58,871 nt of DNA from assembly GCA_018820315.1 (NCBI GenBank), contig JAHJOQ010000137.1, positions 1-58,871 of the forward strand, in the 5' to 3' direction. Shown in pieces: positions 1 to 58,871 of the stretch. Numbering within the stretch: the stretch's first letter is position 1; every line of letters starts with the position of its first letter. The DNA comes from Candidatus Zixiibacteriota bacterium. GTDB lineage: Bacteria > Zixibacteria > MSB-5A5 > JAABVY01 > JAHJOQ01. The notes beneath the pieces are model-generated. The model was not told the origin of the DNA. It made no database searches and worked only from the letters and a program-made list of their open reading frames with translations. A program made the translations under genes and the position numbers.

Positions 1-1
1 G

Positions 2-478
2 GAATTTCATGATGCTACGCATAATTGCTATGCGTACAAAGTCGGGTTTGGCCACGAACCCGTATTTAGAAGTTCGGATAACGGCGAACCGTCAGGCACT
101 GCAGGCAGGTCGATCCTCGAGGCACTTGACAAGTATGATCTGATCGATACGACTATAGTCGTCACCCGATATTATGGCGGAATCAAGCTCGGTACGGGCG
201 GGTTGAGTCGCGCCTACCGTGATACTGCACTGGCTGTGATCGAATGCGCCGGCATCATGTCCAGGTACATCACGAAACGGCTGAAGTTTGTCTTCGAACA
301 TCAATTCACGAATGTTGTTTTGCGAACACTCTCTTCAGATGTATGCAGCATTGTCGAGAGCCAGTTTACGGATGTCGGCACGGTGATTTGCGATATCCGC
401 GAACTTTCGGTAGACCAAATTAGGCAGACGCTCATTTCGGCCACGAATGCTCGGATAGAGATTCAGGAACTCGCCTGA
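2..478 (+). CDS. YigZ/IMPACT family protein, 5' end outside window
   Basis: The reading frame is open from the first bases of the window, so the start codon lies upstream; codons begin at base 2. The visible part carries the family hallmarks: DATHNCYAY near the beginning, then SDNGEPSGTAG, then RYYGGIKLGTGGLSRAYR. These are the conserved core of the YigZ/IMPACT N-terminal domain (UPF0029), a family with a ribosomal protein S5 domain 2-like fold. IMPACT regulates translation-stress kinase signalling in eukaryotes; the bacterial role is unsettled. The remaining C-terminal 80 or so residues match the small ferredoxin-like second domain in size. About 158 residues are present, so perhaps 40 to 50 are missing. 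An ATG at 203 is internal to the conserved core and is not the real start. Confidence 0.9.
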   Translation, partial: EFHDATHNCYAYKVGFGHEPVFRSSDNGEPSGTAGRSILEALDKYDLIDTTIVVTRYYGGIKLGTGGLSRAYRDTALAVIECAGIMSRYITKRLKFVFEHQFTNVVLRTLSSDVCSIVESQFTDVGTVICDIRELSVDQIRQTLISATNARIEIQELA

Positions 479-483
479 GTTAC

Positions 484-511
484 TTGACAAATCGCTGATT
501 CTCCATATATT
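484..511 (+). promoter_or_regulatory. Sigma70-type promoter of the dockerin protein gene
   Basis: TTGACA at 484-489 is followed after 16 bases by TATATT at 506-511. Transcription would start near 518, giving an untranslated leader of about 100 bases before the ATG at 618. It lies directly after the stop codon of the YigZ gene. The assignment rests on match to consensus only. Confidence 0.5.
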
Positions 512-617
512 GAATGAGAACTTACCTATAGCGTTAAGAGACGTTTGATACAGGCCGAATTATATAGAACAAGAACTCTCAGATAGCATCTGGCCGACAA
601 TTATAGGAGAAGTAAAG

Positions 618-2198
618 ATGAACATCCATGCAGACGCACGCACCATCAGACAATCCGTTTATTTGGCTCTAGTGCCAATCTTAATCATGATTCTCGGCAG
701 CTCTTCCGCATGGGCTCAGGATGCCGGCATTCCAGATACGTGCCGATATGAGCCTGCAGCCAGTCTCTGGCAGGTCGAGACGGAAGCTGACACGGTTTTC
801 TCGGTCGAGTTGTGGGCATGGACCGATGCCGCAGTTATGAAAGGCGCTTCCCTCGGCTTCAGAGTCTCAACCAGCACGGGCGGAGGAACCGGTCACGACG
901 ACTCACTTCTCATTGTCGATACTTTCATAGTCAATCCGGAGTTAGCATCGATACCATTCACGGCCTACCTGCGAAGCCTTCTTGACACATCTTTGGACCC
1001 GGGTGCTGCGGATTGGGGATATAATGGCTACGCTGTCGGTTTCCTCGGCACTGAAAATCCGATTTTCCCGGCGGGAACGCCAACCAAGCTGGGCGACCTT
1101 TATCTGAAACTGCTCGATCTTTCTTCGTTGCCCGATTCATTCGATATTGAGGTAGATTCATCATACTTCCCGCCCGCGGGACCGTTCAAATTCTCGCCTG
1201 CCGAGGCAACAGGTTATCCTCCTCGGTTCGTGAAGGCGGTTATCAGCGTCGTTCAGGGAATCTGTATCGATTCGGACGGCGACGGATTCGGCGATCCGGG
1301 TCACCCTGAGAACAATTGTCCGGATGACAATTGCCCGAGTGTTTACAACCCTGAACAGGAAGATTCGGATGACGATGGAGTTGGCGACTCCTGCGATATC
1401 TGCCCGTTCCATGTCGCCGATGACTGCTGCAGTCCGACAACGGGCAATCTTCCCCCGTCGGTGAGTTCGCTGACGGAGATTTCGGCAACTCCGGGAGCTG
1501 GACCGTTCGTATACGTCGCGACGGCTACAGATCCCAACTGTGACGGCACAGAACTCAATCTAAGTTATGAGAATATTCCGTCATGGTGCATGGTCGCAGG
1601 CGATTCAATCAGCGGACTCGCTGAATGCGATTATGTCGACACTTCCTTCACAGTCATAGCATCAGATGGAGAGCTTGATGACACGATTGTGGTGAGCCTT
1701 CTGATCGACCTGTCGAATCAGCCACCTGAGATCACCGATCCGGCTGATCTGCGAATCGTGCAGAATCAGACCCTGTTTGTATTCTATCCGACAATCGTCG
1801 ACCCCGATGATCCGGTGCATACAATCTCCTATCCGGAATTCCCGCACTGGTGCGAAGTTCGCAATGATTCGGTGATCGGCATCGCTCCCGATACGATGTT
1901 TGTGGAACCGCTGACAGTCATAGTTGAAGACTACTGCAATGCTGACACTTTGACCTTCTCGGTTTCCATTTATGTTTGCGGCGATGTTGATTCCAGTGGC
2001 AGTGTTGATATCGACGACGTCGTTTTCCTCATAAGCTACATTTTCGCGGGTGGACCTGCGCCGGAGCCCATCGAATCCGGTGATGCTGATTGTTCGGGAG
2101 GAATCGACATCGATGATGCGGTATATTTGATCACGTATATATTCTCTGGCGGCACTCCGCCATGCGATACGAATGGCGATCAGATACCTGATTGCTAA
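618..2198 (+). CDS. Secreted protein with thrombospondin type-3 repeats and dockerin-like C-terminus
   Basis: This 526-residue protein starts with a signal peptide (hydrophobic stretch about 14-33, likely cleavage after AWA). The first 200 residues resemble the beta-sandwich region that precedes such modules but match no family I can name. Residues about 217-265 hold calcium-binding thrombospondin type-3 repeats (DSDGDGFGD, EDSDDDGVGDSCDICPF). Two Ig/cadherin-like segments follow, each opening with a PP pair (LPPSV, QPPEI). The C-terminus (about 453-515) is a two-repeat dockerin type I-like module, CGDVDSSGSVDIDD and GDADCSGGIDIDD, each followed by an aliphatic helix ending YIF-GG. Such tails are common on secreted proteins in FCB-group candidate phyla and are thought to act in calcium-dependent surface or complex attachment. 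AGGAGAAG upstream of the ATG is a good ribosome site. The substrate is unknown. Confidence 0.85.
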   Translation: MNIHADARTIRQSVYLALVPILIMILGSSSAWAQDAGIPDTCRYEPAASLWQVETEADTVFSVELWAWTDAAVMKGASLGFRVSTSTGGGTGHDDSLLIVDTFIVNPELASIPFTAYLRSLLDTSLDPGAADWGYNGYAVGFLGTENPIFPAGTPTKLGDLYLKLLDLSSLPDSFDIEVDSSYFPPAGPFKFSPAEATGYPPRFVKAVISVVQGICIDSDGDGFGDPGHPENNCPDDNCPSVYNPEQEDSDDDGVGDSCDICPFHVADDCCSPTTGNLPPSVSSLTEISATPGAGPFVYVATATDPNCDGTELNLSYENIPSWCMVAGDSISGLAECDYVDTSFTVIASDGELDDTIVVSLLIDLSNQPPEITDPADLRIVQNQTLFVFYPTIVDPDDPVHTISYPEFPHWCEVRNDSVIGIAPDTMFVEPLTVIVEDYCNADTLTFSVSIYVCGDVDSSGSVDIDDVVFLISYIFAGGPAPEPIESGDADCSGGIDIDDAVYLITYIFSGGTPPCDTNGDQIPDC

Positions 2199-2590
2199 CA
2201 TCTGAAGAGTTCGTAAAACTGACGAAACTGAGATGGCTCGCGTTATGCACCGCACTGATCACGGCTGCTTTAGTCAGTGCGGAGATGGCAGATGCCGGCA
2301 GGAAGATCCACTCGGATGCCGCCGCAATTGTCACGAAGTCACTTGATTCGTTGCAGCAACACGCCGAGGACAAATCCCCTGCGTCCGGAGAGGAGATAGA
2401 TTGGAAATGTTTATCCTCCGGTGGTACGCAAAGCTCTGATGGGTCCTTTGTGATCAATGGTACCTTCGGCCAGCTTGCGGTGGGAACATCGTCCGATGGC
2501 ACATCCGACACTCGTCATGGTTATTGGCAGAATTTCGCGTACAAATGGGAGTGCGGTGATGTCAACATGAGCGGAGACATCGACATCGGA
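2192..2590 (+). pseudogene. Truncated secreted dockerin-type protein
   Basis: The frame opens with a TTG at 2192 overlapping the previous stop codon and encodes a signal-peptide-like segment, then a region (CLSSGGTQSSDGSF, FGQLAVGTSSDG, HGYWQNF) characteristic of secreted proteins whose C-terminus is a dockerin. The dockerin begins, CGDVNMSGDIDIG at about 2551-2592, then homology stops abruptly. The frame runs on to 2860, but that part is only the antisense of the TPR gene reading the other way. At least one and a half dockerin repeats are missing. A TTG start is the only in-frame candidate I see and it lacks a convincing ribosome site. Confidence 0.6.
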
Positions 2591-2887
2591 GTCATTTGCG
2601 GCTCCAAAATCGATGCCATCTTCAGCAAGACCCCTGAGGACTCTGAAAGCGCCCTCGGTCTGACCCGTGAGAGCGTACCCACATGCAAGATTATACCAGC
2701 TCACGAGACTGTGGGGATTAATGTCAATTGCACTGGCGGTGTGCTGCACGAAGAGGCTGTAATCCTGATTACGGTATGCTTCAGCAGCCTTCTGTTGGTG
2801 TTCGCCATAGGTCAGTTCGTTCTCCTGAGCGATCACCGCGCTCGATGCAAGTACCAGTAGAAGTGTCACCAATGCTGCGAATCTCAT
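2590..2887 (-). pseudogene. Truncated secreted TPR protein
   Basis: Reading on the minus strand from the ATG at 2887 gives a clear signal peptide (MRFAALVTLLLVLASSAVIAQ, likely cut after VIA) and a tetratricopeptide-type helix pair (SLVSWYNLACGYALTGQ), then an end resembling the usual D-F-G-A-N-D segment of this family. Homology ends at about 2590, exactly where the dockerin gene on the plus strand also ends. The frame continues to 2411, but only as antisense of that gene. Only about 100 codons of the original remain. The two genes are therefore fused tail to tail with both 3' ends lost. Confidence 0.6.
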
Positions 2888-3367
2888 TTGGACTCCGGAG
2901 TCAGATTAGCATTCACTATGACGGATTCGGCTCACAATCATCAAGAAAACGGCAATCCGTCGTCCTGTCTCTATAACTGCAAGCAATATTGATTGTTTTA
3001 GCGGCTGTGTCAAGTGGGTGTTGTTGCGAAATTGTTGCGAAATCAAAGCGAGTATTGAAGCCACGCTCTGCGCTACGCCCGATCGCGAAAATGACAAAAC
3101 GGCATGAAGCGCCGATGATTTGTGAGCTTGGTTCAGGAAATCCGCGGATTTCGAGAAGCTGGCAGACCATACTTCTCGGCGAATTCCACCAATAGTCACT
3201 TCATCATTATATAGGGACATATCCCATTCGCGATTCTGTCAATGAGCAATCCTCCTCTGAGTCAGACTCAAGGTGTACTTACCACTTGAGTTTCTGAACA
3301 GTTTAGCTATATTTGCATGTTATTCCGGAAGCTTGGAGGAAAATGTAGTTTTGCAGAAAGGGATGAA
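2888..3367. other. Intergenic region, no gene seen
   Basis: This 480-base stretch separates the truncated TPR gene (reading leftward) from the DHS-like gene (reading rightward), so it should hold both promoters. Short ORFs on both strands have no recognisable motifs. I see no strong hairpin, tRNA or repeat in it. Confidence 0.4.
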
Positions 3368-4417
3368 ATGTTCGAGAACAAAGTTAAAGCGATAAGCGTC
3401 AAGCCCAGGAAATCTGTGTCACAACTACTTGCCGACATGTCGAGAACCGGATTCCAGGGCAAGAGCCTTGCAAGAACGGTTGAAGTAATAGAGAAGATGG
3501 TCAAGGACAAGAAAACATCGATAATGCTCGGCTACGCTGGATCGCTTTCGACAACAGGCCAGTGGAAAATCATCAATTGGTTTCTCGAGCAGGGCTTTGT
3601 CGATATTCTTGTCTCTACCGGTGCGAACATCTCCGAGGACATTGTTGAAGCAATGGGATTGTCCTACTATCAGGGACATCACGTTACCGATAATGTGAAG
3701 GCATTCAAGGAAGGCTATAACAGATATTACGACGTGTTCGGCAAAGAGAAGGACTACATGAAAATGACCACTCTGATAGCCGATTTCATGGTGACGCTCG
3801 ATGAAGCTCATGGATACTCGTCGCGTGAATTCCTGAATCTGTTCGGAAAGTGGCTCCTGAAGAAGAAGGTCAACAGCATAGTGGCTACAGCCGCAAAAAT
3901 GAAGGTGCCGGTATTCAGTCCGGCAATAATCGACAGCCCGTATGGTGATGCCGCCCTCGTCGCGAAGAGTCAGAAGTTCAGCCTTATTCTTGACGGAGTC
4001 AAAGACTACACAGAATTTATGGAACTTGCACAGCAGGTTAATGATACAGCTGTAATCTATATAGGTGGTGGCGTACCGAAAGACTTCATCCAGCTATTCG
4101 CCGTGACCTCAGATCTTCTGTACACAGACAGGAAAGTGCCGGGGCGTAAAGGCGGCGTCCAGCGTCCGGGCGACAGCGATGAGACATATTACCCACACAG
4201 ATATGCAGTCCAGATCACGACTGACTCGCCTCAATGGGGGGGTCTGTCCGGATGCACCTTCGAAGAAGCAGTCACATGGGGTAAGGAACGGCTGGATGGT
4301 GAATTCGTTCAGTGTTACTGCGATGCGACAATCGCTCTGCCGATAATATCCCATGCATTGGCTGAAAGGGTCAAGTCGAAGCGCAAAGGCAATCGACTTG
4401 CCGACCGGTTCGCCTAA
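3368..4417 (+). CDS. Deoxyhypusine synthase-like (SpeY-type) enzyme
   Basis: The protein, 349 residues from this start, is a member of the deoxyhypusine synthase fold family, which uses NAD and transfers the aminobutyl group of spermidine. It shows the NAD-site stretches STGANISED and IIDSPYGDA, the GGGVPKDF segment, and VTWGKERLD near the C-terminus, where the lysine (about residue 306) matches the active-site lysine of the eukaryotic enzyme. Bacteria lack eIF5A, so bacterial homologues are thought to make polyamines such as homospermidine or to act on an unknown acceptor. An ATG 51 bases upstream lies in frame but has no ribosome site; AAGGGA precedes the ATG at 3368, so I prefer it. It stands alone, with no polyamine genes nearby. 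Confidence 0.82.
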   Translation: MFENKVKAISVKPRKSVSQLLADMSRTGFQGKSLARTVEVIEKMVKDKKTSIMLGYAGSLSTTGQWKIINWFLEQGFVDILVSTGANISEDIVEAMGLSYYQGHHVTDNVKAFKEGYNRYYDVFGKEKDYMKMTTLIADFMVTLDEAHGYSSREFLNLFGKWLLKKKVNSIVATAAKMKVPVFSPAIIDSPYGDAALVAKSQKFSLILDGVKDYTEFMELAQQVNDTAVIYIGGGVPKDFIQLFAVTSDLLYTDRKVPGRKGGVQRPGDSDETYYPHRYAVQITTDSPQWGGLSGCTFEEAVTWGKERLDGEFVQCYCDATIALPIISHALAERVKSKRKGNRLADRFA

Positions 4418-4518
4418 CATCTACTCCTCGGCTCCGTTTAGTGATCGCAGGGGCTGTGCTCCTGCGTTTCTTCTTGGATGCTCAGAGGTACAGCCTCTGA
4501 GCGCACATCCATAGTAAC

Positions 4519-4591
4519 AGAGAGATTGCCACGTCGCTTTGCTCCTCGCGATGACGGATTCTATGCCTCACAGGACTTTTTCAACAAGCCC
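4519..4591 (+). repeat. Half copy of the dispersed MITE-like repeat (family A)
   Basis: The stretch from GAGATTGCCACGTCGC to CTTTTTCAACAAGCCCC matches the right half of the two complete copies at 20672-20822 and 55915-56066. Its left half and left inverted terminus are missing. It sits between the DHS-like gene and the sigma factor gene. Just upstream (4451-4500) are two further small hairpins, one with arms GCTCAGAGG and CCTCTGAGC. Confidence 0.7.
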
Positions 4592-4740
4592 CTCCGCGGC
4601 TGTGATACCGCTTGCCGCTTTTCAAACGCTCACTGAACATGCGAGATAGTTCCGGATATCTACAGCCCCTTTGAGGTAGGCGACAATCTCCCGCCAATAA
4701 TCCACAAGTTTTGGCTTTCTTTCGTGTCAATGGTGTGGTA

Positions 4741-5343
4741 ATGTCTATACAAATGGTGACTCACGAAAATCTGGACGAGCGCGAACTTGTCCAACGGGCA
4801 GCCACAGGCGATAGATCCGCATTCAAGGCAATCGTAGACTGTTTCGGAGCCAGGGTTATCAACCTCGCAAACAGGATCACCCGCAACAAAATGGATGCGG
4901 AAGACATTGCGCAGGATGTTTTTGTCGAGGTTTACCGCAATGTCGGCAATTTTCGAGGAGATTCTTCACTGTCGACATGGATACTCCGCATAGCACACAA
5001 TCGATCGCTCAACTACCTTCGCGACAAGAGACCATCGAACACGGTATCTCTCGACACCGCCAAAGGGCAAGATGATCTCCCCCTGCTGAATGGGCTTCCG
5101 GGGAAGGAGTCTGATATTCCTGACCGCGCGCTGGAGATTGAGCGGAATCGGTCAATTCTTTACGATGCGATAGCCGAGCTTCCGGAAAAGATTGCTAAGC
5201 CGTTCACACTACACAAGCTGGATGGCATGGCATACGACGAGATTGCACGTTTCCTCGGAATATCGCTGTCGGCGGTCGAATCACGGATTCACAGGGCGAA
5301 GATTCGTCTCCAGAAGGACCTTGCAAAGAGATTAAAGAGATGA
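4741..5343 (+). CDS. ECF-type RNA polymerase sigma factor
   Basis: About 200 residues long, typical of sigma-E-like (group IV) sigma factors. Region 2 is visible as DAEDIAQDVFVEVYRN followed by STWILRIAHNRSLNYLRDKR, and region 4 as LPEKIAKPFTLHKLDGMAYDEIA, with the helix-turn-helix GISLSAVESRIHRAKIRL near the C-terminus. It should direct RNA polymerase to its own operon and to envelope genes. The next gene encodes a zinc-finger anti-sigma factor, the usual partner. A TTG at 4711 would extend the protein by ten residues that look unlike the family; I chose the ATG at 4741, with another ATG at 4753 possible. No strong Shine-Dalgarno is seen for any of them. Confidence 0.9.
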   Translation: MSIQMVTHENLDERELVQRAATGDRSAFKAIVDCFGARVINLANRITRNKMDAEDIAQDVFVEVYRNVGNFRGDSSLSTWILRIAHNRSLNYLRDKRPSNTVSLDTAKGQDDLPLLNGLPGKESDIPDRALEIERNRSILYDAIAELPEKIAKPFTLHKLDGMAYDEIARFLGISLSAVESRIHRAKIRLQKDLAKRLKR

Positions 5344-5399
5344 AAAAAGCCGCAAGTTACTCAGGAAATGTGTGTCTATAGCATAGATGGAGGTTGAAT

Positions 5400-5879
5400 G
5401 TGACAAACTGTAAGCTCATAGAAAGAAATCTGATCGACTTTCTGGACGGGAATTTGAGTCCGGAATTGATGAAGCAGATGTCCGAGCATATCGAATCCTG
5501 CCCGGCCTGCCGAGAGCTTGCGCAGAGCTTCGCTTCTGTCTGGAAAAGCGCCGATCAGCCCGATGAGATTGAACTTCCTTCCAGATTCTGGGCGTCGATT
5601 CAGTCGGATATTGATGAGATCGATTCGAGGCGGGAGAGTAAGTCAATTTTCGGGAGAATCATTCCTATTTTGCAGCCGATCGCAGCCGCCGCGGCGGTGG
5701 TTGTCGTCGTTCTTCTCGGGAACAGCTTTGGAAAGGTTCCTGCTACGGTTTCACAGAGCACTTCAGAAGCTGTTGGCCTTTGGGACGAATATGAACTTGA
5801 TGCTTTTGATCAATTTCCGAGCGGGTCGATGGTTGATCTCTATTTCAACACGGATATAGGCGTGGGGGATCAGTCATGA
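5400..5879 (+). CDS. Zinc-finger anti-sigma factor, membrane-anchored
   Basis: The cytoplasmic N-terminal part has the ZAS motif H-x3-C-x2-C (HIESCPAC, about residues 32-39) that holds zinc and clamps the sigma factor. A single hydrophobic segment near residues 93-112 (PILQPIAAAAAVVVVVLLG) anchors it, leaving a short acidic periplasmic tail that could sense envelope state. GGAGG at 5389-5393 is ideally spaced for the GTG at 5400; the in-frame TTG at 5394 sits on top of it and is rejected. The gene follows the sigma factor by 56 bases and overlaps the next gene by four (ATGA), so they are cotranscribed and translationally coupled. Confidence 0.88.
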   Translation: MTNCKLIERNLIDFLDGNLSPELMKQMSEHIESCPACRELAQSFASVWKSADQPDEIELPSRFWASIQSDIDEIDSRRESKSIFGRIIPILQPIAAAAAVVVVVLLGNSFGKVPATVSQSTSEAVGLWDEYELDAFDQFPSGSMVDLYFNTDIGVGDQS

Positions 5880-6589
5880 AGCGAAAACTTATCATATATG
5901 CGCTTGCGCTGCTGACGATCTTCAATATCGCGACCCTTGCCACTTTCGGATATCATCGGTGGTCGCTGGAGCGTGATATGCAGAGATTTGCACCCGATGA
6001 TCCCGGACTAAGTCATATTGAAGAACTGGGACTCGACTCGAATCAAATCTCAGCCATGAAAGAGGCGCGCGAGCGGTTCCGTGAGGAATCCGAGACTGTT
6101 AATTCCGAACTCTTTGAGCTGCAAAATACTATGTTCGATTTGATGCACTCTGATTCTCCGGACACATCTGCAGTATTGGCTCTTGTGGACAGCATAAGTG
6201 CAGTGCAGAGTGTTCTTCACAAAATTGCGATCCGACATATGCTCAATGAAGGCAATATACTGACCCCTGAGCAACGTGAACAGCTCTTTAATAGATTTAA
6301 GAATCAATTGGGCAAGCGCTGGGAGAAACGGCGCGGAATGAACCGAGGCAAAGGGATGCACCGACCGCCGTTTGGTATGAATATGCCGGGAGGATTCGGA
6401 CTTCCGGGTGGGCAATTCGCAGAGCCGTGTGCAAATCCGAAACATTTTTTCGAAAGCAAACCGCCTGTCTGTCCCGATGGGCGCGAAAATAGAAAGTACG
6501 ATAGGACTGACGTCACCAATCAAAGTACTTATTCGAATGAAACAACTGACAATCCACCGAACAGTGGATCTGTCGAAGGAGGTATGTGA
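5876..6589 (+). CDS. Periplasmic Spy/CpxP-like (heavy-metal-sensor type) protein
   Basis: An N-terminal hydrophobic segment (about 5-22) exports or anchors the protein. The body is a helical hairpin of the Spy/CpxP/CnrX kind: LGLDSNQISAMKEARERFREE, then a long helix, then ILTPEQREQLFNRFKNQLGKR, the LTPEQ-type motif of this superfamily. The C-terminal 75 residues are low-complexity, Met/Gly/Pro-rich with two cysteines (EPCANPKHFF, PPVCPDG) and several His, plausible metal ligands. It overlaps the anti-sigma gene by ATGA, so it is likely the periplasmic sensor or chaperone arm of this sigma system, as CnrX is for CnrY-CnrH. The ligand is not evident. After the LTPEQ motif I can recognise no further domain. 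Confidence 0.78.
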   Translation: MKRKLIIYALALLTIFNIATLATFGYHRWSLERDMQRFAPDDPGLSHIEELGLDSNQISAMKEARERFREESETVNSELFELQNTMFDLMHSDSPDTSAVLALVDSISAVQSVLHKIAIRHMLNEGNILTPEQREQLFNRFKNQLGKRWEKRRGMNRGKGMHRPPFGMNMPGGFGLPGGQFAEPCANPKHFFESKPPVCPDGRENRKYDRTDVTNQSTYSNETTDNPPNSGSVEGGM

Positions 6590-6590
6590 G

Positions 6591-7145
6591 ATGAAGACGA
6601 GAAACATGATTGTGTTGATCGTAGCGGCGCTGTTTATCTTTGGTAGTGTGACGGCGTACGCACAGAAAGGCATGGGCTCAGGACATGGTAAGGGCGATCA
6701 TGGGCAGGGCGGATTCGGACCCGGCATGCAGGATGAACTCGCACTGACACCCGATCAGACCAAGCAGATTCAGAGCATGCATGTCGAAATGAAGAAGAAG
6801 CTGATCCCGATCGAGGCTGATCTGGAGCTGGCGCAGCTGGAGCTTCACGAACTGATCAGGAGCGGAGCTAACAAGACTGCAATCGACACCAAGATTGATG
6901 CCTTGGCTGCTATCAAGGCCAGTATTCAGAGAATCAAAATCGGTCAGATGGTACAGTTCCGTAATATGCTGACTGAAGAACAGAAAGCTAAGTTCGATTC
7001 CAGGCCGATGCACCGTGGAGGCAAAGGCGGAATGCGTGATGGCCGCGGATCAGGTCGCGAGATGGGCAATGGAGATTGCCGGTTCTTCGGAGATGATGGA
7101 CGGAGATCGGGCAACTGCATCTGGCTGGGTGATGACGATAACTAA
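6591..7145 (+). CDS. Second Spy/CpxP-like periplasmic protein
   Basis: A clean signal peptide (about 1-24, ending AYAQ) leads into a glycine/histidine-rich stretch and then a Spy-like helical hairpin with two LTXXQ-type motifs: LALTPDQTKQIQSMHVEMKK and MLTEEQKAKF. Spy-family proteins are periplasmic ATP-independent chaperones induced by envelope stress. The tail is rich in Gly, Arg, Met and Asp and contains a short CRFFGDDGRRSGNC segment with two cysteines. AAGGAGG at 6577-6583 precedes the ATG at 6591; longer upstream frames are antisense noise. It starts two bases after the previous stop, so the four genes from 4741 form one operon ending at the terminator at 7170-7200. Confidence 0.8.
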   Translation: MKTRNMIVLIVAALFIFGSVTAYAQKGMGSGHGKGDHGQGGFGPGMQDELALTPDQTKQIQSMHVEMKKKLIPIEADLELAQLELHELIRSGANKTAIDTKIDALAAIKASIQRIKIGQMVQFRNMLTEEQKAKFDSRPMHRGGKGGMRDGRGSGREMGNGDCRFFGDDGRRSGNCIWLGDDDN

Positions 7146-7169
7146 TGTTTCCCTTGGAAGGGTAAAAGA

Positions 7170-7200
7170 GGTCGGAGTTCAATAGGACTCCGGCCTTTTT
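7170..7200 (+). terminator. Rho-independent terminator of the sigma-factor operon
   Basis: A nine-base-pair stem (GGTCGGAGT pairing with ACTCCGGCC, one G-T pair) with a short loop is followed directly by five T residues. It lies 24 bases after the stop codon of the second Spy-like gene. Confidence 0.85.
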
Positions 7201-7316
7201 CGTTGGGTTGAAAAGCTTAGGTTGATGCCTTGAGCGATACACTTAGCGCAGAGATTGGTTTCGACAGCTCTCTCACCAGCCCGGAAAAGGATCGTCCGAA
7301 ATGGGGAAATCAGCGC

Positions 7317-7344
7317 TTGACATCTTGCACGACTTTGCTATATC
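7317..7344 (+). promoter_or_regulatory. Sigma70-type promoter before the HTH/nuclease genes
   Basis: TTGACA at 7317-7322, a 16-base spacer and TATATC at 7339-7344. The predicted start near 7351 lies just upstream of the small ORF at 7388 and the HARE-HTH gene at 7532. The 16-base spacing is the same as in the promoters at 484 and 24370. Confidence 0.5.
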
Positions 7345-7387
7345 GTGTTCTTGAGTCTCAATGACGCGCCCAGAGAAGGCAAGATGA

Positions 7388-7528
7388 ATGACCAAATGGC
7401 TGACGATCAAGGAAGCAGCGGAACATCTAATATTGGGCTGTTCGGCCCCCTACAAGATGATTCGCGAAAGCCGCAGTCCGGTCGATGGATTGCAGGCTGG
7501 TTTATACAGTCTTCAAAGGAGGAGATGA
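7388..7528 (+). pseudogene. Possible remnant of an excisionase-type HTH gene
   Basis: A 46-codon frame begins MTKWLTIKEAAEHL, the typical opening of MerR/excisionase-family DNA-binding proteins, and has APYKMIRESR where the second helix would be. The residues between and after do not fit, and no continuation of the fold is seen, so it appears degraded. It ends three bases before the next gene. The call depends on a short motif and could be wrong. Confidence 0.35.
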
Positions 7529-7531
7529 CAA

Positions 7532-8301
7532 ATGAAAGAACTCGGCTGGAAGGAAGCAATAGTCAAAGCGCTCGAGAAAAAGAACGAGCCGATGCATTAT
7601 ACAGACATAGCTCAGGTTATCGCAGACGAGGGCTTGAAAAGGAAATTTGGAGCAACTCCCGCGGCTTCGGTTGCTTCAACTATTTCCTTGTCCCTGAATA
7701 ACGACGGCGATAAGACGCCTTTCGTCAAAGTCAGTCGGGCGTATATGCACTCAAAACGCCGGTGAAAACACCAGCGGGCGGGACAACCGCACCGGAGGAA
7801 GAAAAAGGAGACACTGGATTCGTCAATGCATTCGGAATGTATTGGAAAAGAGCTAACGTGCTTTGGAACAAGACACCGAAGCTTCTAGGGCAACAACAAC
7901 CCGTCAGCGATCCAGTGGACTTCTGCCAGCAGAAAGGCGTCTATCTTCTGCATGATGGCAACAAAGTGGTATATGTAGGCAGGACCACAGACCAGTCGCT
8001 GGGGCTTCGTTTGAAGCAGCATATCTCTGACCGCCTCAATGGGCGCTGGGATCGCTCTTCCTGGTTCGGGATATTTGGGGTTTTGGATGACGGAACTCTT
8101 TCGACAAATGCTGCCGAGACCTTCAATATTGAAAACTTGATAGCCACGATGGAAGCCTTACTAATCGAGGGACTTGAGCCGCCACAAAACCGCAAGCGCG
8201 GCGATGACTTCAGTGCGGTGGAGTTCCTTCAGGTAGGGGACCCGGAAATCCGAAAGAACCAAACGCTGGATCTTATTGAAGAGCTAAAAAAGAGAGTGTG
8301 A
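7532..8301 (+). pseudogene. HARE-HTH + GIY-YIG nuclease gene split by a one-base frameshift
   Basis: The first frame (7532-7765) encodes a HARE-HTH domain, a winged helix found on restriction and chromatin proteins (GWKEAIVKALEKKNEP, YTDIAQVIADEGLKR). The second (7762-8301) encodes a GIY-YIG nuclease: GVYLLHDGNKVVYVGRT, then LGLRLKQH, and the catalytic-type glutamate in IATMEALLIEG. Upstream of 7762 the second frame is open back to about 7738 and reads GVYALKTPV, the natural continuation of TPFVKVSR in the first frame. Restoring one base at the GGG run at 7737-7739 gives a single protein of about 257 residues. This could be a mutation, programmed -1 frameshifting or a sequencing error. GGAGG lies upstream of the ATG at 7532. 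GIY-YIG domains of this kind cut DNA in restriction, repair or mobile elements. Confidence 0.75.
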
Positions 8302-8420
8302 TGCCAAGACAAGGAGCACCCGTTGACACCGGATAGGGAGTCGTCAGAATATTCTCGCTTTTGCGAGCGTCTGCCCTTCGCTGCGCTCATGCGGGTAGTG
8401 ATCCTGAGCCATATAGTCAC

Positions 8421-8450
8421 ATAAAACAAAGGGCTGCAAAAATGCAGCCC
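8421..8450 (-). terminator. Terminator of the NYN-domain gene
   Basis: GGGCTGCA and TGCAGCCC form a perfect eight-base stem at 8431-8450 with a four-base loop. On the minus strand it is followed by TTTGTTTTAT, so it best serves the leftward NYN gene ending at 8476. Confidence 0.7.
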
Positions 8451-8475
8451 TTGCTTCTTCATATCGTCAGTCCGA

Positions 8476-9147
8476 TCACCCGACAAACAGACCATTTATG
8501 AGCGAATCGCGTTGAGCTGTCCTGTCGTCGATCAACCTCGATAACATCATGGGATAAGTGACGGCATTAATCAATGACTGCGAGACCCTTGTCTGCTCAC
8601 GCCTTCTGCTTCCAGACTCGGTATCGAACTCATAACTGAAATCCCAACCGAGCAGCATCACGCGCGCCCCCATGCCGTTGAGTTTCTTGACCAGCGAAAC
8701 GTAGTCACCATCACACGCAACAAGTACGACAACATCAAACTGCCGATGATAGGCGAGATCGAGCGACTCCACAGATAGCAAAACGTCGACGCCCTTTTCC
8801 ACCGGCCGTGGATAGTTGGTCTCGTCGAGCGGCAGATAGTGAGTCAGGATTCCTGTCTTAATCAATACATCGTCGAAGATACGCTCTTTTTCGAGTTGAT
8901 CTGTGGCGGAAGCCGTCTGTGCCGATAATCTGCCACGGAAATAGTGGGCCTCAATAATGTGGCAATACTGTTCTTCGACATCCTCTAATTCTGCTACTTT
9001 CGCGCGAACAAATGCGTGAATACCGTCAAATGATAATCTTGCTTTCCTTCGATGCCCGAACTTATAGAAGTTGCTTACTTTGAAGAAATAACTACCGTCA
9101 TAGAATATCCCGATGCGTATAAGTTTGCCCGTTCTGCGTTCAGCCAT
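8476..9147 (-). CDS. NYN domain protein (LabA/DUF88 family), putative RNase
   Basis: The protein of 223 residues opens with IRIGIFYDGSYFF, the first acidic strand of the NYN/PIN-like fold, and has the second conserved cluster KGVDVLLSVESLDLAY and FDVVVLVACDGDYVSLVKKL, supplying the remaining acidic residues of the metal-dependent nuclease centre. NYN proteins are predicted to cleave or process RNA. The last 60 residues are basic and lack a named domain. The ATG at 9147 follows GAGGAGG on the minus strand, spaced about right. It appears to be transcribed alone and has its own terminator. Confidence 0.85.
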   Translation of the reverse strand: MAERRTGKLIRIGIFYDGSYFFKVSNFYKFGHRRKARLSFDGIHAFVRAKVAELEDVEEQYCHIIEAHYFRGRLSAQTASATDQLEKERIFDDVLIKTGILTHYLPLDETNYPRPVEKGVDVLLSVESLDLAYHRQFDVVVLVACDGDYVSLVKKLNGMGARVMLLGWDFSYEFDTESGSRRREQTRVSQSLINAVTYPMMLSRLIDDRTAQRDSLINGLFVG

Positions 9148-9251
9148 TGAGCCTCCTCTCGGTTTGAAGTTTCTTGAGTTCTAACTCTTCGTCGTTGTGA
9201 TTGTATCTCGAATAATGACAAATGTCCAGTGTATTCGATCAAGTTCTCCGA

Positions 9252-9638
9252 TCAGATATATGCAATCGCGTCCATTTCAATAGCCGCACCCTTCGGAAGA
9301 CGGCTCACTTCTACAGTGGCTCGTGCCGGTGGGTCAGTCGTGAAGAAACCGGCATACGCCTGATTGAATTCCTCGAAATTATCCATGTCGGTCAGGAATA
9401 CGGTAATTTTGACCACTCTGTCGAGGCTGGAGTCGGCGGCATCGAGAACCTCCCGAAGATTCACGAGTATTCGCTCTGTCTGCTCTCGCACCGTACCATT
9501 GAGCAGTTTTCCCGTCGCCGGGTCTATCGCTATTTGTCCGGAGCAGAATACCAGTCGACCCGAGTCGATCACAACTGCCTGTGAGTACGCTCCAATTGCA
9601 GCCGGCGCATGCTCAGTCGACACGATCCTTTTAGCCAT
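9252..9638 (-). CDS. RidA family enamine/imine deaminase
   Basis: At 128 residues it has the full YjgF/YER057c/UK114 family length. RidA hydrolyses reactive 2-aminoacrylate and other enamines formed by PLP enzymes. Visible signatures are APAAIGAYSQAV, FCSGQIAIDP, and DPPARATVEVSRLPKGAAIEM, in which the arginine after PPA is the substrate-binding residue of active RidA proteins. AAAGGAG precedes the ATG at 9638, and a promoter is visible upstream. The neighbours do not point to a pathway, which is normal for this housekeeping family. Confidence 0.93.
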   Translation of the reverse strand: MAKRIVSTEHAPAAIGAYSQAVVIDSGRLVFCSGQIAIDPATGKLLNGTVREQTERILVNLREVLDAADSSLDRVVKITVFLTDMDNFEEFNQAYAGFFTTDPPARATVEVSRLPKGAAIEMDAIAYI

Positions 9639-9661
9639 ACGTCACTCCTTTCAGAGCTTCA

Positions 9662-9690
9662 AAGATACTCTGAGCAAAGGCTCGTGTCAA
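9662..9690 (-). promoter_or_regulatory. Sigma70-type promoter of ridA
   Basis: On the minus strand TTGACA (9690-9685) is followed by a 17-base spacer and TATCTT (9667-9662). Transcription would begin near 9655, leaving a short leader with the ribosome site before the ATG at 9638. Confidence 0.5.
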
Positions 9691-9779
9691 ACTGCAGTTT
9701 TGGATTGACCGGAACTTCTGACCGATTCTGCCGGGAATATGGTCGTTGGAGGCCTCAGTTTCGCCGAGCACGGGATATA

Positions 9780-10772
9780 TCATTTTTTCGACATGTAGTT
9801 ATCGGGACCCATTAGTACGGTGAATTCTCGGAGGAATCTCTCGTCGTACGCCGCGCCCTTGTTGTACATCTCTTTCAAAGCCGGGTAGCTACCCATCGCA
9901 TTTTGATAGACCCTCCTTGTAGTAAGGGCATCAAATACATCACAGATGGCCACAATCTTGCCAAAATCGTGAATTTCATGACCTGCAACGCCGTACGGAT
10001 AGCCGGAGCCATCGATTCTCTCATGATGCTGGAGTACGGGGTAATATGCGGTTTCCGGTATAATATCCGACTCCTTCAGAATCTCCTGACCCCACCTCGG
10101 GTGTTTCCTGATGATCTCGATTTCGGCATTATTAAGCGACGACTTCTTCTTTAGTATTCTCTCAGAGATTCTTGACTTCCCGACATCGTGAAGTAGAGCA
10201 CCCTGGCCAAGTGTCTTTAGTTCATCGCTGTTCGTAATCCCGAGTTGATTCGCAAGGGCAATGGCAAAAGTGCAGACATTGACCGAATGGGTGTAAGTGT
10301 AATAGTCGAATGATGTGATCCTCATCAGATTCAAGAAAGCCTCCCGCCCGCTTAGAACATAGGAGACCTGCGTTGACACCAGTGATTGGGATCGGTGTAT
10401 GTTTTCGCCGAGGTTGGGATTGGCCAGCACATCCTTGACCAATGCCTTGGATGCGTCATATACGATCGCCGCTTTCTTCTCCTCTTCTATGAGAGGATCC
10501 TGCACTATTCTACTCAGGTTCGTTTCGATATATCTCTGATATTCCCCTTTGGCAGTTACGGGCACAAAGAGCTGCATGACGTTATTTCCCATAAGCTTCT
10601 GCCTGGTTCTTTCGGTAAACGGCAGTAACTTTGATCGATAGAGCACCATATCGCGGCCGAGCCGTATGAAGAGATCGAAATCGAGAATGGTATCGATCAT
10701 CAACGACTCGAGATATATGGGCAGAAATGGGTTAACCCCGCTTACAGCCGGTTTTTTCGTGCTGAGCGCCAT
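9780..10772 (-). CDS. HD-GYP domain protein, putative cyclic-di-GMP phosphodiesterase
   Basis: This 330-residue protein has an N-terminal region of about 140 residues without a clear named domain, followed by an HD-GYP domain: YTHSVNVCTFA, LLHDVGKSRI (the HD pair), KHPRWGQ, VLQHHERIDGSGYP (HH plus the GYP-type motif) and ICDVFDALT. All metal-ligand positions look intact, so it should hydrolyse cyclic di-GMP. No transmembrane segment or receiver domain is present, so it is probably cytoplasmic and its input is unknown. The next minus-strand gene downstream begins 876 bases away across a palindrome and other genes, so an operon is not evident. Confidence 0.88.
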   Translation of the reverse strand: MALSTKKPAVSGVNPFLPIYLESLMIDTILDFDLFIRLGRDMVLYRSKLLPFTERTRQKLMGNNVMQLFVPVTAKGEYQRYIETNLSRIVQDPLIEEEKKAAIVYDASKALVKDVLANPNLGENIHRSQSLVSTQVSYVLSGREAFLNLMRITSFDYYTYTHSVNVCTFAIALANQLGITNSDELKTLGQGALLHDVGKSRISERILKKKSSLNNAEIEIIRKHPRWGQEILKESDIIPETAYYPVLQHHERIDGSGYPYGVAGHEIHDFGKIVAICDVFDALTTRRVYQNAMGSYPALKEMYNKGAAYDERFLREFTVLMGPDNYMSKK

Positions 10773-10823
10773 TTGTAAGGATTATCGGTATCAAGACGAA
10801 ACGCATTATGCCACAAAGCAGGA

Positions 10824-10853
10824 AATCCTGCCGGGAGGCAGGATTTCTACGCA
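10824..10853. repeat. Small inverted repeat
   Basis: GAAATCCTGCC and GGCAGGATTTC face each other across four bases between the HD-GYP gene and the unknown gene at 10876. It resembles the GTCAGGATCC-type dispersed hairpins seen near 42886, 48170 and 50760. No T-run follows, so it is more likely a repeat than a terminator. Confidence 0.55.
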
Positions 10854-10875
10854 AAGCGGGTAAGTCAAGCCACTA

Positions 10876-11493
10876 CTATGTGTAGTTTTTGATCATGAGA
10901 AGTACGCTTTGTAGTGAGGAAGAAATGTTTGTGAGGGTTTTACTATATCTTTTCAATAGTTCGGAATATTGCCATCTCATCGAAAAGGCTTTCGGAGGGA
11001 AGTCAAAGATATCAAGAAGGGTGCTCTTGTAAGTCTCATCGAGATATCTCACAACATAATACACATAGTCTCCGACATCCTCTCCTTCGACTTCTCCGCA
11101 GGAAAGCTTGTCGCGGAATCCTTCGACCTTCTCAAGAACCACAGTCCCTAAGCACCAGGGTGTCATTATTACACCGAGGTTGTTGGCATCGGTGTAGAAC
11201 GAACGGACTGTCTTCAGCAGAATCTTATGAATCAGCATCTGGGAGCGGTAGAATGAGACCGTTTCAAGATTAGCCGGGTCGGTGTCGGCCAGCTTTGACT
11301 CATATTCCCGGTACCTGGCTTCTGACCGTTTCCAGAGTTCCTCAAGAAAGGAGTAATATTCTTCGATGTAGACTTTGACGTTCTCGCTGAGCGTCATTAT
11401 ATAGAACCCTTCGTGATCACGCTTGATCTTCGGTTCCGTGAATCCTTCGAGTCTTTCTGTCGGGAAGCCTCTCTTCAATTTGCCTGCTAACAT
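10876..11493 (-). CDS. Uncharacterised helical protein
   Basis: I do not recognise this protein. It has 205 residues from the ATG at 11493, chosen because GAGGAGG sits seven bases upstream; an extension to 11523 would add residues translated from the ribosome site. There is no signal peptide or membrane segment. The sequence is rich in long amphipathic helices (VYIEEYYSFLEELWKRSEARYREYE, in part) with many Tyr, Phe and charged residues. It is the first of the minus-strand genes after a divergent region facing ruvX. Its position just upstream of the HD-GYP gene may or may not be meaningful. Confidence 0.6.
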   Translation of the reverse strand: MLAGKLKRGFPTERLEGFTEPKIKRDHEGFYIMTLSENVKVYIEEYYSFLEELWKRSEARYREYESKLADTDPANLETVSFYRSQMLIHKILLKTVRSFYTDANNLGVIMTPWCLGTVVLEKVEGFRDKLSCGEVEGEDVGDYVYYVVRYLDETYKSTLLDIFDFPPKAFSMRWQYSELLKRYSKTLTNISSSLQSVLLMIKNYT

Positions 11494-11740
11494 GGTGCCG
11501 CCTCCTCGCGATTGCTGATGCATTCCGGGTATCTCTTAAGCAATGGATGTGCCGTCTGACAGAGCCAGCTTTGGCCACCACCATTTGAGCCTTCCAACCG
11601 ATCTTACCCTGTGCTGATATTCAGGTTAGCCTCCATGTTCAAGGTCTGAACACTTGCTGACATCGGGGATAAGTGCGCACAATTCTGCTCAATATTGCCT
11701 GCAGGTGTGAACGAGACTGCAGCTTTTTTGCTCGCAAGGT

Positions 11741-11769
11741 TTGACTTGAGGGGCAAAGCCGTATATATA
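11741..11769 (+). promoter_or_regulatory. Promoter of ruvX, predicting a leaderless transcript
   Basis: TTGACT at 11741-11746 and TATATA at 11764-11769 are 17 bases apart. The expected start, seven bases after the -10 box, falls on the ruvX ATG at 11776. No Shine-Dalgarno sequence precedes that ATG, which fits leaderless translation. Confidence 0.5.
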
Positions 11770-11775
11770 GACATC

Positions 11776-12201
11776 ATGGCTAGAGCGCTTGCGATAGATT
11801 ATGGGAGAAGAAGAATCGGCCTTGCGTATTCAGATCCGGATCAAATAATAATCTCTCATCGTGAGACAATTCTGATAACCGGTATGAACGATGCGGTCAG
11901 GAAATTGTCTCAATATATTGAGCAGCATGAAATCGGCGAAGTTGTGATCGGTTTCCCGTTCAGGGAGGATGGCAGCGCAGGCGAGTTGGGCGCTGAGATC
12001 GAATACTTGAAATCGGCTCTGTCGAAGAAACTGCCGGGACTGACGATTGAATTTGCAGATGAGCGGTATACATCGTATTTGGGCGCCAAAATTGTTCATC
12101 TGAGTGGAAAGAAAATAGGCGACGATAAGGGCAGAGTAGATGCGGCGGCGGCCGGTATTATACTTGAAGACTTCATGAATCGAGACCGAGGCGAGCGTTA
12201 G
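11776..12201 (+). CDS. ruvX: RuvX/YqgF family RNase H-like nuclease
   Basis: The 141-residue protein has the RNase H-like motifs of this universal family: ALAIDYGRRRIGLA with the first catalytic Asp, EVVIGFPFREDGS, and the closing FADERYTSYLGA with Glu/Arg and DAAAAGIILEDFM with the last Asp. RuvX (YqgF) has been linked to Holliday-junction resolution and to 16S rRNA 5'-end processing. An upstream TTG-started extension to 11695 looks unlike the family; the ATG at 11776 gives the normal length. It heads an operon with the 44-residue peptide and mltG, an arrangement (ruvX-mltG) seen in many bacteria. Confidence 0.92.
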   Translation: MARALAIDYGRRRIGLAYSDPDQIIISHRETILITGMNDAVRKLSQYIEQHEIGEVVIGFPFREDGSAGELGAEIEYLKSALSKKLPGLTIEFADERYTSYLGAKIVHLSGKKIGDDKGRVDAAAAGIILEDFMNRDRGER

Positions 12202-12202
12202 C

Positions 12203-12337
12203 ATGCAGAACATCTCTGTGGGTGACATTATATCCTGGGCTCTGTTTTCAATTCTAATACTGATTTCCACGATTTGCTTCATTCCGCTGAAGATTCTCTC
12301 ATATCCGGTCAGATGGATTCGAAGGAGTATTGCATGA
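12203..12337 (+). CDS. 44-residue single-span membrane peptide
   Basis: The ATG lies one base after the ruvX stop, and the stop codon overlaps the mltG ATG as ATGA. The peptide reads MQNISVGDII, then a hydrophobic span of about 20 residues (WALFSILILISTICFIPL), then a basic tail PVRWIRRSIA. By the positive-inside rule the C-terminus would face the cytoplasm. Being locked between ruvX and mltG by translational coupling argues that it is expressed. I know no family for it. Because mltG encodes a membrane peptidoglycan enzyme, an accessory role in division or cell-wall growth is a reasonable guess only. Confidence 0.6.
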   Translation: MQNISVGDIISWALFSILILISTICFIPLKILSYPVRWIRRSIA

Positions 12338-13326
12338 AATCCATCAGAGTGATCCTCGTGGTTTTGCTGATAATCGCAATCCTATCAGCCGCCTATATTG
12401 TCATATGGTTCGCTACTCACCCGTTATCCGGGTCAGAATCCGCCAGCCTGTTCATTCATCCCGGCGATACAGGGACTCAAGTCGCGAAGTGCGCGGACAG
12501 CCTTGGACTGGTTTCCTCCGTCAGAAGTCTCAGGATTCTCAGTATCCTGACAGGCTTGGACAAGAAGCTGCGAGTCGGCCGGTACGATTTCACGCCGGAT
12601 CACTCACGCCTTGATATCTACAGGATGCTCAGAGATGGGAAGGCGGTTTCGATTAAGGTGACGATCCCGGAAGGACTGACGCTGAAGCGGATTCTCTCAA
12701 TCCTCGCCGATTCCACTCACAGCAGTCACGATGAGTTCCGCAGGCTTGCGGCGGACACTGCATTTATTGAGACACTTGGATTTCATACTGAATCACTCGA
12801 GGGCTATCTCTTCCCCGAAACCTATCTGATACCCTGGGGCGCTCCTCCGCCGTACACTGTCAAGGCAGTTACCGACAACCTAAACAACTTTCTGGTCGAC
12901 TCGCTCAAGAATCGAATGCGGGAGATCCATTTCAGTTTGCATGAGACTTTGACGCTGGCATCGTTGATCGAGTCTGAAGCGCGCGATGGCGAGGAACGTG
13001 AGCTTATATCCTCCGTCTACCATAACAGACTCAGACAAGGAATGCTGCTGCAATGCGACCCGACTGTGATCTATGCGCTGGGTGGATTAGACAGAGCTCT
13101 ACTCCTCACGGATCTGGAAATCGACTCGCCTTACAATACATATAAGTACTCCGGACTGCCTCCGGGTCCTATCTGCTCTCCGGGGTCAGCATCGCTTTTG
13201 GCCGCTCTTTATCCGGCTGAAACGAGGTTTCTATTCTTCGTTGCCGACGGTTCAGGCAAGCACATCTTCTCGGAAACACTGCAACAACATAATACAGCAA
13301 GAAGCAGAGTTAAAGCAAATCGATGA
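12334..13326 (+). CDS. mltG: Endolytic murein transglycosylase MltG
   Basis: The inner-membrane lytic enzyme cuts nascent glycan strands and so sets peptidoglycan chain length. It has an N-terminal membrane span (about 5-25), a LysM-like segment, and the YceG catalytic domain with LASLIESEARDGEER, whose first Glu (about residue 213) corresponds to the catalytic one, followed by VYHNRLRQGMLLQCDPTV, SPYNTY and LPPGPICSPG. Length (330) is normal. The start is the ATG in the GGAGTATTGCATGA overlap, with a good ribosome site; the longer frame from 12274 is the membrane peptide read out of phase. Confidence 0.93.
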   Translation: MKSIRVILVVLLIIAILSAAYIVIWFATHPLSGSESASLFIHPGDTGTQVAKCADSLGLVSSVRSLRILSILTGLDKKLRVGRYDFTPDHSRLDIYRMLRDGKAVSIKVTIPEGLTLKRILSILADSTHSSHDEFRRLAADTAFIETLGFHTESLEGYLFPETYLIPWGAPPPYTVKAVTDNLNNFLVDSLKNRMREIHFSLHETLTLASLIESEARDGEERELISSVYHNRLRQGMLLQCDPTVIYALGGLDRALLLTDLEIDSPYNTYKYSGLPPGPICSPGSASLLAALYPAETRFLFFVADGSGKHIFSETLQQHNTARSRVKANR

Positions 13327-13583
13327 TGTCGCGCCTTCCCGGCTCTCCTGCTGCGAGCGACCGAGCACTCTGAACAGAACATCAAATTCGCGTCCTGAAG
13401 TTCGATCTCCGATCCTCCATCGACACTCGAGTCATAAAACTCGCCGGAGATACCTAACAAGCTGATCCACTTGTGCCGATTAAAAGAGTACTTAAATTAA
13501 GTTTTTTTGTTGACTAAGAATTGATAACAAACAAAATTTGCAGTAGCTAGAAAAAAGGAACCCCTTAAACCAGGAGTATCGTA

Positions 13584-13778
13584 ATGCCCGTGAAGAAGAA
13601 GGCTACGAAAAAGAAAGCTACTAAGAAGAAAGTAGCGAAGAAGGCTACGAAGAAGAAAGTTGCGAAGAAGGCTACGAAGAAGAAAGCTACCAAGAAAAAA
13701 GCAACTAAGAAGAAAGCAACTAAGAAAAAAGCTACCAAGAAGAAAGCCACGAAGAAAAAAGCTACCAAGAAGAAATAA
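13584..13778 (+). CDS. Histone H1-like lysine repeat protein
   Basis: The 64-residue protein contains only M, P, V, K, A and T; 37 residues are lysine. After MPV it is a tandem array of KKKAT units, interrupted twice by KKKVAKKAT, ending in KKK. Such lysine/alanine repeats are typical of bacterial H1-like proteins (Chlamydia Hc2, Bordetella BpH1), which bind DNA through an unstructured basic chain. AGGAG lies eight bases before the ATG, and a strong terminator follows, so it is a real monocistronic gene. The DNA is a near-perfect 15-base tandem repeat, so copy number probably varies between strains. Frames on the opposite strand are artefacts. Confidence 0.85.
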   Translation: MPVKKKATKKKATKKKVAKKATKKKVAKKATKKKATKKKATKKKATKKKATKKKATKKKATKKK

Positions 13779-13819
13779 CTTAGTTGCTATGTTCTGTCGC
13801 GGCTTTGCGACAACGACTG

Positions 13820-13845
13820 ACGGGCGGCTCTGCCGCCCGTTTTTT
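13820..13845 (+). terminator. Strong rho-independent terminator
   Basis: ACGGGCGGC and GCCGCCCGT form a perfect nine-base GC-rich stem with a TCT loop, followed by a T-run. It lies 41 bases after the stop of the lysine repeat gene. Confidence 0.9.
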
Positions 13846-14001
13846 GTTGCAGATTGAGCAATTCCTCAGTAAATTCAGCCAGGTCATTAGCTGATCCAAA
13901 TCCATGATTAGGCCCAATCCAGGCCACGCCCAGATTCGCGCTTGGTTGCAAGAGATTCAGAAATGGCATACAATTCCGGACATAAGAGAGGGGATACGAC
14001 A

Positions 14002-15597
14002 ATGGCTAAGCTCTCCTGTTTGCTGCTGCTATTGCTGTTACTTGCCTCGGTCTCACTTGGGGGAGATAAGGATCAAGTGAACCTGAAGGATCCTGTGGGA
14101 CTGTTTGTGGACGGCTCGGATGATACTGTCACGACTGCGGTCGCCAGTCTGGCGTGTCTCTATCTGAAAATGAAAGGATATGATCCCATAAATCTGAATG
14201 ATGCGTGGGAAGAGGAAAGAAAGCTCCATGAGAAACGGGCAATTCGCAAACGTGCGTCCAAGTACGGCATCGAGTCACTCATATATTTGAATCTCAAACC
14301 TCCCGACAAGAGCGTTACCCACCACCTGTTCAAATGGCGATGGAGATCTACGGCAGCCCTCAAGCTGAAGGAGAAGTTGTTTCAGATGAATGTGGATGCG
14401 GACTTTCACCTGGACGCGAAGTCAAAACGACCCGATTACACCCGAGAGTTCAATCAGGCGGTACTACTCTCCACAGAGCTTGATTTCAAAGTAGGGGGTG
14501 ACCTCTCTCTGCGCCAGTTTGAGCCGGCGATCAGACTGGTTGGCTTAGCCATCGATTCGATCCTCAGTTTCATTCCTGATCGTTCCGATTCCAGCGTTGC
14601 GCCTTTGAAATTCGTTCCCACGACTGCTGTCTGCGACCGGCAATTCAAGCAATTCTATGGCGAGGATTGGACCAGAGAGATGGCTAAGCAGATTTACATG
14701 GCAAATGTGGTGCTGATCGATAATCTCGGAGTGGCGTTGAATGTCCAGGCGAACATGCTGTACGACGTGCCGCGTGAAGTCGAATCGATAGGCGATCTTC
14801 TGAGCCACCTCCAAACCGCAAATCTGACGATCCCGGATGGCATCGTCATTTTCTTCACTGGCTATAATCTCGACATTGCTGGAAAAATGCTCTTCACACT
14901 GGATGCTCTCGGGATGGCGCCTCTGGTCGGAAAACGGACCGTGATCGCCAGCACACCGATGGAACTGGAGGATGCAAAGCCGTGGGATCACCTCTACGAG
15001 GGACTCACGGTTGCCCACGAAGTCGGGCATATGTTCGGGGCGGCACACACAGACGATCACAATTCGATCATGTACCCGATCGCGAACGTGATAGTGCCGG
15101 AATTTGACACGCTTAACAAGGCTCGTATAGACAAGTTTCTGCCGTTGATTATGGGACAGAGTTGTTTCATCGATTCGCTGACGTATGATCAGCTCATAGA
15201 CTCACTCCTGGTAGCCTATCCTGATACATTCGATATGGTCAAGGTTCTGAATGGAGTGATGTACGATTTTGATCAGGGGAGAAAGCTCACGAAGAATACT
15301 CCCGATCTCGATAGTGACTATTTCTACACCATAGCATCCGGCATTCAGCTCTTCAAGTATGACATTAAGGGTGCCGCACGAGACAAGTTTGTCCGTGCAC
15401 TCGACAATGGTCCCGGATTTTCGGATCTGTTCTATCTTACCGGCCTGCTCTATCTCGAGGCCGACAGCACGGAGACTGGCTGCACCTACCTCGATGAAGC
15501 TCGTGAAGCTGGCCGATATGTGCCATTGTTTAGCGAATGTATCGAAGCTGATGAGCCATCTGACAGCACATCCGAGGATGAGTCTGAGGTCGACTAA
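14002..15597 (+). CDS. Secreted metzincin-type zinc metalloprotease
   Basis: A signal peptide (about 1-18, poly-Leu core) exports this 531-residue protein. At about residues 339-349 is HEVGHMFGAAH, the extended zinc motif HExxHxxGxxH of metzincins, followed closely by NSIMYP, the methionine turn. The short distance between the two recalls reprolysin or archaemetzincin-like members. The first 300 residues are alpha/beta in character and unassigned; the C-terminal 120 residues look like TPR helices and end in a Ser/Glu/Asp-rich tail. GAGAGGGG precedes the ATG at 14002; upstream extension to 13942 is not supported. It is flanked by the terminator before it and gatC after it, so it is likely transcribed alone. 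Confidence 0.8.
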   Translation: MAKLSCLLLLLLLLASVSLGGDKDQVNLKDPVGLFVDGSDDTVTTAVASLACLYLKMKGYDPINLNDAWEEERKLHEKRAIRKRASKYGIESLIYLNLKPPDKSVTHHLFKWRWRSTAALKLKEKLFQMNVDADFHLDAKSKRPDYTREFNQAVLLSTELDFKVGGDLSLRQFEPAIRLVGLAIDSILSFIPDRSDSSVAPLKFVPTTAVCDRQFKQFYGEDWTREMAKQIYMANVVLIDNLGVALNVQANMLYDVPREVESIGDLLSHLQTANLTIPDGIVIFFTGYNLDIAGKMLFTLDALGMAPLVGKRTVIASTPMELEDAKPWDHLYEGLTVAHEVGHMFGAAHTDDHNSIMYPIANVIVPEFDTLNKARIDKFLPLIMGQSCFIDSLTYDQLIDSLLVAYPDTFDMVKVLNGVMYDFDQGRKLTKNTPDLDSDYFYTIASGIQLFKYDIKGAARDKFVRALDNGPGFSDLFYLTGLLYLEADSTETGCTYLDEAREAGRYVPLFSECIEADEPSDSTSEDESEVD

Positions 15598-15656
15598 CTT
15601 CACCTTGACAGACTCGTCGCCATACTGTAAAATACGCACTGACTGAGAGGCGGACT

Positions 15657-15947
15657 ATGGCAGTATCGAGTGAAGAGATCAGACATATAGCTGAATTGGC
15701 AAAACTGAAATTGACTCCCGAAGAAATCGCGAGATTCCAGGTTGATCTGTCGGCAATTCTCGACTATGTGGATCAGTTGCGGCAGGTCGATACAACCGGA
15801 GTGACTGTGTCAGGAACATCAGCACAGATTGAGAATGTCTTTCGTGAAGATACAGTCGAGAACTCGTTGCCGATCGATAAGGCTCTTGAGAATGCTCCAG
15901 AAGTCAAGAACGGCATGTTTTCAGTCCCGAAAGTGATCGACAGTTGA
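15657..15947 (+). CDS. gatC: Asp/Glu-tRNA amidotransferase subunit C
   Basis: GatC bridges GatA and GatB in the complex that converts Glu-tRNA(Gln) to Gln-tRNA(Gln), and Asp-tRNA(Asn) to Asn-tRNA(Asn). The 96-residue protein has the family opening IRHIAELAKLKLTPEEI, the middle LSAILDYVDQL and the end VFREDTVENSLP and FSVPKVI. gatA and gatB are not next to it. Instead its stop overlaps the kdsB start (TTGA), so it leads the Kdo operon. GAGAGGCGG precedes the ATG. Confidence 0.95.
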   Translation: MAVSSEEIRHIAELAKLKLTPEEIARFQVDLSAILDYVDQLRQVDTTGVTVSGTSAQIENVFREDTVENSLPIDKALENAPEVKNGMFSVPKVIDS

Positions 15948-16669
15948 AGATTGTCGGCGTCATCCCGGTCCGCTACGATTCACAACGGTTCCCCGGAAAA
16001 GCCCTCTTCAAGATCGCAGGTAGAACTGTCCTCGAACATGTCTACGAACGAGCCTGTCGATACAGTAACTTCGATCGACTGATAGTCGCGACTGACGACG
16101 CCAGAATTGAAGAATGCGCCCGTGATCTTGGCGCCGAGTGTTTCATCTCGAAGAAAAGCCATACATGCGGTTCGGAGCGAGCCGCCGAAGCAACCGCCCG
16201 TCTGAAGACAGACATAGTCGTGAACATTCAGGGTGACGAGGTCCTCCTCCGTCCAGAGATGATAACTGCAGCCGTTAGAGCAGTTCGATCCGATCCCAGC
16301 ATTTCGTGCGGGACTATCTGCCACACGATAGAATCTGACGACGATTTCGCAAACGAGGATCTTGTGAAAGTCGTAATAGATAGGAAGAACTTTGCGATGT
16401 ACTTCTCGCGATCTCCAATTCCGAACTCGGGCGACCGGCAAATCAGATTGGGGCATGTCGGAATATATGCGTTCAGGAAAGAGGCGCTTCAGAGGTTTGC
16501 TCGCATCAAGCCGACTCCGTACGAGAAAACGGAACGTCTTGAACAACTGAGACTTATAGAATCGGGCATGAAAATAAAAGTCAACTTGACAAAACTCAAA
16601 AACTTTAGCTTAAATAGAGAGCAAGATATTCCACACATAATGAAATTCCTTCAACAGGAAAGAAGGTGA
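15944..16669 (+). CDS. kdsB: 3-deoxy-manno-octulosonate cytidylyltransferase
   Basis: KdsB joins CTP and Kdo to make CMP-Kdo, the donor for the LPS inner core. The 241-residue protein has the nucleotidyltransferase opening [48 protein letters not shown] and YFSRSPIPN, and near the C-terminus [14 protein letters not shown], all diagnostic. The start is TTG at 15944, overlapping the gatC stop as TTGA; the protein begins exactly where the family does ([10 protein letters not shown]), and no ATG is available. It ends overlapping the pyrG GTG. Cytoplasmic. Confidence 0.95.
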
Positions 16670-18339
16670 CAGTGCGGCAGCAGAGGACAAAGTATGTGTT
16701 CATTACCGGCGGCGTGGTGTCGTCGCTCGGAAAGGGCATCGCAGCATCATCACTCGGACTACTACTAAAGAAACGCGGCCTGACGGTCAGCATACTCAAA
16801 CTCGATCCGTATCTGAATGTCGACCCCGGCACCATGAATCCATTCCAGCATGGTGAAGTCTTTGTCCTGGATGACGGTTCGGAGACAGATCTTGATCTGG
16901 GCCACTATGAACGGTTCATCAGCGACAACCTGACCGCCGCCAACAATGTTACTACCGGCGCGGTCTATCACACGATTATCACTCGTGAGCGGCATGGCGA
17001 CTACCTTGGCGCGACGGTGCAGGTGATTCCTCACGTTACAAACGAGATCAAGGCGAGAATCCGACAGGTGGCGCAGGGTCCCAACCCCGCCGATGTGGTC
17101 ATCTCGGAAATCGGAGGAACCGTCGGTGATATCGAGTCGCTGCCGTTTCTTGAAGCCATAAGGCAGCTCGGTCTGGAAGAGGGTCCGGAAAATGTTCTGT
17201 ACATACACGTCACTCTTGTTCCTTATATAGAGTCAGCAGGCGAAGTAAAGACTAAGCCGACTCAACACTCTGTTAAGGCTCTCCGCGAGATCGGAATTCA
17301 GCCGAATATCCTTATCTGCCGATCTACGAAACCTATTAGAGCCGATATGCGCGAGAAAATCGGCCTTTTCTGCAATGTCTCGCCACTGGCGGTTGTGCCC
17401 GGAATCGATGCCGAGACTATATATGAAGTACCGATTCTGCTGCACGACGAGGGCTTCGATGATCTGGTTACACAGCACTTGAAGCTGTTCTGTGTACCGC
17501 CGGATCTTTCGGATTGGAAGAAGATCGTACAAAGGATCAAGCAGCCGAGTAAGCGAGTCAAGATCGGAATATGTGGCAAATACACCAAGCTCAAAGATGC
17601 GTATAAGTCGATTATCGAGGCATTCGTGCATGCCGGCGTCGAGAACGATACCGCAGTAGATATAGAATGGGTATCATCCGAGAAGATCATGCAGAATGGC
17701 GCGGAGATATATCTCAAGGGATTGGATGGGATGCTGGTCCCGGGTGGATTTGGCGATCGCGGAATCGAGGGCAAGATCGAGGCAATTCGATATGTTCGGG
17801 AAAACAACATACCATTTCTCGGAATTTGCCTTGGGATGCAGTGCGCGGTAATTGAGTTCGCAAGGACAGTGGCGGGCATCCAGAAGGCCCACAGCTACGA
17901 ATTTTGCGAAGACACGGAGCATCCGGTAATACACCTGATGCCCGATCAGAAGGGTGTCACGGACATGGGTGCCACGATGCGCCTTGGACAGTACCCCTGC
18001 GTGATCAGTCCGGGCAGCAAATCGAACGCGGCCTACGGTAAGCTGGAGATCTCCGAGCGTCACCGTCACCGCTATGAATTCAACAACGCTTACCGCGAGA
18101 AGCTCACTGAATGCGGTCTCAGGATTGTCGGTGTTTCGCCGGACAAGCGGCTCGTCGAAATTGTAGAGCTATCCGATCATCCCTGGTTTGTAGGTGTTCA
18201 GTTCCATCCCGAGCTCAAGTCCCGGCCAATCGCCGCTCATCCGCTCTTCAGAGATTTTGTCGGTGCGGCAGTCAAATACCACGAATCAGCTCTGAGAACT
18301 CCATTGGAAGCTGAGTCGAAGGTCGAATCTGAGAAGTGA
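16666..18339 (+). CDS. pyrG: CTP synthase
   Basis: PyrG aminates UTP to CTP with glutamine. The N-terminal synthetase domain shows [19 protein letters not shown] (P-loop) and [20 protein letters not shown]; the C-terminal class I amidotransferase shows PGGFGDRG, the nucleophile loop LGICLGMQ (Cys near residue 387) and VQFHPE. At 557 residues it is full length. The GTG start at 16666 overlaps the kdsB stop and has AGGA six bases upstream; a second GTG at 16672 is equally spaced from GAAGG. Its place inside the Kdo cluster makes sense, because CTP is the co-substrate of KdsB. It overlaps kdsA by four bases. Confidence 0.97.
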
Positions 18340-19163
18340 TACAGGTCGGTGAGATAACAGTTGGGGGCGATCGTCCAGTGATCATAGCTGGACCGTGCGC
18401 AGTCGAGTCTCGCGAAGTTGCCTTCGAAACCGCAGAGAAGGCGAAACAGCTAACCGCCAAATATAACTTTCCGTTCATCTTCAAGTCTTCATACAAAAAA
18501 GCAAATCGGCTGTCGGGAGATTCGTTTGCCACTATCGGCGATCGCGAGGCTCTGCGAATCCTTGCTGAGGTCAGGGAAGTCTACGTAGTTCCTGTGATCA
18601 CGGATGTGCATTCTGTTGATGAAGTTGTCACGGCTGCTGAAGTTGCTGACATTCTCCAGATTCCCGCCTTCCTATGCAGGCAGACCGATCTTGTGATCGC
18701 CGCAGCAAGGACCGGCAAACCTGTGAATATCAAGAAGGGGCAGTTCATGGCGCCTGAAGATATGGGGGAGATAGCAAAGAAAGCCACTGCGACTGGCAAC
18801 AACAAGGTAATGCTGACCGAGCGCGGGACATTTTTCGGATACCACAATCTTGTTGTCGATTTCAGATCGCTTATAATAATGAAAGAGCTTGGATACCCGG
18901 TGATTTTCGATTCGACGCATTCACTTCAGTTGCCGAGTGGTTCGGGAATCCAATCTGGCGGCCAGCCGCAGTTTGTTATTCCATTCGCCAAAGCCGCAGC
19001 CGCAATCGGGATTGACGGTCTCTTTCTCGAAATCCACCCCGATCCGTCGAGCGCGCTTTGCGATGCTGCATCGATGCTGCATCTCGACCATTTCGAATCA
19101 TATCTGCAGGCTGTTGATCAGATAATTTCCCGAAGGGATGCCAATGCCTCTTCTGACTCGTGA
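18336..19163 (+). CDS. kdsA: 3-deoxy-8-phosphooctulonate synthase
   Basis: KdsA condenses arabinose 5-phosphate with phosphoenolpyruvate to Kdo 8-phosphate. The 275-residue TIM-barrel protein shows [67 protein letters not shown] and DSTHSLQ. The cysteine of AGPCAVES (residue 21) occupies the metal-ligand position of the metal-dependent class (as in Aquifex) where E. coli has asparagine, so this enzyme is probably metal-dependent. The GTG start overlaps the pyrG stop as GTGA. Confidence 0.95.
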
Positions 19164-19668
19164 GAAGCTGCTGAAGAAGCTCAAACCGGTCAAGCTGATT
19201 CTCCTCGATGTGGACGGCGTGTTGACTGATGACGCTATTTATGTCGGTCCAGACGGATTCGAGCTCAAGAGATTCTTTGTCTCTGACGGGCTCGCTATCA
19301 GACTGGTGACCAGACTCGGCATTGAGACCGGCGTGATATCAGCTCGCCACTCCGCCGCGACAGTCGCAAGAATGACAGAGTTGAAAGTCCCATACATCTA
19401 TCAGGAACTGAACAAGATCGGATGTTTCGAGGATATCCTCAAGCGTTCCGGGCTTAAGCCGGGTCAGACCGCATTCATGGGGAATGACATACTCGATATT
19501 AAGGTGATGCAAATGGCCGGTGTCGCCGCATGCCCCGCGGATGCCGTGAAAGAGGTCATTCGCGCTTCTGATTTCAAAGCCAAGCGCAACGGCGGATATG
19601 GTGCTGTGCGCGATTTTTATGAGATGGCGGCTTTGTCTCATGGCAAGAGACTGGTGGATCTGATATGA
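19144..19668 (+). CDS. kdsC: 3-deoxy-manno-octulosonate-8-phosphatase (HAD family)
   Basis: KdsC removes phosphate from Kdo 8-phosphate. This tetrameric HAD phosphatase without a cap is about 174 residues long. Motifs are LILLDVDGVLTDD (catalytic DVD), VISARHS (motif II), KRSGLKPGQTAFMGNDILDI (lysine and the acidic GND-x3-D motif) and CPADAV. The gene overlaps kdsA by 20 bases. Two in-frame ATGs exist; GAAGGG at 19132-19137 is spaced six bases from the ATG at 19144 but abuts the one at 19138, so I use 19144. It overlaps kdsD by four bases (ATGA). Confidence 0.93.
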   Translation: MPLLTREKLLKKLKPVKLILLDVDGVLTDDAIYVGPDGFELKRFFVSDGLAIRLVTRLGIETGVISARHSAATVARMTELKVPYIYQELNKIGCFEDILKRSGLKPGQTAFMGNDILDIKVMQMAGVAACPADAVKEVIRASDFKAKRNGGYGAVRDFYEMAALSHGKRLVDLI

Positions 19669-20627
19669 GCCGGAAGAAACGCGCTGCAGAGGTCATTCGA
19701 AGTCAGGCGGAGCAGGTCGCCAGACTTGCCGCGAGGCTCGATGACAGCTTCGATCGGGCGCTGGACACTCTTTTCGAATGCAAGGGGCGCGTGATTGTTA
19801 CCGGAATGGGTAAATCGGGTATCATTGCGCGGAAGATCACCGGCACATTCAACTCGACCGGCACGCCGTCGCTTTATTTGCATCCATCCGAGGGGATGCA
19901 TGGCGATCTCGGCATCGTGACTCCGGATGATGTCGTGCTGGTGCTTTCGAAGTCGGGCGACACCGATGAGCTGTCGCTGTTGATTCCGCCCTTCAAGCGG
20001 CTCGGCGTTCCTGTGATCGCGATTGTAGGCGACATGAAATCGCCGCTTGCCGAGAAGGCCGATATCGTCCTCGACGCAAGCGTTGAATCTGAGGCGGACG
20101 AGTTCAATCTTGTGCCGACTACTTCGTCCACGGCCGCACTTGTTCTCGGCGATGCACTCGCGGTCGTGCTGCTCGAAATGCGCGGATTTTCGCCGGAGGA
20201 TTTTGCGCTGCGCCATCCGGGAGGTGCACTCGGACGTCGATTGTTGCTGAGAGTCTCTGATCTGATGCATACCGGCGATGATATGCCGGTCGTCAAGGGA
20301 TCGACGATGATTCGAGAAGCCATCATCGAGATCACGAGCAAGCGGCTCGGTCTGGCGCTGGTTGTCGATGACAGCGGCAAATTTGCGGGAATCTACACCG
20401 ACGGTGACTTGCGTCGCACTGTCGAGAAGGGCAACGACTTTCTAACCAAGCCTATTTCGAAATATATGTCACGGAATCCTAAGACAATCTCCGCCGACGC
20501 ACTCGTCGAGCAGGCGTTGTCGATCATGGAGAAACACAGCATCACATCGCTTGCAGTCCTCGACGCTGACAGACATCCGATCGGCGTCATCCACTTGCAC
20601 GACATCCTCCGCCGCAAAGTCGTATAG
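19665..20627 (+). CDS. kdsD: Arabinose-5-phosphate isomerase
   Basis: KdsD (KpsF/GutQ family) converts ribulose 5-phosphate to arabinose 5-phosphate, the first step of Kdo synthesis. An N-terminal SIS sugar-isomerase domain shows VTGMGKSGIIARKI, STGTPSLYLHPSEGMHGDLG and LSKSGDTDEL, then PTTSSTAALVLGDALA; two CBS domains occupy about residues 205-320 (LMHTGDDMP, YMSRNPKTI). Full length at 320 residues. Its ATG overlaps the kdsC stop. With kdsB, kdsA and kdsC this completes the CMP-Kdo route from ribulose 5-phosphate in one operon. Confidence 0.95.
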   Translation: MSRKKRAAEVIRSQAEQVARLAARLDDSFDRALDTLFECKGRVIVTGMGKSGIIARKITGTFNSTGTPSLYLHPSEGMHGDLGIVTPDDVVLVLSKSGDTDELSLLIPPFKRLGVPVIAIVGDMKSPLAEKADIVLDASVESEADEFNLVPTTSSTAALVLGDALAVVLLEMRGFSPEDFALRHPGGALGRRLLLRVSDLMHTGDDMPVVKGSTMIREAIIEITSKRLGLALVVDDSGKFAGIYTDGDLRRTVEKGNDFLTKPISKYMSRNPKTISADALVEQALSIMEKHSITSLAVLDADRHPIGVIHLHDILRRKVV

Positions 20628-20671
20628 TCACCGATATCCTGAATAGTCGTACGATGTCATCCCGTTGAAGG

Positions 20672-20822
20672 GACATGTTGAAAAAGTCCAGGTACGCCCA
20701 TCGTCGTCATATCGAGGAGCGGAGCGACGTGGCGATCTCTCTGTCAACCAAGGCTATTGTGAAATGCGGAGATTGCCGCGCTTCGCTCGCAATAACGCGG
20801 TATAGGGTTTTTCAACAAGCCC
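20672..20822 (-). repeat. Full copy of MITE-like repeat family A
   Basis: The element begins with TGTTGAAAAA (20676) and ends with TTTTTCAACA (20808-20817), an inverted terminal repeat. The interior, CGAGGAGCGGAGCGACGTGGCGATCTC and GGAGATTGCCGCGCTTCGCTCGCAAT, matches the copy at 55915-56066 in the opposite orientation. It carries no credible coding sequence; a frame of 63 codons through it is not protein-like. Confidence 0.8.
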
Positions 20823-21015
20823 GAATGCCGGATCCATTGCATGCAATACAGTTACACCGATTGTAGACTGGAGACGATGAACCCACCCAAGGGCGGGCTA
20901 TCCGACGTTAATGGGTAGGGGCGGGACATTTCTATTCGCAGTTGTGACCTATTCTGTGATGTGAGCAGAAGCCGAAGATATCGTCCTGAGTGGCTGATGA
21001 TGGTTTCGTGGGCGA
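20823..21015. other. Intergenic remainder before the PDZ remnant
   Basis: Nothing coding is seen here. A short imperfect segment resembling GTGGGCGGGCTATCCGACG occurs both here (20885-20905) and at about 21455-21475, on either side of the PDZ remnant. Confidence 0.3.
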
Positions 21016-21375
21016 ATGAATGATGACTATAGACAAGGCGGTGGAACGCGTTCCACCCTACTCGGCTATGTCGATACGCCTTCGGAGCTTCGCGAAGTTA
21101 TCAGAGAATACGACGAAGGCGACGAGGTCAAGATTGAAGTGTTGCGTAAGGGAAACACGGAGATGCTTACCGCCGAACTGGATGAGACTTCAGATTCTCA
21201 GACCTGGGGCGGTGTCGATCCGCTGATTCTCAATATTCCGAATATCCCGAGTATCCCCGGAATTCATCACTTTGATATTGACAGCGACAGTTGGAATGAA
21301 GACATGGAGGAGCTTCGTGAGGAGTTGCAAGAGCTTAAGGAAGAACTCAGCATTTTGAAAGAGAAGTTGAAATAG
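21016..21375 (+). pseudogene. C-terminal fragment of a PDZ-domain protein
   Basis: After about 14 residues of non-homologous sequence the frame reads GYVDTPSELREVIREYDEGD and KIEVLRKGNTEMLTAEL, the last half of an HtrA/DegQ-type PDZ domain. A spacer with NIPNIPSIPG follows, then an acidic coiled coil of about 30 residues (EDMEELREELQELKEE). The first half of the PDZ domain and any protease domain are missing. The break coincides with the palindrome GGTGGAACGCGTTCCACC at 21040-21057, which is translated in frame. No ribosome site precedes the ATG. A terminator follows at 21404. Confidence 0.6.
21040..21057. repeat. Palindrome family D, copy 1
   Basis: GGTGGAACGCGTTCCACC is a perfect 18-base palindrome. 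Copy 2, with one base changed, is at 21505-21522, and a degenerate third (GGTGGACGCGTTGCACC) is at 21721-21737. Copy 1 forms the truncation point of the PDZ remnant. Confidence 0.7.
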
Positions 21376-21403
21376 ACTATCTCCTCCTTTGATCATATAG
21401 ATG

Positions 21404-21437
21404 AAACCTCCCGGATTGTCCGGGAGGTTTTGTTTTT
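21404..21437 (+). terminator. Rho-independent terminator after the PDZ remnant
   Basis: AAACCTCCCGGA and TCCGGGAGGTTT form a perfect 12-base stem with a three-base loop, followed by TGTTTTTG. It fits termination of the gene of which the PDZ remnant is the last part. Confidence 0.85.
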
Positions 21438-21504
21438 GGTGGAAGGTAAAACCCACCTGAAAGGCGGGCCACCCGACGGTTTTGACAGGTATCTAGCCGA
21501 GCAG

Positions 21505-21522
21505 GGTGGAACGTGTTCCACC
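21505..21522. repeat. Palindrome family D, copy 2
   Basis: GGTGGAACGTGTTCCACC differs from copy 1 by one base at the centre. It lies in a 375-base stretch (21376-21750) with no gene, which also holds GTCAGGATC-type repeats (21590-21700) similar to those at 8340-8410 and 48170-48380. Confidence 0.65.
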
Positions 21523-21750
21523 GATTCTTATGATCTGTGCGCAGCAGATGTCTACATCTGCCGGTCTTGTAGGGCAGTGATCCGAAGTCACGCCAGGTGT
21601 GACGGAGCGATCCTGCCTACTTCTTTGGCGCTCAGAGCGAGAGAATAGTCAGGATCACCCTTCGAAAACTCAGGACAGGCAGGGATCCTGACCAAGTGGA
21701 CTTGCAGTGAGTTCGAGTATGGTGGACGCGTTGCACCCTATTCGACTCAG

Positions 21751-23463
21751 TTATTTAATTTTCCAAATGGACCTAAAAGCACGCTTCGCCATATGGTCAG
21801 TTCGTTCCCTTATTGCCTCTGCGCTCCATTCATCGTACTCGCTCATTGTCTTATCTACCATTCCTTGTCGCTCTAAGAGCTTCATTTTTGCAGCAAACGA
21901 CTTCGAACCGAGTTTGGTATTGAGTTCCTCGCTGACGAGAAGGAGATTACCAATCTCGGCAGCCTCCGCATCGCTAAGTCCTGAGCCCAGTGTTTGACCC
22001 TGGTTAGCGATGTGTTCGATGGTCATACCCTCCCAGTTAGGAGAGACGCTGATGTGATCGACTTTGAGAAATCTACTCAATATATACCTCACCAGTTCTT
22101 TTCGCTTAGTGAATTTCTCGGAGCATTGAAGAAGTCGAAAATTAGCCTGGAATTCCTCATAAGGTGGTAGCTTCTCCCGCAGCTTCGTGACTAGGCCCTG
22201 AATAGCAGCTTTCCGCGACTCGGCAGTTTTAGCCCTTTGTAATTCGCGAGCATGATATGCATACATAAATGAAATGCCACCGGATGATCGCTGTGAAGTA
22301 ATGGCTGTAAAGATGAAGTGGAAGCTCTCCACGGCCCGCAAGGCTCTCTTTGCGAGGGGTACAGCGATCTCGCTTCCCTCATAAGCTCGCATAACGGCCA
22401 ACACGAATGGCACTTGTTGCTTAACTTGAAATAGATTTAGCGCTCGCAATGAATCCCTGATATCATTCTCCTCAATGAGCCACTTATCTCGAAATGACGG
22501 CTCATGGATTATGCGGTAACACTTTGCGTCCCCCTCCAACGAGCTTAAGAATTCCTTAGCATCGTCCCTTTTCTTTACTTCCTTCTTGATAGACTTGTAG
22601 AGTTTCTTCTCAGTAGTGTATTCATGCCTCGACAGCCAATAATGGTGAAGAAAGCTCCTGGTGCTGATGTTTGCTGCTGACGTTTCAAATAGCTGAACTA
22701 TATCGTGGAATCGATCCTTGGCTCGATCCACTCCTTCGTTCGTGGTGGGCAGCAGACGAGTGAGGAGAGTTCTAACAAGGTCTGTGATCGTTAGATCCAT
22801 CCCCCTCGCGTTGAGTGTCTCAAATATCGTGTAAGCATCGTCCTGGGTTTCGAGGGTAGTAACGATTATTTTCAGTGATAGTATTCTATCTCGGATCTTC
22901 ACAAGTTCAGACTTTATGGCTGATTTCTTCTTTTGGGCTGAAAGCGTAGTGTTTGCATCAATTGACTTTACAGTTTCGTTTATCTTCTTGCTCAAATACG
23001 CGAAGCCTTGGGCAAGTCTTCTTTCTTCGGTGCGATCTGCGGCCATTATCTCGTCCGAGCTCTCCCGGTTTAGTATTTGCTCCTGTAAGAAAGGGTAGGA
23101 TGACTCGGTTTGAAGAACATATTGAAGTTGGTTGTCAATATCTCTTCGCTCAATTAAGTTGTGAACTCCATCTGCAAGATCCATGAAACCTGCGAGACTC
23201 AGAGCATTGCGGAGGGCGCAGAGCGTCATGGCGATCGTTGTCAGACGCTGCTGTCCATCAACGATTCCGTACATCCCCTTGGTCCACGTGTACAAAACAA
23301 TCGCTCCAATGAAATAGTCGCTATCTGACTCGACTATTGTGTCACTCCAAAAGTCTTCAAGGTGACTAATTTCCCACGAATACGGTCTTTGAAACCGTGG
23401 GATTCGCAAGAAGCACGAGCGTAGTTGCTCGCTTATATCCTTATCTAATGTTTGGATCTTCAT
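21751..23463 (-). CDS. DUF262 + DUF1524 protein, single-chain GmrSD-like nuclease
   Basis: This 570-residue protein has the ParB-like DUF262 domain at the N-terminus: IPRFQRPYSW (21-30), YFIGAIVLY and IVDGQQRLTT (about 67-76), the DGQQR motif that binds nucleotide and drives hydrolysis in GmrS-type subunits. A long helical middle follows, with YTIFETLNARGMDLT. The C-terminal DUF1524 (HNH-like) domain has IEHIANQ (about 482-488) and EIGNLLLVSEELNTKLGSKSF. GmrSD-type proteins cut modified phage DNA as type IV restriction enzymes, and related proteins act in BREX or phosphorothioate defence. Here the usual EHILPQ is EHIANQ, a change next to the catalytic His. There is no partner methylase, so stand-alone defence is likely. 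It reads leftward from an ATG at 23463. Confidence 0.85.
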   Translation of the reverse strand: MKIQTLDKDISEQLRSCFLRIPRFQRPYSWEISHLEDFWSDTIVESDSDYFIGAIVLYTWTKGMYGIVDGQQRLTTIAMTLCALRNALSLAGFMDLADGVHNLIERRDIDNQLQYVLQTESSYPFLQEQILNRESSDEIMAADRTEERRLAQGFAYLSKKINETVKSIDANTTLSAQKKKSAIKSELVKIRDRILSLKIIVTTLETQDDAYTIFETLNARGMDLTITDLVRTLLTRLLPTTNEGVDRAKDRFHDIVQLFETSAANISTRSFLHHYWLSRHEYTTEKKLYKSIKKEVKKRDDAKEFLSSLEGDAKCYRIIHEPSFRDKWLIEENDIRDSLRALNLFQVKQQVPFVLAVMRAYEGSEIAVPLAKRALRAVESFHFIFTAITSQRSSGGISFMYAYHARELQRAKTAESRKAAIQGLVTKLREKLPPYEEFQANFRLLQCSEKFTKRKELVRYILSRFLKVDHISVSPNWEGMTIEHIANQGQTLGSGLSDAEAAEIGNLLLVSEELNTKLGSKSFAAKMKLLERQGMVDKTMSEYDEWSAEAIRERTDHMAKRAFRSIWKIK

Positions 23464-23546
23464 TTTTCTACCCGTTCTTCAGTAATAGTCGTTTTGCTCG
23501 TTCAGTCATTATCATACGAACGCGCTGCGATATAGCATACCTCATT

Positions 23547-23572
23547 TGACAATTGTCATGTTAGTATAACAT
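23547..23572. promoter_or_regulatory. Paired palindromes upstream of the GmrSD-like gene
   Basis: TGACAATTGTCA (23547-23558) is a perfect 12-base palindrome and ATGTTAGTATAACAT (23558-23572) a six-base-arm inverted repeat sharing its first base. They lie 84-109 bases upstream of the GmrSD-like start in an AT-rich stretch, where a repressor operator might be expected. No regulator gene is adjacent. Confidence 0.4.
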
Positions 23573-23624
23573 ACTTCTACGTGTTTGGTAAGGAGTTTTT
23601 CCAATGAATCCAGTGTGACAACCG

Positions 23625-23646
23625 CCCCCCTCAAACCGCTTGACAA
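23625..23646 (+). repeat. 22-bp direct repeat, left copy
   Basis: CCCCCCTCAAACCGCTTGAC followed by AA is identical to 24355-24376. The match extends a few bases leftward with a one-base gap (ACCG versus ACCGT). The two copies flank the membrane-protein gene at 23709-24179. Confidence 0.8.
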
Positions 23647-23708
23647 GAAAATAGCCAGGATCGCAGTGATTCTAACCTGGTGGACTGCGCTCCTACTCGG
23701 ACACAGAA

Positions 23709-24179
23709 TCAATCAGCAGTGAACACAGGAGGAGCAAGGAGAATAATGAGCAAATTAACGATTCCCAGGATTATGATCCCAAAGTGAAGAGCGTGCCACA
23801 GCTTGTGGAGTCTCAATCTCACTAACCGCGGATAACGCGCCTGATGCTTCTTGTCTGCCACGGCTTCAAGCTCTTCCAGATTTGCCAGGGGCTCTAGCTC
23901 TTTCAAACGCTCCATGATCCGTCCCACCCTGCAAGTAGAAAGTCGAAATCTCTCATAGTACTTGAAGGACGCAAGAACGCCAAATATACCGAGCAGAATC
24001 ATAACACATGCCAGAATTATCGTTGGCTCGTCGAATTTACGCTGAACGATGAACCCCTGGAGCACTCCGTAGATTACAATAAGGAAATTCGTCATCTGAG
24101 CACGTTGGTTTTCAGACTGTCGTGCCCGAGCCCACTGTTTATCGAGCTGATCTAGGAGGATGTCCTTTACATCTGCCAT
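23709..24179 (-). CDS. Small multi-span membrane protein, possible 2TM effector
   Basis: The protein of 156 residues is unrecognised by name. A soluble N-terminal helix (LDQLDKQWARARQSENQRAQ) leads into two close membrane spans (about 30-46 and 53-70), a charged helical stretch with KYYERFRLSTCRVGRIMERL, and a third span near the C-terminus (about 132-150). Two spans followed by a helical cytoplasmic region recalls the SLATT-type 2TM effectors attached to nucleotide-signalling defence systems, but no cyclase or sensor gene is next to it, so this is only a resemblance. It sits between two perfect 22-bp direct repeats, next to a GmrSD-like gene, suggesting a small mobile cargo unit. The ATG at 24179 lacks a strong ribosome site. 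Confidence 0.6.
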   Translation of the reverse strand: MADVKDILLDQLDKQWARARQSENQRAQMTNFLIVIYGVLQGFIVQRKFDEPTIILACVMILLGIFGVLASFKYYERFRLSTCRVGRIMERLKELEPLANLEELEAVADKKHQARYPRLVRLRLHKLWHALHFGIIILGIVNLLIILLAPPVFTAD

Positions 24180-24354
24180 GCTTTAACCTCGTCAAATAGT
24201 TCTTTTAAATATACGTAATAATTCGAATGGTTGCAACTTTTCATACTTGGTGTACATGTCACCAAGTTCATGACATTGGGTGATCTTCCCTCTTTATGAT
24301 TCTACATTTGATGGATACACCTTCTGGCCTCTTGCACACCATTGAAGTCACCGT

Positions 24355-24376
24355 CCCCCCTCAAACCGCTTGACAA
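24355..24376 (+). repeat. 22-bp direct repeat, right copy
   Basis: Identical to 23625-23646. It contains the TTGACA of the pth promoter, so this copy is probably the ancestral one and the left copy the duplicate. Confidence 0.8.
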
Positions 24377-24397
24377 ATCGGACTTTAAGTGTATTAT
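24370..24397 (+). promoter_or_regulatory. Promoter of pth
   Basis: TTGACA at 24370-24375, 16-base spacer, TATTAT at 24392-24397. Transcription would begin near 24404, leaving a leader of about ten bases with no ribosome site, so the pth message is nearly leaderless. Confidence 0.6.
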
Positions 24398-24414
24398 AGA
24401 CACCTGTATTTGTG

Positions 24415-24978
24415 ATGATAAAACTTGTAGCTGGACTAGGTAACCCGGGTCGCAAATACAGCAGAACCCGGCACAACCTCGGCTTTATGGTCGCCGACCT
24501 CTTAGCCGAGAAATACTCGTCTGGTTTCAAGTCTGCGAAGGGAGATTACAGGCAGAGCACGGTTTCGCTTTCGGGACGTAACATAATCGTGATAAAACCG
24601 ACCACCTACATGAATCTCTCCGGTGACGCGGTGAGGGTGGCGGCGGATTATCATGGTATCGACCCGAACGAGATTTTGGTGATAACTGATGATATCAATC
24701 TGCCGCTTGGAAAGATACGAATTCGCCTGCGAGGCGCGGATGGCGGCCACAGAGGCCTGAGATCGGTAGTCGATGAGTTGCAGACCGATTGCTTCTCGCG
24801 ACTAAGGCTCGGAGTCGGACTGCCGGATTGCCCGGAGATAGCCTCCGAGGTGTTCGTGCTCGAAAACTTTCGCAAGGAAGAAGAAAAGAGTGTTAAGGAA
24901 ATGATAGAAAACGCGGTTTCCGCTGTCGAATTGATCGTATCCGACGGCGTCCAGACCGCACAGCAAACATATAATTGA
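24415..24978 (+). CDS. pth: Peptidyl-tRNA hydrolase
   Basis: Pth releases peptides from prematurely dropped peptidyl-tRNA. Family marks are KLVAGLGNPGRKYSRTRHN, containing the conserved Asn and the catalytic His of RHN, then KPTTYMNLSG, ITDDINLPLGKIRIR with the conserved Asp, and GGHRGLRSV. Length of 187 residues is normal. The GTG at 24412 directly precedes the ATG at 24415 in frame; no Shine-Dalgarno is present, so I chose the ATG. It is followed by rpsF, rpsR, DUF2232 and rplI, a familiar translation-related grouping. Confidence 0.95.
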   Translation: MIKLVAGLGNPGRKYSRTRHNLGFMVADLLAEKYSSGFKSAKGDYRQSTVSLSGRNIIVIKPTTYMNLSGDAVRVAADYHGIDPNEILVITDDINLPLGKIRIRLRGADGGHRGLRSVVDELQTDCFSRLRLGVGLPDCPEIASEVFVLENFRKEEEKSVKEMIENAVSAVELIVSDGVQTAQQTYN

Positions 24979-25030
24979 CCGCCCTGCTTTCTCTCAATGG
25001 AGAAGGCCGGTAGTCCGAAGGGAGGTTTTC

Positions 25031-25375
25031 GTGAAGCTTTACGAAACCGGTATTATTCTCGACCCGCAGCTCGAAGAGAGCCAGTTCGACAAAGAAATCG
25101 AACAATTTGAATCACTGATCACAACCAACGGTGGCAAGATTGTCGATGTCAACCGCTGGGGCATACGCCGCCTTGCGTATGAGATCAACAAGAAGCAGCA
25201 GGGATTCTATGTGTTCATCCAGTTCGAAGGGGATGGCACTATTCCCAGCAAGCTGGAGAAAGCATTCCTGTTGAACGAGAACGTGGTTCGATTTATGACA
25301 GTTGTCCCCGACTGGCTCGGAGAAGATCAGGAAGAGACCAGAACACCCGAGGATCATCGCTCCTCCAGGTACTGA
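25031..25375 (+). CDS. rpsF: 30S ribosomal protein bS6
   Basis: bS6 binds bS18 on the platform of the small subunit. The protein starts KLYETGIILDPQLEES, has VDVNRWGIRRLAYEINKKQQG and ends its conserved part with LNENVVRFMTVV; the C-terminal 20 residues are a variable charged tail. A strong GGAGG precedes the GTG start at 25031. The usual ssb between rpsF and rpsR is absent here; the 125 bases between them instead hold a hairpin. Confidence 0.96.
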   Translation: MKLYETGIILDPQLEESQFDKEIEQFESLITTNGGKIVDVNRWGIRRLAYEINKKQQGFYVFIQFEGDGTIPSKLEKAFLLNENVVRFMTVVPDWLGEDQEETRTPEDHRSSRY

Positions 25376-25411
25376 TCGCATGTGGCTATGCCGCTACGTG
25401 CTGCAGATGTT

Positions 25412-25432
25412 CACAGGAGCACAGCTCCTGTG
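25412..25432. repeat. Hairpin between rpsF and rpsR
   Basis: CACAGGAG and CTCCTGTG flank five bases. No T-run follows, so it is not a classical terminator. It could be an RNA processing signal, a site for autoregulation by the bS6-bS18 complex, or another dispersed small palindrome. Confidence 0.4.
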
Positions 25433-25500
25433 TGCACAAGACAAGTGAGCTGAGATTGAAAAACAGTAATCCATTGTTGGATTTATGTGAAAGAAGGTAA

Positions 25501-25740
25501 ATGATGCCAATGGAATTTGATGTTAGGAAGAAGCGGAAAGGCCGCTTTGCAGATATCAAGATCGGTAAAGTCGATTATAAGGATGACAGGCTTCTGAGGA
25601 AGTTCATGTCGGAAAACGGCAAGATCATCCCTCGCAGAATTACGGGAGTATCTGCGAAGGCACAGCGCAAGCTGACACGCGCGATCAAGCGCGCCAGAAT
25701 AATGGCCCTCCTGCCGTTTGTGGAGGAAGCTAACAAGTAG
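25501..25740 (+). CDS. rpsR: 30S ribosomal protein bS18
   Basis: The 79-residue protein carries the family core [35 protein letters not shown] and the RNA-binding [15 protein letters not shown] (quoted in part). GAAGG lies a few bases upstream of the ATG at 25501; a second ATG follows directly. It is nine bases from the next gene, so they form one transcript. It lacks the zinc-binding cysteines found in some homologues. Confidence 0.96.
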
Positions 25741-25748
25741 GGAACGCA

Positions 25749-26711
25749 ATGACTTCGGCGCAGATCAGGCTGAGCTGGACTGCAGTCGGCATGGTGGTTT
25801 CCTATAACCTCTTCTGCTGGCTGCCGGCCAGTATCTGGGCCTTCACTATAATCGCGTCAACCGCTCTGGTTTTCCTGTTTGCGGTTCGCCCGTATTGGAT
25901 CGGTTCAGTGGTCGCTGTCGGATGCTTGGCCGCAGGTATACTCACAGCGCGATTTATGCTGGACGGTTACCTGTACTACTTCATAGGATTCGCATCGATT
26001 CTTGTGATCCTTCCGGCCTTGCTGATGGCAATTGGAAATCGCCGAGGGTTGTCGGCCTACAAGACACAGCTGATAGCCATAGTTCCCGTGTCGATTGTTA
26101 TGGTGCTGTATCTTGGAAATATCTGGAATGCAGCGAGTTCATGGAAGGAAATTCTCGGAGTGATGAGCAACATGGCAACTGAGTGGAACAGTCAGGCATT
26201 CGCCATTCTCCCATCATCTCTTTCACCTGAGGAGATGATGCACCTGAAGGAATCGGTCAAATCATTCTTCGATCTATTCTATCGGTTCTCTCCGGGACTT
26301 GTGATCTGTTGGGCGGCCGCCATGAACATAGCAGCCTATTTCTTTGCCGGAAAGATGATCCGAAAGGATGGCGGATTTCACCGCGAATTTCGGGGATTCA
26401 TATTCTGGAAAATCGACATGATAAATATGGTTTTACTCGGTGCAGGAATTTTGATCTGGCTGATCGAGCTGAAGAGTCTGATGCCTTTTGCCGAAAACCT
26501 GCTCTTCATTTTGGCCGTATCATATATGGTGGCGGGACTTGCATTGATCGAATTCTACATGAAAAGGCTCAGAATTCACACGGGTTTGAGAATAGCCATC
26601 TATCTTGTCCTGTTCGTATCGGGATGGATCGGCGGCCTGATCGCCGTCGCAATCGGACTCGTGGATTCTCAGTTCGATTTCAGGCGTGTGCGAGCACAGC
26701 AGATTGGGTGA
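25749..26711 (+). CDS. DUF2232 family membrane protein
   Basis: The integral membrane protein has 320 residues and about eight hydrophobic spans, mostly in the first 120 residues and the last 110, separated by a polar stretch (about 130-180) with SLSPEEMMHLKESVKSFFDLF. Both the layout and the position between rpsR and rplI match the DUF2232/YybS family, whose function is unknown. The RFSPGLVICWAAAMNIAAYF segment is the recognisable family core. The start is the ATG at 25749, nine bases after rpsR. Confidence 0.8.
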   Translation: MTSAQIRLSWTAVGMVVSYNLFCWLPASIWAFTIIASTALVFLFAVRPYWIGSVVAVGCLAAGILTARFMLDGYLYYFIGFASILVILPALLMAIGNRRGLSAYKTQLIAIVPVSIVMVLYLGNIWNAASSWKEILGVMSNMATEWNSQAFAILPSSLSPEEMMHLKESVKSFFDLFYRFSPGLVICWAAAMNIAAYFFAGKMIRKDGGFHREFRGFIFWKIDMINMVLLGAGILIWLIELKSLMPFAENLLFILAVSYMVAGLALIEFYMKRLRIHTGLRIAIYLVLFVSGWIGGLIAVAIGLVDSQFDFRRVRAQQIG

Positions 26712-26766
26712 GATTTCTCTTTGTATTGGAAAGAAAGCAGCGTACAATAAGAAAGGTGAGATTGTT

Positions 26767-27213
26767 ATGAAAGTTATCTTGAGAGAAGATCTTGATAATG
26801 TCGGCAAGTGCGGTGACATTGTCGATGTGAAGGCCGGTTACGGAAGGAACTACCTGCTTCCGCGTAATTTGGCGATTCCCGCCTCGAAAGGGAATCTTAA
26901 GGCTATTAACGAAGTAACAACGCAGAAGACACTCCGTGACAAGAAGCTTCGCAGAGAGGCCGAGAGGATCAAAGATCACATCGAGAAGATGTCCTGTACG
27001 GCTGAAGTGAATGTTGGTGAAGAAGACAAGATGTTCGGTTCGATCACTTCTTCTATTATTGCCGATCTGCTCAAGGCTGAAGGTGTATCAGTCGATCGCA
27101 GAAAGATCCTCCTTGAGGAACCGATTAAGAACCTTGGCGTTTACTCCGTTCCCGTCAAAGTTACAACGGATGTGATCGCAAACTTGAAACTGTGGGTGGT
27201 GAAGAAGAGTTGA
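26767..27213 (+). CDS. rplI: 50S ribosomal protein bL9
   Basis: bL9 has two domains joined by a long helix. The N-terminal domain is visible as MKVILREDLDNVGKCGDIVDVKAGYGRNYLLP (in part), the helix as a charged stretch from 50 to 80, and the C-terminal domain as KMFGSITSSIIADLL and LGVYSVPVKVTTDV. Length is 148 residues. AAAGGTGAG precedes the ATG at 26767; the upstream extension to 26686 is not homologous. It ends in the overlap with the next gene. Confidence 0.96.
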   Translation: MKVILREDLDNVGKCGDIVDVKAGYGRNYLLPRNLAIPASKGNLKAINEVTTQKTLRDKKLRREAERIKDHIEKMSCTAEVNVGEEDKMFGSITSSIIADLLKAEGVSVDRRKILLEEPIKNLGVYSVPVKVTTDVIANLKLWVVKKS

Positions 27214-27239
27214 CTGACGATCGGGAACAGGAAGATGAG

Positions 27240-27722
27240 ATGATAGAGGTGAGCGTAAAGGGTTTGGCGCGCGATGTCACGACCGAGTCACCCGTTGTGA
27301 TTCTCGGGCGTCCCGATTCCGATAAAATACTTCCAATATGGATCGGTCCATACGAAGCGTGGGCGATCGCGATGGAGATGTCGGGAATTCCATCGAAGAG
27401 ACCGCTGACTCACGACCTGATGAAAGTGATCGTCGAGCGGCTCAATGCCAAAGTGCTTAAGATCGAAATATTTGACCTTCGGGAGCAAACATTCTTTGCC
27501 AGAATCCTCATGAGTCAAGATTCTGAGACAATCGAAATTGACGCTCGCCCTTCTGATGCTATAGCGCTGGCACTGAGGACGAATTCACCAATATTTGCCA
27601 ACAGCAAGCTCTTCCACCTCAGGCCGACGGACGGTCCGGAGCCGAAGAGATACGACCCTCAAGAACTCAAGGATCGTCTCAAGAAGATCAACCCGGAAGA
27701 CTTTGGGAAGTATTCGCTGTAA
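27240..27722 (+). CDS. Bifunctional nuclease (BFN/DUF151) family protein
   Basis: The 160-residue protein begins MIEVSVKGLARDVTTESPVVIL and continues LPIWIGPYEAWAIAMEM, ARPSDAIALALRTNSPIF, the recognisable core of DUF151 proteins. Plant and archaeal members have been reported to cleave both DNA and RNA. The C-terminal segment ELKDRLKKINPEDFGKY is also family-like. Three in-frame starts are possible: GTG 27192 and TTG 27210, both overlapping rplI, and the ATG at 27240, which has AGGA seven bases upstream and matches the usual N-terminus. It sits in the ribosomal-protein operon, as is common for this family. Confidence 0.88.
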   Translation: MIEVSVKGLARDVTTESPVVILGRPDSDKILPIWIGPYEAWAIAMEMSGIPSKRPLTHDLMKVIVERLNAKVLKIEIFDLREQTFFARILMSQDSETIEIDARPSDAIALALRTNSPIFANSKLFHLRPTDGPEPKRYDPQELKDRLKKINPEDFGKYSL

Positions 27723-27739
27723 CTGGGTTTGCAGGCAGG

Positions 27740-29521
27740 ATGATCAAGCGATCGATACTGTTAATAGGTCTGGCATTTGTCTGTTGCCTCACGACCGAGT
27801 CAGGCGCACAAACAATCGGCGTCGATTCAATTCGGACAGCCATCGAGCAGGCTGAATCGCTGTACGTCGGTGGGTCTTTTGCCGAAGCCGCCAGTTTGTT
27901 TTCCAATCTCACAGATCTCAACCCATCTTATGAAGGAGCAGATCGCTTCCGATTCATGGAAGCCAAGTCGCTGTACTATGCGGGCGAACCAGATCAGGCT
28001 TCTGATCTTCTGATTTCAGTGCTAGCCACTGAGCCACCACCATTTCTGCAGTCGGCCTGTCATTATTTCCTCGGTAGGATAGCATTTGATCGGGTTGACT
28101 ACCTGGCTGCTGCAGAAGAACTGATACGCGCTTTCCATCTCTCGGACAATCAGGAGCTAAGGGAACTGCTGTATCAAAACTGCCTGAACATCTGCTCGGG
28201 ATACCTGTCATTCTCGGAGCAACAGCAGGTTCTTACGACGACTCACCGCATTGATCCTGCGCTCTTCAGTGACATGGTCTACAGGATCGCGAGCAACTAC
28301 TATGACCTTGGTCTCATGAGACGAGCGGACAGGGTGATCAAGCTGCATGCCGAAATCTCTCCCCGCGATGGGGATACACAGATAAAGAGGCTACAGACAA
28401 ATATAGAGAGCGAGCTCTCTCGATCTCTCGACATAGCCCTCCTCGTGCCGCTCACCGGCGATCTCGCTCCATACGGACGGCAGATGGACGCCGCTGCGAG
28501 GCTTGCAGTCGAGACTTTCGGCACCGAGACGGTCAATATCAGCCTGAAATCGTATGACACATTCGGCAACTCGATCGTGGCAGCTCAGCTTGCGCGTGAT
28601 GTCACTTCCTCCGGAGTGTCGGTAGTAGTCGGCCCGCTGACATCCCAGGAGGCCGTTGGCGCGGCGGCATATTCCGACTTCTGGTCTGTGCCGATGATAC
28701 TCCCGTCAGCATCCGAAAAAGGACTGACCTCCATATCCAGAAGAATCTTCCAATTGACTCCGACACCGGAGACTATGGGACGGAGAATGGCCGAGGCCGC
28801 AATGGAAGAGCTGGGACTCGACTCGGTCGCGATACTCTCGCCAAATGATAATTATGGCAGGCAGATCACCGAAGGATTCAAGCAGGTGCTCATTGCAAAC
28901 GGAGTCGTTGTTTTTGACGAAGTCTATTACGCGCGCGGTAGCAGCGACTTCCGGAGATTCATGCTCAACATGAAGGAGAAGGTACTGCCCGATACGTTCG
29001 ATACCAGGATATATCTTGATAACAGAGGGGACACTCTTGAAGTGGAGGAGATTGCTGTTGATATACCGGCAGTCTTCATCCCGGCGTATGCGGAAGAGCT
29101 CAAGCTTATCATACCTCAGCTCAGGTTTTACAGGATCAGGACAATCATATTGGGCAGCGAGGATCTCGGAGATCCCGATGTTGCATCTCTCGCGGCAACG
29201 AAGCAGTATCCCGCAATGTTCGTGTCTCACGCAACATTGACAGATGCGGACACGAGTTGGCAGCGCTTCAGCTATCTATTTTCTCAAAGCAATGAAACCG
29301 AACCGACATCTGTCGCAGGAATGACTTTCGACGCAGTCCGAATCGCTCTCCGCGCCGCGGAGATCGGGGGATATTCGGCAGACGGCATTGCGCTCGGTCT
29401 GGAGACTCTGGGATACTTCGATGGCGTCGCAGGGCCGCTCGAATTCAACGAACTCAATGAAAATGCTCAGGCACCGATTTATATACTCCTCAACGGACTG
29501 ATCGAGAAATGGCGCCGCTGA
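27740..29521 (+). CDS. Secreted TPR + periplasmic-binding-fold protein, LpoA-like
   Basis: A signal peptide (about 1-23, ending SGAQ) exports this 593-residue protein. The first 210 residues are TPR helices (AEAASLFSNLTDLNP, SLYYAGEPDQASDLL). From about 230 a type I periplasmic-binding fold begins: DIALLVPLTGDLAPYGRQ, VSVVVGPLTSQEAVGAA, ILSPNDNYGRQITEGFK, FIPAYAEELKLIIPQL. TPR plus this fold is the architecture of LpoA, the activator of penicillin-binding protein 1A. It could also be a sensor for small ligands. No lipobox cysteine is seen at the cleavage site, unlike E. coli LpoA. It overlaps larE by 13 bases. Confidence 0.75.
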   Translation: MIKRSILLIGLAFVCCLTTESGAQTIGVDSIRTAIEQAESLYVGGSFAEAASLFSNLTDLNPSYEGADRFRFMEAKSLYYAGEPDQASDLLISVLATEPPPFLQSACHYFLGRIAFDRVDYLAAAEELIRAFHLSDNQELRELLYQNCLNICSGYLSFSEQQQVLTTTHRIDPALFSDMVYRIASNYYDLGLMRRADRVIKLHAEISPRDGDTQIKRLQTNIESELSRSLDIALLVPLTGDLAPYGRQMDAAARLAVETFGTETVNISLKSYDTFGNSIVAAQLARDVTSSGVSVVVGPLTSQEAVGAAAYSDFWSVPMILPSASEKGLTSISRRIFQLTPTPETMGRRMAEAAMEELGLDSVAILSPNDNYGRQITEGFKQVLIANGVVVFDEVYYARGSSDFRRFMLNMKEKVLPDTFDTRIYLDNRGDTLEVEEIAVDIPAVFIPAYAEELKLIIPQLRFYRIRTIILGSEDLGDPDVASLAATKQYPAMFVSHATLTDADTSWQRFSYLFSQSNETEPTSVAGMTFDAVRIALRAAEIGGYSADGIALGLETLGYFDGVAGPLEFNELNENAQAPIYILLNGLIEKWRR

Positions 29522-30354
29522 ATTCCGAACTGAAGAACAAGTATGACAGGCTTCTCGAAACGATATCTGGCTACGGGAAGGCTGTCGTCGCGTTTTCGGG
29601 GGGGCTCGATTCGGGATTCGTGGTCTATGCCGCTGTCAAGGCGCTCGGCCGTGAGAATGTCCTTGCCGTGACGGCAGATTCTGAAAGCCTGGCGAGAGAT
29701 GACAAGGATTACGCTGCGAACTTCGTGAAAACCATCGGAATCCCCGATAGACACAGGGCTATCCGCACCAATGAGCTGGCCGATGAAAACTACGCGTCGA
29801 ATAAATCTGACCGTTGCTTTTTCTGCAAACATGAGCTTTTCAGCAAGCTTGAGAAGTTCGCTTTGGAGAACGATTATGATTGCGTGCTCGATGGTGCAAA
29901 TGCCTCCGACATCGGCGATCACAGACCGGGCCAGCGAGCCGCCAGGAATCATGCAGTCAAGAGCCCCCTTCTCGATGTAGGCTTGAGCAAAGACGAAATT
30001 CGGGAGATAGCAAGGAGCGAGGGGCTCGAGATTTGGGACAAGCCTCAAGCAGCGTGTTTGGCTTCGAGGATTCCATACGGCGACAGAGTCACTCCGGAGA
30101 AGCTTGCGATGGTCGAAAAGGCCGAGAGAGTGCTCCGCGAGTGCGGGTTTCGTCAAATGCGGGTTCGCCATCACGGCAAGATTGCACGAATCGAAATCGA
30201 AGAGAAAGACATCGAACGGTTCGTCGAACCACAACTGCGGCAACGAATCAGCGAAGAGTTCAGAGGAATTGGTTTCCTCTGGGTCACGCTTGACTTGAAA
30301 GCGTTCAAAACCGGAAGCATGAACATTATGATAGAGGATGGTAAGCGTGAGTGA
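29509..30354 (+). CDS. larE: LarE-type ATP-dependent sacrificial sulfur transferase
   Basis: LarE adenylates a carboxylate of the pyridinium dicarboxylate precursor and donates sulfur for the nickel-pincer cofactor. The PP-loop SGGLDSGFVVYAA is near residue 30, followed by DRCFFCKHELF and DGANASDIGDHRPG. KPQAACLASRIPYG carries a cysteine at about residue 183 that matches Cys176, the sulfur donor of the Lactobacillus enzyme. Length (281) is normal. larB and larC are not in the window, so the cofactor pathway is either elsewhere or this protein has another substrate. The ATG start lies inside the end of the previous gene. Confidence 0.88.
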   Translation: MAPLNSELKNKYDRLLETISGYGKAVVAFSGGLDSGFVVYAAVKALGRENVLAVTADSESLARDDKDYAANFVKTIGIPDRHRAIRTNELADENYASNKSDRCFFCKHELFSKLEKFALENDYDCVLDGANASDIGDHRPGQRAARNHAVKSPLLDVGLSKDEIREIARSEGLEIWDKPQAACLASRIPYGDRVTPEKLAMVEKAERVLRECGFRQMRVRHHGKIARIEIEEKDIERFVEPQLRQRISEEFRGIGFLWVTLDLKAFKTGSMNIMIEDGKRE

Positions 30355-30568
30355 TGGAAATCCCGATAAGAGGATTGCGATCAAGATAGTTGTCGACGGC
30401 AAAGTGCGAGATGTGAGCTTCGAAGAACTGACGCTCTCTAACAACCTTGCACAGGAAGCGCTCGTGAGACTGCTGATAAGCAAGAAGATTATCGATCCAA
30501 AAGATCTGATGGAGGCAATGCAGACTGTGCAGCAGGAGCGCTATAAGTCCGGAGACCCGGGCGAATAG
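30347..30568 (+). CDS. Small conserved-looking hypothetical protein
   Basis: The 73-residue soluble protein begins MSDGNPDKRIAIKIVVDGKV and ends with charged helices (LLISKKIIDPKDLMEAMQTVQQE). I do not recognise it. It overlaps larE by eight bases, so it belongs to the same operon. The GTG at 30347 is preceded by GAGG at a workable distance; an ATG at 30338 is too close to it. Codon usage looks like that of neighbouring genes. Confidence 0.65.
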   Translation: MSDGNPDKRIAIKIVVDGKVRDVSFEELTLSNNLAQEALVRLLISKKIIDPKDLMEAMQTVQQERYKSGDPGE

Positions 30569-30637
30569 ACTCCGTCAGACAGGATTCATAGACACAGTAC
30601 CGTTATCCTAATCGTGCACAGATAAGGCCTGAAGACG

Positions 30638-33181
30638 ATGACGCCGTTCATGAAGTCGTCCAATGATGGATCGGGAGAGAAAGGGGCTGAGTTACTGGCA
30701 GTGCAGGAAAAATTCAACGACTTCCTCGCACTTCTTGAAGCCAACAACAAAGTCCTCAAAGTCATCGCCGACATGGAGCAGAAATCGCAGGGGAAACATC
30801 TCTTCGATGTCGGCTATATTCGCGACAATCTCGAGGTCGTCCGTGTAGGGGTTCGGCAGATTGTCGCCAAGCTGATTGCGATGGGTGGCGAGAAGTATCG
30901 CATCCTTGAGAGCAAGTATGTCGAGATAGATAGCGGAATTCAGAGATACCTGCCGGGCGCATCTGACATTGAGCGAGATGCCTTTACGGTTGATTTCGAT
31001 GACTTGACGCGAGACAGGGCGCTAAGCGTCGGGAGCAAAAACGCGCAACTTGGAGAGATGAAGAACAGGCTCGGCTTACCGGTTCCCGACGGCTTCGCTA
31101 TAAGTGCCTGGGCATACAAGCACTTTGTCGACTCCAACAACCTTCAATCGAGAATCGATGAACTTATCGGAAGTCTGGACATCGACTCTCATGAAGACTT
31201 GATCAGAGTTAGTGATGGAATACGAAGTCTTGTGTCATCGAGTCCCGTGCCGCCAGATCTGGTTGCAGCTATCAAAGAGAGCTGTGCGGAACTGAAATCG
31301 AGATCGTCAATTGGACGGTTCTCAATGCGGTCGAGTGCAATCGGCGAAGATACTCTCTTCAGTTTTGCGGGACAGTATCGGAGCTTTCTCAACGTTCGAG
31401 CTCGGGAGCTTGTCCGCCGATATGTTGACGTACTCGCAGGTAAATTTACTCCCAAGGCTATCTACTATCTGCTAAGTCATTCACTAGCCGAGACTGACCT
31501 GGCCATGAGTGTAGGATGCGTGACGATGGTCGATGCTGCGGCAAGCGGCGTAGCGTATACATGTGATCCCATCCGTCCCGATGGCGACTGCATTCTCGTG
31601 AACTCCATATACGGACTCGGAAGCCACCTGGTAGATGGAACGCTCACACCGGACGTGTTCTGTGTTTCGCGAAAATCCGGCCTGGTCGAATCGATGGAGA
31701 TTGCGAGCAAACCGATCCGGCTTGTCCTGCGCGATGAAGGCGGCACAGTCAATGAACCGGTACCGGCTGATGAGCAGATGCGGCCGTCTATTGATGAGGA
31801 GAATCTGAGACTGCTGTCCGAGATCGCAATCACATTGGAGAAGCACTATGGGTCGCCTCAGGATATCGAATGGGCGCTGGATCGGAATGGAAAGCTACTG
31901 ATACTCCAGACTCGCCCACTTCAAGTGCTGAAGCTTAGAGATACAAAGGTAGGATTGGACCCGTCCATACTCAAGGTATTCGTCTGCGGAGGCACAACTG
32001 TTTGCCCCGGTGCAGGAGCCGGGCCGGTCTTTAAGATCTCCTCCCCACAGGAGATTCCCTCCGTCCCCAAAGGAGCGGTACTCGTCGCCCGGCACCCGTT
32101 CCCCGGTCTCGTGACGGTGATGGAGAAAATCAGTGCTCTCGTGACAGAAGTCGGCGGTGTCGTCAGCCACATGGCAACGCTCGCAAGAGAGTATCGCATT
32201 CCGACCGTCGTCGGCATATCCTGCATGGACGAGCTGAAGGCGGGAGATGAAGTCACAGTAGACGCTACCGGAGGTGCGATTTACAGGGGAGTGCACAGCG
32301 ATCTTATCGAATCTCGCAGCCATGAATTTGAAAAGCTGGAAGATCTCGGGATCATCAGCTTGCTGGAGGACATCCTCGAGAGAATCTCGCCCCTCAATCT
32401 TGTCAACCCCACCGGGAGCAAATTCCTGGCGCAAAACTGCACGACCTTCCACGACATCACACGTTTCGCTCACCAGAGGTCTATCGAAGAGATGTTTGCT
32501 GCTGCCGGGAATCTCGGCGGCAAGGACAAGCTCGGATTCAAGCTTGACAGTGATGTGCCGCTCGATATGAGCATCATTTTCATCGATGAATCTGCCGAGC
32601 AGTTCAAGGGGAAGAAATCAATCCCTGAAAACGATATCACGTCCGAGCCGATGCGCGCTTTCTGGAACGGGATTCTCAAGGAGGGATGGCCGTCGATCGG
32701 TCCGTTGAAAGGGCGCGGGAGACTCAGTAGCCTGGTCACTACAAGAAAGACTCGCAGGAAGGACGTTCAGTTCTCGGAGAGCAGTTTTGCGATCCTGAGC
32801 AAAGAGTACATGATCGCAGGACTGCATATGGGATATCATATCACCACCATTGAAGCGATTTGCACGACTGACATTTCCAAGAATTTCATACGGATGCAAT
32901 ACAAAGAAGGGGGTGCCGCTCTCGATCGACGTATCCGCAGGGTCAAGTTGATATCGGATATCCTTACAGCCGTGGGGTTCGAGTCGGGCAGGAAAGGTGA
33001 CTTCTTTCATTCCTCGATATCATATCTCGGCAGGCATGAAATCCTCGACAGGCTGTATCTCCTCGGACGGCTCAGCATACTCACCAAGCAACTCGACATG
33101 GCGCTCCACAATGACGATATCGCCGAATGGTACAAGAAAGACATCATGAAACGGCTCGGGATCATCCCCCCGGAAGGCTAG
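30638..33181 (+). CDS. Pyruvate,water-dikinase-like protein without the PEP barrel
   Basis: This 847-residue protein has a family-specific N-terminal helical stretch (about 1-110), an ATP-grasp domain (about 125-430: LSVGSKNAQLGEMKNR, GRFSMRSSAIGED, FSFAGQYRSFLNV, GSPQDIEWALD, LILQTRP) and a phosphohistidine swivelling domain (about 445-550) with GGVVSHMATLAREYRIPTVVG, His near residue 511. PEP synthase and PPDK end in a TIM barrel that binds PEP; here the last 280 residues are something else (LVNPTGSKFLAQNCTTFHDI and a tail with SSISYLGRHEILDRLYLLGR). It may phosphorylate a different acceptor, as rifampicin phosphotransferases do, but the domain order differs from those. The first few codons are uncertain. 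It ends the long operon that begins at pth. Confidence 0.75.
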   Translation: MTPFMKSSNDGSGEKGAELLAVQEKFNDFLALLEANNKVLKVIADMEQKSQGKHLFDVGYIRDNLEVVRVGVRQIVAKLIAMGGEKYRILESKYVEIDSGIQRYLPGASDIERDAFTVDFDDLTRDRALSVGSKNAQLGEMKNRLGLPVPDGFAISAWAYKHFVDSNNLQSRIDELIGSLDIDSHEDLIRVSDGIRSLVSSSPVPPDLVAAIKESCAELKSRSSIGRFSMRSSAIGEDTLFSFAGQYRSFLNVRARELVRRYVDVLAGKFTPKAIYYLLSHSLAETDLAMSVGCVTMVDAAASGVAYTCDPIRPDGDCILVNSIYGLGSHLVDGTLTPDVFCVSRKSGLVESMEIASKPIRLVLRDEGGTVNEPVPADEQMRPSIDEENLRLLSEIAITLEKHYGSPQDIEWALDRNGKLLILQTRPLQVLKLRDTKVGLDPSILKVFVCGGTTVCPGAGAGPVFKISSPQEIPSVPKGAVLVARHPFPGLVTVMEKISALVTEVGGVVSHMATLAREYRIPTVVGISCMDELKAGDEVTVDATGGAIYRGVHSDLIESRSHEFEKLEDLGIISLLEDILERISPLNLVNPTGSKFLAQNCTTFHDITRFAHQRSIEEMFAAAGNLGGKDKLGFKLDSDVPLDMSIIFIDESAEQFKGKKSIPENDITSEPMRAFWNGILKEGWPSIGPLKGRGRLSSLVTTRKTRRKDVQFSESSFAILSKEYMIAGLHMGYHITTIEAICTTDISKNFIRMQYKEGGAALDRRIRRVKLISDILTAVGFESGRKGDFFHSSISYLGRHEILDRLYLLGRLSILTKQLDMALHNDDIAEWYKKDIMKRLGIIPPEG

Positions 33182-33794
33182 CAGCAGGTTCCCGTTCGCT
33201 CGGCGGTATCTCACGCAATCATGCCAAGACGCTCATCAAAGCGGTGCGGCTGACACTAATCCGCGTATGTACGTAGAGACAATATATGTCGCACTTGACC
33301 CAGCAGCGCAAAGAAGGAGATTGCGTTAGACACCAAGATCAGTGGTGAAAATGGCAATCTCTACTACATCTTGAAAGCAATCCGAGACTACTCTAAGCAT
33401 CGGAGATGTGTCGAATCATGATCGGGGTTGACCGCTGACTGGGCGCCTCATCAGTCTCTCGTACAGCTCCCTTCTGCCCGAAGTAGTCGCAGTCGGACCA
33501 AATCACGACCATGCGGCTAATTCAAAGATACTTGTTCTCACAGCTGCTGGTTTGCAGAAGATTTAATCCGTTCCGGCAATCTCAACCCAAACTGAATACT
33601 GGAAAATTCTTAGATACACTCCAAGCTGTCACACCGAAAGCAAAGATCGGGATCTACCTTTCGCGAAAGACATTGCGACCAGCTGGTCCCGGAGTGATCT
33701 CCCCTCTTGCCTCTGACTATTCGGTTGCTCAATCTGATGCTGTATATTAGCTTTGATCTTGCGATCTCAAATTGACTGATACTCTCATCAGGGT
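33182..33794. other. Intergenic, no gene seen
   Basis: Six hundred bases with no convincing coding sequence on either strand. A 79-codon frame at 33511-33750 on the plus strand has no start context or recognisable motif and is rejected. A short TTGATC/TTGCGA-rich region close to 33760 may hold the promoter of the acetyltransferase gene. Confidence 0.4.
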
Positions 33795-33800
33795 TTGATA

Positions 33801-34277
33801 ATGGATACTCATGATATCAGGTTCGAGCCGATAACTCGGCACAACTGGGAAGATGTTCTGCGGCTCGAAGTGCTACCCGAACAGCGCCACTTCGTACCCT
33901 CGCCGACGGAGTCTCTCGCTGCTGCCTATGTCAAACCATGGGATGAGGCTCTCGATCCGTACGCTATCTACAAAGATCAGCAATTGATTGGATGCTTCTA
34001 CATCTCTTATACGCCGGAAAGCAGTGACAACTACTGGATAGGGGGACTGCTTATCGACCACAAGTTCCAGGGTAGAGGACATGGCAGAACTGTTCTGCGC
34101 GAAATCCTGCAGTTCGTTCCTACTCTCCATCCGAATTGCGAGAAGATAAACCTAACAGTAGAAAAAGACAATCTCGTAGCGCAGCGGTTGTACGGCAGTC
34201 TCGGCTTCGGGGACACAGGCAAGGTCAACAAGTACGGAGAGACTATTCTTGCTATCCCCCTGAGACGCTGCCGATGA
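33801..34277 (+). CDS. GNAT family N-acetyltransferase
   Basis: The protein transfers an acetyl group from acetyl-CoA to an unknown amine. It has DIRFEPITRHNWEDVLRLE at the start, YWIGGLLIDHKFQGRGHGRTVL with the Q-G-R-G-H-G acetyl-CoA loop, and LTVEKDNLVAQRLYGSLGFGDTGKVNKYGE at the end, the strand order of spermidine-type or PaiA-like GNATs. CAGGG is eight bases before the ATG at 33801; the TTG six bases upstream is not needed. Length is 158 residues. It is transcribed alone. Confidence 0.88.
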   Translation: MDTHDIRFEPITRHNWEDVLRLEVLPEQRHFVPSPTESLAAAYVKPWDEALDPYAIYKDQQLIGCFYISYTPESSDNYWIGGLLIDHKFQGRGHGRTVLREILQFVPTLHPNCEKINLTVEKDNLVAQRLYGSLGFGDTGKVNKYGETILAIPLRRCR

Positions 34278-34301
34278 GCAGGGCGACGTATACCGTTCGG
34301 T

Positions 34302-34318
34302 CGCGATCTGTGATCGCG
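34302..34318. repeat. REP-like palindrome family B, copy 1
   Basis: CGCGATC-TGT-GATCGCG, the common core of family B, just after the acetyltransferase gene. Other copies are at 35047-35073, 44920-44934, 48136-48154 and 48279-48297. All lie outside coding sequence except the one next to the stop at 48148. Confidence 0.65.
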
Positions 34319-34336
34319 GCCAAACCCCAGTAACAG

Positions 34337-34363
34337 AAAAGGAGACTGGTATAACCAGTCTCC
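34337..34363. terminator. Bidirectional terminator between GNAT and RRM genes
   Basis: GGAGACTGGT and ACCAGTCTCC form a perfect ten-base stem with a three-base loop. A-tract before and T-tract after the stem allow termination of both converging transcripts. Confidence 0.85.
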
Positions 34364-34408
34364 TTTGCATATCAGACTTTCCAATGATTTTCGAAAGTGA
34401 TTTGCCTC

Positions 34409-34732
34409 CTACCAGGAACGGCCTCCACGTGAGCCGCCACCACCACGGGATCCGCCACCACGAGGACCACCGCGGCCGCCGCCGTCGTCCTTGCGAGCCC
34501 TAGCTTCGTTGACCGTTAGTTCGCGGTCGCGCAGCTGGGTGCCGTTAAGACCGGCTATCAAAGCCTGTCCGGCTTCCTTGCTAGCCATTTCCACGAACGC
34601 AAACCCTCTGGATTCGCCGCTGAACTTGTCTTTGATAACGTTCACGCTGAGAATTTCGCCATAGCTTTCAACTGCTTGGCGGAGATCATCTTCTGTCGTG
34701 TCAAACGACAAGTTACCGATGTAGATATTCAT
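34409..34732 (-). CDS. RRM-type RNA-binding protein
   Basis: The protein has one RNA recognition motif, with RNP2 as IYIGNLSFDT and RNP1 as SRGFAFVEM, followed by a glycine/arginine-rich tail (about 80-107: GGGRGGPRGGGSRGG). This glycine-rich single-RRM type is found in cyanobacteria and many FCB-group bacteria, often cold-induced, and probably acts as an RNA chaperone. The ATG at 34732 has GGAG upstream; an ATG four codons earlier at 34744 overlaps that site and is rejected. It sits alone. Confidence 0.9.
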   Translation of the reverse strand: MNIYIGNLSFDTTEDDLRQAVESYGEILSVNVIKDKFSGESRGFAFVEMASKEAGQALIAGLNGTQLRDRELTVNEARARKDDGGGRGGPRGGGSRGGGGSRGGRSW

Positions 34733-34744
34733 TCTACACTCCAT

Positions 34745-35354
34745 TTTTGTCTATCCTAACAGGAATCTTCTCCCAGCGTCAAGATAGACACGTCAAAGCG
34801 CACAATTGCGCGTCAGTTCCCATATTCTGCTTTTTCGGAGATTTGTCTGGTATTGCAAAGCTACTGTAAAAGCGGTCTCGGAAACTTGATATCACATAGC
34901 ATATATATCGGTTTTCCGGCAAATGTCAACAGTTATTTTGACTATTTATTTGACTCGGTCAGGGATGTTCCCCCTTCTGGATGAGATAGACCATGTCAAA
35001 CAATCCCACAAAAAGGGACGCATTAGACTAATAGATAAGGCTTTGCGTGGCCTCGATCTCTGATCGCGGCCACCCGATTGCACTAGAACTGCCCGGATGG
35101 TATAGACATCATCCGGTGTCAGGTTGTGTGGAGAGTCGTGATACTTGCGATTATTGAGATAGGATTGGTGTACGTCCTCGTTCATGGACAGCACCTTCGG
35201 CAGGAAGGCTCGATCTTAGCGGCCTCTCCGTGCCAGATATGCGAAATGATCGAAGTATTTCCACCACAGAACTGTCTGAGGCCAGTTTTCTCCCACACCA
35301 GGCTATTCAGCGGACGGTCTTCACCGCATAGACTATATCACACCGACTCTGTTG
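34745..35354. other. Intergenic, contains REP copy 2
   Basis: The 3' side of asnA and the 5' side of the RRM gene meet here. GTGGCCTCGATC-TCT-GATCGCGGCCAC at 35047-35073 is a 12-base-arm copy of family B with one mismatch. A short frame at 34946-35194 on the minus strand reads through that palindrome and is likely noise, though its first 35 residues (NEDVHQSYLNN) look somewhat protein-like. Confidence 0.4.
35047..35073. repeat. REP-like palindrome family B, copy 2
   Basis: GTGGCCTCGATC and GATCGCGGCCAC form a 12-base inverted repeat with one mismatch around TCT, the longest stem of the family in this window. Confidence 0.65.
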
Positions 35355-36392
35355 TCAGAGAAGTACGATCTGCCTATCCCGAAGTGTCGTGCGTACTTCA
35401 TCTGGCCAGATGCCAACCTGGATTTCCCCGATATGGGCTTTTCTCAACAGCATCATACAGAGTCGGGATTGACCGATCCCACCACCAATGGTGAGGGGCA
35501 GATCCCCAGCCAAGAGCCGCCGGTGATAGTACAGTTTCTCTCGATCCGTAGTCCCAGTCATTTGCAATTGGACCTTTAGAGAATCTGGGGTAACACGGAT
35601 GCCCATCGAAGAAAGTTCAAATGCCACATTCAAGATCGGGTACCATATGATAATATCCCCATTGAGCCCGCACCCCCTGCCATTCGGAGTAATCCAATCG
35701 TCGTAGTCTGGGGCTCGCCCATCGTGCGGTTTGCCATCACGCAACGGTGCGCCAATCCCGATGATAAAAACGGCGCCATGTTCCCGGGCGATTTGGCATT
35801 CTCTTTCGCCAGGGGAAAGTTCGGGGAAATGATCTTCCAATTCATTGGCGTGTACAAACACTATGTCATTGGGGAGCATTCTCTCAAGGGCTGGAAATCT
35901 TCGACAGATGTGGGACTCAGTGCGACGGATCACGCTATAGATTTGCTGCACCGTTTGTTTCAACTCGTCCAGGTTTCGCTGCTGCGGTGTGATCACCCGC
36001 TCCCAATCCCACTGGTCCACGTAAATGGAATGAAGGTTGTCCAACTCCTCATCCGGTCGGATGGCATTCATGTCCGTATAGATTCCTTCACCTGCTGGTA
36101 CACGCAATTCTGCTAGTGTCAGCCGCTTCCATTTGGCCAGCGACTGAACCACCTCCACCTTCCGGTGCCCCAAGTCCCTCACGGTGAAGGAAACCGGGCG
36201 ATCCACTCCGTTGAGATCGTCGTTAATGCCTGTTCCCGCCTCAACGAACAGCGGTGCTGTTACCCTATTCAGGTTCAGTTCAGCTGCTAAATCGTCCTGA
36301 AAAAAATCTTTGATTTCTTTGATTGCTGTCTCAGTTTCACAAACGCTTAGCGCTGATGTGTACTCTTCTGGAATACGAAAAGAAGTTTTCAT
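35355..36392 (-). CDS. asnA: Aspartate-ammonia ligase (asparagine synthetase A)
   Basis: AsnA makes asparagine from aspartate, ammonia and ATP, with a class II aminoacyl-tRNA-synthetase-like fold. Diagnostic strings are VEVVQSLAKWKRLTL, PAGEGIYTDMNAIRPDEEL, HSIYVDQWDWERVI, RAPDYDDW, LNGDIIIWYPIL, FELSSMGIRV and TIGGGIGQSRLCMMLL. At 345 residues it is slightly longer than E. coli AsnA (330). GGAG precedes the ATG at 36392 on the minus strand; the longer frame reaches back to 36455 without a better start. A tRNA-Asn gene lies 470 bases upstream in the same direction. Confidence 0.95.
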   Translation of the reverse strand: MKTSFRIPEEYTSALSVCETETAIKEIKDFFQDDLAAELNLNRVTAPLFVEAGTGINDDLNGVDRPVSFTVRDLGHRKVEVVQSLAKWKRLTLAELRVPAGEGIYTDMNAIRPDEELDNLHSIYVDQWDWERVITPQQRNLDELKQTVQQIYSVIRRTESHICRRFPALERMLPNDIVFVHANELEDHFPELSPGERECQIAREHGAVFIIGIGAPLRDGKPHDGRAPDYDDWITPNGRGCGLNGDIIIWYPILNVAFELSSMGIRVTPDSLKVQLQMTGTTDREKLYYHRRLLAGDLPLTIGGGIGQSRLCMMLLRKAHIGEIQVGIWPDEVRTTLRDRQIVLL

Positions 36393-36864
36393 CACAAATT
36401 TCTCCATATTAGGCTTCTGCTGCCTGAGTAGTTGCCAGGGCAAATACAGTTGCACCGGGCTTTCCGCTGAATCTGACGCCTGCGCTGTGGCTCGACAGCA
36501 GGAATCACTCTAGGATATTTATGTCTTGGAAAAGTGTTATTTTGCCTGATAGCGGCAATTATTATTGAGGTAATTATTGTTGTGAAGATGAAAGAGTATA
36601 GCTCTACGCGAAGGGGATTCCTGATGTACTTGAGGCCGCCCCCCGACGAAATGTCCTAGGTCTCGTTTTCGACCTAAACAGGACGGAACAAACAACTGAC
36701 CCATGGCTTCCTCCGTAGTTTAGACGTTACCTTCACAAAGTTACTTGCTAAAGCCAACGGCTTCCATCTTAATTATGCGCACTGACCCAGTATTGTCAAC
36801 AGCAAACTAAGAAAAAAACCTTACAGCAGTTCTGCCAATTTTAGTCATTTGAGCCTAACAAAAG
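36393..36864 (-). other. Leader region between tRNA-Asn and asnA
   Basis: This 472-base gap is long for a promoter. On the plus strand, GTCCTAGGTC and GACCTA-AAC-AGGAC (about 36651-36683) form a bulged hairpin around TCGTTTTC. I recognise no T-box or riboswitch motif. No ORF is convincing. Confidence 0.35.
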
Positions 36865-36937
36865 CTCCGGTGACAGGACTTGAACCTGTGACCCGCTGAT
36901 TAACAGTCAGCTGCTCTACCAACTGAGCTACACCGGA
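36865..36937 (-). tRNA. tRNA-Asn (GTT)
   Basis: On the minus strand the sequence folds as a cloverleaf: acceptor TCCGGTG with CACCGGA, D-arm TAGCTCAGTTGGTAGAGCA, anticodon loop CTGTTAATC with anticodon GTT for asparagine, and T-loop GGTTCAAGTCC. The discriminator base is G, as expected for bacterial tRNA-Asn. CCA is not encoded. The 73-base length counts the discriminator. Confidence 0.96.
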
Positions 36938-37003
36938 GTGATTTCGCTATTGTGACAATATCGTCACAAGACGAGCCATATTATATGCCAATTCACGTTT
37001 TTG

Positions 37004-37582
37004 TCAAGGAGTTTTGATCGGATGCGGCGCATTTAGGATCCCGATTCGAGAGAGCCCGAATCTGTATATCAGGATAGTGATCCCAGCGCAGATTGAGCCT
37101 ACAATCGCGCCTGCCACGATGTCCAACGGATAGTGCACCCCGACGAACACTCTCGAAATAGCTATCAACGAAGCCAGCGGATATGCGAAATACCCTAGTT
37201 TCGGATAACGAGATGACCAGAGCACCGCCTGTGCGAATGAGTTGACCGCGTGCGACGACGGAAACGACTTCCCCGACGAGCAGTTCACCAGGACATTGAC
37301 CCATTCGAGCTCATGGCACGGGCGGAGCCGCCCAACCCACGGTTTGATCATCTGCGATGACATCTGATCGGAGAGGAGCACCGTCAGGATCGCCAGCAGC
37401 CCCGTGATAAGTCCATACTTGCCCCCCTTCCACACCATCACGACAACTGCGCCCCCAAGCACCGAGCGCACGAAGTATTCCGATGTTACAATCGGCATGA
37501 CCACATCAAACAACCGATTCGCAAGTGACACATTTATGAAATGCATCAGTTGTTCATCTATGCCGACAAGTGTTTCAATCAT
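37004..37582 (-). CDS. PAP2 family membrane phosphatase
   Basis: The membrane protein (192 residues, about five or six spans) has the three phosphatase motifs: KPWVGRLRP, GKSFPSSHA (PSSH in place of PSGH) and ISRVFVGVHYPLDIVAG. Such enzymes dephosphorylate undecaprenyl pyrophosphate, phosphatidate or lipid A phosphates at the outer face of the inner membrane. With so many envelope genes around, recycling of the undecaprenyl carrier is a plausible role. The ATG at 37582 overlaps the stop of the TPR gene upstream (ATGA). Confidence 0.88.
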   Translation of the reverse strand: MIETLVGIDEQLMHFINVSLANRLFDVVMPIVTSEYFVRSVLGGAVVVMVWKGGKYGLITGLLAILTVLLSDQMSSQMIKPWVGRLRPCHELEWVNVLVNCSSGKSFPSSHAVNSFAQAVLWSSRYPKLGYFAYPLASLIAISRVFVGVHYPLDIVAGAIVGSICAGITILIYRFGLSRIGILNAPHPIKTP

Positions 37583-38706
37583 GAATCGTTCCTGACTGCC
37601 ACCTTTTCTTTCAAACGCTTCTCTGCTGTCCTGCGAATTTCCTTCAGATCAGACAGCTTGCCTTTCAAGCGCTCGCGAACATCATCTGACAGAGTCAATC
37701 TACTAACCATATCACATTCATCGATGCATTTCTGATAGTTTTCGGTGTCGAAATGGATTTCTGCAAGTTGAAATCGACACTCCACAACATTGAAATCATT
37801 GTTGGCGGAATCGCTCTCGATCCTGCCGATTAGTTCGGCAAAAACCGCTTCGGCTCCGATATAATTCCCCAGCTTTGACCGCGCCATAGCCATCCCCCAC
37901 AAGAATTTCCGGCCTTCAGGGTACTTCCGCTGCATCTGGACAGCAAGCGACTCAGCCTCTGCGTACTCCTCTCTGTCTATAAGTATCCACATCAGCGCAT
38001 TCCGCGCGAAGTCAGCGGAGAAGAGACTCTTGTTGATAGCGAGATTCAACTCCCGTAGCCCCTCTTCACGATCATCCTGAACAAACGGCAGCCAGTTGAC
38101 CGCTCGTGTTTTGACTGTCCGCCAATAATGATACGATCCGAGTCCGACATAGGCGTCGTAGAATGTCGAATCGCTTTTTGTGCATTCCGTGAATGCCCGT
38201 TTAGCCTTGATTCCTCTTCTCGTAGCCGACCACCATGAGCCCTTCCGAGCATCATATACAGCGCGCGAGCCGAGCGCCAACCCGAGACAATACCACGCCC
38301 AGGCGTCATGAGGGACAGAATCGATAATCGCCTCGCTCTTCTCTTCGGAAAACTGCAGCAGCTTGTAGAACTCATCCTCGAAATCGAAATGCTCCATGTC
38401 GAGCATTTCAGATTGCTTCATAGCAGCCTGCATCACGAATCCTATCGGATGATCCGGATAGATGGACTTCAGACCATCAGCAATCGAATCAGCCTGGGCA
38501 TAATCATCTCTGAAACCGGCCTCAACGATCTGCCGGATCTGCGCAATATCTACTGCCCGGGGGAATGTCGCTGCCCACCCCTGATTGGAAACGGTTAAGA
38601 CTGAGATCAGTACTGTCAGGATCAAGAGGGCATTGGATTGCAATACGCCCGGCAGAAGCCGGCTGACTGTACGGCGCGAATTTCTGGTCTGCTTTCGATT
38701 ATTCAT
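37579..38706 (-). CDS. Exported TPR-like protein
   Basis: A long N-terminus with a hydrophobic stretch (about 24-44, SNALLILTVLISVLTVSNQG, ending near GWAA) exports this 375-residue protein. The rest is alpha-helical with TPR-like repeats, for example YDAYVGLGSYHYWRT, FARNALMWILIDREEYAEAE and NYIGAEAVFAELIGRI. The function is unknown; similar secreted TPR proteins are common in this lineage. It is the first gene of a two-gene operon with the PAP2 phosphatase. Confidence 0.7.
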   Translation of the reverse strand: MNNRKQTRNSRRTVSRLLPGVLQSNALLILTVLISVLTVSNQGWAATFPRAVDIAQIRQIVEAGFRDDYAQADSIADGLKSIYPDHPIGFVMQAAMKQSEMLDMEHFDFEDEFYKLLQFSEEKSEAIIDSVPHDAWAWYCLGLALGSRAVYDARKGSWWSATRRGIKAKRAFTECTKSDSTFYDAYVGLGSYHYWRTVKTRAVNWLPFVQDDREEGLRELNLAINKSLFSADFARNALMWILIDREEYAEAESLAVQMQRKYPEGRKFLWGMAMARSKLGNYIGAEAVFAELIGRIESDSANNDFNVVECRFQLAEIHFDTENYQKCIDECDMVSRLTLSDDVRERLKGKLSDLKEIRRTAEKRLKEKVAVRNDS

Positions 38707-38831
38707 AATCGGGCATTATTTAAGCGAAATCGCTGAGAATCGGCCACAAAAAACTGTCGACTGAATATTCCGATTGTATAAGGTGGTGATGTCAGTCCGA
38801 TTCTGTCCGATCAACTAAGTATCGAATTCAA

Positions 38832-38860
38832 TTGACAAGTTGATCGCCAGAGTTTTATTT
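38832..38860 (+). promoter_or_regulatory. Promoter of the gmd operon
   Basis: TTGACA at 38832-38837, 17-base spacer, TTATTT at 38855-38860. It would start transcription about 20 bases before the ribosome site of gmd. Confidence 0.5.
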
Positions 38861-38873
38861 CGAGTCTAACTGA

Positions 38874-39860
<987 letters not shown>

Positions 39861-39863
39861 TTT

Positions 39864-40829
39864 ATGCGCGCTCTTGTCACCGGTATCGTTGGATTTGCAG
39901 GATCGCACCTTGCTGCTGAACTTCTTGATGCCGGGTATGAGTTGTACGGCACGCAGCTTCAGGGCGAGAGCCGCCAACGACTGGAGGGGATCACGAGTTC
40001 TATTTCTATCTCGACGGTTGACCTGACCGATCATGCCGCCACAAGAAGGCTCGTGAGAAGGGTAAAGCCGGACGCGATATTTCATCTGGCAGCCATCTCC
40101 GCTGTCGGATATTCGTTCAAGAATCCGCGTCGCACGTTTGATGTCAATGTCAACGGCACATTGCATCTTCTCGAAGCGCTACGCGAGATAGGCACAGCCA
40201 AGAGCATCGTCGTTGTTACATCTTCGGATGTCTACGGCGTTGTGCGTCCCTCAGATCTTCCAATAAAGGAATCGACGCCCCTGGTACCAATAACACCATA
40301 CGGTGTTTCCAAAGCCGCTGCTGACATGCTTGGCTATCAGTATTTTAGATCCTACGGGCTGCCGATAATGCGAGCGAGAGCTTTCAATCACACGGGACCG
40401 AAACAGGACCAGGGATTTGTCGTCGCTGACTTCTGCAGACAGGCTGCGCTCATCGAATCGGATCGTCTGCGGCCGGTACTCACGGTCGGCAATCTTGAAG
40501 CAAAACGGGATATATCGGATGTCCGGGATATAGTCAAAGGATACAGGCTTATAGCCGAGAACGGCAAACCGGGCGAAGTGTACAATCTGTGTTCCGGCAA
40601 ATCTCACCGAATAAAATCCATCCTTGATAATATACTAAAGATGATTACGTTGGATGTAAGGATTGAACTTGATCCGAAGCTGTTACGACCTTCGGAGATA
40701 CCTAATCTGGTCGGAGATCTTACGAGGGCAAGGCGGGCAGTTGGATATAAACCTAAGTATGAGTTGACAGGAACTCTTGCGGATACTCTTAGTTATTGGA
40801 GAAAGGCTGTACGGAGGAACAAGATTTGA
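39864..40829 (+). CDS. rmd: GDP-6-deoxy-4-ketomannose reductase-like protein (Rmd)
   Basis: An extended short-chain dehydrogenase of 321 residues with ALVTGIVGFAGSHLAAELL, VVTSSDVYGVV, ITPYGVSKAAADML (Tyr-x3-Lys), FNHTGPKQDQGFV and VGNLEAKRDISDVRD. The best fit is Rmd, which reduces the Gmd product to GDP-D-rhamnose. GDP-fucose synthase or GDP-perosamine enzymes would be alternatives, but the motif set and the direct placement after gmd favour Rmd. The ATG follows the gmd stop by three bases. Its own stop overlaps the TTG of the next gene. Confidence 0.85.
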   Translation: MRALVTGIVGFAGSHLAAELLDAGYELYGTQLQGESRQRLEGITSSISISTVDLTDHAATRRLVRRVKPDAIFHLAAISAVGYSFKNPRRTFDVNVNGTLHLLEALREIGTAKSIVVVTSSDVYGVVRPSDLPIKESTPLVPITPYGVSKAAADMLGYQYFRSYGLPIMRARAFNHTGPKQDQGFVVADFCRQAALIESDRLRPVLTVGNLEAKRDISDVRDIVKGYRLIAENGKPGEVYNLCSGKSHRIKSILDNILKMITLDVRIELDPKLLRPSEIPNLVGDLTRARRAVGYKPKYELTGTLADTLSYWRKAVRRNKI

Positions 40830-42130
40830 AAACGCTGGAAGCCAAAATACGCGACCACTCCGCCGTTGTAGGAGTGATAGGACTAGGATACGTAGGGCTT
40901 CCTCTCGCAGTGGAATTCGCGGAGGAAGGTTTCAAAGTCATCGGATTCGACATTTCCAAGGAGAAGTGCAAGTTAATCAGCGCCGGGAAATCGGATATTC
41001 TGGATGTGTCGAGTGAGCGAGTCAAGGCTCAGATAAAGATCAAGAATTTCGTAGCCACGGGCGACTTCACGAAAATGAAACAGGTCGACTGCGTGGCGAT
41101 ATGCGTTCCGACCCCCCTTTCCAAGACCAAGGATCCTGATGTCACCTACATTCTCAGCGCTGTGAATGAGGCGAAGAACCACCTCCACAAAGATATGCTT
41201 GTGGTTTTGGAATCGACAACCTATCCCGGCACGACAGAGGAACTGATCAGACCGTTGCTTGAAGAGAAAGGATTCACAGTCGGGACCGATCTGTATCTTG
41301 CATTTTCGCCCGAGAGAATTGATCCGGGAAATGAGAAGTACGGAACCAAGAACACACCGCGCATTGTTGGTGGGTGCACTCCGAAATGCTGCAAGATGGC
41401 GAAACTGTTCTACGAGCAGGTCATCAACCACGCCGAAGCCGTATCGTCAACTCAGGCTGCTGAGATGGTCAAACTTCTGGAAAACACTTTCAGGTCGGTT
41501 AACATTGCACTGGTCAATGAGGTCGCACTCATGTGTGACAGACTGAAGATCGACGTCTGGGAGATTATTGACGCGGCATCGACCAAGCCATTCGGATTCA
41601 TGCCGTTCTACCCCGGCCCCGGTCTCGGCGGACACTGTATACCGATCGACCCGCACTATTTGGCATGGAAACTGAAATCGCTCAACTACTATTCACGCTT
41701 CATTGAACTTGCCGGAGATATCAATTCGCATATGCCGGAGTATGTTGTGGACAGAGTGACACGTGCTCTCAATGCGCGCGGTGCTGCTCTGCGCGGTGCG
41801 AAGGTTGTGGTGCTCGGAGTGGCATACAAGCGCGACATTTCTGATGTGCGCGAGTCTCCTGCGCTTGACGTGATGAAGCTGCTTGATAATCAAGGCGCGA
41901 AAATCAGTTACTGCGACCCGTATGTACCAGTGGTGCATTTCGACGATGGTGATAAGAAGTCGGTGAAGCTGACTGCGGGACTTCTGCAGTCTGCAGATAT
42001 TGTGGTCGTATTGACTGACCACACTAATTTCAACTATCAGTGGATTGCTGACAACTCACAGCTGATCTTCGATACGCGCAACGCTTGCAAGCGTGTCAGG
42101 AACGGTAAGAAGAAAATAATCAGACTGTAA
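40826..42130 (+). CDS. Nucleotide-sugar dehydrogenase (WbpA/WecC type)
   Basis: The 434-residue enzyme oxidises the C6 hydroxyl of a UDP-hexose(amine) to a uronate in two NAD-dependent steps. It has VVGVIGLGYVGLPLAVEFA, VPTPLSKTKDPDVTYI, LESTTYPGTTEE, FSPERIDPGNEKYG, AEMVKLLENTFRSVNIAL, and GPGLGGHCIPIDPHY with the catalytic Cys. The HCIPIDP form and length fit UDP-GlcNAc/ManNAc 6-dehydrogenases better than UDP-glucose dehydrogenase. GGAGG at 40813-40817 is correctly spaced for TTG at 40826, which overlaps the rmd stop as TTGA. The sugar probably goes into a surface polysaccharide. Confidence 0.9.
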   Translation: MKTLEAKIRDHSAVVGVIGLGYVGLPLAVEFAEEGFKVIGFDISKEKCKLISAGKSDILDVSSERVKAQIKIKNFVATGDFTKMKQVDCVAICVPTPLSKTKDPDVTYILSAVNEAKNHLHKDMLVVLESTTYPGTTEELIRPLLEEKGFTVGTDLYLAFSPERIDPGNEKYGTKNTPRIVGGCTPKCCKMAKLFYEQVINHAEAVSSTQAAEMVKLLENTFRSVNIALVNEVALMCDRLKIDVWEIIDAASTKPFGFMPFYPGPGLGGHCIPIDPHYLAWKLKSLNYYSRFIELAGDINSHMPEYVVDRVTRALNARGAALRGAKVVVLGVAYKRDISDVRESPALDVMKLLDNQGAKISYCDPYVPVVHFDDGDKKSVKLTAGLLQSADIVVVLTDHTNFNYQWIADNSQLIFDTRNACKRVRNGKKKIIRL

Positions 42131-42143
42131 ATCGGAGGATTAT

Positions 42144-42812
42144 ATGAAGAGAGTATTAGCTGCTCTGCTGATCTCAACATTGCTCGTTGGCGCGCTCGGA
42201 TGCGCATCGATGAACAAGACCGAAAAAGGCGCTGTCGTAGGCGCTACTGCCGGTGCGATTCTCGGCGCTGTGATCGGTGACGCTGCAGGCAACACAGCCG
42301 CTGGTGCGATCATCGGTGCTGCTGTTGGAGGAGCTGCCGGAGCGATTATCGGTAGCTACATGGACAGGCAGGCCGAGGAAATTCGGCGCGACATCGAAGG
42401 CGCAAAGGTCGAGAGAATCGGCGAAGGCATCAAGATCACATTCCAGTCCGGAATTCTCTTCGATGTCAACAAGTCCGATCTGCAGCCGATAGCGCAAGAC
42501 AATCTCGTGAAACTGTCGGCGATTCTCAACAAGTACGAAGACACCAAGATACTGGTCGAGGGACACACCGATTCGACCGGCACAGATGAACACAACATGA
42601 ATTTGTCTATCAGTCGCACAAATTCGGTCGGGAATTACCTTGCAGGCCACCAGGTGAACCCAACTCGTTTGACCCTAATCGGCTACGGCGAGAAGCAGCC
42701 GACTGTTTCAAACAGCACACCCGAGGGGCGCGCGCAGAACCGCCGCGTCGAAATCGCAATCTTCGCTAATGACAAGCTGAAGAAAGAAGCACAGAAGCAA
42801 GCAGGCGGCTAA
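42144..42812 (+). CDS. OmpA-family lipoprotein with glycine zipper
   Basis: The signal peptide ends in a lipobox (LVGALGC, Cys at about 20), so the mature protein is lipid-anchored. A glycine-zipper region (about 29-71, GAVVGATAGAILGAVIGDA and AGAIIGAAVGGAAG) is followed by a peptidoglycan-binding OmpA-like domain: FQSGILFDVNKSDLQP, ILVEGHTDSTGTDEHNMNLS, LTLIGYGEKQP and EGRAQNRRVEIAI. This is the YiaD layout. It ties the outer membrane to the cell wall. AAATCGGAGG precedes the ATG and a terminator follows, so it ends the gmd operon or is the last gene of it. Confidence 0.92.
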   Translation: MKRVLAALLISTLLVGALGCASMNKTEKGAVVGATAGAILGAVIGDAAGNTAAGAIIGAAVGGAAGAIIGSYMDRQAEEIRRDIEGAKVERIGEGIKITFQSGILFDVNKSDLQPIAQDNLVKLSAILNKYEDTKILVEGHTDSTGTDEHNMNLSISRTNSVGNYLAGHQVNPTRLTLIGYGEKQPTVSNSTPEGRAQNRRVEIAIFANDKLKKEAQKQAGG

Positions 42813-42835
42813 CACGTCTTTTCTCACAGATATCA

Positions 42836-42865
42836 GCCCGCTCGGTGACATACGAGCGGGCTTCT
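42836..42865 (+). terminator. Rho-independent terminator
   Basis: GCCCGCTCG and CGAGCGGGC form a nine-base GC-rich stem around eight bases, followed by TTCTCT. It lies 23 bases after the OmpA lipoprotein stop. Confidence 0.75.
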
Positions 42866-42983
42866 CTACAGCGCTGTCAGGAATCCTTTCCTGTCGGATC
42901 AGTGCTCAAGACATACTCCCGGTTCACTTGTTCGATCTTCTGAATGGGAAATATCGGAAGTGGTCCGATGATTCACGGGGTCC

Positions 42984-43190
42984 CTAAGGCGCCAAGCCCA
43001 TACTGATTCTGGCCCTGTCATATTCCGGCCTCAGGTAATCGTAATCATCCAGCCCCCATCCAAAGACAAGGTCAGAATTGCTGATTCCCTGCTTCAAGGA
43101 CCAAACATGCGCCTCTATCGATTGCGAATTCGCACTCCGGGCAGCATACGCTGTGTAACGATCTGCAGCATCCTTGGTGCGAAAAGTCAA
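42984..43190 (-). pseudogene. Short protein-like ORF, possible gene remnant
   Basis: The minus-strand frame has no ATG, only TTG and CTG, yet the sequence looks protein-like (TKDAADRYTAYAARSANSQ, VFGWGLDDYDYLRPEYDRAR, ISMGLAP). It may be the 3' end of a decayed gene, with the upstream part closed by a TGA at about 43210. No family is recognised. Confidence 0.25.
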
Positions 43191-43368
43191 ATCGAATTTC
43201 AGTCGCTGATGGAATCAGCCAGTGTCGCATTCGCATCATGTCTCACCTGGTCGCACTGAACAGGCGTATTTCGAAAATTCAGCGATGAGGATTTTATTGT
43301 TGAAATGCTTGATATTACGAGCTAATGTAAAATAACAAGCCAGACATGAACGCTGATTCGGAGGGACG

Positions 43369-43464
43369 ATGCCAACATCAACCTGGTTGCTGCTGATATT
43401 GCCGCCTGTCATCCTCGTGATTCTCGAAATCATTCACTTCACGCGAGACGAGAAGGAACTCTGA
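43369..43464 (+). CDS. 31-residue membrane peptide coupled to the symporter
   Basis: The peptide is a single hydrophobic span (TWLLLILPPVILVILEII) with a short charged tail HFTRDEKEL. GGAGGGACG gives it an excellent ribosome site. Its stop is one base before the ATG of the sodium symporter, whose own ribosome site lies inside this gene's end, so both are translated together. It is too short for standard gene callers. I infer a small subunit that assists or stabilises the symporter; small accessory peptides beside SSS-family transporters have been noted in annotation sets, from memory. Confidence 0.7.
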   Translation: MPTSTWLLLILPPVILVILEIIHFTRDEKEL

Positions 43465-43465
43465 T

Positions 43466-44893
43466 ATGGATCCGACTCTGATAGGCTTCCTGTTATATCT
43501 CCTGACAATACTGATAGTTGGCGTCATCACCGTTAGATTTACACATACGTTGGCAGATTATATAATCGCCGGGCGACGTCTCGGGGCGTGGGTTGTGGCA
43601 TTCTCGGAGAGGGCTTCGGGTGAATCGGCATGGCTTCTGATAGGCCTGCCGGGGCTCGCGTGGGCATCAGGGTTCTCGGCACTATGGCCGGCAGTCGGTT
43701 GCACATTCGGAATCCTCTTCTCATGGGTGTTCATAGCGAGAAGGCTGCGAATCAGCACGGAGGAATATTCCGCAATTACGCTTCCCGACTATTTCGAGGC
43801 AAGATTCGGCGATGATTCACACCTGTTGCGGGTTGTCTCAACATTGGTGATCGTATTCTTCTTCACAATGTACGTCGCCGCTCAATTTCTCGGTGCAGGC
43901 AAAGTTCTCAATGCGACTTTCGGAATATCCCACATCTGGGGCATGGTCATCGGCGCCGTGATAATCCTCTTTTACACCATTCTCGGCGGGTTCTTTGCCG
44001 TGGCATGGACCGACCTGTTCCAGGGTATTCTGATGGTCGGCACGTTGGTTTGTCTACCCGTGCTTGCCCTGGTTGAAATCGGTGGATTCGGTGCTCTTGC
44101 CGACAAGCTTACAGCAATTAACCCCGCTTTAGTCACGATCACTGAAGGCAAGTCTGGCTGGGAGATGTGGTCTGTTATCCTGGGAGGGCTTGCAATCGGC
44201 CTCGGTTACATGGGACAGCCGCATCTGGTGACGCGGTTCATGGCAATTCGTGATCCAAAGGACTTGAAGAAAGGTTCTTTTATTGCAGTGATATGGGCAC
44301 TCCTTGCATTCTGGGGAGCCGTACTTATCGGGATATTGGCACTCGGTCTTTACGGCACCGGCTTTGAAGATCAGGAACAGGTGATGCCGTTTATGACAAA
44401 CGCACTGTTCCCGGCATGGATAGCCGGGATTCTGATATCGGGCGCAATTGCGGCGATGATGTCGACCGCCGACAGTCAATTGCTGGTATCGACTTCCGCG
44501 ATTTCCGAAGACATATATCACCAGATGATCGACAGCAACGCATCGCAGAGATTGCTGGTCACTATCTCGCGAATCGCGACATTTGTAGTAGCGGTGATTG
44601 CTTTTGTGCTCGCTTTGTCAGCCGAAAACACCGTCTATAAGTTTGTTCTTTATGCGTGGGCGGGACTTGGAGCATCGTTTGGCCCCGCTCTGTTATTGTC
44701 GCTCTGGTGGAAGAGTGTCAGCAGGTGGGGAGTGCTTGCAGGAATGATCTCCGGTACGCTGACTGTCGTCCTCTGGAAATCCGTATTCAATCTATCCGAT
44801 TATTTGTATGAGCTGATTCCGGGGTTCTTCGTTGCGTTGATGTCTATCATCGTTGTAACTTTGGTTGCTAAAAAGAAGCCTCGCTCGGACTGA
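43466..44893 (+). CDS. putP: Sodium/solute symporter, PutP (sodium/proline) type
   Basis: A 475-residue transporter of the SSS family with about 13 membrane spans. Signature strings are YIIAGRRLGAWVVAFSERASGESAWLL (sodium-site region, quoted in part), LPDYFEARFGDDSHLLR, ILGGFFAVAWTDLFQGILM and GAIAAMMSTADSQLLVSTSAISEDIY, the last being the SSS family motif. The pattern fits sodium/proline symport best; close relatives carry pantothenate or other solutes. GAAGGAAC precedes the ATG. It is transcribed with the 31-residue peptide and no metabolic gene follows. Confidence 0.9.
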   Translation: MDPTLIGFLLYLLTILIVGVITVRFTHTLADYIIAGRRLGAWVVAFSERASGESAWLLIGLPGLAWASGFSALWPAVGCTFGILFSWVFIARRLRISTEEYSAITLPDYFEARFGDDSHLLRVVSTLVIVFFFTMYVAAQFLGAGKVLNATFGISHIWGMVIGAVIILFYTILGGFFAVAWTDLFQGILMVGTLVCLPVLALVEIGGFGALADKLTAINPALVTITEGKSGWEMWSVILGGLAIGLGYMGQPHLVTRFMAIRDPKDLKKGSFIAVIWALLAFWGAVLIGILALGLYGTGFEDQEQVMPFMTNALFPAWIAGILISGAIAAMMSTADSQLLVSTSAISEDIYHQMIDSNASQRLLVTISRIATFVVAVIAFVLALSAENTVYKFVLYAWAGLGASFGPALLLSLWWKSVSRWGVLAGMISGTLTVVLWKSVFNLSDYLYELIPGFFVALMSIIVVTLVAKKKPRSD

Positions 44894-44919
44894 GAGCAGC
44901 GCAGAGCGGCTGTGTGGCC

Positions 44920-44934
44920 GCGATCTGTGATCGC
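44920..44934. repeat. REP-like palindrome family B, copy 3
   Basis: GCGATC-TGT-GATCGC with flanks GGCC on the left and AGTT on the right, so the outer arms are decayed on the right. It lies between the symporter stop and the converging secreted-protein gene. Confidence 0.6.
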
Positions 44935-44973
44935 AGTTCGACCAGGATGGGAATTCTGGCGCGCGAATGAAGT

Positions 44974-46182
44974 CTATTGCTCTGATTTCTCTTTCTCTAA
45001 CGCTCGCAAGCTGTCACGTATTTGACTCTTGGTCCTCACATTCTTGAGAACGCTGTCAGGAATCGCTTTCTTGGCAGTAGTGGTGTCTGACTCAGCTGCA
45101 CTTTCCTTTTCAATTTCTTCGAAATCGGGCTGGCTTCTCATTTTTACATACTGTGACCGCTCTTTTTCGAAGATCAGTACATCGGCAAGCTGCTTTCCGA
45201 GCGCATCGCTTTCTGGGAAGTTGCAGTCCCAGATATCGGTTTCACCGAAATAGAGCATAGTTCCCTCTGAATCAAATACCATGCGAAGTGGAATATCGAG
45301 ATAGCTCTTGCTCGTCACTCTCGTCGTTGCGTTCTTACCGAAGATCTTGAAGTTTATGACAGCGTAACCGGCACGTTTCGGAGTGAGGTCAAAGGTGCCT
45401 GAGTATGTGTCGCCGGTTCTTGGCCTGGCCTCCCAGGATTGCGCGAGGCTGTCTATTTGCACGGTCGGCAAGTAGACCCATTGAAACTGTATGTTGTGAA
45501 CAAAATTAGTATTCGTGGTCACTTTAAATGTGACAGTAGATACCGAGTCTATCCGGGGAATGGGTGAAATGGACAACTCCACATCGAATGGAATACCCCT
45601 GCGGCGGCTGGGACCTTCGAAACGGTTCTTCCTTACGATTCGAATTTCGTTCATGTTGTTTGTGTGGAAATTCCCTGGACAGTTGCTGATCGGCGAAGGG
45701 TGCTTGCCGAAAGAGAGAGACTTGCCGTCGATTCCGAAACTCGCCTCCAGCTGATAGAGGCTGTGAATCTTGTCGTGAGGCAGAAATTGTTCGATTGCGA
45801 TATAGAAGTTGCCTCCCAGAAGGAATGTCATTGGGATATCAACCTCGAGTGGTTTGCCTGCCTGAGGAGTCGGCCATGAAAACTGCTCGGCACCGAAGAC
45901 GACATATTCAGACGGCAGGGCACGAATTCTAAATGCCAGGGTGTCGGCAACTTGTCGGGCAGCCGTAAACTTCACGTGAAGTGTGGAGGTATCTCCGACA
46001 ACAGGCGATTGGAGAAAGCTGAGCTCGGCAGCAAACGGGAAATCGGTCCCGGCGGATTCGACAGTGTCGATCGGCTCGAATATGACAGTGCCCGACGCAT
46101 CCCCTTCTGCCAGAATGACATTGACGCAGATAAGCAGCAAGCCGATGGTCGCCAGGATCGTTATGCTACTGAGACTCTTCAT
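44974..46182 (-). CDS. Secreted protein of unknown function
   Basis: A signal peptide (about 1-25, ending VILAEG) exports this 402-residue protein. Much of it looks like beta-sandwich (TSTLHVKFTAARQVADTLAF, STVTFKVTTNTNFVH, GDTYSGTFDLTPKRAGYAVI), possibly two Ig-like or transthyretin-like domains. The last 60 residues are highly charged and probably helical (ALEKEKSEQ). No named family is recognised. It follows sprT by three bases in the same direction, so it belongs to that operon. Nothing points to a role. Confidence 0.65.
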   Translation of the reverse strand: MKSLSSITILATIGLLLICVNVILAEGDASGTVIFEPIDTVESAGTDFPFAAELSFLQSPVVGDTSTLHVKFTAARQVADTLAFRIRALPSEYVVFGAEQFSWPTPQAGKPLEVDIPMTFLLGGNFYIAIEQFLPHDKIHSLYQLEASFGIDGKSLSFGKHPSPISNCPGNFHTNNMNEIRIVRKNRFEGPSRRRGIPFDVELSISPIPRIDSVSTVTFKVTTNTNFVHNIQFQWVYLPTVQIDSLAQSWEARPRTGDTYSGTFDLTPKRAGYAVINFKIFGKNATTRVTSKSYLDIPLRMVFDSEGTMLYFGETDIWDCNFPESDALGKQLADVLIFEKERSQYVKMRSQPDFEEIEKESAAESDTTTAKKAIPDSVLKNVRTKSQIRDSLRALEKEKSEQ

Positions 46183-46185
46183 ATC

Positions 46186-46743
46186 CTACCTGTTGTCAAT
46201 ACGCTTGATGAATTTAAGTTTGAATCGAGGATCATATTTGCCTTTGGAGCACCGACCGCACGAGCGTTCGCGGAGTCTCTTGCGGCTTGGGAATGTCTCG
46301 CCGCACGACGGGCATTGATACAAATACCTCAGTCCTCGCAGCATTCCGGGGTAATCCTTTGCGAAGCGAGTAGTGCCAATCCTTGCAGCTTCCTTTTTGA
46401 ATTCGGGACCGTGATTCAGAATCTTCAAATGAATCATTTCATGTTTCAGCGTATCCACAATATCCTCAGGATAGTGCTTGTGGTAAGCCATGCCGAGCTT
46501 GATAATCAGATGGCTCACTATACATTTCCCGGCATGTTTCATCCTCGATGACCATTCGATTCTCACATTCGGAAGAGCACCGCAATAATACTTGACGTTG
46601 AGATTGTCGTAAAGCCTGAGCAGATCTGCCTCATCAGGAAAGAAATGTCCGCCCCTGACCCTTTCGAGGAATTCCTGTTCGGGATCAGATGTGAATAGGT
46701 CGAGATTATGAATCTTGAGTGCCTGTATTGTCGCCTGGCGCAT
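46186..46743 (-). CDS. SprT-like zinc metallopeptidase
   Basis: The SprT family protein, 185 residues, has the zinc-peptidase motif TLKHEMIHLKILNHGPEFK near residue 100 (His, Glu, His plus a third His) and a C-terminal zinc ribbon, YLYQCPSCGETFPS and RSCGRC. SprT-like proteins are relatives of SPRTN, which clears DNA-protein crosslinks, but the bacterial role is unproven. The ATG at 46743 follows TGAGGT. It is divergent from the beta-helix lipoprotein gene. Confidence 0.85.
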   Translation of the reverse strand: MRQATIQALKIHNLDLFTSDPEQEFLERVRGGHFFPDEADLLRLYDNLNVKYYCGALPNVRIEWSSRMKHAGKCIVSHLIIKLGMAYHKHYPEDIVDTLKHEMIHLKILNHGPEFKKEAARIGTTRFAKDYPGMLRGLRYLYQCPSCGETFPSRKRLRERSCGRCSKGKYDPRFKLKFIKRIDNR

Positions 46744-46840
46744 ATATTACCTCATTTTGCTCAACCAGTATAGGGCAATTCTATCTTGCTTACAAGTTCA
46801 AATTCGATTAGATTCAAGAAGTCACACAATAGAGGGACTT

Positions 46841-48148
46841 ATGCAGAGAATCATGCTAATATTGCTGGCCTTGGTGCTGCTGCAGGGCTGTGCCGAGAAG
46901 ATTGACTACGGTGAGACAGTTATATTTGTGTCTAATCTCGGTGATGGCCTCACCGGCACCGGCACTCCGTATGATCCATTCCGCTCACTCGAAACAGCGA
47001 TCGATTCTGCATCCAACGGGTCGGTGATTCAGTTGTCCGCCGGTGTATATGAGGCTGTTCCGAACCGATATGATGAGGCTGAATGCGGAAATTGCGAGGT
47101 GCATCTGACGCCGGTGACTGCGACCGCCGGATTTCATATCAGAAACAAAGTGCTGACGATCCGCGGGGCAAATCGAGATAGCTGTATCATGATTACGAAT
47201 GCCGGATACGGTCTGCTTTTCGAGCAGAGCTATGGTTCGAAGATCACAAATGTCACAATTACCGGTGGAGTTCGCGACAGTGACGGCAATGCGACCGATG
47301 CAGCGGTGATTGCCAAGTATTCGAGGGTAACGATTGAGAATTGCAATATTGCCGACAACACAGACCGGGATACGTCGGTCGTCGTCGGTATCGGCGGCAT
47401 ATTCGGGCGTGAATCATCGACGCTGATAATTCACGGCAATTCCATTCGCAACAACGGCTGGGATGGGATAGCCCTGTATCGTGGCGCGGTAGCCCTTATC
47501 ACCGATAATACGATTGATTCGGGCCGAGGCGCAGGGATCGGGATTACATGGGATTCAGAGGCGCTCGTCCAGCGCAACAAGGTTTCGAATTACTGGAAGG
47601 GAATCGGCACTTTCGGCAATTCGCGAGCTGTTGTGCAGAACAACGTCGTGTTCGACAATCTCGGATGGGGAATTATCCTGACCGGGACATCATTCATGGA
47701 AGTGCGCAACAATACGATTGTGCACAATGGCAATTGCGGTCTTGCATGCTGGTCGGAGGATGCACGCGGAGTGGCGATCAACAACATAGTCGTTAACAAC
47801 GGCTGGCGTGACGAATGGGTCTGTCCCTGTGTCGGCGTGCAAATGTGGGGGCAACTGCGCAATTTCCCCGTATCATACAATAACGTCTGGAACAATGTTG
47901 CGGGCAATTACAAGGGTATGCCGGAATGGACCGACAAATATGGCAATGTCTCGGTCGATCCGATGTTTGTCGATTCGCTCGATTTTCATATTCAGGACGA
48001 CTCCCCATTGTGGCATATTGGCGATCCGTATTACACAGATCCTGACGGCACTCAATCTTCGATGGGAGCATACGGCGGCCAGGGGGATATCGAGTGGCGG
48101 CTGGGAATATCCGACGTTCAGAGTAGTGGGCGTGGCCGCGATCTGTGA
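46841..48148 (+). CDS. Right-handed beta-helix lipoprotein
   Basis: The signal peptide ends with a lipobox (VLLQGC, Cys about 18). After SNLGDGLTGTGTPYDPFRSL, the 435-residue protein is a series of parallel beta-helix coils with NITI-type turns (ITNVTITGGVRDSDGN, IENCNIADNT, LIIHGNSIRNNGWDGIAL, VVQNNVVFDNLGWGIILTG, VRNNTIVHNGNCG), as in NosD/pectate-lyase-fold and carbohydrate-binding proteins. GAGGGA precedes the ATG at 46841. The last 16 codons (LGISDVQSSGRGRDL) lie in the first unit of a 143-base tandem repeat and include a REP palindrome, so the natural C-terminus may have been replaced. Confidence 0.82.
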   Translation: MQRIMLILLALVLLQGCAEKIDYGETVIFVSNLGDGLTGTGTPYDPFRSLETAIDSASNGSVIQLSAGVYEAVPNRYDEAECGNCEVHLTPVTATAGFHIRNKVLTIRGANRDSCIMITNAGYGLLFEQSYGSKITNVTITGGVRDSDGNATDAAVIAKYSRVTIENCNIADNTDRDTSVVVGIGGIFGRESSTLIIHGNSIRNNGWDGIALYRGAVALITDNTIDSGRGAGIGITWDSEALVQRNKVSNYWKGIGTFGNSRAVVQNNVVFDNLGWGIILTGTSFMEVRNNTIVHNGNCGLACWSEDARGVAINNIVVNNGWRDEWVCPCVGVQMWGQLRNFPVSYNNVWNNVAGNYKGMPEWTDKYGNVSVDPMFVDSLDFHIQDDSPLWHIGDPYYTDPDGTQSSMGAYGGQGDIEWRLGISDVQSSGRGRDL

Positions 48149-48386
48149 TCGCGGTTTACAAATCCAGTTGTCAGGATCTCCTCACTGACGTTCGGACCTG
48201 CTCTTCGCTTCGCTTGTGCAGGCAGGGATCCTGACCTCCTAGACTGGGAATATCCGACGCTCAGAGTAGTGGGCGTGGCCGCGATCTGTGATCGCGGTTT
48301 ACAAATCCAGTTGTCAGGATCTCCTCACTGACGTTCGGACCTGCCCTTCGCTTCGCTCAAGCAGGCAAGGATCCTGACCTACGGCA
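48101..48386 (+). repeat. Tandem duplication of a 143-bp unit
   Basis: Unit 1 begins CTGGGAATATCCGACG at 48101 and unit 2 begins the same 143 bases later at 48244; nearly every base matches. Each unit holds one family-B palindrome (48136-48154 and 48279-48297) and a GTCAGGATC...GATCCTGAC hairpin pair with CTTCGCTTCGCT in the loop. Unit 1 includes the last codons and stop of the beta-helix gene, so unit 2 is a copy of coding sequence plus repeats. Unit 2 ends in the 3' end of lpxH. Confidence 0.85.
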
Positions 48387-49107
48387 TCTCCCAAAACTTC
48401 AACTCAAACCGGCCATTCGTCAACACCGCATACGTAAAGTTCTCGTACCAATCGCCCGTGTTGATATAGATGCCGCTCTCGAATTCGATTCGCTCCGGGT
48501 GATGCGTGTGGCCTATCATTACGCAGTCGTAACCCTCGCGGAGTTTGTTCTCGGCAAAATCGCGATATTCCTGCACGAATGAACTCTTCGGAACGCCCGA
48601 CGAATGCTTGCGGCTTGTGCGCGAACACCATTTGGCAAACGGTATCCCGATATCGGGGGGGATCTGCCGGTAGAGGAAGATATTGACCCTATTTTGCATG
48701 ATGCGTTTCAGGATTCGGTAGCCGTGATCAGCCTTTGCCAGACCGTCGCCGTGGATGAGATAGATGTTCTTGCCTTCATGTGTGACAGTGGTGGCATCTC
48801 TGAAAACTTCGATATCGAGATGGCGTGTCAGCATATCTCCAAGCCAGAAGTCATGATTGCCGGTGACGTATGACAGCTTGACGCCCGAATCGACGAGCTG
48901 CGAGAGCAGGAAGAGAACTTTGAGATGGTCTTTCGGGATGGCGTGTTTGTATTCGAACCAGAAATCGAAAAGGTCGCCGAGGATATAGAGATGCTCCCCG
49001 TTGGATGCGACCATCCGGAAGAATCCCTCGAGCTTACGCAGCTTCTCGCGCTCTTTTGCTTCGCTATCGTGCCCGAGATGCACATCGGAGATGAAATATA
49101 CCGCCAT
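48379..49107 (-). CDS. lpxH: UDP-2,3-diacylglucosamine diphosphatase
   Basis: LpxH cleaves UDP-2,3-diacylglucosamine to lipid X and UMP, the fourth step of lipid A synthesis. The calcineurin-like motifs are complete: YFISDVHLGHDS, ILGDLFDFWFEY, VTGNHDFWLGDM, LIHGDGLAKADHGYR and MIGHTHHPERIE. Length (242) matches. The ATG at 49107 lies 15 bases downstream of the stop of the glycosyltransferase gene on the same strand. The Kdo cluster upstream shows that the same LPS pathway is otherwise present. Confidence 0.92.
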   Translation of the reverse strand: MAVYFISDVHLGHDSEAKEREKLRKLEGFFRMVASNGEHLYILGDLFDFWFEYKHAIPKDHLKVLFLLSQLVDSGVKLSYVTGNHDFWLGDMLTRHLDIEVFRDATTVTHEGKNIYLIHGDGLAKADHGYRILKRIMQNRVNIFLYRQIPPDIGIPFAKWCSRTSRKHSSGVPKSSFVQEYRDFAENKLREGYDCVMIGHTHHPERIEFESGIYINTGDWYENFTYAVLTNGRFELKFWEMP

Positions 49108-49122
49108 AGGAATGGATGTTAA

Positions 49123-50688
49123 TCAAATCGTGGAGAAATGGAAAGGGAATAGTTGCTGGATCAACCGCGAGTACGGTGCATCATCTATTAACCTCAGCAC
49201 CCACGACTCGTTCTTGTGGTTGTACTTCGGGTTGAGTCTGTGAAGGATCAAGTCCATCAGCGATGGTCTGCCATGATGCACCAGCTCGTATCTGCCGAGC
49301 AGCTCTGAGTAGTGGGCGATCTGATCAGTGGGGTAGCCGTCGGTGAATACTACCACATAACTCGGCGGTGAATCTGCCGAGAGGTCGCCACGCACGATTG
49401 CCTCGTTGATACTGTACGTCGGCGTCAGCTTGACAGAATTCGGTTTGCGGTAGTCCCAATAATCGTACGGCAGCCATTTCTTGCGCGCGGAGCAATCGAA
49501 CAGTACGCCATCGACATCATCCTGCCGCGACAGATAGACCATCGGATCGACAGCCCCACGGTGCGCGTAATTGAATGTGAACGGAATGACGAGAATGATG
49601 TTCAGCACAATAAACCAACCCCAAAGCGCCAGCCGAAGTCCGCGCCATCTGAAATACCATCCGCCACTCTTGTAGAGATAATACAAGCCGACACAGCCGA
49701 GTACAATCAGCACGGGGAATATCGGGATGACAAACCGTTCCTGCTTGTTGACGACGGCGGAGTGTCCCGCGACGAACAGAATCAGCGACGACCACAAGAT
49801 CAGGTGATTGCGGATGACTCGCTTCATGAATATTGAACCGACGAACAGTATCGCGAAGGGCGGAATCATGATGCCAAAGAGCACGAGTATATATTTGTAC
49901 CATGGCCCCGGTATCGTAGGTGGTTGCGACATATTGCCGATGATGTAATTCGATACGCTGCCGAGGAATTCGCCATGAGTGTAGACATCGAGCACACCTT
50001 GCAGGGCGACTACGACGAGCATCGCTGTGCTGAAAATGGCTGCCTGCCGCCATCGCCGGTTCTGAATGACCATCGCGAACGGCACAAATATTAGCGCGAG
50101 CCCAACATGCATCCGGATCATAAACGCCAGCCCTCCAAACAGGGCTGCAACACACGCGTCGATATCAGAACCTCGCTTCATACTTCGATGCGCATAGTAA
50201 AGCGCCGGTAGGAGAAGATCGGCTGAGACCATCTCGACCAGGTTTCGAGCAGCGAAAAATGGCATGAAGAAATGTGCGCCGAGGATCAGCCCACCGGCAA
50301 GCGCAGTCTCGGTATCGGTCTCTTCTTTCAAATACCGATAGCCGAATATTACCGGCAGCAGCGACAGGAGCACGTGGATGAGCCGGTCGAAATACATATG
50401 CACATCCAGATGCTCGACACCGAATGCCGAAGTTATCTTCATGATACCAAGCAGAGACAGATTGTAGACAACGCTGCGCAGCACTCCGATTTCCGGCTTG
50501 CCTTCCCATCGGAGAGTGCCGTCATCAAGGAAAATCCCCTCGTGCTGCCAAGCCCAGGCGATGCGCACAGTCTCGAAATGGTCATCGTGCGCCATGTAAC
50601 CCTGCGAGAAAATAGCCGCGAGTATTCGCAAGGCGACCGCGACGATTATCACGACGAGAAACGGATGCTTCTTCATGAATGATAACAT
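49123..50688 (-). CDS. GT-C membrane glycosyltransferase (Alg9/GT22-like)
   Basis: From the ATG at 50688 the protein has 521 residues and about ten membrane spans. It opens KKHPFLVVIIVAVALRILAA followed by a first periplasmic loop with AHDDHFETVRIAW, whose acidic pair is the usual catalytic site of GT-C enzymes that use lipid-linked sugars. AGHSAVVNKQERFVIPIFPV resembles the HKE-RF motif of Alg9/PIG-B mannosyltransferases. It probably adds a sugar to a polysaccharide or lipid A at the outer face. Upstream frames to 50904 are not homologous; a second ATG at 50676 is possible. Confidence 0.72.
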   Translation of the reverse strand: MLSFMKKHPFLVVIIVAVALRILAAIFSQGYMAHDDHFETVRIAWAWQHEGIFLDDGTLRWEGKPEIGVLRSVVYNLSLLGIMKITSAFGVEHLDVHMYFDRLIHVLLSLLPVIFGYRYLKEETDTETALAGGLILGAHFFMPFFAARNLVEMVSADLLLPALYYAHRSMKRGSDIDACVAALFGGLAFMIRMHVGLALIFVPFAMVIQNRRWRQAAIFSTAMLVVVALQGVLDVYTHGEFLGSVSNYIIGNMSQPPTIPGPWYKYILVLFGIMIPPFAILFVGSIFMKRVIRNHLILWSSLILFVAGHSAVVNKQERFVIPIFPVLIVLGCVGLYYLYKSGGWYFRWRGLRLALWGWFIVLNIILVIPFTFNYAHRGAVDPMVYLSRQDDVDGVLFDCSARKKWLPYDYWDYRKPNSVKLTPTYSINEAIVRGDLSADSPPSYVVVFTDGYPTDQIAHYSELLGRYELVHHGRPSLMDLILHRLNPKYNHKNESWVLRLIDDAPYSRLIQQLFPFHFSTI

Positions 50689-50754
50689 AGGCAGCGGTAA
50701 TTTATGATTTCCAGGTATGCGATTCAAGTTTAAATTTGCGCGCAGTCCCCCTGC

Positions 50755-50814
50755 GCAGTCAGGAATCCTTTCCTGACTGCAGACTGGAGCGGGAAGGAAA
50801 GGGTTCCTTCCCGC
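50755..50814. repeat. Two adjacent hairpins
   Basis: GCAGTCAGGA/TCCTGACTGC (50755-50780, ten-base arms) and GCGGGAAGGAA/TTCCTTCCCGC (50789-50814, eleven-base arms, four-base loop) lie in the divergent gap between the glycosyltransferase and DUF362 genes. The first belongs to the GTCAGGATCC-type family seen also near 42886. Confidence 0.65.
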
Positions 50815-50916
50815 GCGGAATCGTGTTCTCGTCTTCAAACTCCACTTTCTACAAATATTTGCACTGTGACTCTGAAATGATATATTAGAGGAAAACCGGC
50901 ACACCGGGAGGTTGGC

Positions 50917-51873
50917 ATAGTTACACGTCGCGATTTCTTGAAGAAGACTGGCAAGGCTGCCGCAGCATCAGCGCTGTTCGGGGCGGGCTATCTTCTGGCA
51001 GATTCAAGACCTGATTTCCCTGTGGAAAAAAAGGCTCTTGGGATCCATCTCAAATATGCAATCGACGATCCGATTCTCGCACAGAAGCTCGCCGTTGCAC
51101 GAGACGATTCGCCTGCCAGACTCGTCGAAAGAGCGTTGCTGGCTCTTGGCGGGATCGGTCAGTTTGTCTCGAAAGGTGACCGAGTCGTGATAAAGCCGAA
51201 TGTCGGCTGGGATCGTGTACCGGAGCAGGCTGCCAACACGAATCCGGAAGCGGTCGCGCAGATGGTAAGGATGTGCCTGGCTGCCGGTGCAAGAGAGGTC
51301 ATCGTTACAGATGTTACCTGCAACGATCAGCGGCGGACATTCCTCCGTTCCGGAATTCAGGCAGATGCTGAAAAAGCTGGCGCGAAGGTTCCCCTCTCGA
51401 CAGACAGCGATTTCACTGAGATTGATCTCGGTGGTCAAGTCCTGACCGTATGGCCGGTGCTCAGACACATGATCGAGGCTGACAAGTTTATCAATATGCC
51501 GATTGCGAAGCATCACAGCCTCACCGGCGCGACTCTCGGCATGAAGAATCTTTACGGCATCATTGGTGGCAGGCGGAATCAGCTTCACCAGAAGATTGAT
51601 CAGTCTATTGTCGATCTGGCGACATTCATGAAGCCGACTCTTGTGGTGGCGGACTGCTATCGCGTGTTAATGCGCAATGGACCGGTCGGTGGAAATCTTG
51701 ATGATGTGAAGGAATGCCGCGCTGTTGTCGCCGGAATAGACCAGGTTGCTGTCGACGCGTATCTCACGCGCTTCCTCGATAAGACACCGGAGGATGTGAG
51801 CCACATCGCGCTTGCTCATCGAGCGGGGCTCGGCGGCATGAATCTGGATCATATAACGATTCTGGACGGTTAG
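50917..51873 (+). CDS. Tat-exported DUF362 protein with an apparent ATA start
   Basis: The nominal start is a TTG at 50938, but the frame is open further upstream and reads VTRRDFLKKTGKAAAASALF, a textbook twin-arginine signal, and the hydrophobic stretch continues to GAGYLLA. The codon before it is ATA at 50917, five bases after GGGAGG. No ATG, GTG or TTG lies between. The mature protein of about 290 residues is a DUF362 domain (VVIKPNVGWDRVPEQAANTNPE, VTDVTCND, NMPIAKHHSLTGATLGMKNLYG, HQKIDQSIVDLATF, VDAYLTRF). It has no ferredoxin cysteines, unlike many members. It sits three bases before the polyferredoxin gene. Confidence 0.78.
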   Translation: MVTRRDFLKKTGKAAAASALFGAGYLLADSRPDFPVEKKALGIHLKYAIDDPILAQKLAVARDDSPARLVERALLALGGIGQFVSKGDRVVIKPNVGWDRVPEQAANTNPEAVAQMVRMCLAAGAREVIVTDVTCNDQRRTFLRSGIQADAEKAGAKVPLSTDSDFTEIDLGGQVLTVWPVLRHMIEADKFINMPIAKHHSLTGATLGMKNLYGIIGGRRNQLHQKIDQSIVDLATFMKPTLVVADCYRVLMRNGPVGGNLDDVKECRAVVAGIDQVAVDAYLTRFLDKTPEDVSHIALAHRAGLGGMNLDHITILDG

Positions 51874-51875
51874 TA

Positions 51876-53540
51876 ATGACAATTGAAACAGTCCGTAATC
51901 TCAGACGCACCTCACAGGGCCTGTTTCTCGCAATATTCCTTATCCTGCTTCTCAGAACCGGATTCTCCGGATCGTTGTCCGCAGACGCAATCAAAGATTT
52001 CAGGCTGTCCTGGCCGGTGGCTGTGTTCCTGCAGTTCGATCCGCTCATGGCAATCTCGACAATGCTCACGACATGGCGTCTTTACGACGGGCTTCTGTGG
52101 TCTCTGATCCTTGTTGTCGCGACGTTGTTTTTCGGGCGATTCTTCTGCGGCTGGGTCTGTCCGACGGGAACAGTTAATCACTTGTTTTCATTGGGAAAAG
52201 CTAATCGCAAATCGCTACTTGGCAAAAGCGTCGTAGACTCGAACCGATGGCACCGTTACCAGAAGTTGAAGTACTACATATTGATATTGATGCTCGGGGC
52301 AGCTCTGCTGACCTCGCTTTTGACCGGCATTCTCGATCCACTGTCGCTGCTGATCAGATCAGTTGGTCTGGTTGTGATCCCGATGGTTTTGTATGTCATA
52401 GATTTTGTCAACGGTATCCTTTTTGGTGCAGGAGCGACTGCTCTGACCTATCCGGGAATCGCGCTGAACATGTTCTCTGAGCATGTGCTGTTGATGACAA
52501 AACCGGTACACTATCACACAATTATCTCCTTGGGACTATTCTTCTTCCTCGTGCTTGCGACCAATCGAGTATTTACCAGATTCTGGTGCCGTGGCATTTG
52601 TCCTCTCGGGGCGTTGCTCGGGATACTATCTCGATGGTCGATTCTTGGGATGGAGAAATGTCATGAGAACTGCACCGACTGCAATCTCTGTCTTAAGTAC
52701 TGTCAGGGCGGAGACGACCCGATTGCGAACACACCGTGGAGAAAGGCCGACTGCCATCTATGTCTGAATTGTCAGGCTGTTTGTCCTGAAAATGTCATCA
52801 AGTTTAAGCTGTTTCCGAAGGATGCTCTCGATCAAGTGAATCCGGCGCCTGATATCACACGCCGCAAAGTTGCTGCTTCGATTCTCGGTGGGGCCGTCGC
52901 CGTTCCACTGATGCGGTCCGGGGATGATTTTGAGGCGAATTTCAATGAGAAATTGATCCGCCCGCCCGGCTCGGTCTCTGAGGACCAGTTTCTGTCGAGA
53001 TGTGTCCGTTGTGGCGAATGCATGAAAGTCTGCCCGAACAACGCTTTGCACCCGACGTTTCTGGAAGCTGGCTGGGAAGGTATATGGTCGCCGATTCTGA
53101 TCCCACGCATAGGCTACTGCGAGCACACATGCACACTTTGCAGTCAGGTTTGTCCGACCGGCGCGATCAGGGAGATTACGCTCGAAGATAAGGTTGGAAC
53201 TGAGGACAAACGCGCGATTTCGATTGGCACTGCATTTTTCGATCGCGGGCGATGCCTCCCCTGGGCGATGGCGACACCCTGCATCGTCTGTGAGGAATGG
53301 TGCCCGACATCGCCAAAAGCGATTTATTTCGTCGAAGAGGAAGTGGTCGGACCTGACAAGAAGCTCGTTACGGTGAAACGACCGCACATGAACCCGGATG
53401 TTTGCATTGGATGCGGGGCTTGCGAAAAAGTCTGCCCGATTGTCGATAAGCCTGCGGTATATGTAACATCGGTGGGGGAAACACGCTCATCATACAATCA
53501 GATACTTCTTGAAAGAACAATGAAACGGAAATCGTCGTAA
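51876..53540 (+). CDS. Polyferredoxin: NapH-like membrane part fused to NapG-like part
   Basis: The N-terminal half has about five membrane spans and NapH/MauN motifs FFCGWVCPTGTVNHLF and FWCRGICPLGALLG. Two 4Fe-4S motifs follow (CTDCNLCLKYC, CHLCLNCQAVCP). Near residue 327 is TRRKVAASILGGAVAVPLM, a Tat-like internal segment, after which come four more 4Fe-4S sites: CVRCGECMKVCP, CTLCSQVCP, CIVCEEWCP and CIGCGACEKVCP, as in NapG. The protein (554 residues) thus joins NapH and a NapG-like ferredoxin, which are separate subunits elsewhere. It likely moves electrons across the membrane to periplasmic iron-sulfur proteins. It starts three bases after DUF362. Confidence 0.85.
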   Translation: MTIETVRNLRRTSQGLFLAIFLILLLRTGFSGSLSADAIKDFRLSWPVAVFLQFDPLMAISTMLTTWRLYDGLLWSLILVVATLFFGRFFCGWVCPTGTVNHLFSLGKANRKSLLGKSVVDSNRWHRYQKLKYYILILMLGAALLTSLLTGILDPLSLLIRSVGLVVIPMVLYVIDFVNGILFGAGATALTYPGIALNMFSEHVLLMTKPVHYHTIISLGLFFFLVLATNRVFTRFWCRGICPLGALLGILSRWSILGMEKCHENCTDCNLCLKYCQGGDDPIANTPWRKADCHLCLNCQAVCPENVIKFKLFPKDALDQVNPAPDITRRKVAASILGGAVAVPLMRSGDDFEANFNEKLIRPPGSVSEDQFLSRCVRCGECMKVCPNNALHPTFLEAGWEGIWSPILIPRIGYCEHTCTLCSQVCPTGAIREITLEDKVGTEDKRAISIGTAFFDRGRCLPWAMATPCIVCEEWCPTSPKAIYFVEEEVVGPDKKLVTVKRPHMNPDVCIGCGACEKVCPIVDKPAVYVTSVGETRSSYNQILLERTMKRKSS

Positions 53541-53557
53541 GTGGAGGCGATATCTTT

Positions 53558-54517
53558 ATGAAGATAAGATACATTATTCTGGTGAATTTGATATTTGTGC
53601 TTGTGGCCGGATGCGGTGAGCAATCCGATACCGAATCATCCGGCCAACAGGGCGCGGCGAAGTCGTCCCCGAAGCAAGTCGTCTCTACGACTGCAATACT
53701 TCCACGAACCGAGGAACTTGCCGGATTTGAGAAAGTCTCGGACGATCGTGTGTTCGACGCGTATGAGACACTGGACTATGTCGGTGAAGATTCCCTGCTA
53801 TTCGCAGACTACAGAGTGGTTGCAGCCGCATCTGCCGATTACATTGCCACTGAGGCCGATCTCCAGTTTGCAGTAGATGTGTACCGATTCCCCGGTTACT
53901 CCGAAGCTTTTGGAATCTATGCCCACCATCGCAAACCTGAACTGAAATATGTCAATGTCGGAACGCAGGGATACCTCGCTGATGGGTCGCTGTCGTTTTT
54001 CAGCGGAGACTACTATGTCAAAGTCTCGGGATATGCAGATTCCGAAGACAATGACTCGGCAGCAGTATACCTTGGCATGGCCGCGGCAAATCGAATCGAC
54101 CAGAAATCGGTCTACCCGGCAGCAATACTCCTTATGCCTGAAGAGGGGAAGATCATCAATTCAGAGGAGTATTTCCCATTGAAGTTCCTCGATCACGATT
54201 TTTTCTCACCCGCGTATGCGTGCCGGTATCACCTCGGTGATTCGGTTTCGACTCTTGTCTTCATGCCGCGTGGATCGACAGCGGAGCTTCTTCAATACAA
54301 AGAGATTCTCACCAATCGGGGAAATAAAGTCATCGAGGAGCAACAGGGGGAACTACGCCTTTACTTCTGCGATGATGATAGACATGGCAGAGTCATCATG
54401 TCATCCAGAGCGGGGCGATTGGCTGGTGTAATTAACACCCCTGACAGGATCCTCGGTATGGAACTTCTTATGAAGCTCTGGAACAATGTCGATGTTGCGC
54501 AGCAGGGACACGATTGA
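53558..54517 (+). CDS. Lipoprotein of the redox module (DUF6599-like)
   Basis: A lipobox (LVAGC, Cys about 19) anchors this 319-residue protein. It has the two-part alpha/beta look of DUF6599 proteins, which occur beside this polyferredoxin: VSDDRVFDAYETLDYVGED, AVDVYRFPGYSEAFGIYAHHR, YYVKVSGYADSEDNDSAA, FPLKFLDHDFFSPAYACRYHLGD. The family is of unknown function. GGAGGCGA lies upstream of the ATG. Position and spacing (17 bases after the polyferredoxin) make a three-gene operon; this protein is likely the outer-membrane or periplasmic anchor of the module. Confidence 0.7.
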   Translation: MKIRYIILVNLIFVLVAGCGEQSDTESSGQQGAAKSSPKQVVSTTAILPRTEELAGFEKVSDDRVFDAYETLDYVGEDSLLFADYRVVAAASADYIATEADLQFAVDVYRFPGYSEAFGIYAHHRKPELKYVNVGTQGYLADGSLSFFSGDYYVKVSGYADSEDNDSAAVYLGMAAANRIDQKSVYPAAILLMPEEGKIINSEEYFPLKFLDHDFFSPAYACRYHLGDSVSTLVFMPRGSTAELLQYKEILTNRGNKVIEEQQGELRLYFCDDDRHGRVIMSSRAGRLAGVINTPDRILGMELLMKLWNNVDVAQQGHD

Positions 54518-54586
54518 TCTCTTTCGCGACCACGGCGGCGACGTTATATTAGTCGCAACGTCGAACACAAACCGCTGGAGCGATCT

Positions 54587-54925
54587 ATGATAGATTTCGA
54601 GTTCACCGATGACTACAACACCGTCGCGCAGCTTGCTCGTGACGTGGTTCATAAATATCTGAAGCCGAAGATCACCGAGCTCGATCGTGAAGCGAAATAC
54701 GATCCCGATTTTGCCGGTCATTTGAAAGATGCTGACCTTCTCGGAGTCTGCATCCCCGAAAAATACGGCGGCATGGGGATGGACCATATCTCCCTTGGGC
54801 TGGTCTGCGAAGAGATGGAGTATATCGACACATCAGCACGAATTATCTTCTCGGTGCATGTCGGGCTCAATTCAATGACGCTTCTGACATGGGGAAATGA
54901 GGCGCAGAGAGAGAAGTCCCTCGTC
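54587..54925 (+). pseudogene. Truncated acyl-CoA dehydrogenase
   Basis: The frame from the ATG at 54587 begins as a normal acyl-CoA dehydrogenase N-terminus: LARDVVHKYLKPKITELDR, LGVCIPEKYGGMGMDHIS, and SARIIFSVHVGLNSM, LLTWGNEAQREKSLVPQ. Homology stops at about 54925, where the next 75 bases (stop at 55000) read unrelated residues. The FAD-binding middle and the C-terminal catalytic Glu domain are missing. It should be inactive. A Nudix gene begins 25 bases after the stop. Confidence 0.8.
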
Positions 54926-55024
54926 CCACAGGCGGACTATCTGCTCGGATTCAGAACCGACCGTCCACCGAGATGTCTGCTGCCGGCATACGAAGAGTAG
55001 TCGCACAGGCAGCGAAGAATCAAC

Positions 55025-55576
55025 ATGTTTGTCACACCCGAAATCATCGCTGAGATTGAGAAGCAGTATGGCAAGCCTGAGGAGCGCTCGGCTCGCTTTG
55101 AGATGTCTGTTAGGCATTTTGCCAATCTGAAGAGTAGTCAGAAGAATGGTCGCAGTCACGATGTTACGCTTTTCATCAGGAAAGACGACAAATTTGTCGT
55201 GATAGCCAAGCATTTCTATCCTCCGGGGCTTTATCGTCCACCATCGGGCGGGATCAATCCTGGGGAAGGCTTTGTCGATGGTGCGAAGCGCGAGGCAAAA
55301 GAGGAGACCGGATGCGATGTTGAGCTCGTGCGCTATCTGATGCGAGTTTCGGTCGAGTTTTTTTGCGGGGCCGAGGCTGTCGACTGGACAAGCCACGTGT
55401 TCTTGGCCGACTATATTTCGGGAGTGATTAAACCGCTGGACACGGTGGAGATTCGAGAGATCGCTCTGGCCGGAATCGATAAGTTCCTATATTTCAAGGA
55501 GTTACTTCTTGCAAGCGATTCCGGGGGCATGCATTATCGGGCGTATCTTCACGATGAAATCCTAAAAATCCTCTGA
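55025..55576 (+). CDS. Nudix hydrolase
   Basis: The Nudix box G-x5-E-x7-REUxEExGU is complete in PSGGINPGEGFVDGAKREAKEETG, giving the metal site of pyrophosphohydrolases. The N-terminal 50 residues (EIIAEIEKQYGKPEERS, HFANLKSSQKNGRSHDVTLFI) do not identify the substrate. Length is 183 residues. The ATG at 55025 lacks a strong ribosome site. The location next to the broken acyl-CoA dehydrogenase suggests its upstream operon was lost in the same deletion. Confidence 0.85.
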   Translation: MFVTPEIIAEIEKQYGKPEERSARFEMSVRHFANLKSSQKNGRSHDVTLFIRKDDKFVVIAKHFYPPGLYRPPSGGINPGEGFVDGAKREAKEETGCDVELVRYLMRVSVEFFCGAEAVDWTSHVFLADYISGVIKPLDTVEIREIALAGIDKFLYFKELLLASDSGGMHYRAYLHDEILKIL

Positions 55577-55914
55577 ATTGTTTGATCTCACTGACAGATT
55601 CTGACAGTCACCAGGCCTATAATTGATATTGAAATAAGGGTTGGGGCATTAGGGGCTCGGGTACGGCCTGTCGGCTAGGAGTTGTATTGGCATTCCCTAT
55701 CAAGATGCTACTCCAGTCCGCTCTTCAGCGCGCCGGCAGGCTGACTATTTTGGCTTTCGCATAGGAAGCCCTGGGTGTAGGGGACAAGGATGTCCGACAG
55801 CCGGTGCGCCACACGTGCACCGGCGTTTTGTTGAATGTTGGCTCGTGTTCAGGCACTTGACGACTATTCACACCGTTGAAGAACGTTGCCCTGCAATCCT
55901 GGATTCAGATCTTC
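55577..55914. other. Intergenic, no gene seen
   Basis: This stretch between the Nudix gene and the MITE-like element has no convincing ORF on either strand. GCCGGTGCGCCACACGTGCACCGGCG at 55799-55825 is a hairpin of eight base pairs (GCCGGTGC/GCACCGGC) followed by TTTTG, which may terminate the Nudix transcript. Confidence 0.35.
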
Positions 55915-56066
55915 GGGCCTGTTGAAAAACCCTAAGTAATATCATTGCGAGCGAAGCGTGGCAATCTCCGTATTTCACAATAGCCTTGATTGACATAGAG
56001 GCCGCCACGTCGCTTCGCTCCTCGCGATGACGACGTTCCGCGGTCCGTGGCTTTTTCAACAGGCCC
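55915..56066 (+). repeat. Full copy of MITE-like repeat family A
   Basis: The element is 152 bases long with a perfect 15-base inverted terminus: GGGCCTGTTGAAAAA at 55915 and TTTTTCAACAGGCCC ending at 56066. The interior holds ATTGCGAGCGAAGCGTGGCA and GCCACGTCGCTTCGCTCCTC, which also pair imperfectly. There is no coding capacity. It is the best-preserved copy in the window. Related copies lie at 20672-20822 (reverse) and 4519-4591 (half). The polysaccharide deacetylase gene begins 96 bases downstream. Confidence 0.85.
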
Positions 56067-56161
56067 CCTCGTCGGAATGACGCGCCCAAAGGCGCGTTTC
56101 TGTTGTGAATCATCCAACAATATCCGTAACATCAAATTCACTGCAACTCTGAGAGGTTATG

Positions 56162-57082
56162 ATGAGACGATTATTGTTTGCGATATGTGTGTTTGTCGGT
56201 CTTGCAATTGTTCTTTCGATTGCCGCCTATGCGGGTGAGATTGCGCTCAGTTTCGATGATGCCCCGAAAGGCAATTCGGGCTACTACACGGGACTGAAGC
56301 GAACCGAAGTCTTGATTGACAAACTCGCCAGTCTTGGAATTCCCGAAGTTGTGTTCTTCTGCAATTCGAAAAAACTAGAGAATGATTCCGGTCGAGTGCG
56401 CATTCAAATGTATTCCGATGCCGGGCACTTGATCGCAAATCACAGCCACACGCATCCCGATCTTGACGGCATGGACGCACGAAGATTCATCAGAAATATC
56501 GAAGTTGCACATGACGTTCTGAAAGACTTCCCGACATTTGTGAAGTGGTTCCGGTTTCCGTATCTGCACGAAGGCAGAACTGAGGCTGCGCGAGATAGTG
56601 TCCGCGGAGCGCTTGTGAAGATGGCTTACGAGCAGGGATATGTCACGGTCGACAACTATGATTGGTATCTCGACAAGCGTTTGAGCGACGCGATTCGGGA
56701 TAGTCTGACAACCGATATCGATAAGCTGCGAGATATCTATGTCGAAATGTTGTGGAGCGCGATCCAGCATTTCGATAATATAGCAGTCGAGACACTTGGC
56801 CGGTCGCCAAGACATGTGCTGCTTCTTCATGAAAATGATGTCGCCGCCCTGTTCATAGATGACCTCGTGAATCGAATTCGCGAGAATGGCTGGAAGATCA
56901 TCTCTCCGACGGCGGCGTTTCAGGATTCGATAGCGTATCATCTTCCTGATGTGCTCATGCTTGGTCAGGGGCGCGTCGCAGCGATCGCCCATGAGATGGA
57001 CTATCAAGGTCCGCTGTGGCATGAATCTGAGGACACCGACTACCTCGACAGTCTGCTTGCAGCAGAGGAAGTATTCGAATAG
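56162..57082 (+). CDS. Secreted polysaccharide deacetylase
   Basis: A signal peptide (about 1-24, ending AYAGE) is followed by a NodB-type domain: ALSFDDAPKGN (catalytic Asp pair), IANHSHTHPDL (the HxxxH zinc ligands) and WFRFPYLHEG. The enzyme removes acetyl groups from peptidoglycan or polysaccharide N-acetyl sugars. The last 100 residues (LLLHENDVAALFIDDLVNRI, then a variable tail) follow the core. GAGAGG is six bases before the ATG at 56162; the ATG at 56159 is closer than usual. It appears monocistronic. Its substrate is unknown. Confidence 0.85.
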   Translation: MRRLLFAICVFVGLAIVLSIAAYAGEIALSFDDAPKGNSGYYTGLKRTEVLIDKLASLGIPEVVFFCNSKKLENDSGRVRIQMYSDAGHLIANHSHTHPDLDGMDARRFIRNIEVAHDVLKDFPTFVKWFRFPYLHEGRTEAARDSVRGALVKMAYEQGYVTVDNYDWYLDKRLSDAIRDSLTTDIDKLRDIYVEMLWSAIQHFDNIAVETLGRSPRHVLLLHENDVAALFIDDLVNRIRENGWKIISPTAAFQDSIAYHLPDVLMLGQGRVAAIAHEMDYQGPLWHESEDTDYLDSLLAAEEVFE

Positions 57083-57188
57083 TAATCACCCGAAACTCTG
57101 CATATCAGAACAGCATGGAGTTCCCCTATTGCGTGATCGAACATCCCATAGTATACTTACCTATCCTCTTGATGACTGGAGATGTCCT

Positions 57189-57731
57189 ATGACACGCTTT
57201 TGCCTGGTCGTGCTTTTGTTGCTGTCATTTTCAATCGATGCTGCTGCACAGGAATTTATATCCAAGCGCAAGCCACCTTCCGGCAGAACATTTGGTGTCG
57301 GCTTGGGGATTCCGTACGGAGTAATCGGCGTGAACGTTGATTTCAAGGTTGATGACTTCGTTAATCTGTCGGCCGGTATCGGCAGCACTGTGTTTGCAGG
57401 TCTGGGGTACAGCATCGGAATGAAATACTTCATAACTTCTCCGGAGAGCGCAGTTCGACCGAGGCTATCGGCTTATTACGGCACCAATTATGTGTTTGTG
57501 AGAGAGTATTATGGTATTGACAGGGATGACGAGGGGGAGACGTACAATGGTCTGACGCTCGGAATCGGTTTGCTCTTCATGATGGGCAACTCAAGATCTA
57601 ACGGTTTCGATATCGACATCATGTACATTACCACGACGAGCTTCGATGCAGTGGAGAAACGTAGTGAAGGTTTCGTGTTCGACGAATCCAAAGATGTCAA
57701 GTTTTCGGTCGGGTATCGGCATGCGCTGTGA
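57189..57731 (+). CDS. Small outer-membrane beta-barrel protein
   Basis: A signal peptide (about 1-20, ending AAAQ) leads into strands of alternating pattern (GRTFGVGLGIPYGVIGVNVDF, VFAGLGYSIGMKYF, LSAYYGTNYVFVREYYG) and ends with VKFSVGYRHAL, an aromatic-containing C-terminal strand typical of barrel insertion. Length is 180 residues, room for about eight strands as in OmpW- or OmpX-like proteins. GGAG precedes the ATG at 57189. No family assigned. Confidence 0.7.
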   Translation: MTRFCLVVLLLLSFSIDAAAQEFISKRKPPSGRTFGVGLGIPYGVIGVNVDFKVDDFVNLSAGIGSTVFAGLGYSIGMKYFITSPESAVRPRLSAYYGTNYVFVREYYGIDRDDEGETYNGLTLGIGLLFMMGNSRSNGFDIDIMYITTTSFDAVEKRSEGFVFDESKDVKFSVGYRHAL

Positions 57732-58173
57732 CAGGAGCTCACATCACACCTCGATCTTGATCCGGATTCTTGGATGCTGCCCGGCTAATCCTCCATTCAC
57801 TAGAGACTATATTGCTGCCTTCAGTGTGCCGACTGCCTACAAGTGCAACATCCGCGGGGTCTTCACTCTGCCATAGTATGGTGAGCAGGCATCGTCATAC
57901 TGATATGTCGAAGCAGGACGGATTCGGGACAATCTGTCCGAGAATTCCCTTTGCGGGACCAATTTCTATTGCTATATTGTTTTTGAAAAGGCGGCTTGGG
58001 TTCCTTCGTTCTCTGACTGACTCATAATGACTGATCAATCGCCCAAGCACCTGCCTCAATAATCAGTTGTGTTCCAGACGTGTGGTTCTGTGTTTTCCAA
58101 GAGTGGCTAGGAGAAACTTGAGATAGAATTTGTCAGTTGGTTCCTGCACATTTTTGCTGGAGAGGTATGCCCT
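57732..58173. other. Intergenic, no gene seen
   Basis: No convincing ORF, repeat or RNA gene lies in these 440 bases. Frames from 57770 and 57646 read across without protein-like composition. GAGAGG at 58160-58165 is the ribosome site of the next gene. Confidence 0.4.
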
Positions 58174-58869
58174 ATGACTAGATCGCAAGATGACCGGAGG
58201 CGGGGTGAGGAGCCTGAACATCAGTTCCCCCTGTGGGCGCCGAAAGCAGGTGTCATTATCGGATCAGCGACCTTGGTATTCCTGATGATTCTTGTGTTTA
58301 TGACGCTGTTCGGCGCCGTCATAGACCAAGCAACGCGGTATCTCATTGTGGCAATTCTAGCACTCGGAACGGCGCTTGCAACATCATTTCTCAGTGGATC
58401 GGCAGCGGCAGAAGGGAAGCTCCCTTTTTCACTTTCAGGAAAACCGATTACGTTCAGCGTGACTGGTGGGATCGCGACCTTTGTGATAGTCTTTAGTCTG
58501 GTTTCCTTTCTGTGGAAGCCTGCTGATACAGGGACCAATGGATCTGAAGGTGAACCGCATCGCAGCTTCAGTGGGCGGTTAACAGTAGATGGAGTGCCGT
58601 TTAAGGATGCCTACCTGACATTATTCCCTGACTCTCTCAATGATTCCAAGCGCCCGAGTCGGACAGATGAGTCTGGCGCTTTCAGGTTTGACAACATTGT
58701 AGCGTTGTCGGACACTGCCTCGTTGTCTACTAAGTTACCAATGTATAAAGAAGCACGAAGGAACATCAGCCTGTGGAGATATTGTCAAGAGTTGTGGATG
58801 ATTGTTTTGATAGTATCCTCAAGTTCTCCAGTTATGCAGCTTCCTTTATTTCTCCATCAACGAACTTAA
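58174..58869 (+). CDS. Membrane protein with a carboxypeptidase-regulatory-like segment
   Basis: The protein begins with a charged N-terminus (TRSQDDRRRGEEPEHQ), then three hydrophobic spans (about 24-45, 53-75, 95-113) and a linker. Residues about 130-170 (FSGRLTVDGVPFKDAYLTLFPD, TDESGAFRFDNI) look like the start of a transthyretin/carboxypeptidase-regulatory-like domain. After FRFDNI the frame (VALSDTASLSTKLPM) loses that character and stops at 58869; another frame opens after about 58753 and runs to the window edge, so a frameshift is possible. Nothing identifies its role. Confidence 0.55.
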   Translation: MTRSQDDRRRGEEPEHQFPLWAPKAGVIIGSATLVFLMILVFMTLFGAVIDQATRYLIVAILALGTALATSFLSGSAAAEGKLPFSLSGKPITFSVTGGIATFVIVFSLVSFLWKPADTGTNGSEGEPHRSFSGRLTVDGVPFKDAYLTLFPDSLNDSKRPSRTDESGAFRFDNIVALSDTASLSTKLPMYKEARRNISLWRYCQELWMIVLIVSSSSPVMQLPLFLHQRT

Positions 58870-58871
58870 CA

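Follow-up and report, generated by a model that had tools for sequence, protein, structure and literature searches.

The window, the 58,871-nucleotide stretch of Candidatus Zixiibacteriota DNA analysed here, encodes a NapH-NapG fusion polyferredoxin that probably delivers electrons to Fe-S enzymes outside the inner membrane. The biogenesis of such a fusion is already known from Tooke et al. 2017 (PMC5449189). What looks new is its co-inheritance with two exported partners, a radical-SAM enzyme set and an aldo/keto reductase. We assign a probability of roughly 0.55 to the complete explanation, a membrane polyferredoxin assembled by both Sec and Tat that would relay electrons to exported Fe-S oxidoreductases. 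The tight co-inheritance gives the polyferredoxin family a testable function, and it leads one to ask if radical-SAM chemistry operates outside the cytoplasm and by what means.

The fusion protein and its two neighbors

The locus consists of three tightly packed genes on the plus strand, encoding a DUF362 protein, the fusion and a DUF6599 protein, with spacers of 2 and 17 bases (Table 1). Open reading frames and domain matches place the three genes where the initial annotation had put them. Its description of the flanking proteins as exported or lipidated agrees with a Tat domain match in the DUF362 protein, where R4 and R5 of the signal are invariant in 23 sequences, and with a lipobox-like LVAGC, read off the sequence, in the putative lipoprotein DUF6599. 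LarA and DUF362 belong to one Pfam clan (PMC11770544), a membership that was not used here to assign function. A sequence search of the DUF362 protein against solved structures gave a single match at E 0.35, no PDB match at E ≤ 0.001 came from a fold search with the predicted DUF6599 structure (mean pLDDT 91), and no paper on DUF6599 by name was found in the literature searched. The DUF362 start codon in the window (50917-50919) is ATA, with GGGAGG just upstream and with ATG at the same place in the close relatives L005 and L006; a rare start codon and a base error are the two readings of this ATA. Elsewhere in the window genome (contig C14, L117:3384-5243), another DUF6599 lipoprotein is paired with a Tat-signal DUF362 protein, and no polyferredoxin adjoins them. 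To judge by its nearest relatives, the genome appears to be zixibacterial.

Table 1. Features of the three-gene locus, in window coordinates
Feature	Position	Strand	Basis
DUF362 protein, N-terminal Tat signal (I/M)VTRRDFLKK	50917..51873	+	PF04015 E 7.9e-47; TAT_signal_seq
NapH-NapG fusion polyferredoxin, 554 aa	51876..53540	+	NapH/NapG model matches; 47-member alignment
First CX3CP (C91, C95), likely cytoplasmic end of a NapH helix	52146..52163	+	motif scan; invariant
Second CX3CP (C238, C242)	52587..52604	+	motif scan; invariant
Cytoplasmic-side 4Fe-4S site C266-C276	52671..52703	+	motif scan; invariant
Cytoplasmic-side 4Fe-4S site C293-C303	52752..52784	+	motif scan; invariant
Internal RR motif with TMD5, a helix of low hydrophobicity (residues 329-346)	52860..52913	+	alignment; predicted model
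NapG-type 4Fe-4S site 1, C376-C386	53001..53033	+	motif scan; alignment
NapG-type 4Fe-4S site 2, C415-C426	53118..53153	+	motif scan; alignment
NapG-type 4Fe-4S site 3, C460 and C469-C476	53253..53303	+	motif scan; alignment
NapG-type 4Fe-4S site 4, C510-C520	53403..53435	+	motif scan; alignment
DUF6599 lipoprotein, lipobox-like LVAGC near residue 19	53558..54517	+	PF20244 E 2.1e-23

NapH models hit the N-terminal part of the fusion, and the NCBIfam NapG model NF007012 covers residues 334-539 (E 1.1e-26), with both scores below the equivalog cut-offs (NapG, 93.6 bits versus 269; NapH, 61.0 versus 234). Judged by sequence, each half is a homolog, of NapH and of NapG respectively, without being called an equivalog. 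The motif scan gives the order as two CX3CP pairs, two four-cysteine sites, the twin-arginine segment and four NapG-like sites, and all 28 site cysteines are invariant in an alignment of 47 fusion sequences, with relatives at 35-76% identity. Model matches to both halves and the invariant cysteines thus uphold the proposed NapH-NapG fusion with four further 4Fe-4S sites, and the fusion is not due to chance because hundreds of relatives exist. The two halves have their homologs in NapGH, with cysteine sites of the same kinds; NapH and NapG, however, are separate proteins serving nitrate reductase, whereas the window protein is one chain, and nitrate reductase is absent from the recurrent neighbors of the fusion.

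The twin-arginine segment (TRRKVAASILGGAVAVPLM) begins at residue 328, and its arginines are R329 and R330. The arginine pair is conserved in 44 of the 47 sequences. TMD5 is less hydrophobic than TMD1 in every one of them, on a simplified scale of our own, and position 347, after TMD5, is positive in 43 (arginine in 41, lysine in 2). A fold model of fair quality (mean pLDDT 66, low in the NapG half) places a helix at residues 329-346, and together with the arginine conservation this sustains the claim of an internal Tat-like segment. The charge pattern is compatible with either four or six transmembrane helices, and the model helices at 155-184 and 188-205 would allow either count. A fold search with the model found no PDB match, and the model, poor in the NapG half, contains no cofactor path across the membrane. 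TatC is encoded in the window genome.

How the second half of such a protein crosses the membrane, which the initial annotation had posed as a puzzle, had already been answered for such proteins by reporter fusions in 2017. According to Tooke et al. 2017 (PMC5449189), who named the architecture polytopic polyferredoxin, Sec inserts the first half and Tat exports the second in polyferredoxins with an arginine pair before TMD5; reporters placed after TMD5 of the protein from the δ-proteobacterium MLMS-1 (Q1NSB0) are exported by Tat, and changing RR to KK abolishes export. Compared through its published description, the MLMS-1 protein is likewise a NapH-NapG fusion with the arginines directly before a weakly hydrophobic TMD5, a positive charge after it, and seven Fe-S sites, three inside and four outside, as in the window fusion. 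By these sequence features the window protein fits the dual Sec/Tat polytopic polyferredoxin family as presented there. Export of its second half is supported by analogy with the reporter data, by the conserved arginines and by the weakly hydrophobic TMD5. In three loci (L090, L094 and L097) the polyferredoxin continues at its C terminus, the NapG end, into DUF6599, and DUF6599 can be tied to the outer face on this account. The work on the MLMS-1 protein concerns biogenesis and, in the text consulted, assigns that protein neither a function nor a partner enzyme; for the window fusion there are candidate partner enzymes.

Partner enzymes and their co-occurrence with the fusion

Across 80 fusion loci, DUF362-type genes are present in 59 and DUF6599-type genes in 45, by one clustering and with many contigs ending early. 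In many neighborhoods the fusion is accompanied by a radical-SAM enzyme of family TIGR04337 with a Tat signal, together with a Memo-AMMECR1 fusion, another DUF362 protein and a membrane protein whose domain resembles spermidine synthase; elsewhere the companion is an aldo/keto reductase that has a Tat signal and ferredoxin sites, and the remaining families occur in a few loci each. No terminal reductase recurs among the 80 neighborhoods, and a link to terminal reductases, whose presence beside these genes in other genomes the initial annotation had named as a check, is not supported. The recurrent partners are instead an exported AmmeMemoRadiSam set and the Tat-signal aldo/keto reductase.

The window genome carries both partners, unlinked to the fusion. 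On one contig (C92, L114:6090-11986), a radical-SAM enzyme with a Tat signal is encoded together with a Memo-AMMECR1 fusion, a DUF362 protein and a membrane protein that contains a spermidine synthase domain. The radical-SAM enzyme matches TIGR04337 above the cut-off and has the Memo-AMMECR1 fusion nearby, which identifies the set as AmmeMemoRadiSam (TIGR04335, TIGR04336, TIGR04337). It differs from that system in the Tat signal of the radical-SAM enzyme, the signal-like N terminus of the Memo-AMMECR1 protein, and the adjoining DUF362 and spermidine-synthase-like proteins; the C92 set is seemingly exported, to go by these N termini. The literature searched, which covered few of the subscription journals, yielded no account of an AmmeMemoRadiSam set that is exported. 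The aldo/keto reductase, on contig C103, has a Tat signal and two C-terminal 4Fe-4S sites.

We defined the exported-type radical-SAM enzyme as having at least 50% identity to the copy in the window genome; nearly all of those read have a twin-arginine signal and keep CxxxCxxC. Among 98 genomes of the window's phylum, 54 have both fusion and enzyme, 4 only the fusion, 6 only the enzyme and 34 neither (Fisher test ignoring phylogeny, p 7.6e-16, odds ratio 76). The presence lists were transcribed by hand, and G034, where the fusion is split over two contigs, was counted as positive. In the same order the counts are 41/2/4/20 by genus and 17/0/0/21 inside one large family. The ferredoxin-tailed Tat aldo/keto reductase has 26 carriers among the 98 genomes, 25 of which have the fusion, and it is present in all four fusion genomes that lack the radical-SAM enzyme; every one of the 58 fusion genomes of the phylum therefore has at least one of the two partners.

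A second sample comprised 149 genomes from the phylum of L066, apparently an acidobacterium, in which exported-type enzymes were classed without one-by-one reading of Tat signals. The counts for fusion and radical-SAM enzyme were 34/11/9/95 (p 5e-16) and for fusion and aldo/keto reductase 22/23/0/104 (p 4e-14), and four fusion genomes had neither partner. A lower-identity radical-SAM paralog also correlates with the fusion, with an odds ratio of 4.9 (p 0.003) in the 98 genomes and 5.2 (p 1.6e-5) in the second sample, again by a Fisher test that ignores phylogeny, and part of the co-occurrence signal is therefore attributable to shared lifestyle. Fusion and partner genes are adjacent in many loci, and in G023, G055, G089 and G097 they lie on the same contig but far apart, so that co-transfer alone does not account for the association.

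A proposed relay to exported enzymes and its alternatives

We propose a relay for which gene content, sequence features and co-occurrence are observed, whereas the passage of electrons, the direction they take and the enzymes they reach are inferred. Sec would insert the NapH half, which carries three Fe-S sites on the cytoplasmic side, the twin-arginine helix of low hydrophobicity would be handed to Tat, and the folded four-cluster NapG half would be exported. On the outer face the NapG half would pass electrons to exported Fe-S oxidoreductases, the candidate acceptors in the window genome being the Tat-signal radical-SAM enzyme and aldo/keto reductase, with the DUF362 and DUF6599 proteins as putative outer-face partners. 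Such a relay accounts for the topology as well as for the partners and for the absence of a recurrent terminal reductase. Against it, the exported enzyme occurs without the fusion in six genomes of the first sample and nine of the second. The proposal resembles the NapH-like extracytosolic electron transfer systems (PMC8238504), in which a NapH-like membrane Fe-S relay carries electrons to or from exported oxidoreductases, although the outer carrier there is a flavinylated FMN-binding domain and not a four-cluster NapG domain.

The quinone pool is a possible electron source. The radical-SAM cluster requires a strong reductant, which menaquinol alone would not provide, and we know of no SAM supply outside the cytoplasm. 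Cytoplasmic ferredoxin, aided by the membrane potential, could supply the reductant. It is a tentative and rather doubtful extension of the relay that the fusion acts as a transmembrane power line for an extracytoplasmic radical-SAM enzyme, taking low-potential electrons from cytoplasmic ferredoxin and moving them outward with the help of the membrane potential; if true, an extracytoplasmic compartment would host radical-SAM chemistry that has an electron supply dedicated to it.

It is unlikely that the fusion instead acts along the lines of the initial annotation, as a quinol dehydrogenase sending electrons from the quinone pool by way of the DUF362 protein and the lipoprotein to a respiratory acceptor outside the cytoplasm, in the manner of NapGH with nitrate reductase. 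The homology of its halves to NapH and NapG is in keeping with such a role, NapGH itself being a quinol dehydrogenase (PMC5449189) and NapH-like proteins serving several reductases (PMC8238504). Besides the want of a recurrent terminal reductase, however, Pfam detects no redox domain in the DUF362 and DUF6599 proteins of the window, and the linked enzymes are non-respiratory.

Aldo/keto reductases are reversible, which favors a flow in the opposite direction, where enzymes such as the exported aldo/keto reductase would oxidize substrates and the fusion would return electrons to the membrane pool. An exported alcohol oxidase is also found with NapH-like systems (PMC8238504). We nevertheless consider this reversal improbable, since the radical-SAM enzyme, the tightest-linked partner in the window's phylum, needs a reductant. 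Co-inheritance with no direct electron link, through one anaerobic lifestyle or one genomic island, would fit the adjoining genes and the correlated paralog, and we give it little credence because the exported-type enzyme has an odds ratio of 76 against 4.9 for the paralog, the association of the fusion with each partner holds in both phyla, and fusion and partner can be far apart on single contigs.

A topology with all ferredoxin sites cytoplasmic and the twin-arginine segment inside a globular domain, which the weak hydrophobicity of that segment might suggest, is extremely unlikely and was rejected, as weak hydrophobicity is a requirement of the Sec-to-Tat handover (PMC5449189), the arginine pair is nearly invariant among fusion sequences, and relatives carry at the C terminus a fused domain, DUF6599, that is elsewhere exported.

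Downstream of the locus, positions 54587-55000 of the window encode a truncated acyl-CoA dehydrogenase of 137 aa with the N-terminal domain only, which is probably a pseudogene, followed by a NUDIX gene at 55025.
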